In this document: positions 1 to 64,000 of the stretch, piece after piece
Numbering within the stretch: the first letter of the stretch is position 1
Layout of the letters: every line of letters starts with the position of its first letter
Assembly: GCF_026210795.1 (NCBI RefSeq)
Contig: NC_089432.1
Span: 4,588,001 to 4,652,000, forward strand
Direction: 5' to 3'
Length of the DNA stretch: 64,000 bases
DNA from: Rhizophagus irregularis
Lineage: Eukaryota; Glomeromycota; Glomeromycetes; Glomerales; Glomeraceae
Program-made: the position numbers and the translations under genes
The notes under the pieces: generated by a model
What the model was told of the DNA's origin: nothing
Seen by the model: only the letters and a program-made list of their open reading frames with translations
Database searches by the model: none

Positions 1-616
1 CCCTTTTTAAACTCCTGATGACGTCCCACCATAAGACCATGATCACGTATATGTTATAAGCAAGCTATATGATTAAGCTTAATATTGTAATAATTGTTAG
101 TATAATATTATTAAATATGTTAATTAATATTATGAAAACTATATATATAATGTTAATTTATTAGGATATTGCACTTGTTTATATATTTATAAGTTACATA
201 CTGGCGACATTTTGACATTCTTTAAATAATATGTACATTAATAATTTTGTATAATGGTAATTATAGCTGATATAATAGTACTAAAATCTGTATTAGAGAA
301 AGATGAGAGTTACGTGTTTTGATCTATTAATTTAATATAAAGCTTATGAAGGATATAAAAAAGTTTAGTTAAGATAGTCATTCTGGCTCCGTTAGATAAT
401 AATATTAGTTGTGCGTTATGCATAATGATGCACATAATAATGGTCGCTTGTTCCGATGTAATATTAATACAATTTTTAAAATGTGTACACGCAGTTCTAA
501 ATAAATCATAAAAAATCATGTGCATTGTAAAATTAAGACATTACTACAGATCACATAATTGATTAACGTTTTCATAGAATACAAATCTTTTTTTTAAAAT
601 ATGACTTGTTCAATAT
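1..616. other. AT-rich 5' flank, no gene seen
   Basis: No reading frame with coding character is visible. The minus-strand frame at 310-525 is short, has no recognisable domain and looks like chance. The stretch lies upstream of Sel1 gene 1. Confidence 0.6.
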
Positions 617-640
617 TACTGCGGTACTGCGGCTAATGAT
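617..640 (+). promoter_or_regulatory. Conserved upstream block of Sel1 gene 1
   Basis: A doubled motif TACTGCGGTACTGCGG followed by CTAATGAT lies about 155-175 bp before the Sel1 start codon. The same block precedes Sel1 gene 2 (15344-15367, reverse strand) and, with small changes, Sel1 gene 3 (25061-25084, reverse strand). Downstream of it the phrase GGCGCTGTG followed by a GACAAT motif is also shared. Conservation over about 100 bp of non-coding DNA in all three copies suggests a promoter or 5' UTR element, but recent duplication alone could also preserve it. Confidence 0.45.
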
Positions 641-793
641 AGACAGCTATTTGTTTGGTGATACTGATGGCGCTGTGTGACAATCTGCATAAAATACTTA
701 AAAAGGGATTATTCTCATTAAAAAAAATTTTTTTTTTACAACAATCGTATTATGTTAAAAACTTTCCCGTAAAAATTATTATTATTATTCAAT

Positions 794-1903
794 ATGTCTT
801 CTGATAATAAGACGAATACGAACGAATGGATTAATCGGATTGAAGAAAAAACTATAATTACAAAAACAGATATAGCAGAAAATACCCAATTCTCAAGCGA
901 GCGAGGACTTAATGAGGAAACTTTATTAACTACCAATATTTCAGAATTACAAGGAAAATTATCTCAAATTTTTGACAAAATAAATATAAAAGAGATTAAT
1001 CCTATAACAGTATCAAAAGAAAGAGAGAAACTTTCATTTGAAAAAGGTTTTGACATAATAGTTGATGAAATAAATGATTTAATTTTTAAATCATTTAATG
1101 AAGGAATTGGAATTGAACCTAAATTATTAAAAAAAAAATTTATTGACCATTTTAATAATTATAATACTAATTCAAAAGAAATTTATAATTGGTTATTAAA
1201 TAATCAAAATAATTCAAATTCCATTTTTTTACTTGGATATTTAAATCGCTTTGGAATTGGAACAAGTAAAAATAATAAGAAAGCATTTAATTTATTTATC
1301 AGTGCATCAGAAAAACATCATTTTTTAGCACAAACTTTTGCTGGTGAATGTTATCAATGTGGAAATGGAATTACAAAAAATGAAAAATTAGCTTTTGATT
1401 ATTTAGAAAAACTTGCTAATAAAAATTTTGCACATGGACAATATAGAATTGGTTATTTTTATGAAAATGGAATAGGTATTAAAAAAGATTTAAAAAAGGC
1501 TTTTCATTATTATGAAAAATCTGCAAATAATGGGAACAAAATGGCTACATATATTCTTGGTTATTGTTATAAAAATGGAAAGGGTGTTGAAAAAGATTAT
1601 AATAAAGCTTTTGAATTATTTAGACAATCAGCTACAGGAGAATATTCAAATGGAATAGTAATGTTAGGATATTGTTATGAAATTGGTATTGGAATTGAAA
1701 TTGATATGCAAAAAGCATTTGAATTATATCAAAAATCAGCGGATTTAGAAAATATGGTAGCACAATATAATCTTGGTGTTATGTATGAAAATGGGAAAGA
1801 AATTACAAAAGATTTAAACAAAGCAATTTATTGGTATAAGAAATCTGCGCAACAAGGATATCAAAAAGCACATTATAGATTAAATTTACTTCAATACCAA
1901 TAA
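794..1903 (+). CDS. Sel1-repeat protein (copy 1)
   Basis: A single-exon 369-residue protein. Residues 1-60 are polar and look disordered. Residues 66-140 form a helical segment (EKGFDIIVDEINDLIFKSFN, then a YNWLLNN motif) typical of AM-fungal Sel1 proteins. From about 142 to 356 there are six repeats of 36 residues with the Sel1 pattern LGYxYxxGxGxxKDxxKAFxxYxKSAxxG, for example around 217-247 and 255-283. Sel1 repeats are alpha-solenoids that act as protein-binding scaffolds. No signal peptide or membrane helix is seen, so a cytosolic role is likely. The start is fixed by alignment with copies 2 and 3, whose frames extend further upstream but lose similarity there. In this fungal group the repeats are often fused to kinases; here they stand alone. 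Binding partner unknown. Confidence 0.9.
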   Translation: MSSDNKTNTNEWINRIEEKTIITKTDIAENTQFSSERGLNEETLLTTNISELQGKLSQIFDKINIKEINPITVSKEREKLSFEKGFDIIVDEINDLIFKSFNEGIGIEPKLLKKKFIDHFNNYNTNSKEIYNWLLNNQNNSNSIFLLGYLNRFGIGTSKNNKKAFNLFISASEKHHFLAQTFAGECYQCGNGITKNEKLAFDYLEKLANKNFAHGQYRIGYFYENGIGIKKDLKKAFHYYEKSANNGNKMATYILGYCYKNGKGVEKDYNKAFELFRQSATGEYSNGIVMLGYCYEIGIGIEIDMQKAFELYQKSADLENMVAQYNLGVMYENGKEITKDLNKAIYWYKKSAQQGYQKAHYRLNLLQYQ

Positions 1904-3141
1904 TTTGTAATAAATTCTATCTTTATTAAATTATAAAATGTAAAAATTAAATTTGCTACATTATTTTTTTTTTTAATTAACAAAATAGTAAATACAGTAC
2001 TCTGATTATTTAATTTTAATAAGACTTTTATTTATTATATTTCAATTATTCTTATAAAAGGTATTTTTTTTTTATTATTAACTATATATATATATATTTC
2101 TTTTTTATAAAATTCATGAAGATTTGAAATTATTTATTTCTTTTTTCCTTTTGAAAACTTAATTGAACTTAAAAATAATTGATACTTATTTTTCAATACT
2201 GCAGTAGTACCTTATGGAATAATTGTATGTATAAAAGAAATGGTTATAAAAGATGATCAGTATAAATGCGATAGGTGTCTTTTTTGTAAAAATACATTGT
2301 ACTCTCGTATCTCACTAATGTATCTGTCTTTCATAAGTAAAAATAAAAATAAAAATAAATAAATCAGTATTAATGCGATCCTTTTTTATCTAAAAACTGA
2401 ATTACTTAAAGCTCCATCTAACCCGCTAAAGTAATAATGATTTATCAAATTTCACACAACATTAAATATCAATAGGAGTAGACTGAGGCAACTAAAATAG
2501 AGGCATTTTTTGATATTTTAATTAATTCATTTATTGATATAAACTATTTATGAATCTGATTATTAGTAAGTGATGAAACATTCAGTCTGTTGTTCTTTAA
2601 AAAGTAATAATAAATATCCGCAAGAGCTTAAATAAATTTAACTGAAAACTGAAACTGGAAATCCAGGATCGATCTGGGATTTGAAAACATCATTAACTGA
2701 TAAAAAGCAAAATTTCGTCTTAAGCATGAAGATAAATTGGTGAATTTACTTGACTAACTCCATAATGTCATATTTAGTTTCCTCCATCAATGGTACTTTA
2801 AAAACCTATTGATATTTACAACTTGCTAGTGTGCATTAGTTTATAAAATGAAAAGCTTACGTAATTTTTTAAACAAATAATAATCTTAAAAGCTATTACC
2901 CAAGATTCACTTAAAGAATAATTGTTAACAAATTAAAGTAAATTTAGCTCGTGTAGCACAATTAAAAAAATCGCCTATTCTAATCGTTTTTTAAATTATA
3001 AGAATGCACAATAATCCAAAATTTGATGATAAGAAAATTTTATTAATGTACCATTAATATGCATCACAGTTGCTAATACATAATATTTTTGAGGTCCGTT
3101 TAATCATAAAGAATAATTCAAATGTTTTAATTAATTATATA
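1904..3141. repeat. 3' flank of Sel1 gene 1, duplicated in inverse at 23.19-23.83 kb
   Basis: No gene seen. Much of 2160-2700 matches the reverse complement of about 23190-23680, downstream of Sel1 gene 3. Matching landmarks are CAATACTGCAGTAGTACC with the reverse of 23650-23675, ACCCGCTAAAGTAATAATG (2418-2437) with the reverse of 23405-23430, and AACTGGAAATCCAGGATCG (2650-2672) with the reverse of about 23193-23215. The duplicated unit therefore runs from the promoter block through at least 700 bp beyond the stop codon. Confidence 0.7.
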
Positions 3142-3300
3142 CGGTCAAAGCTCGTCATAGTGAACCTTTGGTTCTAGCCATTTTTGTTCACTATAACGAA
3201 TATTCACAAAAACGAAAGATTTCTTAATAATGAACTTTATATTAATACAAAACAAAAAGTTTCTTTTAACCAAAATATTTTGAGTTTAAAGCCCTAAAAT

Positions 3301-3548
3301 TAGAGTTCCGATCCTATTCTTAAAGAGTCATCCGGATTCAATCCGGATCTTGACAGCCCATCCGGATTATAATCCGGTTCAACGGATTCATCCTTTATTT
3401 AGGATCCATCCGGATTAATCCCATCCGATTTTAAGGATTCATCCTTAATTTTGGATCTATCCGGATTTATCCTAATCCGAATTTTAATGGTTGGGGACTT
3501 GTTAATACATATGGTTTATGAGAAAATTTTCGAAATGGCGAAAAACTG

Positions 3549-3590
<42 letters not shown>

Positions 3591-3699
3591 CCAGATTGGC
3601 ATCCTAGGATTACCATCCGGATTCACTAACGGATCCATCCGCCTAAAAATGTAGGATGCGGATATCCGAATTCAATCCGGATTACGGATCAGAACACTA
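3301..3699. mobile_element. hAT-like MITE nested in the preceding element
   Basis: 399 bp bounded by TAGAGTTCCGATCC on the left and, in reverse complement, TAGTGTTCTGATCC on the right. A perfect 8-bp target duplication CCTAAAAT sits at 3293-3300 and 3700-3707. The TAGNG terminus plus 8-bp duplication is the hAT signature. The interior is built of many ATCCGGATT-type palindromes and contains a TA microsatellite. No coding capacity. Confidence 0.75.
3551..3588. repeat. (TA)n microsatellite
   Basis: About 18 uninterrupted TA units inside the hAT-like MITE. Confidence 0.95.
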
Positions 3700-4186
3700 C
3701 CTAAAATTTCCCAATTCTATATCATTAAAACAATGAATTAATTTTCTAAATTCCTCGAAGCTTCTTTATTAATAATAATTTTATTTCTAAATTTTCATTC
3801 TCTTTTGTATTGTCATTTTCAGGATTTGTAATTATTATACCTATAATTTCTTTATCTGAAAATAACTGAATACTATTAGTATTTTATAACATGATTTTGT
3901 AAATTTAATTCCTTATACAAATAATTTCATTGTTGTCATTCAGTCATCAACAATGAGGTGAAGCATCAACTCCAATTTGTTGTTTAAAAGTGAATCGTGA
4001 ACGATGTATCTAATGATTTACGTGGTATATAGTAAAATTATTAAAAAGTTCACTATATCTGATATATAATATCGAGATTTTATTAGTAAGTTTACTATAA
4101 TGAGTAAAATTAATATAAGGTGAACTGGGAAAATAAAAAAAGTTTATTATAACTATAACGAGCTTCGCTGTAACGAACTTTGACTG

Positions 4187-6035
4187 TGATTAGTGAAAAT
4201 AACATCAGGTTTTACGGTCATAAAACAAATTATGATAAATATAAAAGTCATAAAATTAAAGAAGGACTGTCAAAATATTTAAACCACTCAGTGTATAAAA
4301 ATCAAAGTGCGAAACAAGAATTAACAAGAAATTTAAAATTATAATTTGAAATCAAATAGAATAAATTGTTATTAGATGAGTTGACGGTAAAGTGATGTAA
4401 TTTAAGGTTGATAATAATCTTGATTGAACAATTTCATTTTGATAAATATTCATAAGTTTACGACAAAATAGTAAATACATATGTGAACGAAATTTCAAAA
4501 ATTAAAAATGTCCTTCAAGCATTAACAATTTATAACATGTGATTTAATAGAATGTTTCGAAATTAATTCAGTTTTTTTGTCCTAATGAAACAATATAAAG
4601 AAAATTGTAATTGTACTACTTTGATATATGAAGACAATGACCTTACAGAAAAAATATTAATAGATACATTAGCCACGAAAATATTAAAATAGGATAGGTC
4701 CAGCCAAAAAAAAATTACTATTGGCTATACGCAATTGTTTCAGGGCCGGAACTATGATAGTGTCAGCCAGTTACTAAAACAAGAAATAATATTCTGGCCA
4801 ACATAAAAAATTTGGTTATGTTTTAGATTACCGTATATAAATAATTTGAATTGTGTAATATGCAAATCCGTGTTGATTACTAATAAAAATATTTTAAATT
4901 ATTTTTTAGTTTCTGGTAATTGAAGTTTTGCTAATATTAACTGTTAATAAGTAATAGACAATTAAACTTATTAAGTTAATAAATTGTAAAATTTTTAAAA
5001 ACAATATCGCTCTTCTTTTTACGATTAGTAATTTTTTTTATTTTTATTTTTTTTTAACCGTAATCAAGATTTTTTTTTTTGTAACAATAGATCCTTTCTT
5101 TCGTTTAGTAATTTTTTTATTTTTTTATTTTTTTTTTGCAATCAGAATTTTTTTCATTTAGTAATTTTTTTTTTATTAAACAATTTATTTTTTTTAACGA
5201 TAGATCATTTAGTAATTTTTTTAATTTTTTTTATCATTTTCTTTTAATAGATCATTTAGTAACTGTTTTTTATTTTCTTAATAGGTCATTTAGTTATTTT
5301 ATTATTTTTTTTTTAAAAATTTTTTTAACAACAAGTCAGATTTTTTTTTCATTAAAATATTAATTAGTAATAGTTACTTCCCTTACTTTTTTTGCTTCCT
5401 GGTAACTGGCGTCATTCTAATACTATTAAATAATAGTTCTATCGATTCTTTTAGTAATAACAATAGGCTTTGGTGATAAGAATATTGTAACAATAGATTT
5501 GATAATGGAAATTTTTTTTTGACATAAATTTTTTTTAAGTAGATTACTATGATATAATCTCTGTAATAATACATTCGTATGATGTTATTCTTGGTGATGA
5601 GAAATTTTTTTTTTTTGTAACAATTAATTATTCAGGATTGATAGTGATGAGTCTGTAAACATATAAATAAACCATAAATTCTATAATACTGCAACATTTG
5701 TTTAATATTATAATATTTGTATTAAGTTATTGTTTAATCATATTGTAAATATACCTCACATTATTGTATTGTAAATATTGTAAATATAAATTACTGTATG
5801 TTCAGTATTATACAAAAATTAAATTGTTAGTCTAATATTAAATACAAATCTACATAACTACTTCAGTTTTTTTTTAAATTTTTCTTAACGACCTCTCGTC
5901 ATTTTAAGAAGAAAGACATATGTTGATGATATGATTCTTGATATGTTGTTAAATCATTTGCCATGGCTTGTCGTCGGTTGAGTTTTTTAACGCTCTCGTC
6001 CCATGATATGCTGCTTTACGTTTGTATTTGTTTTC
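4187..6035. other. Intergenic AT-rich stretch with T-rich tract
   Basis: 4693-4805 resembles the internal part of the MITE at 8934-9145: both have AGGTCCAG, TCAGGGCCGGAA and a GCCAG/GCCAT motif in the same order, so it is a decayed relative. 4815-4880 resembles the repeat also seen near 18.78, 48.26 and 49.18 kb. About 4990-5640 is a T-rich low-complexity tract in which the phrases TTTAGTAATTTTTT and GTAACAATAGAT recur. Just upstream of 6036, about 5910-6010 reads on the minus strand as further coding-like sequence (see the 6036-6905 entry). No independent gene is seen. Confidence 0.5.
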
Positions 6036-6905
6036 TTATTCGATTTGTTTGATTAGATCTGCTTTACGTTCTTGCTGATTAATGGCAGCTTTCGCTGCAG
6101 ATTTTACTTTTTTTTCAAGATATTTGAACCAACCAGTAGAACTGGGAGCGTAATATATTGCATCTTCGGGTGAGTAAATAGGTTGTGATGGAATGTAAGG
6201 ACGAAGACGGTTTGGTACAAAAATACTCAACTGTGTGAATCGGTGAAGAAGATCCGGTCTCATATTCTCATTAGGATTAAAGACAATAGCAATTATCTCA
6301 GATGTAGAAGCAGGTGTAGTGGTAGAAGCCTCAGGTGTAGCTATATTGAATGCGTTTACGCGCCTGTATGCTAAAAGAAAAAATAGGAACCAGGTATTGA
6401 TAATCCTGAGCATCCGGTAACTAGTCTTTTTGGAATATTTCAGATGTTTAATGGGTTTATCTATATATTGTGATTCAAGGAAAAGGAAACGATGCATCTT
6501 CGCCATGATTAATTTATCTTCAAGAGTATCAGGTGCGTTAGGGTTCCCCGAGTTTAAAAATTCTTTTACACTGGCGTTGGAATCTTTGGTATTGTTTGCG
6601 TCGAGTACGTGCATTATTACTATAAATATGTTTAAAATTGATAAATTTCTTCCTATACATAAACCGGTTGCCATGAGTGAATACATTTTAATGACCATTC
6701 GCTTGATATTTGACACTATATTCCACGCCCAAGCGTCGCGAATAAATTCGTTTTTCAGTATGTGAGCGCCAAGTATTGAACAATTTGTTTGCATGAAAAA
6801 TCTTGTTGTTCGGATGTGATTATGTAGTCGAAGTAACTTTGATATCTTTAAATATACGATACTTGAAAAAATGTTTTTGATGTTTAACGCAAGCACGTCT
6901 ATCAT
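6036..6905 (-). CDS. Unassigned reading frame; possible small secreted protein
   Basis: I do not recognise this protein. The open frame is 289 codons and less AT-rich than its surroundings, which supports coding. Two models fit. The full frame would have hydrophobic segments near residues 82-100 and 168-180. Alternatively, translation starts at the internal Met 165 (nt 6413), giving 125 residues that begin with a textbook signal peptide: MLRIINTW, then a FLFFLLA core, then VNA as a cleavage site before FNIATP. The mature part would be about 104 residues with a basic helical tail (FKYLEKKVKSAAKAA). The stop at 6036 is followed on the minus strand by about 100 nt of further coherent coding sequence in other frames (near 5910-6010), so a frameshift or unseen intron is possible and the C-terminus is uncertain. 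Confidence 0.45.
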   Translation of the reverse strand: MIDVLALNIKNIFSSIVYLKISKLLRLHNHIRTTRFFMQTNCSILGAHILKNEFIRDAWAWNIVSNIKRMVIKMYSLMATGLCIGRNLSILNIFIVIMHVLDANNTKDSNASVKEFLNSGNPNAPDTLEDKLIMAKMHRFLFLESQYIDKPIKHLKYSKKTSYRMLRIINTWFLFFLLAYRRVNAFNIATPEASTTTPASTSEIIAIVFNPNENMRPDLLHRFTQLSIFVPNRLRPYIPSQPIYSPEDAIYYAPSSTGWFKYLEKKVKSAAKAAINQQERKADLIKQIE

Positions 6906-8363
6906 GTGACATTATAAATGGGCTTGGGGTGGATATCATATAAGTGTTGCAAGGAACATAAATTCCGAAATAAAATCGATAACAATTGTAAGAGAAATTA
7001 AAAAAAAATTCACGTTGATATATTTCTATTTGAATCGCTGACTGCATGTGAGATGATACGGTCCAATAATTTTGAGCGTGTTAGGTTGAAATATTTTTGT
7101 TGGGTACGTCGTGGTAAAACTTTTTGTAAAGAAAAAAAGTGAGAGTCTGGTACTAATTTGGTATTTGTGATTGGAGTATTTGCTTGTTGATTTATAACGA
7201 ATAGGTGAAGTGTTCATGTGTGTGTATCTTTAAGTGGTGTTTGTATTACGATCTGCTAACTCAATGAAGAAACTTCTTGAACGTCTAATTTCGTAGATCT
7301 TCCAGAGTGAAATGTTTTCAGGGATACGAGCAGAGGATTTTTCGAAGGAGGAAAAGTGATAGGTTTTGAAAAGGACATAATAATGAAAGTTTTGTATATA
7401 ATAAAAGTACGGTTAATATTTATATATTAAAAATTTTAAAAATATGGTCAGAAATAAGAGTAAAACTCTTTTGTCCGCACTTGGGTAGTTGGTACTAGAA
7501 GTTTTAAAATTTCTACCGCGCCATTTTATAAATTTTGAAAAATTGTGGAAAGAGTTTTTTTTTTTCGGTAGCCCTACGTAAGATCTTTATGCAAATTCAA
7601 CATGTGACTTTCATAAAATAAGCAATCATATGACTTCAGATCAACACAGTAATTTTTTTCATGCCCTATTAACTTTTGCATATTATCATCACTACGTTAG
7701 ATGTTATATATTAATGCATTATTAGACAATCCCAATTATATGACTTTTTAAAAATTCTAACATGATATTAGCAAAAAATATCATTAATTTTACGTAAATC
7801 CAATCTCTAACTGTGGCTAAAACAGAATGTGATTAAGCAATATACAGTATTGCTTGGGGTCCTGAATGAATCTTCTACATTAATAAAACCGTTCCTATAT
7901 ATATGAATTATATGATGTAAATGATGTAAATGATGTAGATGATGTAATGATTTTAATGATTTTTAAACGACTTCATTTTAAATTGTGACGCAAATTTATA
8001 TTAGTATCGTCATAAAAAAAATGTATATATATATAATAATTTTAATAATTTTATAAATGTCTATGATATAGTTAAAAGTATACCGTAACACAGTAATCAC
8101 GCGTAAACTATATAAAATTATTCACCTCGTAATAACCGTATGCCTTCTAAAGACAATGCTGATCTTTATCACGTTTAAACAGGTAATCACTAATCAGCCG
8201 GATAATTTATAACTGACGGATTATCAAGTAATCATTAAATTAACCGTCAATCTGCGGATTATCATTCGTTCATTAAAATAAGATCAATAATAAAAATTTT
8301 TGATTGATCAACAAAATTTTTTGCCGGTTTTTTTGCTGTGAAACATTACTTGATTTATATATA
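6906..8363. other. Intergenic region
   Basis: Short minus-strand frames at 6820-7047 and 7026-7217 overlap each other, have no recognisable domain and may be leader or noise. A short imperfect tandem of GATGTAAAT units lies at about 7916-7950. Otherwise nothing is recognised. Confidence 0.5.
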
Positions 8364-8394
8364 ACTAGGTGTAACCCGTCGCGCTGCGCCGGGG
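8364..8394 (-). mobile_element. Helitron-like 3' terminus (reverse orientation)
   Basis: Read on the minus strand, a GC-rich imperfect hairpin (CCCCGGCGCAGCGCGACGGG) is followed by TTACAC, then CTAG, then T. A hairpin a few nucleotides before CTRR, inserted before T, is the Helitron 3' hallmark. The body would extend to the right. No 5' end or Rep/helicase gene of the element was located. Confidence 0.5.
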
Positions 8395-8925
8395 ATAAAA
8401 CTTCTTAGTATTTTGATAATAAATATTTACAATATGGTAAGGTTAGACTAATAAATTTATATAATTTATATAATTCACATATTTAATTCTATTTCATCAT
8501 TTTAGGTCCTTTAGTTCTTCCAGTAAGGTTCAGTTGTTTTTCACTTTACATTTCGTTTCTTACTCATTTTTTTATTTTTTATTTTGTTTCTGTTTCATAT
8601 TTCGTTTTTCACTAATTTATTTTATTTTTTTTCAGATATTTTAGTTCTTTCAGTTCTACAATTAATAAAGGTATTTTTTTTATTTTTTTATTTTTTTTAT
8701 TTCGTTTTTATCTTATATTTCATTTCTTACTAACTTCATTTTTTGTTTACTTTATGGTTTATATTTTACTTTGTTTCCTCATGATCACTTTTTTATTTTT
8801 GTCTCTCATCATTTTTCACTTTATACTACTTCTCATTATTTGTCTCCCATTATTTTCTATTACATCTTCATTTTCCATTATTTCATTTTCTCTCCTATTT
8901 ACTTCCCATCATTTCTTTTGTCTCT
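8395..8925. repeat. T/C-rich low-complexity region
   Basis: Pyrimidine-rich tract with TTTCGTTT and TTACTCATTT-type units that grades into the CATCACT minisatellite. No gene. It probably lies in a former intron of the helicase pseudogene or within the Helitron-like insertion. Confidence 0.5.
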
Positions 8926-8933
8926 CAATCACT

Positions 8934-9145
8934 AGGACCCCGAAATATATATGTAGAGGTCAGGTCCAGAAGTGGTCCAAAATACGCATTCTTTCAGGGC
9001 CGGAATTACGATAATTTCAGCCATTATCTAAATTAGGAAATATTATTTTGGCTGGGATTATCCATAAAAGGAATGATCTACATGATTTTTTGACTCAGTA
9101 TACGCAAACTCTGACCTAACCCTTTTATGTATATTTCGGGGTCCT
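8934..9145. mobile_element. MITE with 16-bp TIRs in the minisatellite
   Basis: 212 bp bounded by AGGACCCCGAAATATATA and its reverse complement TATATTTCGGGGTCCT. An 8-bp direct duplication CAATCACT occurs at 8926-8933 and 9146-9153. The 8-bp duplication suggests hAT, although the host is itself a CATCACT repeat, which weakens that evidence. A decayed relative lies at about 4693-4805. Confidence 0.65.
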
Positions 9146-9880
9146 CAATCACTTCTTTTCATTTCCATTACTTCTTTTCGTCTCTCATCACTCCTTTTTA
9201 TCTTTCATCATTCCTCTTTGTCTTCCATCACTTCTTTTGTCTTCCATCACTTTTTTTCGTCTCTCATCACTTTTTTTCGTCTCCCATCACTTCTTTTCGT
9301 CTCCAATTACTTCTTTTGTCTTCTATCACTTTTTTTCGTCTCCCATCAATCCTTTTCGTCTCCCATCACTCCTCTTCATCCCTCATCACTCCATTTTGTC
9401 TCTAATCACTCCTATTTGTCTCCTATCACTCCTCTTTGTCATCCATTACTCCTTTCCATCACCCATCACTCCTCTTCGTCTCCCATCACTCCTCTTCGTC
9501 TTCCATCACTTCTTTTCGTCACCTATCACTTCTTTTCGTCACCCATCACTCCTATTCGTCTCCCATCACTCCTTTTCACTTCTCTTCGTCTACAATCACT
9601 CCTTTTAGTCTTCCATAACCCCTCTTCATCTTCCCATCACTCCTCTTCATCTTCCATCACTTCTTTTCGTCACCCATCACTCCTATTCGTCACCCATCAC
9701 TCCTTTTCACTTCTCTTCGTCTACAATCACTCCTTTTAGTCTCCCATAACCCCTCTTCATCTTCCCATCACTCCTTTTCGTCTTCCATCACTCCTCTTCA
9801 TCTTCCCATCACTCCTCTTCATCTTCTTATCACTCCTCTTCGTCTCCCATCACTCTTTTTCATCATCCATCATGTCCTAT
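9146..9880 (+). repeat. CT-rich minisatellite, CATCACT units
   Basis: Dozens of tandem units of roughly 19-21 bp of the type TCCCATCACTCCTCTTCGTC with many substitutions. The plus strand is almost free of G-rich words, so the tract is strongly strand-asymmetric. All three plus-strand frames are open over long stretches only because of the base composition, so the Ser/Phe/Leu frames here are not called as genes. Confidence 0.9.
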
Positions 9881-10050
9881 TTTTCCTTTTTGTTTCCTAT
9901 CACTTCTCATTACTCTTTTTTACTCCCTTTCTTCTTCTATTACTTTCCATTACTCCATTGTTATTTCATTTTTTTTATTGGCATCTTTCTCCTTGATCAT
10001 TGTCATTTACTTATCTTTTTTATTTATTTTATTCATTTTTTCAATTGCAG

Positions 10051-13000
10051 CTAAAGCATTGATATTTGCTTTAATGCGCGAAATTGCATTAATTGAAGGT
10101 AATGAACGTTCTTTGAAAGATAAAAAAAAAAAAGAATTAAATTTAACAAAATAATTTTTTACTTTTTACATAATTATTAGGACCACCTGGTACCGGTAAA
10201 ACTGTAGTTGGTATTGAAATAATGGAAGTATTATTGGCCGAAAATAATCGAGCTAGTGCTCCTACCGGGTCAGATTCAGTCAGGTTTGGAGAATATATCC
10301 GACTCGACCCGGCAAAAATAGAAATGATCCGATTTTAACCCGACCTGAGTATATTTAATTCAAATAACCCGGGTTAGACCCGAAATTTTCATTGGATAAT
10401 ATACTGTATGCTTAGTAATATATCAAAAATATTTTTTCAAATATAATTTTTTCAATAACGCAAGGTAATTGATCTACAAGATGATCATAAAGGTCACACA
10501 ACTTTTTGTTATTAAAACTAAAGCTAAGCACGAATTTAAAGATATCTTCAATTTCTGTTTATTTATTGCTTTATATTTGAACTATAAAATCGAAATTATA
10601 TCACTTGCTTTAACAGAAATTTGACTATACTTTATATCTGCCAGGACTTTAAACACATGCATGCTCTAATTGTATCTGCTTTAAGACTACATCTTTTTGC
10701 AGCTATCAAATCGGTTCCACTGGAAACTACTGGAATGCTGGTTGCTTTATTAATCATCAAAATCAACTTATTAGTTAATGTAATGTTAATAATTAAAATA
10801 ATAACATACCCAAAATTGCAAGGTGTCTTTAGCAATTTTCGCTAAGTGAGGATATACTACCTCATTCATCTAACAAAATTATATAACGTAATCAATATTA
10901 ACGTGTAATCGATATGTGATCAGTGATTTTAATGATCATCCGGGTCTAATTCGGGTCAAAACTCGAGTCAAGGAAATGAATGACCCGACCCGACGGGTCG
11001 GGTCATGCGGGTCACGGGTTATTAAAATTGTTAGTACCGACCCGATTTAAAATTCACTCAGATTGAATTATCCGGATTAGACCCGAATTTTGCGGAGCAC
11101 TAAATCGAGCAAATATTGGTCCTATCTCACCATTTGTTTTACTAATCATGCTCTTGACCAGTTCTTGGAGGTAGTTTATACTTATTTATCATTAAAAATT
11201 TTATTCATTTTATTTCATCTAATTTAATACGCATTTTTTTCTTTTTATGATTTATAGCATTTACTTGATAAAAATATAACAAAAAGTATAGTGAGATTGG
11301 GTACTCGAACAAAATCCGAAAAAATTAAAAATTTTATGCTAGGTAAAGTTAAACCTAAAAATAGTGACATCCCTATATAATTAGAAAATATTGAAGAAGA
11401 AGTTCGGGATATAAAAACATATTATAAAAGTCGCATAATATGGAATGACGTATCTGAATATCTAAAGGATACTCAGAGATTTTTATAATAAATTTAGTAA
11501 TATAACTCATATTGATTTACCTAGTTGGGTCTTGGGAGCAAATATTATTGAAGAAATTGATGAAGATTCTGAAACTGAAGATCTTCAAGAGAGTTGTGAT
11601 GAAGAATTTGATGATGAAGAAATTGATGACGAAGAAACTGATGATGAAGAAACTGATGATAAAGGTTTTCAAGATAGTAATAAAGAAAAAAATGAAGAAT
11701 CTCAGAATAAATTTATTAAGGCTCAAGGAAGGAAGATGCACGAATTTGAAAAATGGTTAATTGGGAAGATATTAAAAAGATCGAAGAGAGAAAAGATCAT
11801 TAGTTAAATAAAGAAGAAACGGATTCAGATGGTGGTGAATTTATCAATGAAGAATTACAATTTGCAAAAAATTATGAATAACCAAACACTGATCGTTCTT
11901 TGAATGAATTATTAGAGGATTGTTCAATTTGGAAAATGTCAAAAAAAGAAATACAAAAACTTCATGATTATTGGCGTGCAAAACTTGATGAAGAAAGATT
12001 ATTGAATTTACAAACTAAGCATGAAGGATGTCATCAAGAGTTGAATGATATTTATGATGGAACGCCGTCAAATATTATTAAATAGTGATGTTATTGGTAT
12101 GACAACAAGTGGTGCTGCTAAATTACAAAATTTAATTAAATATATTGATCCTAAAATCATTATTTGCGAAGAAGCTGGTGAAGTTTTATAAGCTCATATT
12201 CTTAGTGCGTTAACTCCTTCTACTCAACATTTAATATTAATAGGGGATCACAATCAGCTTCGACCTAGTGTTCAACATATTCTCTTAGTATGGAATCACA
12301 AATAGGAGAAAATTATCAATTGGATAAATCATTATTTGAAAGATTTGTTGATGGTAATATTGCAATTACAATTGAAAGAACTCGACTTTTAACTCAGAGA
12401 CGTATGAGAAATGAAACTTCTGAATTAATCACACGTACAATTTATGAAGATTTAGTAGATGGAGAAAACACTGCTAAATATCCAAATATATGTGGAGCTC
12501 AGCATAATGTATATTTTATTGATCATAATCACCCAGAAGATAGTTTTGGTGATTCAGGGACACAATCTCATGTAAATATGCATGAAGTTAAAATGGTTGT
12601 AGAAATTGTTAAATATTTTGTTAAAAATGGATATACTGGACCTGAAGATATAGCAGTGCTTACTTCTTAATCAGGACAATTGGTCAAAATCAAGGATGCT
12701 TTATCTAAATCATTTTTCGTTGAAATTGATGAGAGAGATGCAGAGAAAATTGCTGATATGAGAGAGAAAAAAATATCAAAATAATACTTCAAAACCATTA
12801 AATCAACGAGTTACTTTTAGAACTGTTGATAACTTTCAGGGTGAAGAAGCAAAAATAGTTATCATTTCATTAGTTCGTAATTGTTCTGGTAAATATAGTT
12901 CTATCGGATTTCTTAAAAGCAAAAATAAAAGTAACGTATTATTGTCACGTGCTAAGGAAGGAATGTATCTTATTGGTAATTCTAAGTTGATGGCATCAAT

Positions 13001-13060
13001 GCCATTTTCATCCCAGATGAATCCAGGGGGTTTACCCCAGACTTTTGATCAGTATGGCGG
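10051..13060 (+). pseudogene. ZNFX1/NFX1-type SF1 helicase pseudogene
   Basis: Successive blocks match the UPF1-like helicase of NFX1-type zinc-finger proteins, an RNA helicase family linked to small-RNA silencing. Exon 10051-10098 (LMREIALIEG) is joined by an intron at 10099-10180 to the Walker A motif GPPGTGKT. Next come TNHALDQFLE (about 11140), an intron ending near 11258, then HLLDKN and an acidic stretch (11532-11690). Motif II follows as ICEEAGE and motif III as IGDHNQLRP (about 12090-12265), then a QRRMRNE block (12290-12670), and motifs V/VI as TVDNFQGEEAK and SNVLLSRAKEG (12810-12985). Several frameshifts and stops (for example TAG near 12085, TAA at about 12189 and after 12667) and an 849-bp transposon (10254-11102) break it. 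The 5' exons and the zinc-finger end are absent. A 3' splice site precedes 10051, so the gene once extended upstream. Confidence 0.85.
10254..11102. mobile_element. hAT-like non-autonomous element in the helicase pseudogene
   Basis: 849 bp bounded by TAGTGCTCC and GGAGCACTA, with a perfect 8-bp target duplication AATCGAGC at 10246-10253 and 11103-11110. Subterminal sequence is rich in GACCCG/CGGGTC inverted words, e.g. around 10979-11015. No transposase frame. The insertion interrupts helicase coding sequence between Walker A and motif Ia, and the coding sequence resumes exactly on the other side. Confidence 0.85.
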
Positions 13061-13078
13061 CTCATATTAAACTGATAC

Positions 13079-13983
13079 ATTTCCGGTTAATTAAAATTTT
13101 AACTGGATTTTTTTTATTCTAATAAATTAATACTAACAAAAAAGAGTATATTAATTGCGGTTATTACCACTCTCTTAGCTACCACAACTAACCATTTCTA
13201 TTAGATAATTTTTTTTTATTTTCGGATTTTACATCTAGCCTAGCGTTACCCCAAAAAAAGCACTGGTCACGCAACCATGTAAAAAATCATCACATCCGTA
13301 ATACTAATTAAATTTAAAATTTTACGTATGTATAAAACTTAGCAATACATGAGGGACTTAGTTTTTTTCGAGTTGATAAATTCGTCACACCTTATCTGTC
13401 ACCGCACTGTTCACGTGACAGTGCATAATGCCGGCCACCAGTGCTTTTTTTTGGGGTAAACGCTAGGGTAGTTGGTAAAAACTGAAACTACCTTTTTAAT
13501 CTTTTTTATTAATTTTTTTATCTCTTCGGCTAACTTTAACCAAAATTTTTTCTTATTCTTTTTTTATTATATTTTTATTGGGTTTTTTTAATCGGAATTT
13601 ATCAAAATTTTTGTTAACCCAAAGAATATTATTATTCTTTTTTAGTTTAGATCGGATCAAAACTATAATCAAATTAGAACTATGTCCTACAAATTTTTTG
13701 ATGTTCGATGAGATTTTTTTTAGTCAATGATATTGTTTCTGATTAATAAATTCGTGTAAAAATTTTTTTTTTAGTATCAACAAATTTTTTTTTAGTTAGT
13801 TTGTTTTTAATTATATAGATACATAACAATATTTACCTGCATATTATTTTATTTAAATTAATTTATATTTTATTACTCTCATAATCTAATTATTAATCAA
13901 AGTGAGCTTCTAATTGTGACTAAAAATTTAATATTATATAGTAATACTACTACTCCAGGTGCGAAGCAACGGGCAACTGCTAG
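13079..13983 (+). mobile_element. Helitron-like repeat, copy 1
   Basis: Ends with an imperfect hairpin CCAGGTGCGAAGCAACGGG (13955-13973), a 6-nt spacer and CTAG (13980-13983) before T. The body is shared in the same orientation with 48377 onward: both start near ATACATTTCC, continue through TGAAACTACCTTTTTA, and carry AGTCAATGATATTGTTTCTGA. The left boundary is set only by where the two copies begin to match, so it is approximate. No protein-coding gene. Confidence 0.6.
13239..13467. mobile_element. MITE nested in Helitron-like copy 1
   Basis: 229 bp with about 30-bp TIRs: CCTAGCGTTACCCC plus an A-tract and AGCACTGGT on the left, its reverse complement with one indel on the right. Helitron-like copy 2 at about 48.55 kb lacks the insertion, which confirms the boundaries within a few bases. 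The target duplication is not clear. The superfamily is unassigned. Confidence 0.7.
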
Positions 13984-14086
13984 TTTCAAATTAAAAGAAT
14001 AAAATGATTGATAAATTTAATAAAATATTTATTTAGAGTAATGTATTTACTATTTTAAATAAAAAAAAATAATGTAAATTTACATT

Positions 14087-15196
14087 TTACAAATTATAAA
14101 AATTAAAAGATTTTAATTTATTTTGTGCTTTCTTAAATCCTTGTTTGGCAGATTTTTTATACCAATAAATTGCTTTGCCAATATCCTTTATAATTCCAAA
14201 TTCATACATAATACCAAGCTTATATTGTGCCTCACTACTTCCTAAATTTGCTGACTTTTGATATAATTCAAATGCTTTTTGCTTATCAATTTTAGTTCCA
14301 ATGCCATAATTATAACAATGTCCTAACATTGTTATTCCACCTGAACATCCTTCTTCAGCTGATTGCCTAAACAATTCAATAGCTTTATTATAATTTTTTT
14401 CAACACTAATTCCATCTTTATAAAAAAGACCAAGATTATATATAGCCATTTTGTTCCCATTATTTGCAGCTTTTTCATAATAATGAAAAGCCTTTTTTGT
14501 ATCTTTTTTAATACCTATTCCATTTTCATAAAAATAACCAATTCTTAATTGTCCATGTGTAAAATTTTTATTAGCAAGTTTTTCTAAATAATCAAAAGCT
14601 AATTTTTCATTTTTTATAGTTCCATTTCCACATTGATAACATTCACCAGCAAAAGTTTGTGCTAAAAGATGATGTTTTTCTGATGCACTGATAAATAAAT
14701 TAAATGCTTTCTTATTATTTTTACTTGTTCCAATTCCAAAGCGTTTTAAATATCCAAGTAAAAAAATGGAATTTGAATTATTTTGATTATTTATTAACCA
14801 ATCATAAATTTCTTTTGAATTAGTATTATAATTATTAAAATGTTCAATAATTTTTTTTTTTAATAATTTAGATTCAATACCAATTCCTTCATTAAATGAT
14901 TTAAAAATTAAATCATTTATTTCATCAATTATTATGTCAAAACCTTTTTCAAATAAAAGTTTCTCTCGTTCATTTGATATTGTTATAGGATTAATTTCTT
15001 TTAAATTTATTTTGTTATAACATCGGATAAGTTGAGATGACTCTTCTTGTTGTGATTCTGAATTATCATTAAATTTTTTATTACTTAAGAATTGGACATT
15101 TTCTGTTATATCTGTTGTTGTAATGATTTTTTCTTCAATCAAATTATTCCATTCATTCGTATTTTCGGTATATTGCATTTTCTTATTATCAGGCAT
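14087..15196 (-). CDS. Sel1-repeat protein (copy 2)
   Basis: 369 residues, collinear with copy 1 over the full length. The N-terminal polar segment starts MPDNKKMQ; the conserved helical block EKGFDIIIDEINDLIFKSFN follows, then six Sel1 repeats to near the C-terminus with the usual LGxxYxxGxG and KAxxxYxKSA signatures. The frame is open 18 codons further upstream (to 15250), but that part is not shared with copy 1, so the start at 15196 is preferred. Probable solenoid scaffold, cytosolic. The conserved promoter block lies at 15344-15367. Single exon, no damage seen. Confidence 0.9.
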   Translation of the reverse strand: MPDNKKMQYTENTNEWNNLIEEKIITTTDITENVQFLSNKKFNDNSESQQEESSQLIRCYNKINLKEINPITISNEREKLLFEKGFDIIIDEINDLIFKSFNEGIGIESKLLKKKIIEHFNNYNTNSKEIYDWLINNQNNSNSIFLLGYLKRFGIGTSKNNKKAFNLFISASEKHHLLAQTFAGECYQCGNGTIKNEKLAFDYLEKLANKNFTHGQLRIGYFYENGIGIKKDTKKAFHYYEKAANNGNKMAIYNLGLFYKDGISVEKNYNKAIELFRQSAEEGCSGGITMLGHCYNYGIGTKIDKQKAFELYQKSANLGSSEAQYKLGIMYEFGIIKDIGKAIYWYKKSAKQGFKKAQNKLKSFNFYNL

Positions 15197-15343
15197 ATTG
15201 AAATATAATAATTGGCAAAAAGTTTTAAAATGATAGGAATGAAATATCAAAGTTGTAAAATTTGTACGGTAACGAAATCAAGCTCCTTTTAACCGAATAT
15301 TGTCGCACAGCGTTAATAGTATCACCAAACAAAAAAGCTGACA

Positions 15344-15367
15344 ATCATTAGCCGCAGTACCGCAGTA
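15344..15367 (-). promoter_or_regulatory. Conserved upstream block of Sel1 gene 2
   Basis: Reverse-strand copy of the doubled TACTGCGG motif and CTAATGAT, about 150-170 bp from the start codon. The neighbouring TTTGTTTGGTGATACT is also shared with copy 1. Confidence 0.45.
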
Positions 15368-15537
15368 TAACTTGCCGCAGAAATGTCATATACACGTGAT
15401 TTGATACCGATCAATTCACACAACCGAATTAGGCCTAAATATTTTTTGGGTTTTTAGGTTGAACGCGAATAAAAGAAAAAAGGAGCATATTTAACTTTTT
15501 TTTTGTGCATTTCTTTTACGTATTTTTTTTTAACATG

Positions 15538-16880
15538 CCTTCTCAGCAAATTCAAAGTTCCAAAATAACTAAACAAAATCCAAGAACGAATAAAATGACA
15601 AAACCAAGTACTTCAAAACTAGAACATTTGGCCCAAAACCTTTAGCTCCAAAACCTTTAACACAATTAGTTCTAAATCCTGTACCTATTCCTCCACAAAA
15701 CCAAATGTCCTCAGGCTTTAAAATGAGTTATAGAACGGATACTTTTACACTAAACTTTCAATATCCAGAAAATTAAAACAATGAAACTAACAAAGAATTT
15801 GAATATCCTTTACATAAAAATAGTGGAATTGATAATTCATTTCATGAAAAACTATATCAGTTGACATTTTGGACACGGAAACTTAAAGTTTTAATGAGAA
15901 AGATTCAACAGTTAGTTCAAAACCTTTAGCTCCAAAACCTTTAACACAATTAGTTCTAAATCCTGTACCTATTCCTCCACAAAACCAAATGTCCTCAGGC
16001 TTTAAAATGAGTTATAGAACGGATACTTTTACACTAAACTTTCAATATCCAGAAAATTAAAACAATGAAACTAACAAAGAATTTGAATATCCTTTACATA
16101 AAAATAGTGGAATTGATAATTCATTTCATGAAAAACTATATCAGTTGACATTTTGGACACGGAAACTTAAAGTTTTAATGAGAAAGATTCAACAGTTAGT
16201 TCATATTAACGTCATTATAGTGATGCATAATTAATTGCTTTTAGAATATTAAAGAAAATGAAAAAACGTATGATGGAAGAGAAAAAATGTTGAATCTCAA
16301 GTTGTAAAAAGATGGAGTGATGAAGAAATTGACATTTTATCGTCATATTTAGAAGACAATTACGAAAAACTTCAGCAAGGTAAAAATCCATTATGTACAA
16401 TTTAATTTCTACTGAAGTTATTAAGACAAAATCAAGCAAAAGTATTAAAGGCAGGATTAAACGTTTATTGGAACATATGAAAAAGTGAAAAAACAAAATG
16501 ATAAAATAGGTCTAAAAGAATTGGTATGACAAAATGAATAGAATTACAGGTATCATAAAGCATTAATCCTTCTTATATTTCAAATGTCTCTACAAGATAT
16601 ATCAGTGATAGTGATAAAGTAGAAAAAGGAAATTAAGTCAAAAGAGATACAAGAAAGTAAAAAAATTCTATCAAATCTTTGGTTAATGTTATGAATAATA
16701 TTATTCAAGCAAAGCTCAGAATATCTGAACAAAAACTTCATTAGATCGCGAGAAAATGAAATGGAACGTGAAAGAATGAATAAAGAGTTTTAATTGCAAG
16801 TAGAAAATTTTGAAGTTGAAAAGAAAAAATGGTAATTTGTAAAAGAGTAATCATTAAAAAAATAGAATTACAGTTATCAC
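15538..16880 (+). pseudogene. SANT/Myb-like protein of a PIF/Harbinger element (decayed)
   Basis: Starts MPSQQIQSSK and soon frameshifts into a Pro-rich stretch (PKPLAPKPLTQL). A 284-bp internal tandem duplication follows. At about 16300-16400 there is a SANT/Myb-like helix (RWSDEEIDILSSYLEDNYEK), then a long charged coiled-coil region to about 16850 (SLVNVMNNIIQAKLRISEQK and beyond). Stops and frameshifts occur throughout. PIF/Harbinger transposons carry two genes, a DDE transposase and a Myb/SANT-like DNA-binding partner that is needed for transposition. The transposase remnant lies just downstream on the opposite strand, which supports the assignment. Confidence 0.7.
15634..16201 (+). repeat. 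Perfect 284-bp tandem duplication
   Basis: 15634-15917 and 15918-16201 read as identical, base for base, in a sequence otherwise full of decay. The duplication must therefore be recent, or an assembly artefact. Confidence 0.9.
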
Positions 16881-17279
16881 AATGTAATAACTAATTGTTG
16901 TAGACAATTTAATCATTTTATTGATAAATTTAATCAAGAAGTACAATAAAATTTAATTTTAGAGTAGATACCTTACAATAAATTGATAAATATTACTTAT
17001 TTTAACAAAGGAAGTTTTTGTAAAAGAAATATAATTTGAATAATAAAAATCATTATTTTCAATTTATAAATTTACAGTTATAATTTAATTTTATTCTTTT
17101 CAATCATAAAACTATATCTGATTAAAAGGTTGTGAACAATTTGCTCATTATCCAATTTCTCCCGCTCCTTTTCAAGCTTTCTTTATTATCATTTGTCTTT
17201 TTAATTATTGTTATTGTTTTCACAATCTATTCATATTTCATCGTGTGATTCTAAAAATAATAGAGCAAACTATCATATT

Positions 17280-17472
17280 TACAGCAGTTAAAATTTTAAC
17301 AGACATTTCTTTAATTCCGCCAAACTTGTTTTTTATCCTACCAAATGAATGTTCAGCAATAATTCTGCGTGATGAAAAAATACGATTAACTCTTTATTTG
17401 GTTTACTAAAAGGTTTAATAAAGAATGGTGTTAAAGGATAAGCGCTATCTCCAATTAAGACTTTCGTTAATG
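17280..17472 (-). pseudogene. PIF/Harbinger DDE transposase fragment
   Basis: On the minus strand from 17470 the blocks VLIGDSAYPLTPFFIKPF and, after a frameshift, RIIAEHSFGRIKNKFGGI are read. These are the hallmark segments of the DDE_4 endonuclease of PIF/Harbinger elements: the D of GDSAYP is a catalytic aspartate and the E of IIAEHSFG the catalytic glutamate. The N-terminal part of the transposase is missing because a Helitron-like end sits immediately at 17473. Non-functional relic. Confidence 0.85.
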
Positions 17473-17502
17473 ACTAGCTGTAACCTGTTACGTTACAATA
17501 GG
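17473..17502 (-). mobile_element. Helitron-like 3' terminus cutting the transposase
   Basis: On the minus strand a weak hairpin (CCTATTGTAACGTAACAGG) is followed by TTACAG, CTAG and T. It has the same layout as the ends at 8364, 13980, 33876 and 50360. The body extends to the right for an unknown distance. Confidence 0.5.
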
Positions 17503-19245
17503 ATTAATAAATTTAAATCAATATAATAATTGAACTTTTGAGTTAATTATAAATAAATAAAAACAATAAAAAACGAATAATAAAAAAACAAACTGTTATG
17601 AGTTATTTTTGTTAGCATTAATAATTAATGATAATTAATAATAAAAAAAAAACAATATTAAAATAAGTATTTTTTCGGCTGGATGATTTAAGAAATCTTA
17701 TTAGTTATTTATTTAAACTAAAAAAAAATCAAACAAAATATATTTATTCAATAACACAACATTTATTCCGATTATATCTCAGCACTAACCGATCAAAACC
17801 TAAAAGGTAAAAGAATAGGAAAAAAGAAATATTAAAAAAAAATAGCCAAAAAAAAATTTTATTAAAAAAATCGAGAAAAAAGGTATTTATCATAGTACCA
17901 CAGCATCGATCTAATTGCTGCTGATGAAATATCTGCCAAATAAGATTACGAATATGCACAAATAGGTTAGAAATACTTCAAAAAAAAAAAATAAATAATT
18001 TATAATAAATTCTTTCTTATTATTAAAATCGTAAAATTTAAATCAATTAAATCAATTAAATTCTCTAAATTATTTTTTTTTATAGTTGTATACTAAGATA
18101 TAATAAATAAAAGTCTTACCAATTTTTATAATCATCCTCAACCTCAAGTATTGCAAGTATTTTTTATTATTATCAAGTTAACTGAATATTTATATTTTTT
18201 CTTATAAATTAAAATGTCGTTCTAGGATTTACAAAACTCATGATTCCGAAAATTTAATTGTTTAAAATAATTGATGCTTATTTGTTGACACTGTTTTTTT
18301 GAAATGATCTTATATACAAAAAAAGTACAATGAAGTAGAGGCCCTCTATTGCATAGTACCAATATTTTCCAAATACTCTGTGACGAAACACATGGTATTT
18401 TCGACGTAGATCCACGTAGGATATAGGGAGTATGGAATTCCACATATTTCTGGATAGTAAATGATTTTTTTCTGATGTAATAAAAAATTATTCGAATGCT
18501 TTTTTAAGGTTTAATTGAATGAATACTACCTAAATAATAATAAAGTGTTGAATCCAAATTAATCATCATTTGATTTTTTATTAAACAATTATATATTTCA
18601 ATTTAAATTTATATCATGATTATTGAAATAATTTAAAATAAATTTTTTTCTTGATTTAGAACCTTTTCCTTGATACTATTTTATGTTAAAATACTATTCT
18701 CTTATTTAACACTTTGATGGTTGTATCTTTATTTTTTATAACTAAAAAATTTTGTCTGCCGTTTAGAATAGTCTCCATATAAATAATTTAACATAAAAAC
18801 CCGTGCCATAGTATGAAAACCCGTAACATATTTGCGCCCGATCTATTCCTTATTTATTATTACACTAAATTACGTAATAATTTCTTTCATTCAAACTTAT
18901 TAAACCATATATTTTTATTTAAACCTATATTTACGATCAATCATTACATCTTAAAAAAAAAAAAAAATAATTATAATTCTAGAAATTCTTCTCTTAGATA
19001 TGACTTTTTTAGTAGACGGAAATAATAAATTGGATGGTTTCTTATAATTTTTCATGTTCATTATTCGCCACGTCGTTTATTTAAAATAAATTCAATTGAA
19101 AATAACTAAATTGACTTTTCATCAATCATGTTTTTATTGATTTTTTTAAATAATATTTAAAAATAATAACAAATTAATAATTTTGCTTATAAAATTATTT
19201 GAAAATTAATAAGGATTCATTAAGTATGACAATCAAATTTGTTAC
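17503..19245. repeat. AT-rich insertion sequence with dispersed repeat
   Basis: No gene. About 18735-18850 (TTTGTCTGCCGTTTAGAATAG, then CCCGTGCCATA and GCCCGATCTATTC) has relatives at 49160-49270, 48250-48350 and 4815-4880. 17770-17900 resembles 62950-63080: both contain CCGATC(C)AAAACCTAAA and CATCGATCTRAT. Probably remains of the Helitron-like insertion and others. Confidence 0.45.
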
Positions 19246-19271
19246 AGTAATATTTTTCTTTTTTTGGTTAT

Positions 19272-19294
19272 GAGGCGTAAAATACTACGCCCTC
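19272..19294. promoter_or_regulatory. Palindromic block upstream of kinase A
   Basis: GAGGCGTA, a 6-nt loop and TACGCCCTC form an inverted repeat about 120-145 bp before the start codon. The paralog (46758-46779) has perfect 8-bp arms, GAGGCGTA and TACGCCTC. Candidate binding site for a dimeric regulator, or an RNA hairpin in the 5' UTR. Confidence 0.4.
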
Positions 19295-19414
19295 AAGATT
19301 ACAAAATTTATGTGGGCACAACATGAAGTTTTGATCAACAATTTGCATTTTACTAATTTATCTCGGAGTAACGAACTTAAAATAATTATTTCTTTCTTTC
19401 TTATTGATTGCATT

Positions 19415-21818
19415 ATGTCCACTCTTCGATATGAGTTAATTAATGCAACACTTAATAGAGTAACAACATTAACAGATACTAATATTTACAATGATATACA
19501 CAAACAATTTGAATTTCAAAAACAAACAGTCCTTGCTGATAAAATTCTTACAAATGATGAAAAAACTGAAGCGATGAGAGATTTAACTAAAAATTATGAT
19601 CGAAATAAAATTTTGGATGATGATGGTACAAGAAGAATTTGTGAAAATTGTAACCAAGAATGCTTAGCTACATTATATTGTGAATATTGTGTCCGAAATT
19701 ATTTACAAGAAAATTTTCCAAATTGGACATCCGGGAATGATGATATTGATAATTTAATACAGGAATGTCAAATGGAATCACTTAATCCACAAACGATTGT
19801 TGAATGGATCCCATATAGTAATTTAGAAAATATTAAATATTTAACAAAAGGTGGATTCTCAGAAATTTATTCAGCAGGCTGGATTAATGGAAATTATGAA
19901 GAATGGGATTTTGAAAAAAAACAATTAAAAAGATTTGAAGATTGCAAAGTAATATTAAAAAAATTAGAAAATGTCAAAAGTGCAAATCAAAGTTGGTTTG
20001 AAGAGGTTTGTATTATTGTATTCTATATTTCATAAAATTGTGATTTTTGTATTAGCACTAGTATTTTTACAAATTATTGTCTTTTAGGCTAAATCACATT
20101 TAACTATAAGTAATAAATGGGCAGATGTTGTTCGATGTTATGGTTTAACACAAAATCCATCAAATGGAAATTATATGCTTGTAATGAATAAAATGGATAT
20201 AGATTTAAGAAAATATTTACAACAAAATCATAATCAACTTACATGGAAAAAGAGAATTAATATTACTTTTGAAATAATTCTCGCACTTTACTATATTCAT
20301 TTTGAGGAAGCAATTCATAGAGATTTACATTCTGGAAATATATTATATTCACAATTAAATGATTCCTGGTATATTAGTGATCTTGGATTTTGTGGACCTG
20401 CTGATAAATCTTCAACAAGTATATATGGAAATCTTTCTTACATAGCACCCGAAGTTATTATTGGAAGAAAATATACTTTTGCATCTGATATTTATAGTAT
20501 TGCAATGCTTATGTGGGAAATTTCATTTGGACAACCACCATTTATGGATTATGAAGATGAACATATTCTTGTATATAATATTATTGATGGTATAAGACCA
20601 AAAATTGTACCAGGAACTCCATTAGAATATAAAAATTTAATGAAAGAATGTTGGGATGCTGATCCATTAAAAAGACCTGACATTTGTGCACTTGAGGATA
20701 GAATGTTAAGAATTAATTTAGATTATCAAAATATGTCAGATGAATTATTCAAATCAGAAATAGATAATTTAGAAATGAATAAAGTAGAAGAAAATTATAC
20801 GAGTAGCAGATTATTTACAAGTAAAATTCACAACTTTGGAAATCTACCTGAACCAAGAAATGCAACAGAAGGTATAAGTGTATAATATTTTATTAATGGA
20901 TGTATTTATTTTAAAATACATTATTAATGTTATCTTTTTATTATAATAATAGAAGAACAAGAAGGTATAAACGTATATAGAATTTTTGGTTACTATAATT
21001 ATATAGTTTTAAATACTTTATTTTACTGTTAATAGTGTTTCATAGTAAATTGTATGATTTTAACATTCCTAACAAAAGTAAGTATTTAATAACATTATAG
21101 CGTCGAATTATCATGTAATGATGTCTACTGATAATTAATTTTTATTTTAGTTAACGACTTTAATAAATCAAATGAGCAGTATAGTAAGAAATTATCAAGT
21201 ATAATTAATAAATGTTTTTAAAGGTGATTTGTTTGAAATAATAGATTAAAGATTAAAATCTATTTCTATGTTCTTAATTTTAGGTGATAGTGAAAAATTA
21301 CCCAAAGAATTTATAAATTTGCAAAATTCAAATAGTAAGTAAATAAGTAATATTCATCGTTTCAGTTTCATTTATTATATAACATGACTTTTATTTTAAA
21401 AATAATACGACGAAAAAGAAATTATTCAACAACAAATGTAAAGGAAAGATATTGATATTGATGGTAAGCAAAAAAAAGTAAAAATTATTTTGTCAATATA
21501 TTTATTTAATGTATAAACTTTAATTTAAAAATTTAGATGATGAAAAAGAAATAATTCAACAAAAAACTAAAAGGCAAAATATTGGTGATATTGATGGTAT
21601 GCGAATTTTTAATTTAATTTAATTTTTATATTATTTTTTAATTTAATTATTCATTTCTTACAGATGAAGATGAAGTATATAATAATCCAAACTTTCATTC
21701 AAAAGAACAAGATGAACTGGAAATTCCTGATGGTAAGTTCTTGAATAAATAAGATTTCTTTATAAAGCAAATAATTAATTTATAATTTGTCATTTTTTTA
21801 ACTTTAGATGGATTTTGA
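19415..21818 (+). CDS. TKL-like protein kinase A with Cys-rich N-terminus
   Basis: Exons by GT-AG reading: 19415-20005, 20088-20871, 20953-20964 (12 nt), 21036-21077, 21151-21198, 21284-21334, 21537-21596, 21664-21732, 21808-21818; about 555 residues. Residues 76-92 hold Cys76, 79, 83, 89 and 92 (CxxC, C, YCxxC), possibly zinc-binding. The kinase domain starts near 140: Gly loop TKGGFSEIY, Lys in VILKK (about 182), HRDLHSGN with the catalytic Asp near 276, DLG in place of DFG near 295, APE near 317, and CWDADPLKRPD at the end. The family is an expanded tyrosine-kinase-like group of AM fungi; cytosolic Ser/Thr kinase activity is likely. The tail is acidic and encoded by symmetric phase-1 microexons. 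The start agrees with kinase B. A possible extra exon at 21407-21463 has lost its acceptor AG and carries a TAA. Confidence 0.85.
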
Positions 21819-21889
21819 ATAATCATTTAACAATTTTATTTTTTATATTTTAAATTATTATCATTTATTTATTTATTTTTTTATCTTGG

Positions 21890-21965
21890 ATTATTTAAAC
21901 ACTAATAAGACTAGAGTAGTAAATGTTTTACAAAATTCTTAGTTTGTAATTTAAATAATTTTAAT
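21890..21965 (+). promoter_or_regulatory. Conserved 3' block of kinase genes
   Basis: TTATTTAAACACTAA, CTAGAGTAGTAAAT and CTTAGTTTGTAATTTAAAT occur in this order about 75-140 bp after the kinase A stop. The same block follows kinase B (about 44075-44155, reverse) and kinase C (37530-37595, plus a partial copy at 37446-37480). It may hold a 3'-end processing or mRNA stability signal, or simply mark the duplicated unit. Confidence 0.45.
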
Positions 21966-22633
21966 AAATTTATTCAAATATTAAATGTATTTACTACCGT
22001 ATATTGATCGTAAATTTATGTCATAAACTGATAAACGTTATAAAATCATGACAGATTATTCCATTCGTTATACGTGAATTTATTAAACAAGTTGAAAGAA
22101 TAATCTTGTTAGGACTAAAAAAATTCTCAGTTAATTTATATATATATTGTAAATAATAACTAGGGATACTTTAATGAATTAAACAGGTTGCCATATCATT
22201 AAACACATCGCAGCCATTTGGTGATGAAGCTATAATTGTCTAATAACTAATATCCATACTATTACTAGTCCTAAACTAAAAATAGATAACATCCAAGGCA
22301 CTAATCCTAAGTAACCAAATTGACTTAGTAGTAATCATAGCCCGACCCTGTAGAATTTAAATTATAATACACCTCACACTATATCAACCATTATTTACCA
22401 AGGACAACAAACATAATGAAACTACAACAAAAGGGAACTTGCAATCCACTAAATCCAGCCAATATTTTTTATTTTTATTTTTACTTTTTATTACTAGGCA
22501 GGAATGTAGAAGCAATATAATTAATATAATTTCTAAGAAAATACATAAACTTCTACACTGTACAATGTGTAAACGAAGAAACAACTAGTACATATACGAA
22601 TGAATTAGATCAAAGTAAACTAGTAATGATTAA

Positions 22634-22890
22634 TCTCTTCATGTAGCGCTACCGCCTGACTTGTTTGCTACCCCACGTGCACTTGCCCAAAACATTCACG
22701 TTATCGTAGAGAAATCCGTTGCTGGTAAGTGAGTCATAATTAGTCAATGTGAGTGAACGCTGATTTTTCTTCTACGATAATATCAAATATTCTGCTTTCT
22801 CATTTCTAACCAGTAATATTAAATTCTTATGTAGGTAATTTTCTTGATGTAGCTTCTCTGCAGAAAGGAATCGAGGATCTTGAAAAAAAA
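22634..22890 (+). pseudogene. Two-exon fragment of an unidentified gene
   Basis: An open block 22634-22724 ends FATPRALAQNIHVIVEKSVA and meets a strong donor GTAAGTGAG at 22725. After an acceptor TATGTAG at 22834 the frame continues in phase as GNFLDVASLQKGIEDLEKK (22835-22890), then runs into an A-tract and a stop. The higher GC, matched phase and amphipathic sequence mark it as a genuine coding relic. I do not recognise the family. No other exons were found nearby. Confidence 0.5.
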
Positions 22891-23833
22891 AAAAATTAGG
22901 AAGCAATATCAATATAGAATAAAAGGAAAAAAATAGCCGAAAAAGAAATAATATCGATAAGAAAAAACCAATATTTTATTCTTAGACATAAAATATCCAT
23001 CGGGAACGTACACATGACCCAACAGGCCAACCAAATTATTTTAACTATAATAAACATGGAATAGATCGGCGCCAGACATACAGTACGCATTTCCATGTTA
23101 CATAATTTAAATTATTTATACAGAGAGTAAACTAAATATTACCAAATTTTTTAATTATATAGATTACTCTACTTATAACGTAAATTAAATTCTAGATCCC
23201 GAATTTCCAGTTTCAGCTTCCAGTTAAATTCATTTCAATTCTTGCGGAACCATAGGTATTTTATCATTACTTTTTTTTAAAGACTACAGAATGGGGTTTC
23301 ATCATTTAATAATTATTCATTAATTCATTTGCCAATAATAATTAATAATGTCAATAAATCCTCCGCTGCTGATATTTAATTTTATGTGAAATTAAATAAA
23401 ACAATGAGTATTACTTTAGCGGGTTAGTTTGACCAACAGGAAATGTTTTAGACGTGACCTGCGACGGAGGAATTTCTTATGAAAAATTACGTGAACTTGT
23501 GTAAACTTACATAGAATTACGTCCAACGAATATTACATCTAAGATAGTTTCCGGATGATATTTCTTTCCCATAAAGCTTTAAGCAATTTTTTTAAAAAGG
23601 ATCGCATTAATATTTATCTTTCATAATCATTTCTTTCACACATGCAATTATTCCATATGGTAGTATTGAAAAATAAGTACCAATTATTTTTTAAAAAAAA
23701 AAAAATTTCAAATCTTCATAAAATACTTGCTATAATAATATTGATTGTTAAATTTAATAAGACCTTTATTTATTATATTTCAGAGTATACAATTTAATAA
23801 AGATAGAATTTAATATATTTAATATAAATTACA

Positions 23834-24934
23834 TTATTTTTTAAGTTTTTTCAATTTATTTTTTGCTTCCTGATAACCTTGTTTGGCAGATTTTTCATAC
23901 CAATAAATTGCTTTGTCTATATCTTTTGTAATTCCATCTCCATGTTCATACATATTACCAAGATTAAATTGTGATGTAATACTTCCTAAATTTGCTGATT
24001 GTTGATATAACTCAAATGCTTTTAGCTTATCTTCTTCAGTTCCAATACCGTTATCATAACAATAACCTAATGAAGTCATTCCACTTGCATATCCTTCTAT
24101 AGCTGATTGATTAAATAATTTAAAAGCTTTATTATAATCTTTTTTAACACCTTTTTTTCCATACTTATAGCAATTACCAAGATAATGCATAGCTATTACA
24201 TTTCCATTATTTGAAGCTTTTTCATACCAATAAAAGGCCTTTTTTATATCTTTTTTAATACCTATTCCATTTTCATAAAAATAACCAATTCTTAATTGTG
24301 CATATGCAAAATTTTCATAAGCAAATTTTTCTAAATAATCAAAAGCTAATTTTTCATTTTTTATAGTACCATAACCAAATTGATAACATTCACCAACATA
24401 AGATTGTGCTAACATATGATTTTTTTTTAATGCATCAATAAATAAATTAAATGCTTTCTCATTATTTTCTTTTGTTTCAATTCCAAAATAATTAAAATAT
24501 CCAAGTAAAAAAATGGAATTTGAATTATTTTGATTATTTAATAACCAATTATAAATTTCTTTTGAATTAGTATTATAATTATTAAAATGGTCAATAATTT
24601 GTTTTTTTAATAATTTAACATCAATTCCTTTATTAAATGATTTAAAAATTAAATCATTTATTTCATCAACTATTATATCAAAACCTTTTTCAAATGAAAT
24701 TTTTTCTCGTTCATTTGATATTGTTATAGGATTAATTTCTTTTAAATTTATTTTGTTAAAATATTGATGATTAAGTTGAAATAATTCACCTTGTGATTCT
24801 GAATTATTATCAAATTTTTTATTGCTTAAATATTGAGTATTTACTGATATATTTGTTATTGTAATGATCATTTCTTCAATCCTATTATTACATTCATTCG
24901 TATTGGTATCTTGCATTTTCTTATTATCAGACAT
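23834..24934 (-). CDS. Sel1-repeat protein (copy 3)
   Basis: 366 residues, single exon, collinear with copies 1 and 2. MSDNKKMQ start; helical block EKGFDIIVDEINDLIFKSFN; six Sel1 repeats including GYFYENGIGIKKDIKKAFYW and GNMYEHGDGITKDIDKAIYW. The frame extends 39 codons upstream to 25051, but that extension is the translated promoter region shared as DNA with the other copies, so the start is placed at 24934. The repeats are more degenerate in the first unit (GIETKENNEKAF) than in copy 1. Predicted cytosolic scaffold. With its 5' and 3' flanks it forms an inverted duplicate of the copy 1 locus. Confidence 0.9.
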   Translation of the reverse strand: MSDNKKMQDTNTNECNNRIEEMIITITNISVNTQYLSNKKFDNNSESQGELFQLNHQYFNKINLKEINPITISNEREKISFEKGFDIIVDEINDLIFKSFNKGIDVKLLKKQIIDHFNNYNTNSKEIYNWLLNNQNNSNSIFLLGYFNYFGIETKENNEKAFNLFIDALKKNHMLAQSYVGECYQFGYGTIKNEKLAFDYLEKFAYENFAYAQLRIGYFYENGIGIKKDIKKAFYWYEKASNNGNVIAMHYLGNCYKYGKKGVKKDYNKAFKLFNQSAIEGYASGMTSLGYCYDNGIGTEEDKLKAFELYQQSANLGSITSQFNLGNMYEHGDGITKDIDKAIYWYEKSAKQGYQEAKNKLKKLKK

Positions 24935-25060
24935 ATTGAAATATAAATAATTGGCAAAAAGTTTCAAAATGATAGGATGACGGTAACAAAAGTAACTCCT
25001 TTTTAAGTAATTTATGCGTATTATTCTCCGAATATTGTCGCACAGCGCCATTAGCGGTCA

Positions 25061-25084
25061 ATCATTAGCCGCAGTACCACAATT
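25061..25084 (-). promoter_or_regulatory. Conserved upstream block of Sel1 gene 3
   Basis: Reverse-strand match to the CTAATGAT and GTACTGCGG block of copies 1 and 2, with the first TACTGCGG half changed. The adjacent GCGCTGTGCGACAATATTCGG is shared with copy 2. Confidence 0.4.
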
Positions 25085-28000
25085 GCCATAGAAAAATGAG
25101 ATGTTTGCGTGATTTTATGCCGATCATTTCTAAAAATGTTAAGTCAAATAAGTTAAATAAGTTAATTATATCAATATTGCGTAACTCTCCATTTACGTCG
25201 ATTAATAAAAGTATTAAATTTTTGTCTTGTTGATAGATAATTCTTTTTGGGTAATGCAAATATTTGTAATTTTTATAAACTTGATAGATGATATTATTAA
25301 ATTTAAACTTTTCAATTTTTTTTTTTAAGAATTTTATCTAATTTTAAAATTTTAATTGTTTCCACTAATAAAATTGGTTATATTACTTATTTTATAAAAA
25401 TAAATTTTCATTTATAAAAAAAGAATCCATGGATAAAATTCACCAAATAATAGCGAACAATTGTGCAAATTATTATGAATAAAATAAAATTATCCAGATA
25501 TGGTATTGTAAAAAAATTGGTGAACAATACTTTTCTTCTAATAATAGAAATAAATATCTTAAGATCGATCAATTTAAAACTTAAGAAATAAAACTGAGAA
25601 AAATTTTATTAGCAATACAACGACTTAAATAAGTCTTATACTATTCACATGTAATAGTAATTTTTAAATTGTTTACAAAAGTTCTTTTGTAAATGGTTGT
25701 TTAAGACCCACATTTACTAAAATTAATCATCCAAATATATTATTTTTTTCTTTATAGTACTCGACTCTGTATCTTCACCATTTTCATGTTTAAAAAAATA
25801 AATGATCTTATTCTCATCCTTATGATAAGCAAAGGATATTGCATTATCTAAGGGCATAAGGGATGAATACATTGACGCAAAAATATAACTTTAGTTATTG
25901 ATAAATTCGCCTTAACCAAAAAAAGAAATAAATATCTTTTTTTCTAAAAAAAAAAAATTCGATATGTATATATTTTCTCATATATGCATTAAATTAGAAT
26001 AAAAATACTTTAAAAAGAGATAAATCAATAATATTTTAATTAAAAACCTTTTTAAGTAAACAAAATAATTTTAATAGTGAATAGTGTGAATTAAAATCAA
26101 TATTTGATAAATAATTAATTTATTAAAAGCTTTTATAAATCAACACTTTAACACTCAGTCATATTTTCATTAAAAAAAAAAATACATATTTACTTGCAAT
26201 TTTTTTTTTAATAAATACAAAAAATAAATTTTTATAAAATAAATAATTTTTAATCATTAGCACATTTCATTTTCTTCTCATGCAATGGGAATCCTATTCC
26301 AACATCATTTTTTTTAATATATATATAATAACTTTTACAATGTTAAAAGATTATACTATTATAATTCTGGAAAGAAATACAGTTATATAATAAAAAAAAA
26401 AGAAATAATTTTTTTTTTAATATATATATCATATATTAAAATTTATTATATTATTTAGAAGGGAACCTTTTCATGGCGATATTAAGCGTTTTTGAAAAAA
26501 AAATTCATACTTTTATATTATAAAAAAGTTAATTACTAATCCCACATATATAAGGAATAGGTTATGCACCTTCCCTTATAGTAGTTAAAATTTTATAATA
26601 TTAATATTTATATATAAATATATTAGCAATATATTGTTTATTTCAAAGTTAAATATTTTATAAAGTTAATGGAAAAGAAAACTATTCTTCCTACAGCAAG
26701 TAATATTTTATAATAGTAATTAAAAAATTAGTCCATGTGGAACAGTTCATATTAGTAATTAAAAAATTATTTATATAAATAATTTTTATACATATAAAAA
26801 ATAAGCCTAAAGGAGAAATCAGTTATGTATACTTATACATAAAATAATTGAAAAAAGCTTGTATTTTTGTATAAACTATTAACTATTTAATTAGTATTTT
26901 TTATTTATTTTGAATATACATAAAATATTCAATTATATATTTTCCTATAGTAGTTGTAAAATACACTGACAAACATTTTTAATATCATATACTGTATACA
27001 TTTTAATAAAATAATTCAACAGTTAACATCTGTCCGGTAATTACGATATATTAATTTATTTATAATTCTACTATTGTGATTTATTTAAAAAATTAAGACA
27101 GAATACATTTAACATTAACATCTAAAGTAACAAAAAGGCAACACTAGAAACTATATTCAAAGTTACTGGCTAAAAAAAAAATAATAATAATTATTGTGCA
27201 AATACAATATTAGTAAAGTTATATAATTTTATGATATCAAAAGTCAATGGTATATCTGACGATAACTATTGGATAATTATATATTTTGTAATATAAACAA
27301 CCTACAAGTTTACTCTATTTACTTATCGTAAATAATTTTCTCCAATGTTTTTTTCCGTAGATTTTATTTATATTATAATATGTAATAAAAGTAAAGTATA
27401 GATAAATTATATATAGAATTTTGTTTTTTACAAAAAACTTTCATTACATAGTAGCATAACTAAAAACTATTCCAGTATAATTTCATTATCTATTACTTAT
27501 TCTAAAATTTTTTTGACACATTATTTTTAGTCAGTACTGTAAAATCACAAATCCATTGCATTTATTTTGATACTATGACGAACTTAACCTATCACATGAT
27601 TAAATCATTGTTTACCAAAATATTAAAAGACAATACTTTCATTCCCACCATTACCAGTGATTCGCGCAGTAGGCGCAGCGTACATTACTTTTCTTTACCA
27701 CAAAACCTGAAATATAGTCTTCCTATCCTCAAAAATTGATCATTGAAAAAAAATAAAAATCCACAGTATAATGTAATCATATTTGATGATATTACAACCA
27801 ACTTTATTAGAGCAATAGAGCAATAATAATGAGATACTTAGATAAGCAAATAGTTAAAACTAAATGATTGTTTTACTTAAATCATGAATAATAAAGTTAA
27901 CTAATAATTAAACAACAAATTTAACATGTAAGTACTATTGCACAAAAGAAACAACAAACAATATAGACAAAATTAATAGTATAGGAGTATAGATTTAAAT

Positions 28001-29283
28001 TTTAGAAATTCCTTTAAATAATAAGGAATATTAGAAAGATTTTGGTTATGATAGATAACAATAATGAAAAATCTTTAATAAATTTAATAAAACATCAATA
28101 ACATCAAAGGAGTATATACAAGGATCAATTTACAGACTAAATAGTAAATAAACCGATCATTTTTATGCTCGATTAGTAAAGTTATTGAAAAATGTGGGAT
28201 TTTAGAAATAGTTAAGAAAGAAAAATTATAAATTATGGTCTAACAAAATCAGTAAAAAAAAAAAATTTTTTATGCAAAATTTCACACAAAAATGGACAAG
28301 AAAGAATTCTATATTAGAAATAAAATTTTGAATATATTTATTATATTACATATATGATCAATTCTCAAAACTAATAGGATCGATGTGAGAATGGGATAGC
28401 GAATTCTCAACATTGGAAATCATTATCCTAACTACTAATTAGTCGATAAATCGATTTTTAAAAAAAAAATTAGCAATACAACTATAATTATATAAACAAT
28501 CCCACAATTGCTATCTAAAAATAAAGATAAATATTCTTTACTTTGAATAAATTTTTTAGTGTGAATTTAAATTTTTAAAAAAATTTGTTTTGTTTACATA
28601 AAATCCTTTATGTTTTCTATTTTTATGTTGATCCCATATTTTGCAATCAGACCCTTCTAAAATTCAATTTAGTAAAGGCTAGATAATAGGCAATAAGTTT
28701 AAGCACAGCGCAGTACTATAATGAGCCATAATTATAAATGAGCCATAATTATGAACCATAATTATAAATCAGCATCAATAATATAAACTGACCAAAGAGA
28801 AATTTGTTTACATGCATGGCATAAAATGGAGATTAATATATAAAGCATTTTCACGTTATTTAAAGAAAAAATAATGTTAACTTACAGCTGACTGTTTAAA
28901 ATTATCATTCTCACTTACCATATCACCCTTAACTGCTTAGTTTGCATTTTTAATCGATGAAGCTTTGAATGTAATCAAGGCAACGAATACAATACAATAA
29001 CATAATTTCCTATCCTTGCTCCCGTCACGTTATTTATATTTATACATTAAATTTGGGAGTGAGAAATCACCCAAATGAGTAACAAATTTAATTCCATTTT
29101 TACATATTTAGCGATAGTATGCTTTTGGATGATAAATTTCTGACGATCATCTTCCATATTTATTCACTTTTTCGCTCAATATGGAATTTGTTATGCGATC
29201 TTCATACATTTTTTCATAGTTTCAGAAATGCACAACGTGAACTTTAATTGTTCAATTTTATATAGCTATGTTTTATAGTTATA
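25085..29283. other. 4.2-kb AT-rich desert
   Basis: No frame with coding character, no TIR pair and no recognised domain were found on either strand. A short tandem of ATGAGCCATAATTATAA units lies at about 28719-28770. A slightly GC-richer patch at 27640-27700 (TTCGCGCAGTAGGCGCAGCG) is unexplained. Confidence 0.5.
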
Positions 29284-29338
29284 TAGCAATAGCAATTGCT
29301 ATTGCTATTGCTATTGCTATTGCTATTGCTATTGCTAT
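29284..29338. repeat. (ATTGCT)n microsatellite with inverted start
   Basis: Eight or so ATTGCT units preceded by the inverse AGCAATAGCAAT and followed by ATAGCTATAGCTATAG, so the whole block can fold back. Confidence 0.95.
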
Positions 29339-29939
29339 ATAGCTATAGCTATAGACACTAAATAGCAAAAAATATTGCTTTTACCAAATTGCTTCTTTTG
29401 ATATCATTAGAATAAAATTACAAATTAAGCATTCCTGTGCCACTTTCATTGCATGTTTAATTTAGTCATCAAATAATAGGATTTCACATCAAATTTGATT
29501 TAGATGATCTTCAAAGAAATAAAGCTACGAATATTTTTTTTTCTAAGCTAAAAAAAAAACCCCAAAATATTGTGTTACATCTTTTTTTTTTTGCAGGAAA
29601 AAAAAATTGGTTGGATAAAAAAAATATTGCGTCATAAATAGATCTTGGATTTTTTTAAAAAAAATCATTTTTCTTTCTTTTTTTAGAAAGAAACATCATT
29701 TTTTTTGATTATCATTATCCAATTACAATACTTATCATTATTTAACTCCCTTTTTTTTCATTTTACTAAAAAAAAAAAAAATTTTTTCTTGGAAGGAAAC
29801 ATTTTTATTAATATTTCCTTTTATTTTGTTATGTTCAAACAAGTTTGGATAGGTGGAAAGGTGAATTTTGTAATAGTTTACTTTGTTACGAAACTTAGTA
29901 TTTTTTATTAGAGAAATTTCTAGAAAAAATTAATTTTTT

Positions 29940-32900
29940 AATTTTTTTATTTTTTTGTAGGGTATTTGACTCTAATAAAAATTATATAAACTTTTTAAAA
30001 ATAAAAACATTAACGTTTTTTTCTTTTTTTGTAAAGAAATCAACTGGATATTGGAATCTCAATAAGTTTCAAAATTTGAAACTTTTAAAAAAAAATGATG
30101 TTTTTCTTTATTTTTGTAGAGAAATTGGTTCCGATTTGGATACCAGATCTCCAATAAGTAAGTTTCGATTTGAAACTTTTAAAAAAAAATATTTTTTTTT
30201 TTTAATTTTTTTTTCTTCTATTTTGTAGATTTTGGCTCCGCGTTGGATATATGGGTGAGTTTTGAGGTGAAAGCTTCAAAAAAAAATTATTTTTAATTGT
30301 TTTGGCTTCCAGTTCCTAAGTATTGAATATAATCAATATATAGATGATAACTATGAAATTTTTTTAAAAAATTATTTAATTTTTTTTTCTTCTACTTTGT
30401 AGGTTTCAGCTTCTAGTTCTTGGACGTTAGATGGGTAAGTTTTGACTTCGGAACTTAAAAAAATTTTTTTTAATTTACTTATATTTTTTATTTATTTTGT
30501 AGGTTCAGCTTTTAGTTTTTGAACTTTGAGTATATAGGTGAGTTTTAGAACGAAAGAATTGAACCTTTTTTTTAAAAAAAAAATTTTTTTTTAATTTTTT
30601 TTTCCCTCTATTTTCTCTATTTTGTAGATCTTGGCTTTTGGTTCTTGGGTGTTAAGTATATAGATGAGTTTCAGAGTGAAAGAATCGAAGCTTTTTTTTT
30701 AAAAAAAAAATCAAATTTTTTTAAATTTTTTTCTTCTATTTTTGGCTTTTGGTTCTTAGGTGTTGAATATATAGGTGAGTTTCGGAGTGAAAGAGATGAA
30801 ACTTTTTTAAAATAAATTATTTATTTTGATTTTTTTTTTCTTCTATTTTGTAGGTTTGACTTTCGATTCTTGAGTGTTGAATATATAGGTGAGTTTCAGA
30901 GTGAAAGAGACGAAATTATTTTAAAATAAATTATTTATTTTGATTGTTTTTTTCTTCTATTTTGTAGGTTTGGCTTTCGGTTCTTGGGTGTTGAATATAT
31001 AGGTGAGTTTCGAAGCAAAAGAGCCAAAACTTTTTTAAAATAAATTATTTATTTTGATTTTTTTTTTCTTCTATTTTGTAGGTTCGGCTTTCAGTTCCTG
31101 GTATTGAATATATAGGTGAGTTTCAGAGTGAAAAAGCCGAAACTTTTTTTAAAATAAATTATTTATTTTGATTTTTTTTCTTCTATTTTGTAGATTTTGG
31201 CTATCAGTTCTCGGGCGTTTGATATTGGTGAGTTTTGAAGCGAAACCTTCAAAACTTTTTAAAAATAAATTATTTATTTTGATTTTTTTTTTCTTCTATT
31301 TTGTAGATTTCGGCTATCAGTTCTTGGGCGTTTGATATTGGTGAGTTTTGAAGCGAAACCTTCAAAACTTTTTAAAAATAAATTATTTATTTTAATTTTT
31401 TTTTTCTTCTATTTTGTAGGTTCAGCTTTCGGTTCTTGGTGTTAAATATATAGGTGAGTTTCAGAGTGAAAGAGCCGAAACTTTTTTTAAAATAAATTAT
31501 TTATTTTGATTTTTTTTTCTTCTATTTTGTAGATTTCGGCTATCAGTTTTTGGGCGTTTGATATTGGTGAGTTTTGAAGCGAAACCTTTGAAATTTTTTT
31601 AAAAAAAAATTTTTTAATTTACTTATTTTTTTTTTATTTTGTAGGTTTCGACTTTCGGTTCTTGGACGTTTGTTATTGGTGAGTTTCGAAGTGAAAAAGC
31701 CAAAACTTTTTTTAAAATAAATTAATTTATTTTAATTTTTTTTTCTTCTATTTTGTAGATTTCAGCTTTTGGTTCTTGGATGTTTGATATATAGGTGAGT
31801 TTTGGAGCGAAAGAGCCAAAATTTTTATTAAAATAAATTAATTTTTAATTTTTTTTTTCTTCTATTTTGTAGGTTTCGACTTTTGGTTCTTGGATGTTTG
31901 TTATTGGTGAGTTTCAAAGCGAAAAAGCCAAAACTTTTTTTAAAATAAATTAATTTTTTTTAATTTTTTTTTTCTTCTATTTTGTAGATTTCAGCTTTTG
32001 GTTCCTGGTGTTAAATATATAGGTGAGTTTCAGAACGAAAGAGCCAAAACTTTTTTTAAAATAAATTATTTATTTTGATTTTTTTTTCTTCTATTTTGTA
32101 GATTTCGGCTGGTGTTTGATATAGGTGAGTTTTGAAGCGAAACCTTTGAAATTTTTTAAAAAAAAAATTTTTTTTAATTTACTTATTTTTTTTTTATTTT
32201 GTAGGTTTCGACTTTCAGTTCTTGGACGTTTGTTATTGGTGAGTTTCGAAGCGAAAAAGCCAAAACTTTTTTTAAAATAAATTAATTTATTTTAATTTTT
32301 TTTTTCTTCTATTTTGTAGATTTCAGCTTTCGGTTCTTGGATGTTTGATATATAGGTGAGTTTTGAAGCGAAAGAGCCAAAATTTTTATTAAAATAAATT
32401 AATTTTAATTTTTTTTTTCTTCTATTTTGTAGGTTTCAGCTTTCGGTTCTTGGAAGTTTGATATATAAGTAAGTTTCAAAGCGAACGAGCTGAAACTTTT
32501 TTTAAAATAAATTATTTTAATTTTTTTTTCTTCTATTTTGTAGATTTCGGCTTTCAGTGAGTTTCAAAGCAAAAACTTTGAAAGTTTTTTTAAAAAAGTT
32601 TTTTAATTTACTTACTTTTTTTTATTTTGTAGATTTCAGCTTTTGGTTTAGATATATAGGTGAGTATCGGAATGAAAGAGCTGAAACTTTTTTTAAAATA
32701 AATTATTTATTTAATTTTTTTTTTCTTCTATTTTTGTAGATTTCAGCTTTCAGTTCTTATGCGTTTGATTTAAAGGTAAATTTCAAAGTTTTGTTTTCTT
32801 TTCAAAACTTTAAAAATTTTTTTTAATTTTATTTATTTGTTTTTTTATTTTGTAGTTATCGGTTGTAATATCCTTGGGCTTTGGATAGGTGAGTATTGAA

Positions 32901-33480
32901 GTTTTGCTTTCTTTTTGAAACTTTAAAAAAGATTTTTAATTTTATTTTATTTTATTTTATTTTATAGGTAATGGCTGCGACATCTCATTGGGCTTTGGAT
33001 CGGTAAGTTTCATTTTCTTTTCAAAACTTTTTTAATAAAAATTATTTTTTAAAATTTTCTTTTATTCTGTAGGTTTCGACTGCAATATCTCCTTAAACTT
33101 TGGGTCAGTGAGTTTCAAAGTTTCGTTTTTTTCAAACTTTCAGAAAAATTTATAATTTTATTTATTTTTTTTATTTTGTAGGTATCGGTTGTGATATCTT
33201 TGGGCATTGAAATGGTAAGTTTTGAAGCAAATACTTCAAAACTTCTTAATAAAAATTGTTTTTTAATTTGACTCTTTCTTTATTTTGTAGGTTTCAGCTG
33301 CGATATCTTTGGATCTGTGAGATTCAAAGAATGCTCCAGAATTTTCTTTTTAAGGAAATTGACTCCGATTTGGATACCATAAGTAAGTTTTGATTCAAAA
33401 CTTTAAAAAAAACTTTATTTTTATTATTTTTAATGTTACTTTTTCTTTTTGTAGGGAAATCGGCACCTGAATCCCAATAG
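29940..33480 (+). repeat. Tandem array of intron-exon-intron-like units
   Basis: About 28 head-to-tail units, period about 112-113 bp in the regular middle part (for example between 31081, 31193, 31306, 31419 and 31532). Each unit has a T-tract ending TTCTATTTTGTAG (a model 3' splice site), a 23-36 nt core of the type TTCGGCTTTCGGTTCTTGG plus a GATATATAG ending, and then GTGAGTTT (a model 5' splice site). A spacer with AGCCGAAACTTTTTT and AAAATAAATTATTTATTTT completes the unit. The core start (GTTTCGGCTTTC) is complementary to the downstream spacer (GAAAGAGCCGAAAC), so each unit can form a hairpin. Core lengths vary and do not keep a frame, so no protein is called. Orientation is the same as the kinase C pseudogene downstream. 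Confidence 0.85.
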
Positions 33481-33540
33481 TAGATCTTTTATAAATAATG
33501 CACGATTTTTATAGGACTTTAGCTTCTATGGAATTTCTTA

Positions 33541-33600
33541 TCTTTATTTGTTGTCTGTTGGAATCGAACCAACTGGAACCAATATCCAAACCATTAACAA
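33541..33600 (-). other. tRNA-like T-arm / pol III B-box relic
   Basis: On the minus strand GTTGGTTCGATTCCAAC forms a perfect 5-bp T-arm with a B-box GGTTCGATTCC. It is flanked by GTTGTTA and AGACAAC, which pair over 5-6 bp like an acceptor stem. The whole is only about 52 nt and lacks an anticodon arm, so it is not a functional tRNA; a SINE head or chance remains possible. Confidence 0.25.
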
Positions 33601-33844
33601 CATGTAAATTTTTAGTAAAGGTGGAATTTTAATTATTAGCATACAGTAAATTATTATTTTTTTTTTGTAAATACTTTTAATAAATGCTTTTAATAAATAT
33701 GATAATGTTAGTTGTCACTTATCATTAAATAATTTGAATCAAAAAAAAAAAAAAATTAAATTTTTTTTGTTAGAGCATTTTATAAACGCCAGTAAAATGC
33801 AATTTGATTTGATATTGACATTTCAATACACAAAATTAAACAAT

Positions 33845-33879
33845 GGGGGACGAAGTCCCCCGCAAAACGCAATTTCTAG
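33845..33879 (+). mobile_element. Helitron-like 3' terminus with perfect hairpin
   Basis: GGGGGACGAAGTCCCCC is a perfect 7-bp stem with a GAA loop, followed 14 nt later by CTAG and T. It lies between the two tandem arrays, suggesting that the upstream array is carried inside or next to a Helitron. No 5' end was found. Confidence 0.6.
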
Positions 33880-33899
33880 TTTAATATATAATATCTACG

Positions 33900-35640
33900 T
33901 ATAATTTTAACTAACTCAATTCTTCATTTAAAAATTATTTCATAATATAGGATGTAAGTAATTTATTTAATTCTGTTATTTCATTTTTATATAAATTTAC
34001 ATATAATTTAAACTAACTAAATCTTATTTAAAAAATTGTTAATGATATAGGGGGTAAGTTAGTTATTTAATTCCATTATTATATATAAATAAATTTAAAC
34101 TAACTAAATTCTTTATTTAAAAATTATTTAATAATATAGAGCGTAAGTTATTTATTTGATTCTATTATTACAGATTTATATGATATTTAAATATAACTTA
34201 AACTCACAAATTCTTTATTGGAAAAATTATTTAATAATATAGGGGGTAGTTATTTATTATTTATTTAATTCTATTATTACATATTTATATAATACATATT
34301 TACATATAACTTAAACTAACTAAAATTCTTTATTCTAAAAAAAACTTTTAATAATAGTATATAGACTATAGAGTGTAAGTTATTTATTTAATTCTATTAT
34401 ATATTTATATAATATTTGCATAACAATTTAAGCTATCTAAATTTGTTATTTAAAAAATTATTTTTGCAATTTCTTTCAGTTGGTAAGTTATAAGTTATTT
34501 ATTCAATTCTATTATTACATATTTGTATAATATTTACATATAACTTAACTAATTCAATTCTGTATATTAAATAACATAGAACATAAGTTATTTAATTCAG
34601 TCTTTATTTATATATTTATATAATATTTATATATAATTTAACCAAACTAAATTAATTAATTATTTAATAATAGGAGGTAAAGCTATCTATTTAAATTTAC
34701 TATTATATAAATTATGTAGTAATTTAAACTAATTAAATTCTTTATTCAAAAAATTATTTAATAATATAGAGAGTAAGTTATTTATTTAGTTATATATTTA
34801 CATGATATTTACAATAATTTACATATAATTTGAACTAAATAAATTCTTTATTTAACAGTTAGTAAGTTATAAGTTATTTATTCAGAATCTATTATTATTA
34901 TTACATATTTAAATAGCTAAATTCTTTATTTGAATAATTATTTAATCATTTATTTAATTCTATTATTACATATTTACATAACATCTACATTAATTTAAAC
35001 TAACTTCTTTATTTAAAAATTATTTAATAATATACTAGAGAGTAAGTTATTATTTAATTCTGTCATTACATATCTATATGCATAATTTAAATAACTAAAT
35101 TCTTTATTTAAAAAATTATTTTGTATTCACTTTTAGTTGGTAAGTTATAAAGTTATCTATTTTAATTCAATATTTACATATAATTTAATTTAAACTAACT
35201 AAATTCTTTATTTAAAATATTATTTAATAATATAGGGCGTAAGTTATTTAATTAATTCTATTATATAATATTTACATATAATTTAAAACTAATTAAAACC
35301 TTTATTAAATAATTATTTAATAATATAGGACGTAAGTTATTTAATTCTATTATTACATATTTATATAATATTTACATATAATTTAACTAACTAAATTCTT
35401 TATGTATAAAATTATTAATGATATAGGTCGTAAGTTATTTATTTATTGCACATTATAATATTTGTATATGATTTGAACTAACTAAATTCTTTATTTAAAA
35501 AATTATTTTGTAATTTCTTTTAGTTGGTAAGTTATAAGTTATTTATTTAATTCTATTATTATCACATATTTATATAATATTTACATATAATTTAAATTAA
35601 TTAAATTCTTTATTTAAAAAATTTATTTGTTGTTTTATCA
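33900..35640 (+). repeat. Second tandem array, back-to-back intron-like units
   Basis: About 16 units of roughly 95-110 bp: GTAAGTTATTTATTT, then TTCTATTATTACATATTT, AAACTAACTAAATTC, TATTTAAAAAATTATTTAAT and AATATAG followed by GGGGTAAGTT. Each holds a donor-like GTAAGT, a branch-point-like CTAAC and an acceptor-like TATAG, with only 2-4 nt between acceptor and next donor. No coding content. Confidence 0.85.
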
Positions 35641-35708
35641 TCATATATTTTATATAATATTTATTTGCTAACTGAATTTTTTCATTTGAAAAATATCTAT
35701 TACATTTT

Positions 35709-35907
35709 CCCTATAAAAAATTTTTATCCGAATATTTCCATTATTTCTCTGTGTCTTCCGTAAAAATTCCGTGAAAATGATACATTCACGGATATCCGTG
35801 TTAGCGAGATGAAAATTTCCATGATTTAAGGCTATAAATTCCATGAAAATGATACATTCACGGAAAAAACATGGAAAGATAAAACACGGATCAGATTTTT
35901 TACAGGG
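35709..35907. mobile_element. MITE with about 21-bp TIRs
   Basis: 199 bp bounded by CCCTATAAAAAATTTTTATC and, in reverse complement, CCCTGTAAAAAATCTGATCC. Inside are two copies of GAAAATGATACATTCACGG, each able to fold with the preceding CCGTGAA or CCATGAA. No clear target duplication was found. No coding capacity. Confidence 0.65.
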
Positions 35908-36077
35908 TTTAGTTGTAAGTTTGTGAATAATATATAGGTTATTACATGTATTTATACAAAAAACTAAGACTTGCATTAATATTAAATTCCTATTTAAATT
36001 TTAGAATTTTAATTTTAAACTTTATTGTAATTTATAATAAAAACTTTATTAATAATTTTAATCATTTAAATTAACAG

Positions 36078-37264
36078 AAGAAGGAGTGGAAATGCAATTC
36101 TGGATGAATTTATCTTTAAAAAGGATTTAAAATGGATTTCTTATAATCAATTTATTAATGTTGAATATCTTAATCAAGGAGGATTTGGTATTATATACAA
36201 AGCTATTTGGTTAAATGATTATAAGGATGAAGAAGTAATTCTTAAATGTCATGATAAGTTAAATGAAAATTTAAATGAATTTTTACATGAAGTATGATAT
36301 TAACATATTAGTATATTATTTTTTTTTTAATAATTATTTATACTGATTGATTATTATTTTTTTTTTTATAGTGGAAATACCATGAAAGATGTTTAGATTC
36401 AAATAATATCATTAATTTTTATAAATTTACAAAAAATCCAGATAATTTAAAATATATGGTAGTAATGGATTATGCAAACAAAGGTAATTTAAGAGAAAAT
36501 TTAGCAAGAATAATCAAAAATAATTGGAAACAAAAATTATATATGTTGTATGAGATTATTTCTGGACTTAATGAGATACATCAGCAAGATCTTATTCATT
36601 GTGATTTTCATGATGGTAATATTTTAAGTCATAATGATAGGAATGAGGATAAAATTTATATTAGTGATTTGGGATTATGTCAACCTGCAAAATCATTTTT
36701 AAAAGAGTACGTTATTTTTGGTGTTATACCATTTATGGCACCTGAAATTTTAAGAGGCAAAGCTTATACTCCTGCTAGTGATATATATAGTTTTTCTATG
36801 ATTATGTGAGAACTTACAGGATACCACCATTTAATAACAGGGCACATGATATTCAACTTAGTTTAAGTATTTGTAAGGGTGAACGTCCTGAAATTATTGA
36901 AAATACTCCACAATGTTATGTAGATTTGATGAAAAAATGTTGGAATGAAGATCCATTAAAAAGGCCATCATCTGAAAAAGTCTTAGATATTATTAAGAAA
37001 TGGATTTATCTTCCTTATGAAATGAAATTTGAAGATATTGATGAGAACTTAAAATGCAGTGTTATGGAATTTATAAATACACCAATTAAGCATAACACTC
37101 TTGTTACTGAATCTCATTCGCAAGCATGTTATACAAGTCGCTTACTTGATTTTAGTAGTAAAAACTTAAATGAAATTCTTGAAAATGAAGATTTACAAGC
37201 TAGTATGAAAGTGAATGAAATGCTAGTAAGCGAAGATTTAAATAATTGTATAATTAAGATTTGA
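36078..37264 (+). pseudogene. Kinase C, TKL-like kinase pseudogene
   Basis: Exon 36078-36291, intron 36292-36371, exon from 36372. Reads SGNAILDEFI, Gly loop NQGGFGIIYKA, VILK lysine, NEFLHEWKYHERCLDSNNII, then HCDFHDGN in the catalytic loop (HCD rather than HRD), DLG, and APEILRGK. At 36807 the Trp codon of the SMIMW motif has become TGA, and one base is lost just after, so the C-lobe (PPFNNRAHD, CWNEDPLKRPS) continues in another frame to 37264. There is no start codon: the first exon begins at a 3' splice site and the upstream exons have been replaced by the repeat arrays and a MITE. It belongs to a different subfamily from kinases A and B but shares their 3' block. Two breaks and loss of the 5' end make it non-functional. 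Confidence 0.85.
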
Positions 37265-37445
37265 AATCATTAGGTATGTAATATAGTATATAAAAAACTA
37301 ATCTTGTAAGTTAGTGTTTATGTGAATTAATTTTATTTAATTTAGATATTAAAACAAGATGAAAATTAACTAATTATTTGTAAAAGATTTATAATTTTTG
37401 ATAGCCAACAAAAAATTGTTCTTTATTTATAGTAAAATATTTAAA

Positions 37446-37595
37446 AAGATTCTTAGTTTGTAATTTAAATAATTCCTTTTTTTTTATATGTTTTATCTAA
37501 ATATTAAATGTGATTTTTTTTTTTAGAATTATTTAAACACTAAGGCTAGAGTAGTAAATATTTTACAAATTTCTTAGTTTGTAATTTATATAAAT
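37446..37595 (+). promoter_or_regulatory. Kinase-family 3' block, one full and one partial copy
   Basis: 37530-37595 repeats the sequence found after kinases A and B (TTATTTAAACACTAAG, then CTAGAGTAGTAAAT and CTTAGTTTGTAATTTA). 37446-37480 repeats only its second half. Function unknown. Confidence 0.4.
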
Positions 37596-38589
37596 CTTTT
37601 TTTTTTTTTATAATTTTTCCAATTATTAAATATAAATTATCAAGAATAGTATAAGTATATAAAACCATTTCCAATGTATATATCAGCTGATCAATTATCC
37701 AATCATTAATTGTCAAATAAAAAAATTCTACACTAACCGTATAAATCTATTAGAGCGCAATAAAAAAACTGTTAATAAATATAATATAGTACAATAAAAA
37801 AAAACCAATATTGGATATTTCTCACCCACACTTTCCTTAAACAGTTTTTTTTAAACTAATACATATTTGAAAAATTTTGGATTAATTGGATTTTTGTATC
37901 TTTAAGTAAATTTCAATTAATCTTATAAACCAAAATTGTTATCTAACTTTTTAATTTAGAAGTAGGACATTAATATAATAATGTATATCTTTTTATCAAA
38001 TAACTTTATTCATTAACTAATTTTATTCATATGACATACAAAAGAATTTTAGGAATTCATTGTGAAATGTACTTAAATAGCATTGATTTATTTAATTTCA
38101 TAAGGAAGGTAACAATTTTTTTGGAATCTGATATGGACTAATGCACTTTAATAATATAGAAATAATAGAAATAATTGAGCTATTCTTTAACTACTAAAAA
38201 ATTATTTCCTCTGATTACTAAGTTCCAACAAGTCGCAGCATTTGCTAATATTGAAATACCTTAAAAAAAGTCAAAATGACGTTATTTAGGCCATCTATCA
38301 GAACTTTCTGTAAAAAAAAAAATTATTCATATTTTCAAACAATTGTATTATGCAAATAAGATTACAAAGATATTATAGGATACTTGTGGATACTGATGCT
38401 ATCATAATGATGCCACAGTTTACGAAAAGTCTATTTTATTGATCATGATCATATGATTTTTCCATTAGAATAATGATCATAGTTTTGCAAAAATTACATA
38501 ATTTTCATAGTGTGAAACAGTAATTTAAATATTTCCAATAATATAAATATTTAAAATTTACTTAATCAAACTTGAATTTATATTATAGG
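37596..38589. other. Intergenic AT-rich stretch
   Basis: Nothing recognised on either strand. Confidence 0.5.
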
Positions 38590-39640
38590 GGTTACCAACT
38601 ATAATGCTTGCCGTACCTATTGTAAGAAGGACGGCAAATTCATTGGAGAATGGTCACCTACCACTACGCCTAAGCCCGATCGTGAACCATGCAGTGCGCG
38701 CCATCCCTTCATACTTACCATACATAGTGTCTTTTCTTCATGAACGTTCCCTACAAATTAAAAAAGAGATTAGTTACAAAAATAACTAAGTAATATTCCG
38801 TTCAGGCTGTAACCTTGGATGCAATTGGGAAGAAACTAGCCCGATCGTGAACCCTGCAGTGCGCACCATCCCTTCATATTTACCATACATAGTGTCTTTT
38901 CTTCTTATTTTTCCTTGAGCGTTCTCTATAAATTTTAAAGAATTAAAAGAGATTAGTTACAAAAATAACTAAGTAAGACTCCGTTCAGGCTGTAACCTTG
39001 GATGCAATTGGGAAGAAACTAGCCCGATCGTGAACCCTGCAGTGCGCACCATCCCTTTGTACTTACCATACATAGTGGCTTCTCTAATCTTTCTTCTATG
39101 TTCGATAGCCCTTGCCCGCATTTGAATATCTTATTTGCTTGACTTAAAAATGATTTCTTATTATGATATTCAAGGTCGTTCCTCCACCTATTTTTCTGAT
39201 GAAACTATCGTCAGAGCGATAGACGATCCTAAACTTCCACAGAGGTGCTCATTACACTCTTTTGTGAGTCACCATCTACACTTTTTAAACATTTCAACAA
39301 CATTTCCGCAGCCGCTAACTGGGTTCGCCCTCCTACCTCTCAACCATCCTTCACCTCCGAATTCCCTTCATCCTCATTTAACATCCTTCCTAAGTTACCT
39401 CCTATGATACATGTTCCTCTCGACTGTCATGCCTAATACCTATGCATATCGTCAATACTATAACTTGGAACCGCGTACAGCAAAAAATCCAAAAATATGT
39501 AAAATAAAATATTGCTTGCTCTTGGCCAGTTGTTAACTTACAACCGTTTCTCCTGAACACCACGTAGAGGTGGCAAGCTTCGTTCAGGGAAAAAAGAAAC
39601 CACTTACCCGTAATTTTATACAACCAGTTTATAATTAATA
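38590..39640 (+). pseudogene. Coding-like remnant of unknown origin
   Basis: The GC content here is clearly above the surroundings. 39147-39240 reads SYYDIQGRSSTYFSDETIVR and on to DDPKLPQ. Another frame at about 39270-39430 reads HFNNISAAANWVRPPTSQPS and beyond to PLDCHA. The change of frame implies a frameshift. The region starts with the tandem repeat at 38673-39110. I cannot name the family; a retroelement or expanded-gene relic is possible. Confidence 0.35.
38673..39110 (+). repeat. Tandem repeat, three copies of about 165-183 bp
   Basis: AGCCCGATCGTGAACC occurs at 38673, 38838 and 39021. Units share TGCAGTGCGC, CCATCCCTTCATA, TTACCATACATAGTG, GATTAGTTACAAAAATAACT and TTCAGGCTGTAACCTTGGAT. 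Copies 2 and 3 are closer to each other than to copy 1. Confidence 0.9.
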
Positions 39641-40699
39641 GGATTAAAAAAAATAATAATAATATTTGGGTTGTTAAGAATAAAAATTGAGCAGAGACGT
39701 TCGGACATATAGATATATAATATATAACATTCCCAACTTGACAAATTCTATATGTAAACTGTGTTTTTTTAGTTATGTTCTGGCCCCAGATTCAACTACT
39801 TATGCACACATGCATTAAAAACAATAAAGAAAATTATAAAAGAAAATTATTTACGTAAAAATCAAAACAAATAAAACAAATAATGCACATGTGCATCAGA
39901 ACAAGAAAGAAATTATTTTTGTAAAATCAAAAATAAGCTTTCTCATCCCCCCATCTAATTATTTGGTTTACATATATACACAATACGTACTATGTACATA
40001 CATACATAAAATACGTACGTATATATACGTAATGTGGGAAAGTCGATCGAGCAATAAACACAGGTTTCTCTACTCAACTTTATTAACAATTTGTTTAAGT
40101 ATGGCTTTAACTTTTTAAAGTGTTTAACGTGGAGTTATTCGTACCTACGGTTTAAAATGAGTCGTGGAGTTGGTTGTACCTTACCTATTACCATACTTAA
40201 CAAGAAAATAAAAATAAAAGAAAAAGAAAAGCGAGAAGGAATAAAAAGGAGAAAGGAGTTAAAGCGAATAAAAAGATAAAAGTGGCTATTTTATATATTT
40301 TAATCATGTATTACTTAACCATGATGAGTCATGTTATAAACATGTGAACTATGTAGTATAATTAATCGTAAACATGTGTTTGCAATAATTTCTCACGTAA
40401 CCTTGTATATTGATGACGTCAAATTTAATATACTATTTCAGTATTTATTGTGGGCGTGTATCATTACATCATTAACACGATTTCCGCGTAACTTAAATTA
40501 TTTCAAAAATAACATTTATTTTACTAGAGCGAGGTTGAATCGGACTTTCGGTGGTTGTAACGATTTGACCGCTGTTGGTAAATAAAGCCAATTTAAACAC
40601 AAAATTATAAGAATTATAAGAATAATAAGTATAATATTTCGGGATATAATTTTGAGTACCCGTTTAATAATATTAAAACTTTTCTTAAAAATCTTTTGA
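39641..40699. other. Intergenic region
   Basis: Short frames at 39891, 40091 and 40376 have no recognisable domain. GTGGAGTT followed by GTACCT words recur at 40130 and 40165. A TACGTA-rich patch lies at about 39985-40030. Nothing is assigned. Confidence 0.45.
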
Positions 40700-42165
40700 A
40701 CCCTAATTAATATCAAGGTAGATAATCTATTATCAATAATAACTTGAAATACTTCATATTCCTCTATTTTAAAAGTTTCTCTATTAATGATTTTCTTTTC
40801 ATATGGGTGTTGCTTGCTTTTACCAACAATATTGTTAATAAAAGATCCTGATGATTTGATATACAAATCTTGTAAACCAAAATATGGTCTCTCCAAATGA
40901 TTGCTTCCTTTTCAAAATTGACTCAACTTAATATAGGATTAAATCGACTTGTTAATGAAAATAAAAAACTATTTAACGTTTTACATTGATAATTTTTATG
41001 ATTACGGGATCTTTCATCTGTTGGTACGACACCATTCTAATGGATTATATCCACCAATTATCTCTCTTGGGTGGCGAATTTTAAATTATAAGAATAGTTA
41101 GTCCAATGTTTATGAAATTTACCAATCCTAAAACAATCACGACTAGCACGATAAATAAGATTAAATTTCAATGGTAAATCTTTAAAATAATAAGGTGTTC
41201 CTTTTTTCTTATCGATCCAACTTGCTATTAATGCAACATCTGTAGCATTAATAATCTTGGAGTCAAATATAAATCTTGGAGGCAGAATTTGAAAAATATT
41301 GAGTAACTTCATCATCGAGATCATCAGGTAAAATATTTTTAAAATAAGTTCTAATCTTCGTGTATTCATCAGGTGACATTTGAAAAAATCGAATATGAGG
41401 GATACAACTTTGTAAAGTTTTTTTTAGATCTATGAAATTCAATGGTTTCCATGTTTTTATATCATTATTTAATATGGAATTGGTATTTTTGATTCCCTAT
41501 TTAATTAAATATTCCCAAATTTTAATTTCTTCTAATTTAAGATAATCACATCTTAAAAATTGAATAAGTTTTTTCCATTTTTAAGAAATCATCTGATTCA
41601 AAAATAACTTCGGGACTATTACACAACAAATCTTTTGCAACTTTATGTAAATTAACGAAATTATCACATTGCAAAATTTTAACAATATCTTTTGTTTTCC
41701 ATTCTAATATATTCCAAAACAAAACTTCTCAAATTGTTGATAAAGCTCAAGTAAATCAAGTTCATCAGCGGCAATTATAACATCAATAATAAGATTATAA
41801 GACTAATCTAATTATTTTCAACGGCCTGAATAAATATACCTATTCATAATAATTTGATTTTGAGGTAATTTTTTTTTCTTTTTTATTAATCATAATGGAA
41901 GTAAAATAATTACTTTATTAGAACTTGAAATATCAAAGGTGAAATGTTAGGCTTTTTAAAAATAATTATTCCATTTTCTTTTTTTGTCCATCGTAAAGAT
42001 AAAGCATTTTTAAAATAATTGAATCTAGAAGCTGAGATTGCTGAATATAGGTTCAATTATTTAATATTCTGCTCTTCATCAATTATAATTTTTACATTAT
42101 AATCAATAGGATCTTGGAGTAAATTTAAAAAAATCTACGGATAAGGTACGATTCATATTTTACAA
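40700..42165 (-). pseudogene. BTB-BACK-TLDc protein pseudogene
   Basis: Reading down the minus strand: DPIDYNVKIIIDEEQNI and FKNALSLRWTKKENGIIIFK (BTB/POZ, about 42130-41940); DELDLLELYQQFEKFCFGIY (end of BTB, about 41770); NILEWKTKDIVKILQCDNF and CDYLKLEEIKIWEYLIK (BACK, 41710-41510); SCIPHIRFFQMSPDEYTKI (about 41400). Then comes the TLDc domain: DSKIINATDVALIASWIDKK, LIYRASRDCFRIGKFHKH (41260-41100), and after a gap GLQDLYIKSSGSFINN and KIEEYEVFQV (40880-40730). At least five frameshifts or stops. BTB-BACK-TLDc proteins are a very large family in Rhizophagus; BTB-BACK usually recruits Cullin-3 and TLDc is linked to oxidative-stress resistance. Confidence 0.85.
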
Positions 42166-42567
42166 ATTTTGTAAAATAAAGGAGAAAAAAAAGGGAAATC
42201 TAGGTTTATGTAATAAAAAACCAATCATTATACATTTTAACTATTGAAATCACAAAAAAAAATCACAAAAAAAACACATGGAAGAAAATGAAGTTACCAT
42301 AAATAATAAAATGGGAATTTAAAATGCGGGTTGTGTATTTGTTTAGAACAATATATTATTATAACAATTGATAATAAAATTTGTATACTGTATTTTAATA
42401 ATAGAGACGAAAAACAATTCATATAAGATCATAGAAGTGAGTAACTGAAGGATTATTGGTGTATAATTCTTATATGTTTAATTCGACTCAATACATATGT
42501 TTTTGATTTATTTTAATATTATCATATATATATTTAATTTTTATATTTAAATCATATTTTACAAATA

Positions 42568-42764
42568 CAGTGACACCTCTATAAGTGCACCCTCTATAAG
42601 TGCACGCACTATATAAATTCTCTTTAAGTGCACGGTGGGCCTGGTCCCAACTTATAAGAGCTCTTAATATTTTACTCTCTATAAATGCACACCCTCTCTA
42701 AGTGCACATTCTACTATTTTTTTACTATGGTCCCAAGGAGGGTGCACTTAGAGAGGTGTCACTG
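42568..42764. mobile_element. 197-bp MITE, Tc1/mariner/pogo type
   Basis: TIRs of about 27 bp: CAGTGACACCTCTATAAGTG on the left, and CAGTGACACCTCTCTAAGTG in reverse complement on the right. The element is flanked on both sides by TA, the target duplication of this superfamily. The motif CTCTATAAGTGCAC recurs several times inside. No coding capacity. Confidence 0.9.
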
Positions 42765-44225
42765 TATATATTATTAATTATTTAATAAAATTAATAAATA
42801 ATCCTTGTTCTCTATTTATTGCATTATATAAAAATCACGTATTTGATCTGCAATCACATGACATATATCCAATCATTTGTGTGTTGTTAACGTCACAGAT
42901 GAATTTCATGAATTTCAATAAAATGAAACAATTATTTGGTATTTTCAAAATCAGAGACTTTAAACGATAATTCCACGTGAGGAGGGGAAACTTGAATAAA
43001 ATTATTTCAAGTAAATCTCTTGGAATTTAACGATCATAACTTATAGGAGAGGATTTTTTTAGTTTAAAAACATAAATACTGTATTACTGTAACATCTTTT
43101 TTTTTTGGACTTTTTTATAAGGATTGGTTTTTGACTCTTGTGTAAGTGAATATTATCCAGGGTGTGGATTCTTTTTTTTTCATATTAAGAATGTAACTAA
43201 CATTCTTCAAATCGATGTCATTTTATTTGTATAAATAAATACAAGATCTATTTTGGAAGTTTCTTGATGGTCCCTTTTTATATATAGAAGTATTGTTTTA
43301 AAGAGAAATTGAAAGTACTTTTATATAAAAAAATATATTTATATTATCTCATTATTAATTAACGCCATACGTTAATTTTATAAACATCTCATTAATAAAA
43401 AATGAAGATAAAAAATTGAATCTATATAGATTTAATAGATTTTAACAATTTTTAATAATAACATAATAAATATAATTTGTTTCATCATATATCTTTTTTA
43501 ATGATACATTTTTTAAATACTCAAATAAATTTTTTTTAAAAAATTAGCATTAATAGCATAATAAAATTTTATTTGATACTTTTTTTTTTGAACAACAATT
43601 TCATTTATAATGAAAGATAATTTTTTAAAAAATAATTTCATTTTTTTAAATTTTTTTGGGCCATACCACACATTTATATTTATTTATAAAAAATACAAAT
43701 ACAATATATTCAAAAAAAATGTACTAAACAGTTGATCCAACTCCCCTACGTACCCTTTCCATCTATTATCATCCACTGATCCACAACAGTTTTTGACCCA
43801 GCATAATTTCAATTAAACAGCAGTACCGCTTGATAAATCTGGAGCCAGATGTAAATATGATTTTACCAATAGTACTAAAATGAGTTAATTAATTTTGAAA
43901 AATTAAAACTAAATTTGGATGGCAAAATTCTGGTGGTGCGCTGCAGTAAATTGTGTTTTTTTTATTTTATAACAAGAGGTTATTGTAAAAAATTGAAAAC
44001 AAATTTTTTAATATAGAACGTGTGCACAATATCATGTTATACTTTCATGAGGTCATTTAATAATTTGAATAAATTTATTAAATTATTTAAATTACAAACT
44101 AAGAATTTTGTAAAACATTTACTACTCTAGTCTTAGTGTTTAAATAATCCATGATAAATTAATAAGTGATAATAATTTAAAATATAAAAAAAAAATATTG
44201 TTAATTTAATCTATCAAAAGACAAT
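42765..44225. repeat. Dispersed repeat and kinase B 3' flank
   Basis: 43540-43900 is the reverse complement of parts of 62155-62600: matching words are CCATCTATTATCATCC, TACCGCTTGATAAATC, GATTTTACCAATAGTACTAA and GGGCCATACCACAC. 44075-44155 is the kinase-family 3' block in reverse. No gene seen. Confidence 0.7.
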
Positions 44226-46630
44226 TTAAAATCCATCTAAAGTTAAAAAATAACAAATTATAAATTAATTATTTGCTTTAAAAAGAAATTCAATTTATTT
44301 AAGAACTTACCATCAGGAATTTCCAGTTCATCTTGTTCTTCTGAATGAAGATTTGGATTATTATATACTTCGTCATCATCTGTAAGAAATAAATAATTAA
44401 ATTAAAAAATAACATAAAATTAAATAAAAAATTCGCATACCATCAACATCACCAATATTTTGTCTTTTCGTTCTTTGTTGAATTATTTCTTTTTCATCAT
44501 CTAAAATTTTTAAATTAAAGCTACATTAAATAAAATATATTGACAAAATAATTTTTACTTTTTTTTTGCTTACCATCAATATCAATATCTTTCCTTTTCA
44601 TTTGTTGTTGAATTATTTCTTTTTCGTCATATTATTTTTAAAATAAAAGTCACGTTATTTAATAAATGAAACTGATACAATGAATATTATTATTTCACTT
44701 ATTTACTTACTATTTGAATTTTGCAAATTTATAAATTCTTTGGGTAATTTTTCACTATCACCTAAAATTAAGAACATAGAAATAGATTTAATATTTAATT
44801 AATTATTTCAAATAAATAACCTTTAAAAAATATTTATTAATTATACTCGATAATTTCTTACTATACTGCTCATTTGATTTATTAAAGTCGTTAACTAAAA
44901 TAAAAATTAATTATTAGACATCATTACATGATAATTCAACGCTATAATGTTATTAAAAACTTACTATTGTTAAAAACGTTAAAATCATACAATTTACTAT
45001 GCAACACTATTAACAGTAAAATAAAGTATTTAAAACTAAATAATTATAGTAACCAAAAATGGTAGAAATTATTGTTATACCTTCTTGTTCTTCTATTATA
45101 ATAAAAAGATAACATTAATAATGTATTTTAAAATAAATACATCCATTAATAAAATATTATACACTTATACCTTCTGTTGCATTTCTTGGTTCAGGTAGAT
45201 TTTCAAAGTTGTGAATTTTACTTGTAAATAATCTGCTACTCGTATAATTTTCTTCTACTTTATTCACTTCTAAATTCTCTATTTCTGATTTGAATAATTC
45301 ATCTGACATACTTTGATAATCTAAATTAATTCTTTCCATTCTATCCCAAAGTGCATAAGCGTCAGGTCTTTTTAATGGATCAGCATCCCAACATTCTTTC
45401 ATTAAATTTTTATATTCTAACGGAGTTCCTGGCACAATTTTTGGTCTTATACCATCAATAATATTATATACAAGAATATGTTCATCTTCATAATCCATAA
45501 ATGGTGGTTGTCCAAATGAAATTTCCCACATAAGCATTGCAATACTATAAATATCAGATGCAAAAGTATATCCTCTTCCAACAATAACTTCGGGTGCTAT
45601 GTAAGGAAGATTTCCATATATACTTGTTGAAGATTTATTAGCAGGTCCACAAAATCCAAGATCACTAATATACCAATAATCATTTAATTGTGAATATAAT
45701 ATATTTCCAGAATGTAAATCTCTATGAATTGCTTTCTCATCATGAATATAACTAAGTGCAAGAATTATATCATAAATAATCTTAATTCTCTTTTTCCATG
45801 TAAGTTGATTATGATTTTGTTGTAAATATTTTCTTAAATCTATATCCATTTTCATCATTACGAGAAAATAATTTCCATTTGATAGATTTTGTGTTAAACC
45901 ATAACATGGAACAACTTCTGCCCGTTTATTACTTATAGTTAAATGTGATTTAGCCTAAAAGACCATAATTTGTAAAAATACTAGTGCTAATACAAAAAAT
46001 TACAACAATTTTATAAAATATAGGATACAATATACAAACCTCTTCAAACCAACTTTGATTTGCACTTCTAACATTTTCTAATTTTTTAAGCACTATAACA
46101 TGATTTCCGCGTCTCTTTAATTGTTTTTTTTCAGAATCCCATTCTTCATATCTTCCATTAATCCAGACTGCTGAATAAATTTCTGAGAATCCACCTTTTG
46201 TTAAATATTCAATATTTTCTAAATTACTATATGGGATCCATTCAACTATATCCTTTGGCTCGAGTGATTTCATTTGACATTCCTGTATTAAATTATCAAT
46301 ATCATCATTCCCGGATGTCCAATTTGGAAAATTTTCTTGTAAATAATTTCGGACACAATATTCACAATATAATGTAGCTAAGCATTCTTGGTTACAATTT
46401 TCACAAATTCTTCTTGTTCCTGAATTATAATTAATTTTATCTCGATCATAATTGTCAATTAAATATCTTATTGCTTCAATTTTTTCATCATCTGTAAGAA
46501 TTTTATCAGCAAGGACTGTTTGTTTTTGAAATTCAAATTGTTTGTGTATATCATTGTAAATATTAGTATCTGTTAATGTTGATACTCTATTAACTGTTGC
46601 ATTAATTAACTCATATCGAAGAGTGGACAT
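44226..46630 (-). CDS. TKL-like protein kinase B (inverted paralog of A)
   Basis: Exon 1 is 46630-46040, the intron 46039-45955, and exon 2 45954-45171. The tail microexons follow in the same order as in A (for example the 12-nt exon at 45092-45081), ending with a TAA at 44226-44228. Domains are as in A: Cys cluster CENCNQECLATLYCEYC, Gly loop TKGGFSEIY, VLKK lysine, HRDLHSGN, DLG in place of DFG, APE, CWDADPLKRPD. Differences from A are mostly single residues (for example KRAEVVPCYG for KWADVVRCYG). All first-two-exon codons are open, so it is likely functional. The extra exon seen in A is also present here without an acceptor AG, but lacks the stop. Transcribed away from a 1.2-kb retroposon inserted about 160 bp upstream, which may have changed its promoter. 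Confidence 0.85.
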
Positions 46631-46757
46631 AATGCAATCAATAAGAAAGAAAGAAATAATTATTTTAAGTTCATTACTTCGTTACTCCGAGATAAATTAG
46701 TAAAATGCAAATTGTTGATCAAACTTCATGTTGTGCCCACATAAATTTTGTGACCTT

Positions 46758-46779
46758 GAGGCGTAGTATTTTACGCCTC
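46758..46779. promoter_or_regulatory. Perfect palindrome upstream of kinase B
   Basis: GAGGCGTA, loop GTATTT, TACGCCTC: 8-bp perfect arms about 130-150 bp before the start codon. The kinase A copy has one extra C in the right arm. Confidence 0.45.
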
Positions 46780-46805
46780 ATAACCAAAAAAAGAAAAATA
46801 TTACT

Positions 46806-48034
46806 TTTTTTTTTTTTTTTCAAACAAAACTTTATTAATAACATGATGATCGCAGAAACTGCGCATCATGTTCTAGACGACGTGCATCTGCTAATAAAGT
46901 ATCTATCTACTAAAAACAAAAACAAAAACAAAACATACAAAGAACACTACAACTAATCGCAACATAAAAGAAAAAAGAAATTTAACACTAACTATTTATA
47001 CGCCTGATTTAACAATTTTTTTAACCAAGCGTTATCGCCAATGTTAAACCCCATCAAACTCCCCACTCATAGATACTTTATTACTAACTATCAATTTCCC
47101 TACGCATTTCACACTTCTCAACAAAAAAAGAAACAAAACAAAAAAAAACTACTCTATTTCTCCCTTTCACTCAAAACTTTCAAAAAGTTACCACAGAATT
47201 GGCTAGATCCCGCAGTGAAACGTCCATCCTTCCGAAAAGAGCGTTTTCCACCAAAGAGTTGGCTAGGCCCCGCAGTGGAGCGTCCATCTTCCCAAAAAGT
47301 GCGTTATCCATAGTTACCTTTTCCATTCACAATGACTTGCACAACGTTAGCTTTTTGTGTTTCTTTGAACAAAACAACTGTTTGTCTACATTTATTCACA
47401 TTGCTACTGTCCAAGTCAAAAATGAAAATCCAAATCATCATCCAAACTTCTCTCACGTGATTACTGCAGATATGATGGCTGATCCCTTTCTCGGATAAAT
47501 TTATTGCCGCAATTTGTCCCACAGTAAACCACCTCATTTCCCTGCGATCCAATTGGTTCCTCAAAGAACCTTTCATTACTGCTTTTGGATTCCATCTACG
47601 TGCTAAAATTTCTGCTGCGCCGACGAAAAAAAAATTTTTGCAATGAAAAATTCCCAAGAAACCAAAATTTTCAAGCTATCCAAAAAATCTCTTTACTATC
47701 CAAAGGCCGTTTTTATTTTAATTTTTTCAAGCCTCTATTATCACTTACTGACAAAACTTTATTTGGAGCAACACCTAGCTCTCCCTGGCTTTTTTTTTTG
47801 GGTCACTAACATTGAGTTGACAGTGAGAAATAAATTTTTGGTCGAAAAAATTTAAGACCTTCTAGCAGACTCATTTTAAAACTCATATCAAAATGTTCGG
47901 AAAAGACTAAATAAACAGTTGGTAATGTTGAAATGCGTAAAATAATAACTTTCTTTAAGCACTTTTGAACTCTTCCGCCTTTTTCTTTCATCCTAAAATT
48001 TTTTGGTCTGAATGATCGGCGGGAAGAGTTCCCC
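46806..48034 (-). mobile_element. Retroposed element RP1
   Basis: 1229 bp flanked by an 18-bp target duplication AAAAAGAAAAATATTACT (46788-46805 and 48035-48052). On the minus strand it ends with AATAAAGTTTTGTTTG followed by an A-tract (the T-run at 46806), i.e. a polyadenylation signal and tail. This points to LINE-type retroposition. The 5' end reads GGGGAACTCTTCCCGCCGATC (shortened here to its first bases) and can pair with GGCGGAAGAGTTC 40 nt further in. A possible coding part lies at 47657-47304 on the minus strand (SLRNQLDRREMRWFTVGQ, then IFDLDSSNVNKCRQTVVLFK); a plus-strand frame at 47199-47498 is also open. Neither is recognised. A 63-bp unit containing GTTGGCTAGGCCCCGCAGTG is repeated twice at 47195-47310. 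Confidence 0.7.
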
Positions 48035-48052
48035 AAAAAGAAAAATATTACT

Positions 48053-50363
48053 ACCATTTATTATTGTACTTTCTATACTTAGTATAATTTAAAATTAAAA
48101 ATTTACTTTTTTTTTATTTTTATTTTTTTTTCAGCGAATACAATTTGTGTTTAACAAGTTGATTGTCATATTTAATGAATAGATATATAGTATCCTTGAT
48201 TATTGATTAATTTGATAAACAAAATTATTAATCTATCTAATTAAAAAAATTTTGTCATATTTAGATTACCCTCTATGAACAACTTGAATGGTGTAACTTT
48301 GAAAGAGTGATATTCTTGCGTTCGATCTATTTCGTATTTATCATATCATAATTAACTGACTATGATAACCAATCTTTAAACTAATACATTTCCAGTTAAT
48401 TAAAACTTTAACTTGATTTTTTTTTATTCTGATGGATTAATACTAATATAATTTTTCTTATTAATTGCATTTATTTGGGTCATTTCCGCTCTCTTAGTTA
48501 CCACGAATCAATAATAATTTTTTTTATTTTTCAGTTTTTACCGTAAAAACTGAAACTACCTTTTTAGTCTTTTTTTTTATTAATTTTTTTATCCCTCTTT
48601 TTATCATTATTGTAACTTAACCAAAATTTTTTCTTATTCTTTTTGTTTTGTTTTATTTTTATTGGTTTTTTAATCGGAATTTATCAAATTTTTTTTAACC
48701 CATAGTTTATTCTTTTTTTTTTTGGTTTTGGTCAAGACTATAGAACTATGTCCTAGTGTCCTACGGCTTTTTCGATGTTTTGTGAGATTTTTTTTAGTCA
48801 ATGATATTGTTTCTGACTAATAAATTCGTGTGAAATTTGATTTAGTAACTTAAATTTTTTTTTAAACTGATCACTGTCAAAATTATACGTTAATTAAATA
48901 AAAATAATTTATTGTATTTATTGTGAGAACTTTTTTGATTATTGAGATTTTTTTTTTCGATTTATATGTGAGAACTTTTTTTGTTTATGAGATTGTTTTT
49001 TTCAATATTATTTCCGACTAATAAATTTGTGAAAATTTTTTTTGATATTAACTGTTAACGAATATTTTTTTAGTGAGATTGGTTTTAATTATATAGATAT
49101 TCTGTAATTAAATCTACAATAAATTTTTGATAAATCTATATATCTAAAAAAACTATATAACTAAAAAAATTTGTCTGACGTTTGGATTAGTCTCTGCATA
49201 ATAATTTGAATTGTGTAACTTGAAATCCCATGCCATATAATTAAAACCGTGACATGCCTCCACCTGATCTATTTATCCGTGTACATTCCAATCAACTAAT
49301 ACAATTTCAGTTAATAAATTTTACCTTGATCGGAATTTTTTTAAGATTATTAATAAACTGAAAAAAAATTTTCTCCCTTTCTTCTTTCGGTTTAGTTTTT
49401 TTTTCAAACCCAAAAATTTGTTTTTTCTCAGTTTAGATTTATTTTTTTTTCCCAAACTGAAAAATATTTTTTTCGAATTATTGTCCTTTTTTTTTGGAAA
49501 TTTCCCTTTTTTTGTACCGATTTTTTTATATCCTTTTTCTTTCCCCCAAATTTATTTTTAAATTTTTTTTTCTTTCAATTTTTTTTATAATAACATGTAG
49601 AAAAGATTTTCAATTAAATTGAACGATGGATAAATAGTTTGATTTTCAAATTCATAAAAATCAAAAAAAAATTGATATTTTTACAATATTTTACAATTAA
49701 TTAATTAAAGAAATTGTTGATTTAATAATAGACTATTATAACCAAATCCATATCCAAAATTCTCTAAATAATCACCAGATTTTTGAATAAAAATTTTAAT
49801 ACAAATGGTTTAGTTAAATTCGAATAAAATGAGTTATCAAAAGAATAATAATAAATGAAATGAAATATTTAATTGTTCAAATATTTTTCCTTTTTTCCAT
49901 GAATGTGTTCCAAGGCCAATAATCAAGTTGATTATAAGTTTAAAATTGACGTAATATAAAATAATAATAAGAAATAATTATAAAATTTATAATTAATTAA
50001 TAAAAATATTTGTAGTATTTTCATAATATTAAAGTTTTTTCAAAAATACTTCTGAAAAATTAATCAACTTTTATTGATAATTGTTTTTTCACAATTCCTA
50101 ATTAATCCGAATTTCACTCTACACTCAAACATCAAATCATTAATATAAATAGCTACATGATTCTAAAAATAATTTATTATTTATATCATTCTAATATTAT
50201 AAATATAATTTAATACATATTTTTTGTTACCTAATTATTACCATATTAAATTCTAATTATAAACAAAAAACTTCTTTAACTTACTTAGTATCACATTATA
50301 ATACTAAACCTTTCTATTTAAAAAACTCATTGGTCCCGGTGCGAAGCAACAGGTGACAGTTAG
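48053..50363 (+). mobile_element. Helitron-like repeat, copy 2, with T-rich tracts
   Basis: From 48377 it matches 13079-13983 (ATACATTTCC, TGAAACTACCTTTTTA, AGTCAATGATATTGTTTCTGA). At about 49297 the start motif AATACAATTTCAGTTAAT recurs, so two related copies are probably nested. The end has hairpin CCCGGTGCGAAGCAACAGG (50335-50353), then TGACAG and TTAG (50360-50363) before T; CTAG has mutated to TTAG. 49160-49270 is a member of the repeat also seen at 18.78 kb. 49370-49590 is a pyrimidine tract. No gene. Confidence 0.55.
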
Positions 50364-50842
50364 TTTGTTGTTATTTTTAAATCTTATTTAAAAAAATCAA
50401 TTCGAGAATTTTGAAATGATTGTTTGATCACATTTTTAAGGAGTTGATCACACGGCAGCTGCTGTGTAATAAACAGTTAATAAACAATATTAACAATATT
50501 AAGCATCTTTTTTTTTTAATGAAGATGGAACTTTTTGAAAATGAAGCGCAACAGAAGGATATTTAGATAATTTCAGTTACAATTTACGTAAAATCAAAAA
50601 ATTTTTATTTTTAAAAAATATAAAAAATATTCAAAATTACAAATAAAATTTTAAATTACATAAGATATTTTTTTTATGATACATATGATACATGTTGATA
50701 TAAAGAAATTTATAGAAATAATAGCTCCAGGCCATTTCGTAACGAATAGTCATTAGGTATAATTTTTTGGTTAAAACTGATCTTCATGTAATAACCGAAG
50801 TCGTTAAGTCGTTTGTGCCGTCCCCATAGAAGAAATTTCCGT
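50364..50842. other. Intergenic stretch
   Basis: No gene recognised. It contains the putative 3' UTR of the CaaX micro-ORF on the minus strand. Confidence 0.5.
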
Positions 50843-50944
50843 TTACATTATAGAGCATGAGTTTGTAGGATTACCATCAGGTTTTTCAGTTACTTCGGAA
50901 GTAATAATAACAATTGGTTTAGAGGTAATAATTGTTGGATTCAT
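50843..50944 (-). CDS. 33-codon micro-ORF ending in a CaaX box
   Basis: ATG at 50944 to TAA at 50843. The peptide begins MNPTIITSKPIVIITSEV and ends DGNPTNSCSIM; the last four residues CSIM fit a farnesylation CaaX box. The start has A at -3 (CAAAAATG), and a TATAAATA box lies at 51079-51072, about 130 bp upstream. An A-rich, T-poor leader lies between them, as expected of a fungal 5' UTR. Short precursors with a C-terminal CaaX box are the form of lipopeptide mating pheromones (a-factor type) in Dikarya, processed by farnesylation, AAX removal and N-terminal cleavage. No homology is claimed; the match is in size and C-terminus only. A decayed relative of the N-terminal part lies at about 51745-51800. 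Confidence 0.35.
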   Translation of the reverse strand: MNPTIITSKPIVIITSEVTEKPDGNPTNSCSIM

Positions 50945-51071
50945 TTTTGATTAATTTACTAATTGAGAATTTAATATTTGTTTGATTTCTTTGATTAATT
51001 TGATTAGTTGATTATTTTTTTGTTCTTTGGACTTTTTCTTTTGATGAAATTTTACGAGGTGAAGCCAAGTG

Positions 51072-51079
51072 TATTTATA
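51072..51079 (-). promoter_or_regulatory. TATA box candidate of the CaaX micro-ORF
   Basis: TATAAATA on the minus strand, about 130 bp before the ATG. TA-rich words are frequent in this genome, so the site is only suggestive. Confidence 0.3.
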
Positions 51080-51739
51080 ATAAACTAAACAAACAAAATT
51101 TTAGGCTTTTAAAATATCTATTATCATCGTAGAAAATTAGAATTTTACATAATTTACATTGTTTTATTATTATGTAATTTATTTTTCATTGTTATTTCCT
51201 TTCCTATGTATCGTATTGTTTTCTTTTTGATATTCTCCCTTTATGTTTCAAAATTGTCTAGATCATATCGGGTATATCCTTTTTTAGAAATTATTTAAAG
51301 ATTGGTATAAAATCTATTATCTGATATAGCAATAATATTCATGCGTTACGTCGGCCATATTCCCAACAAGTAAATTGACTGTTGCACAGATTAATATTCT
51401 TGATTTGCTTACAGTCACTGTCACGATACATTTCCGTGTGATAACGATAATAATTTATTTATGATATATTTAATTAAACCTTGCAAAATGAAATCAAACC
51501 AATTATCATATATTATAATAATATGTTCAATATATTCAATAAATCTTTTTGTTAATTGATGTGTTGACACTATGTAAAAGTGAAAATCATAATATGTCTG
51601 TTTGAGAAGCTTAGCATAATATTTATTTATAAATTTGGATAAAAATGGAAAAGTAATTTTCTATCAGTGAATTATTCCAGCGGCAAGAGTTTTCACAATC
51701 ATCTTATTAAAAAAAAAATGGGTAAATAATAGATAAATA

Positions 51740-51800
51740 ATAATATTAAAAGCAACAATGATAACTGGCCTGACAGTGATGATTGTTTGATTAATTTTAT
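51740..51800 (-). pseudogene. Decayed relative of the micro-ORF
   Basis: Minus-strand ATTAATCAAA is followed by a frame reading NQTIITVRPVIIVA, which aligns with NPTIITSKPIVIIT of the micro-ORF. The start codon is missing, and no CaaX box is reached before a stop. Confidence 0.35.
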
Positions 51801-53453
51801 TGTTTGAAAAATTTTTAAAAATGGGTTAATTGACTTATTTTTATTTTTTTAATTATTGAGAATGATTTGATTTATTATTATTATTCGATTACTTATTATC
51901 ATAAATTCTTAGCAATGATTCTTATTATCTATAGCTTATTTGTCTCTTGTCTTAGTGTTTAGTGTTTCATTTTACGTAAGGTAGTATAATATCACGTGAT
52001 TGATAATCATTTGTTTTTTATACCTTTTTAACACAAAAAAAGTGTGTTCTAGATCCAGGTTGTGTCACTCACGTGAGCACAATCTGATCCTGTCAAATGA
52101 CCTCTATCGAAAACAGCTCGTTATTGATAATTCTTGTTATGGAGCCAAAAATAAATAATTTTTACAGAAAATTGTGTAGCAGGTAGTACTCAAATGGGTA
52201 GTACTCATATCAGGGATAAATCTTTACGAATGTAAAGTTATTTATAAATAAATAAATATTTAGTTTATATTTAGAACAAAAACATTATTATTCTTGAAAG
52301 TTTTTTATAGAATATTTACAAATTGAAAAAATGTTCGTAAAGAAATAAAAAAAAAAGACATGTAGTACTAGTTGCCTTTTCTAGAGCGAACTTTTCTTAG
52401 TGATCATCTAAAAAAAAAACCATGATCTTTGATCTGCAACATATAAAATGATCATACCAGTATCATACCTAAAAAATTTTTTAAAAACAAGTTAAGAATA
52501 TTTTTTCTTTAACCTTTTTGCATCATTACATTCTTTTATTTATAAATTATTATTGATATGTTTTTCTATTGTAATGTATTTAAATTTTGTGGCTCTACAT
52601 AATATTCTATGAACTGTTAACAACATCACTTACGTTTATTTTTAAAAAAATTTTAGTTAAAATATTAGCAATTTTTCATTTGTTACAAGCTTAATATATA
52701 ATGTACACGCTTAACTGAAATACCTTCCTTTGAAAATTTCTCGTGATTGCTATCCAATAAATTTCGTGATCGTGACCTTTTTTTTATTAATTAATTACCG
52801 TAAGGAAAAAAATAAAAATTTTAATTAAAATATTGGCATTTTTTTCATTTGTTACAAACCTAATATATAATATAATCTTTGAAAATCACGCTTAAAATAA
52901 CGACAAGATGTAATTATTCAATCAAATATACAAAAATATGTGGTGTGAAACAAAATTATTGTATTTTAACGAAAACGTTTTGCGACGTAATTTAATAAAA
53001 CCGTTGCGAAAACGTTTTTTTAGATAGTTTAATTAAAAAAAAAACGTTCTTATTTATTTTTTATTTAAATATAAAAATATTATTTAAAATTTATATTGTA
53101 TAAATACATTTTCTAAAGTAAACTGAATTTACAATTTATAATATTAAATAATACTTATTTAAAACTATATGAAATATATTTTAAATAAAAAAACTACATA
53201 GACATATTTTACACATTTACTCACTGCTGCACAAAAACTAACAATTCTGAAGGTATGATAAAATTATTAAGATACTAAAAAATTTGCATAATTAAACTCA
53301 ATTATGGTTGAAAAATATTTATTATAAATTCAAATGTCATGATTTTATTAGAAATGAACAAGTTCAAAATAAATCACATTTCATATATTTTATATTTTAT
53401 AGTCCTAACTCCCCTTTAAACATGAACTCTTGTTAAAACCTTAGTACTAAATT

Positions 53454-53511
53454 AGATTTAAGCAGTATCAAAAAAAATTCGCGAGAATATTCCTTGATAC
53501 TGCTTAAATCT
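53454..53511. repeat. Perfect 18-bp inverted repeat hairpin
   Basis: AGATTTAAGCAGTATCAA (53454-53471) and its exact reverse complement (53494-53511) enclose a 22-nt spacer that itself contains ATTCGCGAGAAT. No gene borders it closely. Confidence 0.8.
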
Positions 53512-53594
53512 TTAAATTATACTAATTTAAAAATTAATTCGTAATTCGTGCAACAATCGGAGAAAATCAACCGAATTAATTAGTGTCGATCGGG

Positions 53595-53815
53595 GATAAG
53601 AACATATGTCGTTTTATATAATAATAAACTATCGTTTTATATAATAATAAACAGAAAAACGTTAGAATCTCTTGTTTAAAGCTCCGAACGGTTCTGGTTT
53701 AACCCGAAAACCGAACCGGATCCGGGCCGAAAATCCGGTTCAATTTTACATCTGTTTTTATATTATTCGGGACAAAGTAAAATTTTGAACCTGGCATCCG
53801 ATTTGGTATTATTAT
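53595..53815. repeat. Dispersed repeat, inverse of window end
   Basis: Contains ACATATGTCGTTTTATATAA, AAAGCTCCGAACGGTTCTGG and TTATTCGGGACAAAGTAA. The same words appear in reverse complement at about 63830-64000. Both copies carry the phrase AACCCGAAAACCGAACC or its complement. Family unknown; the second copy runs off the window. Confidence 0.8.
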
Positions 53816-54257
53816 TTGAAATAATTGAAAGTGAAATGAAATTTAAAAATTAAATTAAAAAAAAGCTAAACTAATACTAATTTACTACTTATACATTTAA
53901 AACTTTTAAATTACTAAAAAATTAAAGATACAATAAATTAATTGCCCGTTCGGAAATTAAGGAGATGGTCGGTTGATTCAGATTCATCATGAATTTTGGA
54001 CTACCAAATATCAAAAACATGTTACATTTGACATTTCTGTTATTTCAGTTTCAACTAGTACAACTGGTTAAATTATAAAAAAAATGATCTTTTATTTTTT
54101 TTTTTAGATACAAATTGTTAATTTGAAAAATAAAAGTATAAAATTCATGTACTATTTATTTTCACTTTCAAAAAAGTACTAAATTAATAATTTTTTGAAA
54201 AAATCTGATTAACGGAAAGTTCAAAGTCAAATGAATCATGATCGCCAGCGAGATTTT

Positions 54258-56161
54258 TTTTTTAATTAGTAACACATTTTTATTAATTATTTAAACCTTA
54301 AAAGATTACATAATTTTTCAAAATACCTAGGGATGTTCACAAAAGATCATAAACGACCCTATAACTAACCATAATGACATAATCTATCTAAACTATCTAA
54401 ACTAAAATTCTAATTGCTGAATCTAAAAGAAAATATTTGTTCGGTCGGTTACTAAACCAAAACATTTTATATATTTTTTGATTTTATAAAATTTTCCTAT
54501 GTTTTTTACGTTTTCTAATTCATTAATCACTAAACTCTACTATTCTACCGTAATTTTGTGAAATCAAAGTACATCTAATTTACGTTTTTGTTGGAAACGT
54601 ATTCGAAAATAGCCAAAAATTCTCCACTTGACTATGTGATCTGCAACCCTTTTCCAACGCAAATCAAAACAAACCTTATATTTTAATTTACTAATGTTGA
54701 ATAACTTTGATTTATTTATGCAAATTCAAAGTCACCACGGCTCCCTTGAAATATTACGACGCTCCATACTTTTATCTCCACTTGAACTTGTCGTTGCCTC
54801 GTTGGCGTTGATTTTTCCAATTCTTTCACTAAATTCGCTATTCAACTTGTTGTAATCTTCATGTTTTTCTTTGATTCTAGGTAATGTCAAAACTGCTAGT
54901 AACTTGGGACTCGCCAGTGCGCCTTCAAATTGTTCGTCTTCCACTAAAGAAGTTGCACTATCACTTGTTGAGTTCCTATACCGCAGCTTTGTAAAGACTC
55001 GTTCCTTCCTATGATCTCGTCTTGTCCTTTCATCTGCAACCCTTTACCCATTATCATTGATTTGTATATAGCCTTTAACAAATCTCGCTCATTGTTAAAA
55101 TATATTAAAATGTATTCATTTTGTTAATTTTGATAATTTTTGCAAAATGGCCCCGAATTTTTCTATATGGTCTTTAATGATTTTGAATTCTGACGCACCA
55201 CATTCCTTATCATCCAACTTTTTAACGGCTTGCCAACTGTATCGTCTCTTGATATCTTTCGTAGCGATTGTTGCGTGATTTGCGTCAAACATCCTGAAAA
55301 AATACTGACGTTCGTTTTCGTTATTGTTATATTTGACCTCAATGAAAATTTTTTCCATTTCTTTTGTTAAACGGATATCAGCTCGAACAGTCTTGTACTT
55401 GTAGTTACGTTTGACCGCCAATCTTTCCACATATCCAACCTTCTTTAGAGTCTCGTATATAATATCTTCGTCCTTGGAAAATCGTAAAGCTTAATGTCAC
55501 GTGACTTTCCAGCAAATGTTTTTCCAGAATTTTTCCATTTTGTGACTCTGAAAATCGATTTTTTTCCAGCTTTTTTCCGTCGATTTTGCCATTTAGTGTT
55601 ACGTTTATCCTTGCTATATTTAGTTGCTTGACTCGTTTGAGGTTGCTCTTTTTCAGTTACATTGATCTCCAATCTTTTTTTAGATTAATAATCTACTCCT
55701 CTTGTAGCTTTATTAAACGTGGTTTTTCTGCCACATCTTCCTCTTGTAGTTTTATTAAACGTGCTTTATTGGCCACATCTGCTTCTAACTTCTTCCCACT
55801 CACGTGATATGGAATTGTTGCGTGGCAGGGATGAGGCTTGGTCCCCAAGAAACCTGCGAAAATTTTTCCTAACAATATGGCCACTCCAGTATAGCATAAA
55901 AAAACAAATAAACTCCACTGCCAGGTTCCTAGACTTATCAAACTTGGGACTCACATAGTCACATCATTGAGCTCATTGGTATTTTTTTCTCTGTCCGTAT
56001 AAAACTCCACCATAAATTGTTCAGAAACCTCTTCCATCGCAGAATATATATATATTCTAATATTGTTGTATACAATGTAGTGACTTTGTATAATAAATTT
56101 TATTTTTTTCCTTCCGTAAAATTTTGGTTTGGAAGATCGGCGGGAAGAGTTATCAAATTCC
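54258..56161 (-). mobile_element. Retroposed element RP2
   Basis: About 1.9 kb flanked by a 17-bp target duplication ATCGCCAGCGAGATTTT (54241-54257 and 56162-56178). On the minus strand the 3' end has AATAAA about 20 nt before an A-tract (the T-run after 54257). The 5' end carries AACTCTTCCCGCCGATC and CCAAAATTTTA, shared with RP1 and, more loosely, RP3. The body differs from RP1. Confidence 0.7.
54732..56037 (-). pseudogene. Unassigned coding region carried by RP2
   Basis: Minus-strand blocks in order: MEEVSEQFMVEFYTDREKN from 56037; a possible intron 55954-55854; a segment with a 13-residue duplication (VANKARLIKLQEED then VAEKPRLIKLQEE, about 55770-55693); a basic block (NTKWQNRRKKAGKK, about 55600); then KDEDIIYETLKKVGYVERLA and RQYFFRMFDANHATIATKD to the TAA near 55116; and finally LVEDEQFEGALASPKLLAVL to SREPW (54960-54732). 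Frames change between blocks, so it is either broken or has introns I cannot place. Not a reverse transcriptase or any family I recognise. Confidence 0.4.
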
Positions 56162-56178
56162 ATCGCCAGCGAGATTTT

Positions 56179-56999
56179 CCTTACAGTAATACTGACCTAA
56201 AGGCTGATTAAATTGACTACGCAGATATTTTACTATACATATCTAGATACAAACTAAGCATTTGTTCTTATAAAAATAATAATTAATTAACACGAAGTCT
56301 AACAAAGGACTTTTTTTAACGTGAAATGACACAATGTTCCATTTATCACAATATACAGCATTTTAGACTTACCCGTTTCCGTTTTTCCAGTTTCAAGAAA
56401 TTTAAATTAACATTTAATAATATTATATGAGAGGACTAACTATTTTTTCTTATTAGTAATTAAAACGTTTCTTATAAATTAAGGCTATTTTATGAATTAA
56501 AAAAAAAAATGAAAAATCGAGTTATTTAATTTAGTGATCAAAAAATCACATTAGATGGTAGATTTCACTTGACTCGATTTCAGCCCATCATTATTTTATT
56601 TGAATTTTCGAATGTTAAGTCATTTGAATTTAATCAAAGGATATAATCTTTTGGACCATGTTATTAAATACATTTGCTAAAATTAAAAATTAAATAAATT
56701 AAAATAATACTTTTAGATGAGAATAAAAATTTTATTTTTAACTTATAGTTATGTATGATAATATATTTAATAAAAGTAAACAAATCGTTACTATTTATTG
56801 CTGACTTAACCAAGTCTTTAAAAAACTTGTTCTATATAAAAATTAATTATAATCGTTTCACCCCCCTCCCTATTGTCAAATTAATTCAAATTTTTTGTCG
56901 TGAACTCATAAATCTCGTTCACCTCCCATATCTCAATTATTCGTGATGACCGCTTTGTCCCCAGCTGCTAAACTTTTTCCTGAATTTTTGTTTTTGCCG
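56179..56999. other. Intergenic stretch
   Basis: No gene recognised. The left part of RP3 may lie here. Confidence 0.45.
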
Positions 57000-57500
57000 A
57001 ATTTTGTACCACCAAAATCACCTCAGTGAATTTAATTCGTTCCTTCGAAAAGCCTCCATTACCATTTTTGGAATCTGATCGCGTGCTAAACTTTTTGCTG
57101 CGCTGACCGAACAACTGTAGCAACGAAAAAAAAATTCCAAATTCAAAGAGCAAAACTATCAACACCTATGAAAATATGTTTAGTTCTTTATTTTTTGCCG
57201 AAGTTATTTATCGCTTGCCGAAGTCTTTTTGCGTGACGAAACCTTACTACCATGTAGCGCTCTGTGCTAACCAAGGAAAATAAAAATTTGTTTTCATCAA
57301 AAAAATTAGTGAACTAATATTAAAAGTCTAATAAAGTTTATATCATAATGTTCTTGAAAGAGTGAATAATCAGTTGGTCATGATAAAATAAGTTCAAACG
57401 AACTTTTCTATATGCGCACTTTTTGAACTCTTTCACCCTTTGTTCAGTCTTAAAATTTTTGCATGATGATCGGCGGAAAAAAGTTCTTCCCTCAGTCCAT
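57000..57500 (-). mobile_element. Retroposon relic RP3, related to RP1
   Basis: 57034-57130 aligns with 47546-47650 (GTTCCT, GCTGCGC, AACGAAAAAAAAATTCC) and 57280-57490 with 47815-48030 (AAAGAGT, CAGTTGGT, TTTTTGAACTCTT, GATCGGCGG). The 5' end on the minus strand reads GAACTTTTTTCCGCCGATCA. No target duplication or A-tail was found, so the left boundary is open. The frame at 57165-56968 is not recognised. Confidence 0.55.
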
Positions 57501-58619
57501 AATATCAGAAACTTTAATATGTAGTAGTACAGAATATTAATTAATGTATATGCATTAAATTTCTATTTCTAGTTTTTGTTTTATAAGAGAAAATTTAATC
57601 TTTAAAAACAGTAATGTATTTCCACCGACATTCTAATTTTACATAATAAAATACTTTAATTTTTAATACTCAATTGTATATTATCAATTTATGTACTTAT
57701 TAGTTTAAAGGTAAATAAACAAAAATATTATTCTTCCGTGTGAAACTTATACAAGTAAAATATTATTCTACATATGTAAAAGTATTGTTTTTTCTTTTGT
57801 GTGAACTGTGAAATAACTTTACAACATAATCTCCTTCATATAATGTAAATCTTTTTTTAAAAAGAATTTGTTGTTTATATAAATATTTATTTTTTCTCAC
57901 GATGAAATAATTTTTTTTTTCACTTTCCTATTTATCGTATCATTATTTTATCCCCTTCTGTATACAGATCACCAATAGGTGACGGATACTTAATAAAAAA
58001 TAAAAAATTTCCGATTTAAAGATTCAAAACAAACTGACGTCAATATTATCTAAAAAGATGTGCTGATTGTGGCGGAAAGACACGATACGTTGATACGCCC
58101 AAAAAAATAAATAAACGAGTTTAGAATAATTTGTATTGCGTTTAATTTGCTTAATTTGCTCAAGCTTGACGTGACGCAACTCTGCTTGTACTACATTTTT
58201 TTGATCATAAAAAGTCGCGTAAATAAAAATCATTTTGTAAACTTCTTTTTCTCAAAAATTTAACTTGTCGTTTTTTTCTGACTAGTTATTTTTTATTTTT
58301 TACTGACTCGACTAACTCGTCGTTTTTTTTACTGACTCGTCGTTTTTTTACTGTTGAAAGCTACTGACTGTCGTACTGTTTCAAAAGTTACTAATCATTG
58401 ATATTTTGTTCCAGAAAGTTACCGACTTGGCTGACTCGACATTACTGACTCTTCATTTCTTTCTCAAAAATTGCTGTACGTTATTTGTCATTTCTTTTCC
58501 AAAAATTACTAACACGCCATTTTTTCTCCTTACTGTACTAACTTGTCATTTATTTCCTGAAAGTTACCATACTAACTATACTAACTCGTCATTCTTTTTC
58601 AAGAAATTACTAATTCATC
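57501..58619. repeat. Intergenic region with degenerate ACTGACTCGTC repeat
   Basis: 57501-58260 holds nothing recognised. 58260-58615 is a degenerate minisatellite of TTACTGACTCGTC / TTTTTTCCAAAAA units immediately upstream of the eight-exon gene, where its promoter or 5' UTR should lie. Confidence 0.55.
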
Positions 58620-61504
58620 ATGATAAATTTTAGAAACGCACGTAGTGAAATTAAAGAACGTGATGAAGATGAGCCACAGCAAGTAGGTATAACTTCTGAT
58701 ATTAAAGCCCTTCAAATTTTTAGATTGCGTTTTCAAGAATGACCTATACTGTGTCCTTGCCGCACTGTATTCAAGTATGCCATTTGAATAAGTTGTTTGT
58801 TCTTGCCATATTGTGTGTTAAGAATAACATTTCTCGCCACATTGTATTCAAGTATGCCATTTGAATAAGTTGTTTGTTCTTGCCATATTGTGTGTTAAGA
58901 ATAACATTTCTCGCCACATTGTATTCAAGTATGCCATTTGAATAAGTTGTTTGTTCTTGCCATATTGTGTGTTAAGAATGACATTTCTTGCCACATTGTA
59001 TTCAAGTATGCCATTTGAATAAGTTGTTTGTTCTTGCCATATTGTGTGAGATCACCTGCAAAGGTGATTTCAAGAATGATATATTCTTGTCACATGGTAT
59101 GAGGTCACCTGCAAGGGTGACTTCAAGTTCAAACCATTTGGTATTCTTGCTATATCGTGTGAAACATGTGAGAATGCCGTTCTTGCCATGGTATGAGGTC
59201 ACCTGCAAGGGTGACTTCAAGTTCAAACCATTTGGTATTCTTGCTATATCGTGTGAAACATGTGAGAATGCCGTTCTTGCCATGGTATGAGGTCACCTGC
59301 AAGGGTGACTTCAAGTTCAAACCATTTGGTATTCTTGCTATATCGTGTGAAACATGTGAGAATGCCGTTCTTGCCATGGTATGAGGCCGCCTGCAAGGGT
59401 GACTTCAAGTTCAAACCATTTGGTATTCTTGCTATATCGTGTGAGACATGTGAGAATGCCGTTCTTGCCACATGGTATGAGGCCGCCTGCAAGGGTGACT
59501 TCAAGTTCAAACCATTTGGTATTCTTGCTATATCGTGTAAGAGAATGCCATTCTTGTCACATGATATGATGTCACCTGCAAGGGTGATTCATAAAATCAA
59601 TCTAATGAAGTTTCTTTAAGTACTTTTCTTATTGTAAAGAAACTCGGGCTTTGTTATATATATACTGATATTACTCTTAATGCATATTATCATTAACTAT
59701 CCTTTCTATTAATAGTTTCCATTATTACCAGAATATGAATCTGAGGATGAAATGATAATGATTGAAACAAATGGTGAATCTGAAGATGATAGAGAGGTAA
59801 TTATTAAACTTTATAAGTGTCAAAAGGTGAAGTTTGATGAGGTGATGTACAATATAACCCTAAAAATATATGAAAGTCATAATAAAATTCAGATATTCGA
59901 AAATTTTTAAATTCAGCATGTTTGATTATCTAATTTTATATGATTTACAAATGAATATTTGAATATTAGCTAATTTTTAATGGAAATTCTAGTAGCATCA
60001 ATTGAGCCTCACTAATTCCTTAACTCCATTCAGACTCAAGATTTACCGGTTGAAGAAGAAGATCTTTATGAGCCATCTGTAATTCGTATTAATGAAGACA
60101 GTTCAGAAGAAACTTTGAACTGGAATACGATAAAGGAAAAAGTAGACACATATCGAAAGCAATTGAAAAAGGGAAAATATGCTGTCGAGTAAGCTTTATT
60201 TTTGTATAATTATTGTATTTATAGCATTTTCTAACTTTTATATAACTTCATTTTTAGTACGCTATATTATTTTTTAATTGACTACTCTGGTTTTCATGGT
60301 CCAACATCAAATCTATTATCTGGCTATTTTCCAAAAATGTTGAATGCACTTCCAAAAAATATGCGGTTTTGTGTTTCAACACTTTCTGAAGAAGAAACAA
60401 AATTTTTCGATCTACTTTTGAGGGTAATCATTATTTTTTTATCGCTTGAAAACAATAAGTCAATAAAACATAATTTTTACAGAGTTTTTTATTTGTAGAC
60501 TGAAGATATTGCTGATATTAAAACGGTAACAGAAGAAGAGAAAATTCTTAAAAGGCTTGCCAATAATATGTGAGTAAAAAAAATATGAAAGATATTTATT
60601 TTCCTTTTGAATAAATCATAACTAATGATGCATTTTTTCCAGTTTTGACGCTATTACAATGCATGGGAGGGATGATTTATTTGAAGTTGAACATATGTTT
60701 CGCAATATCGTCCCTCTACTTGATGCAACAATAAGGAAGGACAACCATTATCGGGTAAAATAGTAAGTAATGCATGTGTCAATTAACTTATTATATATCA
60801 TGAGAATTATATTACATTAACATTTATTGCCCAGCGGCGAAACATTACTGGAAGCAACCGCAAATCGCCGAAATAAAGGAACTGATCCCAATGATCGTGC
60901 GCGAATTGGATATAAAGTTGATGTGATATTTGAATACCGAATCAGCTGGGCCCCCGTTATTGGATGTATGGAGGTGTCTGGTGGTCTCCCACGGTGTTCA
61001 CGTTCCAAGGAATGGGATGACACCCGAAAATTAGGCTTGGAACTCCGAGACTTATGGCTGGATGCTATGGAAAAATTAGCAGGTGCAAATGCAAATGAAA
61101 TAGTCTGGTGGGGTCTTACTGTAGTTGGTAAGTACTGCAATTTACAATTCATGGTATGCTACCTGTAAATAAATAAATGCTAAATCAAAAATGGAAAACT
61201 AGGCCTAAAGATTAGAGTATATGCACTTGCTGCCGCCGGTGGACTATTCCATTTAGTCCTAATGTATGAATGTCTTCTCCCAAGTTCTCCGGTAGATCTT
61301 GTTAATCTAGAACTTGCATATCTTGTATTGAAAGAATACAAGAAAAAACTAGATGAAACAAGAGACATTCTATGTAAACTCAATCAGGAAAGAATAAAAC
61401 TGATTACTAGGGGAAAAAGAGGATCAGACGAATTGCTCAGAGAAGTTGGAAAAAAGCCAGAAATTATAAATACGCCGGAACCAAGAAAGCGAAGTAGACA
61501 GTAA
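58620..61504 (+). CDS. Eight-exon gene, uncharacterised fungal protein
   Basis: Exons 58620-58682, 59716-59796, 60034-60188, 60258-60423, 60499-60569, 60643-60762, 60835-61127, 61203-61504; all junctions are GT-AG and keep frame, giving 416 residues. The N-terminal 90 or so residues are acidic (ERDEDEPQQ, EYESEDEM, LPVEEEDLYEP). The middle part has DYSGFHGPTSNLLSGYFPKM. The C-terminal half has NHYRVKYGETLLEATANRRN, YKVDVIFEYR, then IGCMEVSGGLPRCSRSKEWD and RVYALAAAGGLFHLVLMYEC, and a basic tail EPRKRSRQ that could be a nuclear signal. The arrangement DVIF then CMEVSGG resembles a group of fungal proteins with a restriction-endonuclease-like core, but the catalytic E-x-K is E-V-S here, so nuclease activity is doubtful. 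Intron 1 (58683-59715) is unusually long and repeat-filled. Confidence 0.8.
58737..59047 (+). repeat. 77-bp tandem repeat in intron 1
   Basis: Four units; TGAATAAGTTGTTTGTTCTT starts at 58785, 58862, 58939 and 59016, exactly 77 bp apart. Units contain TTCTCGCCACATTGTATTC. Confidence 0.95.
59048..59600 (+). repeat. 94-bp tandem repeat in intron 1
   Basis: Units start GAGGTCACC at 59101, 59195, 59289, 59383 and 59479, with partial copies at 59048 and 59568. Each has the inverted pair GTCACC-TGCAAG-GGTGAC. GCCGCC replaces GTCACC in two units. Both strands are open over several units by chance; no protein is called. Confidence 0.95.
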
Positions 61505-62150
61505 TGGTGATTATATTATTATTTATTAATCTGTTATTTTTATGTATTTATTATTGTATTAAGATATACAACATTTTCCCGCTCTCTAGAACTCCTACGG
61601 CATATGATTTCATACATGGCTTCATTCTTCTGGAATTGGTCCTCATACTTTCCCACGTTTACATGCATCATGAAGCCAAGTCTTAAGGTAAGGCGTCAAG
61701 GGATTTGTCTGTAGAAAATGCGAGAAGAAAGAACCAGGCTCTTTTGGACTTAGATTTTAGAATTTTAAGAAGTAATTTTTAATACAGTTTTAGATTAGTT
61801 TATTTAGAATTTAACATGTAATTTTTAGATTTAAGTAGTAATTTTTAGATATAGTTTTTAGATTAGTTTATTTATATTTAAGTAGTAATTTTTAGATATA
61901 GTTTTTAGATTAGTTTATTACTTTGTAGTTTATTTCTTTTTTTCACTGTATTGTTACTAGTTTATGTTTGTTTATTATTATGTAATTGTATCATTTATCT
62001 AATAAAATTGAGCGTAAAGCTATTTTGCCCCCCAAACACGCTAAATAATTTGCAAATAATTAATAATGGTTATTATATTTAGATAGTAATTTTAATTTAA
62101 CTGTTAATATTTTTTTTTTTATTAATATTAACAAAAAAATATTAATTTTT
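61505..62150. other. 3' flank of the eight-exon gene
   Basis: A short tandem with TAGTAATTTTTAGATATAG and TTTAGATTAGTTTATTT is repeated at about 61775-61925. AATAAAATTGAGCG at 62001 is a possible polyadenylation signal. No gene. Confidence 0.45.
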
Positions 62151-62154
62151 AACT

Positions 62155-62600
62155 CATTTTAGTACTATTGGTAAAATCATATTTATGTCAACGCGTTTTT
62201 TTATTTAGGGTGCATTTTACCATGTCTATACGTAAAGTATTATAAATAGTGTATTTATTAATCAATTATTATATTGGTGAGGGGGTTTGCATCCATCCAA
62301 GACGTTCATATCATCTGGTTACTGATTTATCAAGCGGTATTGACTAATTAAAACTGCTGGTTGAAAGTATGCCGGGTAAAAACTGTTATGAATGATAATA
62401 GATGGAAAGGAGAATAAATTTGTATTTGTATTTTTTATAAATAAATATAATTGTGTGGTATGGTCCAAAAAAAAAAATGAAATTATTATTTAAAAAATTA
62501 TCTTTCATTAAAAAAAGATATTAAATAAAATTGTTGTTTTAAAAAGTACCAAATAAAATTTTATTATGCTGTTAATGCTAATTTTTTTAAATGTAAATTT
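62155..62600. repeat. Dispersed repeat, inverse copy of 43540-43900
   Basis: Reverse complement of the 43.5-kb repeat with an extra stretch at about 62195-62290. Landmarks: TTAGTACTATTGGTAAAATC, GATTTATCAAGCGGTA, ATGATAATAGATGG, GTGTGGTATGGTCC. Confidence 0.75.
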
Positions 62601-63829
62601 TTATTTATCACAAGAAACAGATGTTGCAGTACTGTGAAATTTACAAATTCATTACAAAAACAATTTTGTATAAGTCGTTTATTGTTACATTGTTACAAAA
62701 AAGTCCTTTTTTTTTTTATCTTAAAAAATCCCATTTAGCATTAAAAAAAAAAATACATTCTCTAGAAAAATATATATATATATGTATCTCACTAATTATT
62801 AATATGAAAAAAAAAATCCCAGAAAAATTAATTATAATGATCTATTGGTACAAAAAATAAAATAAATAAGTAATTAATTATGTTAGTCTATTTTATTGAT
62901 TTTATTGAGCTTGATACAAAAAAATATTATTATTATTATTATTAATAAGCGAATCGGGAAAAAAGGCAATTGCCGTGGCGCTGCAACATCGATCTGATCA
63001 CCGATCCAAACCTAAATGGTGAAAGAATGTATTCGGGAAAAAAAATTCGATTTGAAAGAAATAAAGCCAAAAAATTTTCGGATTGGAGAAAAAGCCAACC
63101 GGAAAAAAAAATCGAAAAAATAAAAACGAAAAAAAAAATTTGTTGACCAAAAAGGAAAAGAAAGAAAAAATAAAAAAAAATTGAAAGAAAAAAAAAGGAT
63201 AAAGAAAGAAAATCGGGTTAAAAAAAAATAAGTACCGAAAAAAATTCCGAAAAAAAAATGTCAATAATTCGGTCCAAAAAAATTCAAAAAAAAAATTAAT
63301 AATATGGTCTAAAAAAAAAGGACCGATAAAAATAATATAAGTTTTAAAAGATTATTTAATAAAAAAAATATTATTAATTTTTCGGTTTTGGAAAAAAAAC
63401 CAAATCTAAGCGGGAAAAGAATGAAAAAAAAACAAAAAGAAAAGAAAGAGGAAAAAAACGAAAAATTTTTAAAAAAGAAAAAAAAAGGAAAAGAAAAAGG
63501 TGTTTCGAAAGAGAAAAGAGGAAATTTTTTAAAAAAAGAAAGCACTATTTGTAAAAGATCAGTTCAAGAAAAAAAAATGATTAAAAAAATGGGGACCGAA
63601 AAAATTTAGACCGGTTAGACGATTAAAAATTTCATTAACCGGAATTGGATTACATGTACAACATGACTTGCCGATCAAGCGGGTCTTAACTATAAAGAAT
63701 ACGGACCAGCAATTCAAAATTAATTTATACAGGCTAATCTAAACGTTAGTCACACAAACACCATTTTTTTTAATTATATAGGTAGATAGGTAGATTGATC
63801 TTATTTTAAAATACAAACTTCGATATACC
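62601..63829. repeat. Purine-rich low-complexity region
   Basis: 62950-63080 resembles 17770-17900. 63000-63600 is A/G-rich on the plus strand (GAAAAAAA units), so the Lys-rich plus frames and Phe-rich minus frames are compositional and not called. No gene. Confidence 0.6.
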
Positions 63830-64000
63830 GGTTCAAAATCTTACATTGTCCCGAATAATATGAAAACAGCTGTAAAACTGAACCAGATTTTCGGCCCGGA
63901 TCTGGTTCGGCTTTCGGGTTAAACCAGAACCGTTCGGAGCTTTAAACAAGATATTCTAACGTTTTTCTTTTATTATATAAAACGATATATGTTCTTATCC
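63830..64000. repeat. Dispersed repeat, inverse copy of 53595-53815, cut by window end
   Basis: Reverse complement of the 53.6-kb repeat: TTCGGAGCTTTAAACAAG, TTACATTGTCCCGAATAATA and TTATATAAAACGATATATG are shared. Confidence 0.8.

Follow-up and report, generated by a model that had tools for sequence, protein, structure and literature searches.

Two adjacent intron-like arrays in Rhizophagus irregularis: a transposon-borne satellite and a predicted array of codon-sized exons in a kinase gene

Two unrelated intron-like arrays were found side by side in the window, the 64,000-nt stretch of contig NC_089432.1 of Rhizophagus irregularis that was analyzed: a satellite carried by a transposon and, next to it, what is probably a genuine array of microexons belonging to a kinase gene. 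We assign this reading a probability of about 0.83. The satellite serves as a warning that perfect-looking splice signals can be the passive cargo of a transposon, and the second array, in the same genome, shows by contrast how selection on splicing would appear. The features of the satellite and its carrier are as follows.

29,110 to 33,879, + strand: Helitron-like element, its 5′ end TT followed by AGCGATAGTATGC, its 3′ end a hairpin and then CTAG followed by TT; the satellite lies inside
29,940 to 33,480, + strand: satellite, 29 scored units, each consisting of TTTTGTAG, a core (mostly 32–36 nt) and GTRAGTTT plus a hairpin (~75–80 nt)
33,845 to 33,861, + strand: 3′-terminal hairpin GGGGGACGAAGTCCCCC; CTAG follows at 33,876–33,879

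The repeated AG-core-GT structure reported in an earlier note on this DNA was recovered, with both splice dinucleotides around the core in 27 of the 29 scored units. The note had counted about 28 units of 112–113 bp; the unit profile matched the window 30 times (from 30,016 to 33,343, with the first and last matches on the + strand), 29 of these matches being long enough for scoring, and Tandem Repeats Finder gave a period of 114 at 30,611–32,555. The outermost units were of a related type. Most cores were 32–36 nt long and agreed with the earlier range of 23–36 nt, but the full range was 13–38 nt: 13 nt (one unit), 23 nt (one), 26 nt (two), 27 nt (one), 32 nt (one), 33 nt (two), 34 nt (nine), 35 nt (six), 36 nt (five), and 38 nt (one). 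Core length was divisible by three in 8 units and not in 21; the spacers, described as about 75 nt long, were mostly 68–81 nt. The complementarity proposed between each core and its own downstream spacer was real but slight (−11.1 kcal/mol vs. −9.7 kcal/mol for shuffled spacers; own spacer better in 14 of the 22 units tested), and the hairpin just inside the donor was the stronger fold (−5.8 vs. −2.5; 20 of 22 units). The genome contains many such arrays (at least 77 matches; 40 of 164 candidates scored).

Comparison of seven copies showed that the satellite makes up the tandem repeats inside a Helitron-like element of ~4.8 kb. The segment shared between the window and loci L009–L014 extended from about 29,104 to about 33,885, with the same end points. 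The terminal hairpin was present in all seven copies and the CTAG end in six; genome-wide, the 5′ end of the element was found in at least 41 matches and the 3′ end in at least 12. Among the ORFs listed inside the element, none reached 120 aa, and we therefore take the element to be non-autonomous. Autonomous Rep/helicase relatives have the same 3′ end, the comparison being one of 3′ ends: this end type occurred 2.6 kb downstream of the Helitron_like_N matches C5:554825, C5:581739, and C9:154588, and a 3′ end of the element's type lay 4.2 kb downstream of a fourth match. Helitron-type elements with internal tandem repeats are known, and the present element resembles them in its terminal hairpin, its CTRR-like end, its internal repeats, and its flanks, in which no target-site duplication beyond TT was seen by eye (window and L009–L014). 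Textbook Helitrons start with 5′ TC and insert between A and T, a pattern from which Helentron-type termini differ. The element, by contrast, starts with TTAGCG rather than TC, its flanks are T and TT (T/T, not A/T), and its repeat unit resembles an exon-intron unit.

Diverged relatives of the satellite were found elsewhere in CACTA-like (CMC) elements with the ends CACTGGTC...GACCAGTG. Among 14 loci, both terminal inverted ends (CACTGG..CCAGTG) were found in three and the 3′ end type in 10; all three loci with both ends showed a 3-bp target duplication (TTA, ATA, CAT). AG and GT were kept in 154 of 205 diverged units, and AG..GT unit introns persist in both of the diverged unit types, which occur in two kinds of transposon. 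An exon-intron-like unit was probably acquired by, or arose in, transposable elements, multiplied in tandem, and then spread to many loci; the AG/GT, the pyrimidine tract, and the hairpin would be parts inherited with the unit and now decaying.

Conservation was counted on 258 of the 414 units found (L009–L014 were omitted as close copies), of which 229 had enough columns for the tree and 214 for arm swaps. The splice dinucleotides changed approximately 2.5-times more slowly than exon columns (3.4 vs. 8.6 changes per 100 sequences), the donor G+1 (7.6 per 100) changed about as fast as the slower exon Gs, and the fastest columns were mainly CpG (16–23 per 100). The splice boxes show no more than mild protection. 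Satellite donors matched GTAAGT at 5.2–5.4 of 6 bases and the donors of 16 inferred host introns at 4.4; the satellite pyrimidine tracts were also richer. The satellite units in this comparison were preselected for AG and GT. Such donors, together with the retention of AG and GT in the window and in the diverged units, speak for a non-coding RNA gene of the transposon that is spliced and functional, and whose many exons of ~35 nt would yield many isoforms, act as a splicing sponge, or form circular RNAs. Against such a gene stand the rate at G+1, change that is fastest at CpG, as expected for silenced repeats, and the results on frames and hairpins that follow; we consider it improbable.

Across 21 loci, the chained cores had no frame above the best of 100 shuffles. 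In the window, the longest open stretch over the chained cores was 41 codons (mean of 65.8 for permutations of core order and 78.3 for shuffles), so that the reading frame expected over the chained cores of a coding array was not found in the satellite. The earlier note had read FGFRFLGVEYIG in a 36-nt core; this is one reading of such a core, but the chained window cores hold no long frame. Open stretches came near the shuffle maximum in three diverged loci (L025, 132 of 133; L028, 113 of 121; L018, 103 of 136). Stop trinucleotides within cores (247) were fewer than in all 100 shuffles (275–326), a deficit that we did not read as coding because the chained frames remain inside the shuffle range. 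Other candidate signs of coding were also rejected: core lengths in multiples of three were found in 97 of 205 diverged units, but in 8 of 29 window units and 49 of 152 close copies, and two consensus-like cores were open in all frames, as were 79% and 22% of their shuffles. The hairpin arms gave no convincing compensatory changes. Own arms scored 9.18 of 10 and shuffled arms 8.99 (maximum of 9.09 in 300), but the arm of the nearest neighbor from another locus scored 9.37. One of the 10 pairs, that of columns 69–76, exceeded independence (0.77 vs. 0.66), an excess that subfamilies could cause.

Mild protection of the splice boxes, unconvincing covariation, and no frame beyond shuffles make accidental amplification of splice signals the better of the options that the earlier note had left side by side; it fits a repeat that is transposon-borne, decays at CpG, and has neither a frame nor compensatory pairing. 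There was no sign of a protein, and conservation was only mild; the splicing of these copies, if any, would be without selection. Selection within an active transposon lineage is nevertheless possible, given the slower splice dinucleotides, the stop deficit in cores, the three loci near the shuffle maximum, and the two unit types with AG..GT. It could take the form of intron mimicry, in which the active lineage retains splice signals because a gene suffers less from an insertion that is spliced out. The 2.5-fold slower dinucleotides and the unit introns preserved by both diverged unit types, across two kinds of transposon, agree with such mimicry, which is doubtful, however, in that cores of 34–36 nt would be left in the mRNA, with 21 of the 29 window cores not multiples of three, and that the Helitron-like relatives L029–L033 carry a 172-bp repeat instead, to which the satellite unit profile gives no match.

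The 3′ end of the transposon directly adjoins the second array. Its features, and those of the gene to which it belongs, are as follows.

33,880 to 35,660, + strand: second array, 3-nt exons between introns of ~70–125 nt (profile matches at 33,896–35,623)
33,951 to 33,953, + strand: first triplet exon (GAT)
35,524 to 35,526, + strand: last scored triplet exon (TTG)
35,680 to 35,905, no strand assigned: insert-like stretch with repeated pieces, delimited by eye and absent here in the paralogs read
36,078 to 37,264, + strand: kinase exons of the gene (ORFs; PF00069, E = 1.1e-23 for 36,372–36,806)

All 15 units scored in the window had cores of 3 nt (one without GT), and one more 3-nt unit lay in a gap. 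The window copy is damaged, its terminal units having been hit at the insert-like stretch, and it seems to be the worn 3′ part of a kinase-gene microexon array. The idea of a microexon array is less well supported than accidental amplification for the satellite, where no frame exceeded shuffles. It is well supported at 33.9–35.6 kb, outside the repeat for which it had been proposed.

Exactly 3 nt separated AG and GT in 400 of 403 scored units from nine loci (330 of 333 in six loci; all 70 in the three held-out loci). Because the seeds of the profile had been picked for a spacing of exactly 3 nt from AG to GTAAGT, it may miss units with poor signals. The eight gaps of 144–428 bp in these arrays contained no recognized unit, and the period range leaves out steps >135 bp. 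Units were about 100 bp long, 87–89% alike, and arranged in tandem, with a common CTAAC box. In the tree (298 of 335 profile matches; 333 entered the spacing count), the three triplet positions showed 19, 16, and 30 changes per 100 sequences, AG and GT showed 0, 0, 0.3, and 0, and other well-covered columns showed a mean of 2.05. The triplets were the sole hypervariable positions, and AG/GT were nearly invariant.

At the junctions of neighboring triplets, no stop was found among 388 readable junctions (on average 21.5 under the null, and never fewer than 11 in 2000 shuffles; six more junctions touch a unit of other length), whereas stops at junctions skipping one to seven triplets were at the null level. 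A triplet-final T was never followed by AA, AG, or GA, but was followed by AT 14 times and by GG 23 times. The test on the three held-out loci alone was modest (P = 0.037). A reading in which each triplet is a whole codon (frame 0; 1 stop in 330) was rejected, as the deficit there was independent of order and arises because few triplet types occur. Order-dependent avoidance was confined to the frame whose codons are interrupted after base 1, and this is the frame that fits both flanks; a single L046 stop in it disappeared with units of other length kept in place. When spliced in silico, L047 and L048 ran without a stop from ATG through 35 and 56 triplets, respectively, and a 1-nt exon into the kinase exon. 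L044 was open from ATG through 85 units, that is, about 85 exons in a row (84 of 3 nt and one of 6 nt), into a coiled coil; the alternative start phase gave 15 stops. As computed, one stop remained in L049 and one in L046 at the kinase joint, the last triplet having escaped the profile; both loci are open only with this triplet read by eye. For L045 and L046, the frame was examined at the 3′ joint only. A 1-nt exon site (AG-A-GTAAGT), needed for the kinase frame, was present in the five kinase-linked paralogs read (L045–L049). No Pfam family was matched at E = 0.01 by the spliced L048 piece (148 aa; of the kinase exons, it includes only the first), so the paralogs are called kinases on the basis of their likeness to the window exons. 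No intronless relative of the L044 array peptide turned up in a genome search, an empty answer that is itself uninformative.

An AT-rich minisatellite within one intron of the kinase gene, with TATAG-NNN-GTAAG as a protein-binding or recombination site, would account for triplets that alone are hypervariable, like a free 3-bp spacer between half-sites, and for a common CTAAC box in tandem units. A spacer gives no reason, however, for the avoidance of exactly TAA, TAG, and TGA between neighbors and not between skipped units, nor for a phase that matches both flanks in L044, L047, and L048; we regard this alternative as very improbable. The 3-nt spacing, the invariant AG/GT, the in-order stop avoidance, and the flank phase in three paralogous loci identify the second array, at the level of sequence, as a predicted array of codon-sized microexons. 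An intron of ~70–125 nt would interrupt every codon behind its first base, and the triplets would be joined in order; with exons of 3 nt, splicing would have to go stepwise, one intron each time, and the encoded N-terminal segment would then be used. We also lean toward the wider proposal that, in this arbuscular mycorrhizal fungus, a kinase and coiled-coil family writes long stretches of protein one triplet per predicted exon, every codon being interrupted by a closely similar intron of its own, with ~85 in a row, a 1-nt closing exon in the kinases, and probably some two thousand such exons genome-wide. These would be spliced stepwise without exon definition, the array would diversify the N-termini of an expanded kinase family, and the arrangement would have evolved in parallel to, and independently of, that of the truffle NACHT-ANK genes. 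If RNA bears them out, these kinase arrays would represent a second fungal lineage with arrays of codon-sized exons and an extreme natural test of minimum exon size, of strictly sequential splicing, and of array origin; they would further suggest that, in a major plant symbiont, a kinase family has N-termini that are easily mis-annotated.

A search covering part of the literature found no title on codon-sized exon arrays in this fungus, and the only other mention of the layout found in the portions of the sources available concerned truffle recognition genes. Codon-sized microexons of the Tuber melanosporum nank genes were reportedly described by Iotti et al. in 2012. In the available parts of two sources (PMC4986451, PMC10197012), these NACHT-ANK genes have multiple codon-sized (3-bp) exons, described as alternative splicing. 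The likeness lies in multiple 3-bp exons within an expanded, putative recognition gene family of a mycorrhizal fungus; the present arrays belong to another phylum and to other gene families (kinase, coiled coil), and here in-order joining is protected, whereas skipping is not. Introner-like elements were reportedly the subject of van der Burgt in 2012. Introners likewise supply many introns that are alike (PMC9860276, as far as available), but they are scattered over unrelated genes, whereas here the alike introns lie at fixed 3-nt spacing within an array. The micro-exon genes of Schistosoma mansoni, according to the part of the source available (PMC10526429), have 10–20 exons, mostly of 15 bp, with introns of up to 5 kb. 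As here, very short exons, mostly multiples of three, dominate the gene and are hard to annotate automatically (PMC10526429); the present arrays differ in having ~85 exons in a row (L044) within repeat units of ~100 bp that are 87–89% alike. Single-nucleotide exons have been described in Arabidopsis APC11/VPS55 (PMC8831610) and Fusarium CYP621A (PMC12940212), in the parts of these sources available. They resemble the 1-nt exon predicted in the kinase-linked paralogs, but the known examples are isolated and RNA-supported, whereas the present one follows a long array of 3-nt exons and is predicted from sequence.

The genome searched was an assembly of 146.7 Mb in 32 contigs. The features of the window are as follows.

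9,148-9,872: pyrimidine-rich 20-bp tandem array, approximately 37 copies; several frames are open over at least 120 aa
15,634-16,203: two perfect copies of a 284-bp sequence in tandem (100% identical)
29,110-33,879 (+): putative Helitron-like transposon
29,940-33,480 (+): satellite within that element
33,880-35,660 (+): second array, apparently of codon-sized exons between introns
36,078-37,264 (+): kinase exons
58,759-59,591: two adjoining satellites, 77 bp x 3.8 copies (98% matches) and 94 bp x 5.4 copies (95%)

The earlier note had described the satellite as a series of cores flanked by splice sites, and this structure was borne out: its unit profile gave 30 matches within the window, with AG and GT both present in 27 of the 29 scorable units. 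Window cores were mostly 32-36 nt long and spacers mostly 68-81 nt. A genome search with 30,830-31,900 as the query gave at least 77 matches on many contigs (best 40 of 164 candidates scored), from which 20 loci (L009-L028) were taken for comparison.

In six of these loci (L009-L014), likeness to the window began at approximately 29,078-29,108 and ended at approximately 33,870-33,897. The flanks of the copies gave a 4.8-kb element with a TTAGCGATAG start, a 3′ hairpin GGGGGACGAAGTCCCCC and a CTAG end followed by TT, the final bases being missing in one of seven copies. Its 5′ end had at least 41 matches in the genome (best 40 of 58 candidates scored) and its 3′ end had 12. Altogether, 51 3′ ends of this type were found, compared with 0 for a reversed-pattern control; three lay 2.6 kb downstream of Helitron_like_N matches, which themselves sit in frames open over 1372, 958 (one internal stop) and 1372 aa, and a fourth lay 4.2 kb downstream of another such match. 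Within the element, no ORF reaching 120 aa was listed. By its end structure and the Helitron_like_N matches near ends of its type, it is classed as putatively Helitron-like, and in view of the ORF result non-autonomy is assumed. Textbook Helitrons differ from it in their start and in their flanks, which are T/T here.

Two copies, L013 and L014, contained approximately 2.4 kb without a match to the window within the satellite array, at nearly identical positions in it (approximately 4,040-6,430 of L013 and 3,416-5,800 of L014, reversed). Five further loci (L029-L033) shared the 5′ end of the element, but carried a different tandem repeat of 172 bp, mostly 91-97% alike between compared stretches and also presenting a TTTAG/AGC/GTAATA-like junction; the satellite unit profile had no match in L029-L035 at E 0.01.

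The remaining 14 satellite loci (L015-L028) were mostly 67-85% alike over their best stretches, with one pair at 96%. A GACCAGTG-type 3′ end was present in 10 of the 14, and both ends (CACTGGTC...GACCAGTG) were found in three, all flanked by 3-bp duplications (TTA, ATA and CAT). By these ends and duplications, the elements appear to be CACTA-like; their 3′ end had at least 49 matches in the genome (best 40 of 171 candidates scored). In several of these loci, a second core type (34 nt) precedes the type known from the window.

On a tree of 229 satellite units, splice dinucleotides showed 3.4 changes per 100 sequences vs. 8.6 in exon columns, and the fastest columns were mainly CpG (16-23 changes). 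The donor G+1, with 7.6 changes per 100, was comparable to the slower exon Gs (6.9-8.8). A donor-proximal hairpin was strong in the diverged group (-9.5 vs. -3.3 kcal/mol); compensatory changes were looked for in it, and none was convincing. Donors and pyrimidine tracts were at least of the quality of those in 16 introns that we inferred in chaperonin genes, a comparison restricted to satellite units having AG and GT. When the window cores were chained, the frame was open for 41 codons (means of 65.8 for order permutations and 78.3 for shuffles). In all 21 loci, the longest open stretch stayed at or below the maximum of 100 shuffles, L025 coming within one codon of it. Stop trinucleotides in cores numbered 247, fewer than in any shuffle (275-326). 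Of the two readings offered previously, amplification by accident is thus favored in the form of transposon cargo, and a microexon array lost ground as a coding device, no chained frame going beyond the shuffles. From these results, the repeat seems to be an exon-intron unit competent for splicing that became transposon cargo and is now decaying; by itself, the satellite is transposon-borne.

The second array begins directly after the CTAG end of the element. It had at least 232 matches genome-wide (best 26 of 327 candidates scored), and those listed fall into approximately 25 places by our grouping. In its units, three bases stand between [TC]AG and a GTAAGT-like sequence, mostly with a CTAAC box ahead of them. 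Among 333 units in six loci, AG was present in 333 and GT in 331, and exactly 3 nt separated them in 330, as scored with a profile whose seeds were chosen with 3-nt spacing and masked at the three middle columns, so that units whose signals are poor may have escaped detection. Units were between 71 and 129 bp long, counting steps of at most 135 bp; therefore, the constant 3 nt is not due to repeat rigidity. When the triplets were left out of tree building, their columns showed 19, 16 and 30 changes per 100 sequences on the resulting tree, AG and GT showed 0, 0, 0.3 and 0, and other well-covered columns had a mean of 2.05 and a maximum of 5.7. The triplet rate can be raised by recombination between units, but the invariance of AG and GT cannot. 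The pattern TATAG-N(0-12)-GTAAGTTA occurred 2,360 times in the genome vs. 257 times for the reversed control, with exactly 3 nt in 85 of the first 100 occurrences listed, from which we extrapolate to roughly two thousand 3-nt exons.

Triplets were joined in order in silico. The frame split after the first base contained 1 stop vs. 19.1 expected (minimum of 10 in 5000 order shuffles). In three loci added afterwards as a test set (L049-L051), 3 nt were found in 70 of 70 units, AG in 69 and GT in 70, and this frame held 0 stops vs. 2.5 expected (P = 0.037). With all loci pooled and odd units left in place, 0 stops occurred at 388 junctions of neighboring triplets (2000 shuffles gave 21.5 on average and never fewer than 11); T was followed by AA, AG or GA 0 times, by AT 14 times and by GG 23 times. 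Junctions skipping one to seven units had 24, 25, 22, 22, 16, 22 and 18 stops, which is the shuffle level. Since neighboring junctions are stop-free and skipping ones are not, the triplets would be read in order and in this phase, as a rule without skipping. The L049 array has two gaps without a recognized unit, and its in-order reading includes eight consecutive arginines, from GGA and GAA triplets.

The same frame fitted flanking exons. In L048, one frame stayed open in silico from a 22-nt ATG exon through an exon of 24 nt, 56 triplets and a 1-nt exon (A) into a kinase exon, with one 144-bp gap in the array lacking a recognized unit; taken by itself, this spliced piece had no match to a Pfam family. 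L047 was likewise open from ATG exon to kinase exon, with 35 triplets (one located in a gap). In L044, a 22-nt ATG exon with an assumed GC donor was linked in a single frame to a coiled-coil exon by 85 units, one of them 6 nt long; the other start phase gave 15 stops. AG/A/GTAAGT was present upstream of the kinase exon in L045-L049. The frame fitted at the 3′ joint of L045; L046 and L049 as computed had one stop each there and fitted only with one further TTG/TTA triplet, missed by the profile and read in the sequence by eye. An extra AG/T/GTAA site lies between the 1-nt exon and the kinase exon in L045, L046 and L049; its use would shift the frame and could act as a switch to non-productive mRNA.

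The window ORFs are presumably Sel1-like and kinase-like; among them, Pfam was applied to the kinase at 36.4 kb and matched it (ORF 36,372-36,806, PF00069, E 1.1e-23). In L045-L049, the downstream exons were named kinase exons because they resemble this gene. The window copy of the array is damaged: the + strand of the window yielded no ATGGCTCA start, the array begins within an intron at the 3′ end of the transposon and its last units are disturbed; intact-looking copies lie elsewhere.

The factors at 3′ and 5′ splice sites cannot share a three-base exon at the same time; therefore, introns of approximately 100 nt would have to be recognized as introns and removed stepwise. Introns were 0.885 alike within loci and 0.866 between loci, and only 1062 of 3705 unit pairs with introns at least 97% identical shared the triplet. 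This pattern would arise if units were copied and then selected for their codons, with introns homogenized by conversion where codons allow; insertion of an intron at every codon is the alternative, and both are candidate routes.

The second array is not wholly new in kind, because comparable exons are on record. Truffle nank genes, as mentioned in PMC4986451 and PMC10197012, share with it multiple codon-sized exons, there alternatively spliced microexons; schistosome MEGs and the 1-nt exons of other organisms are further relatives.
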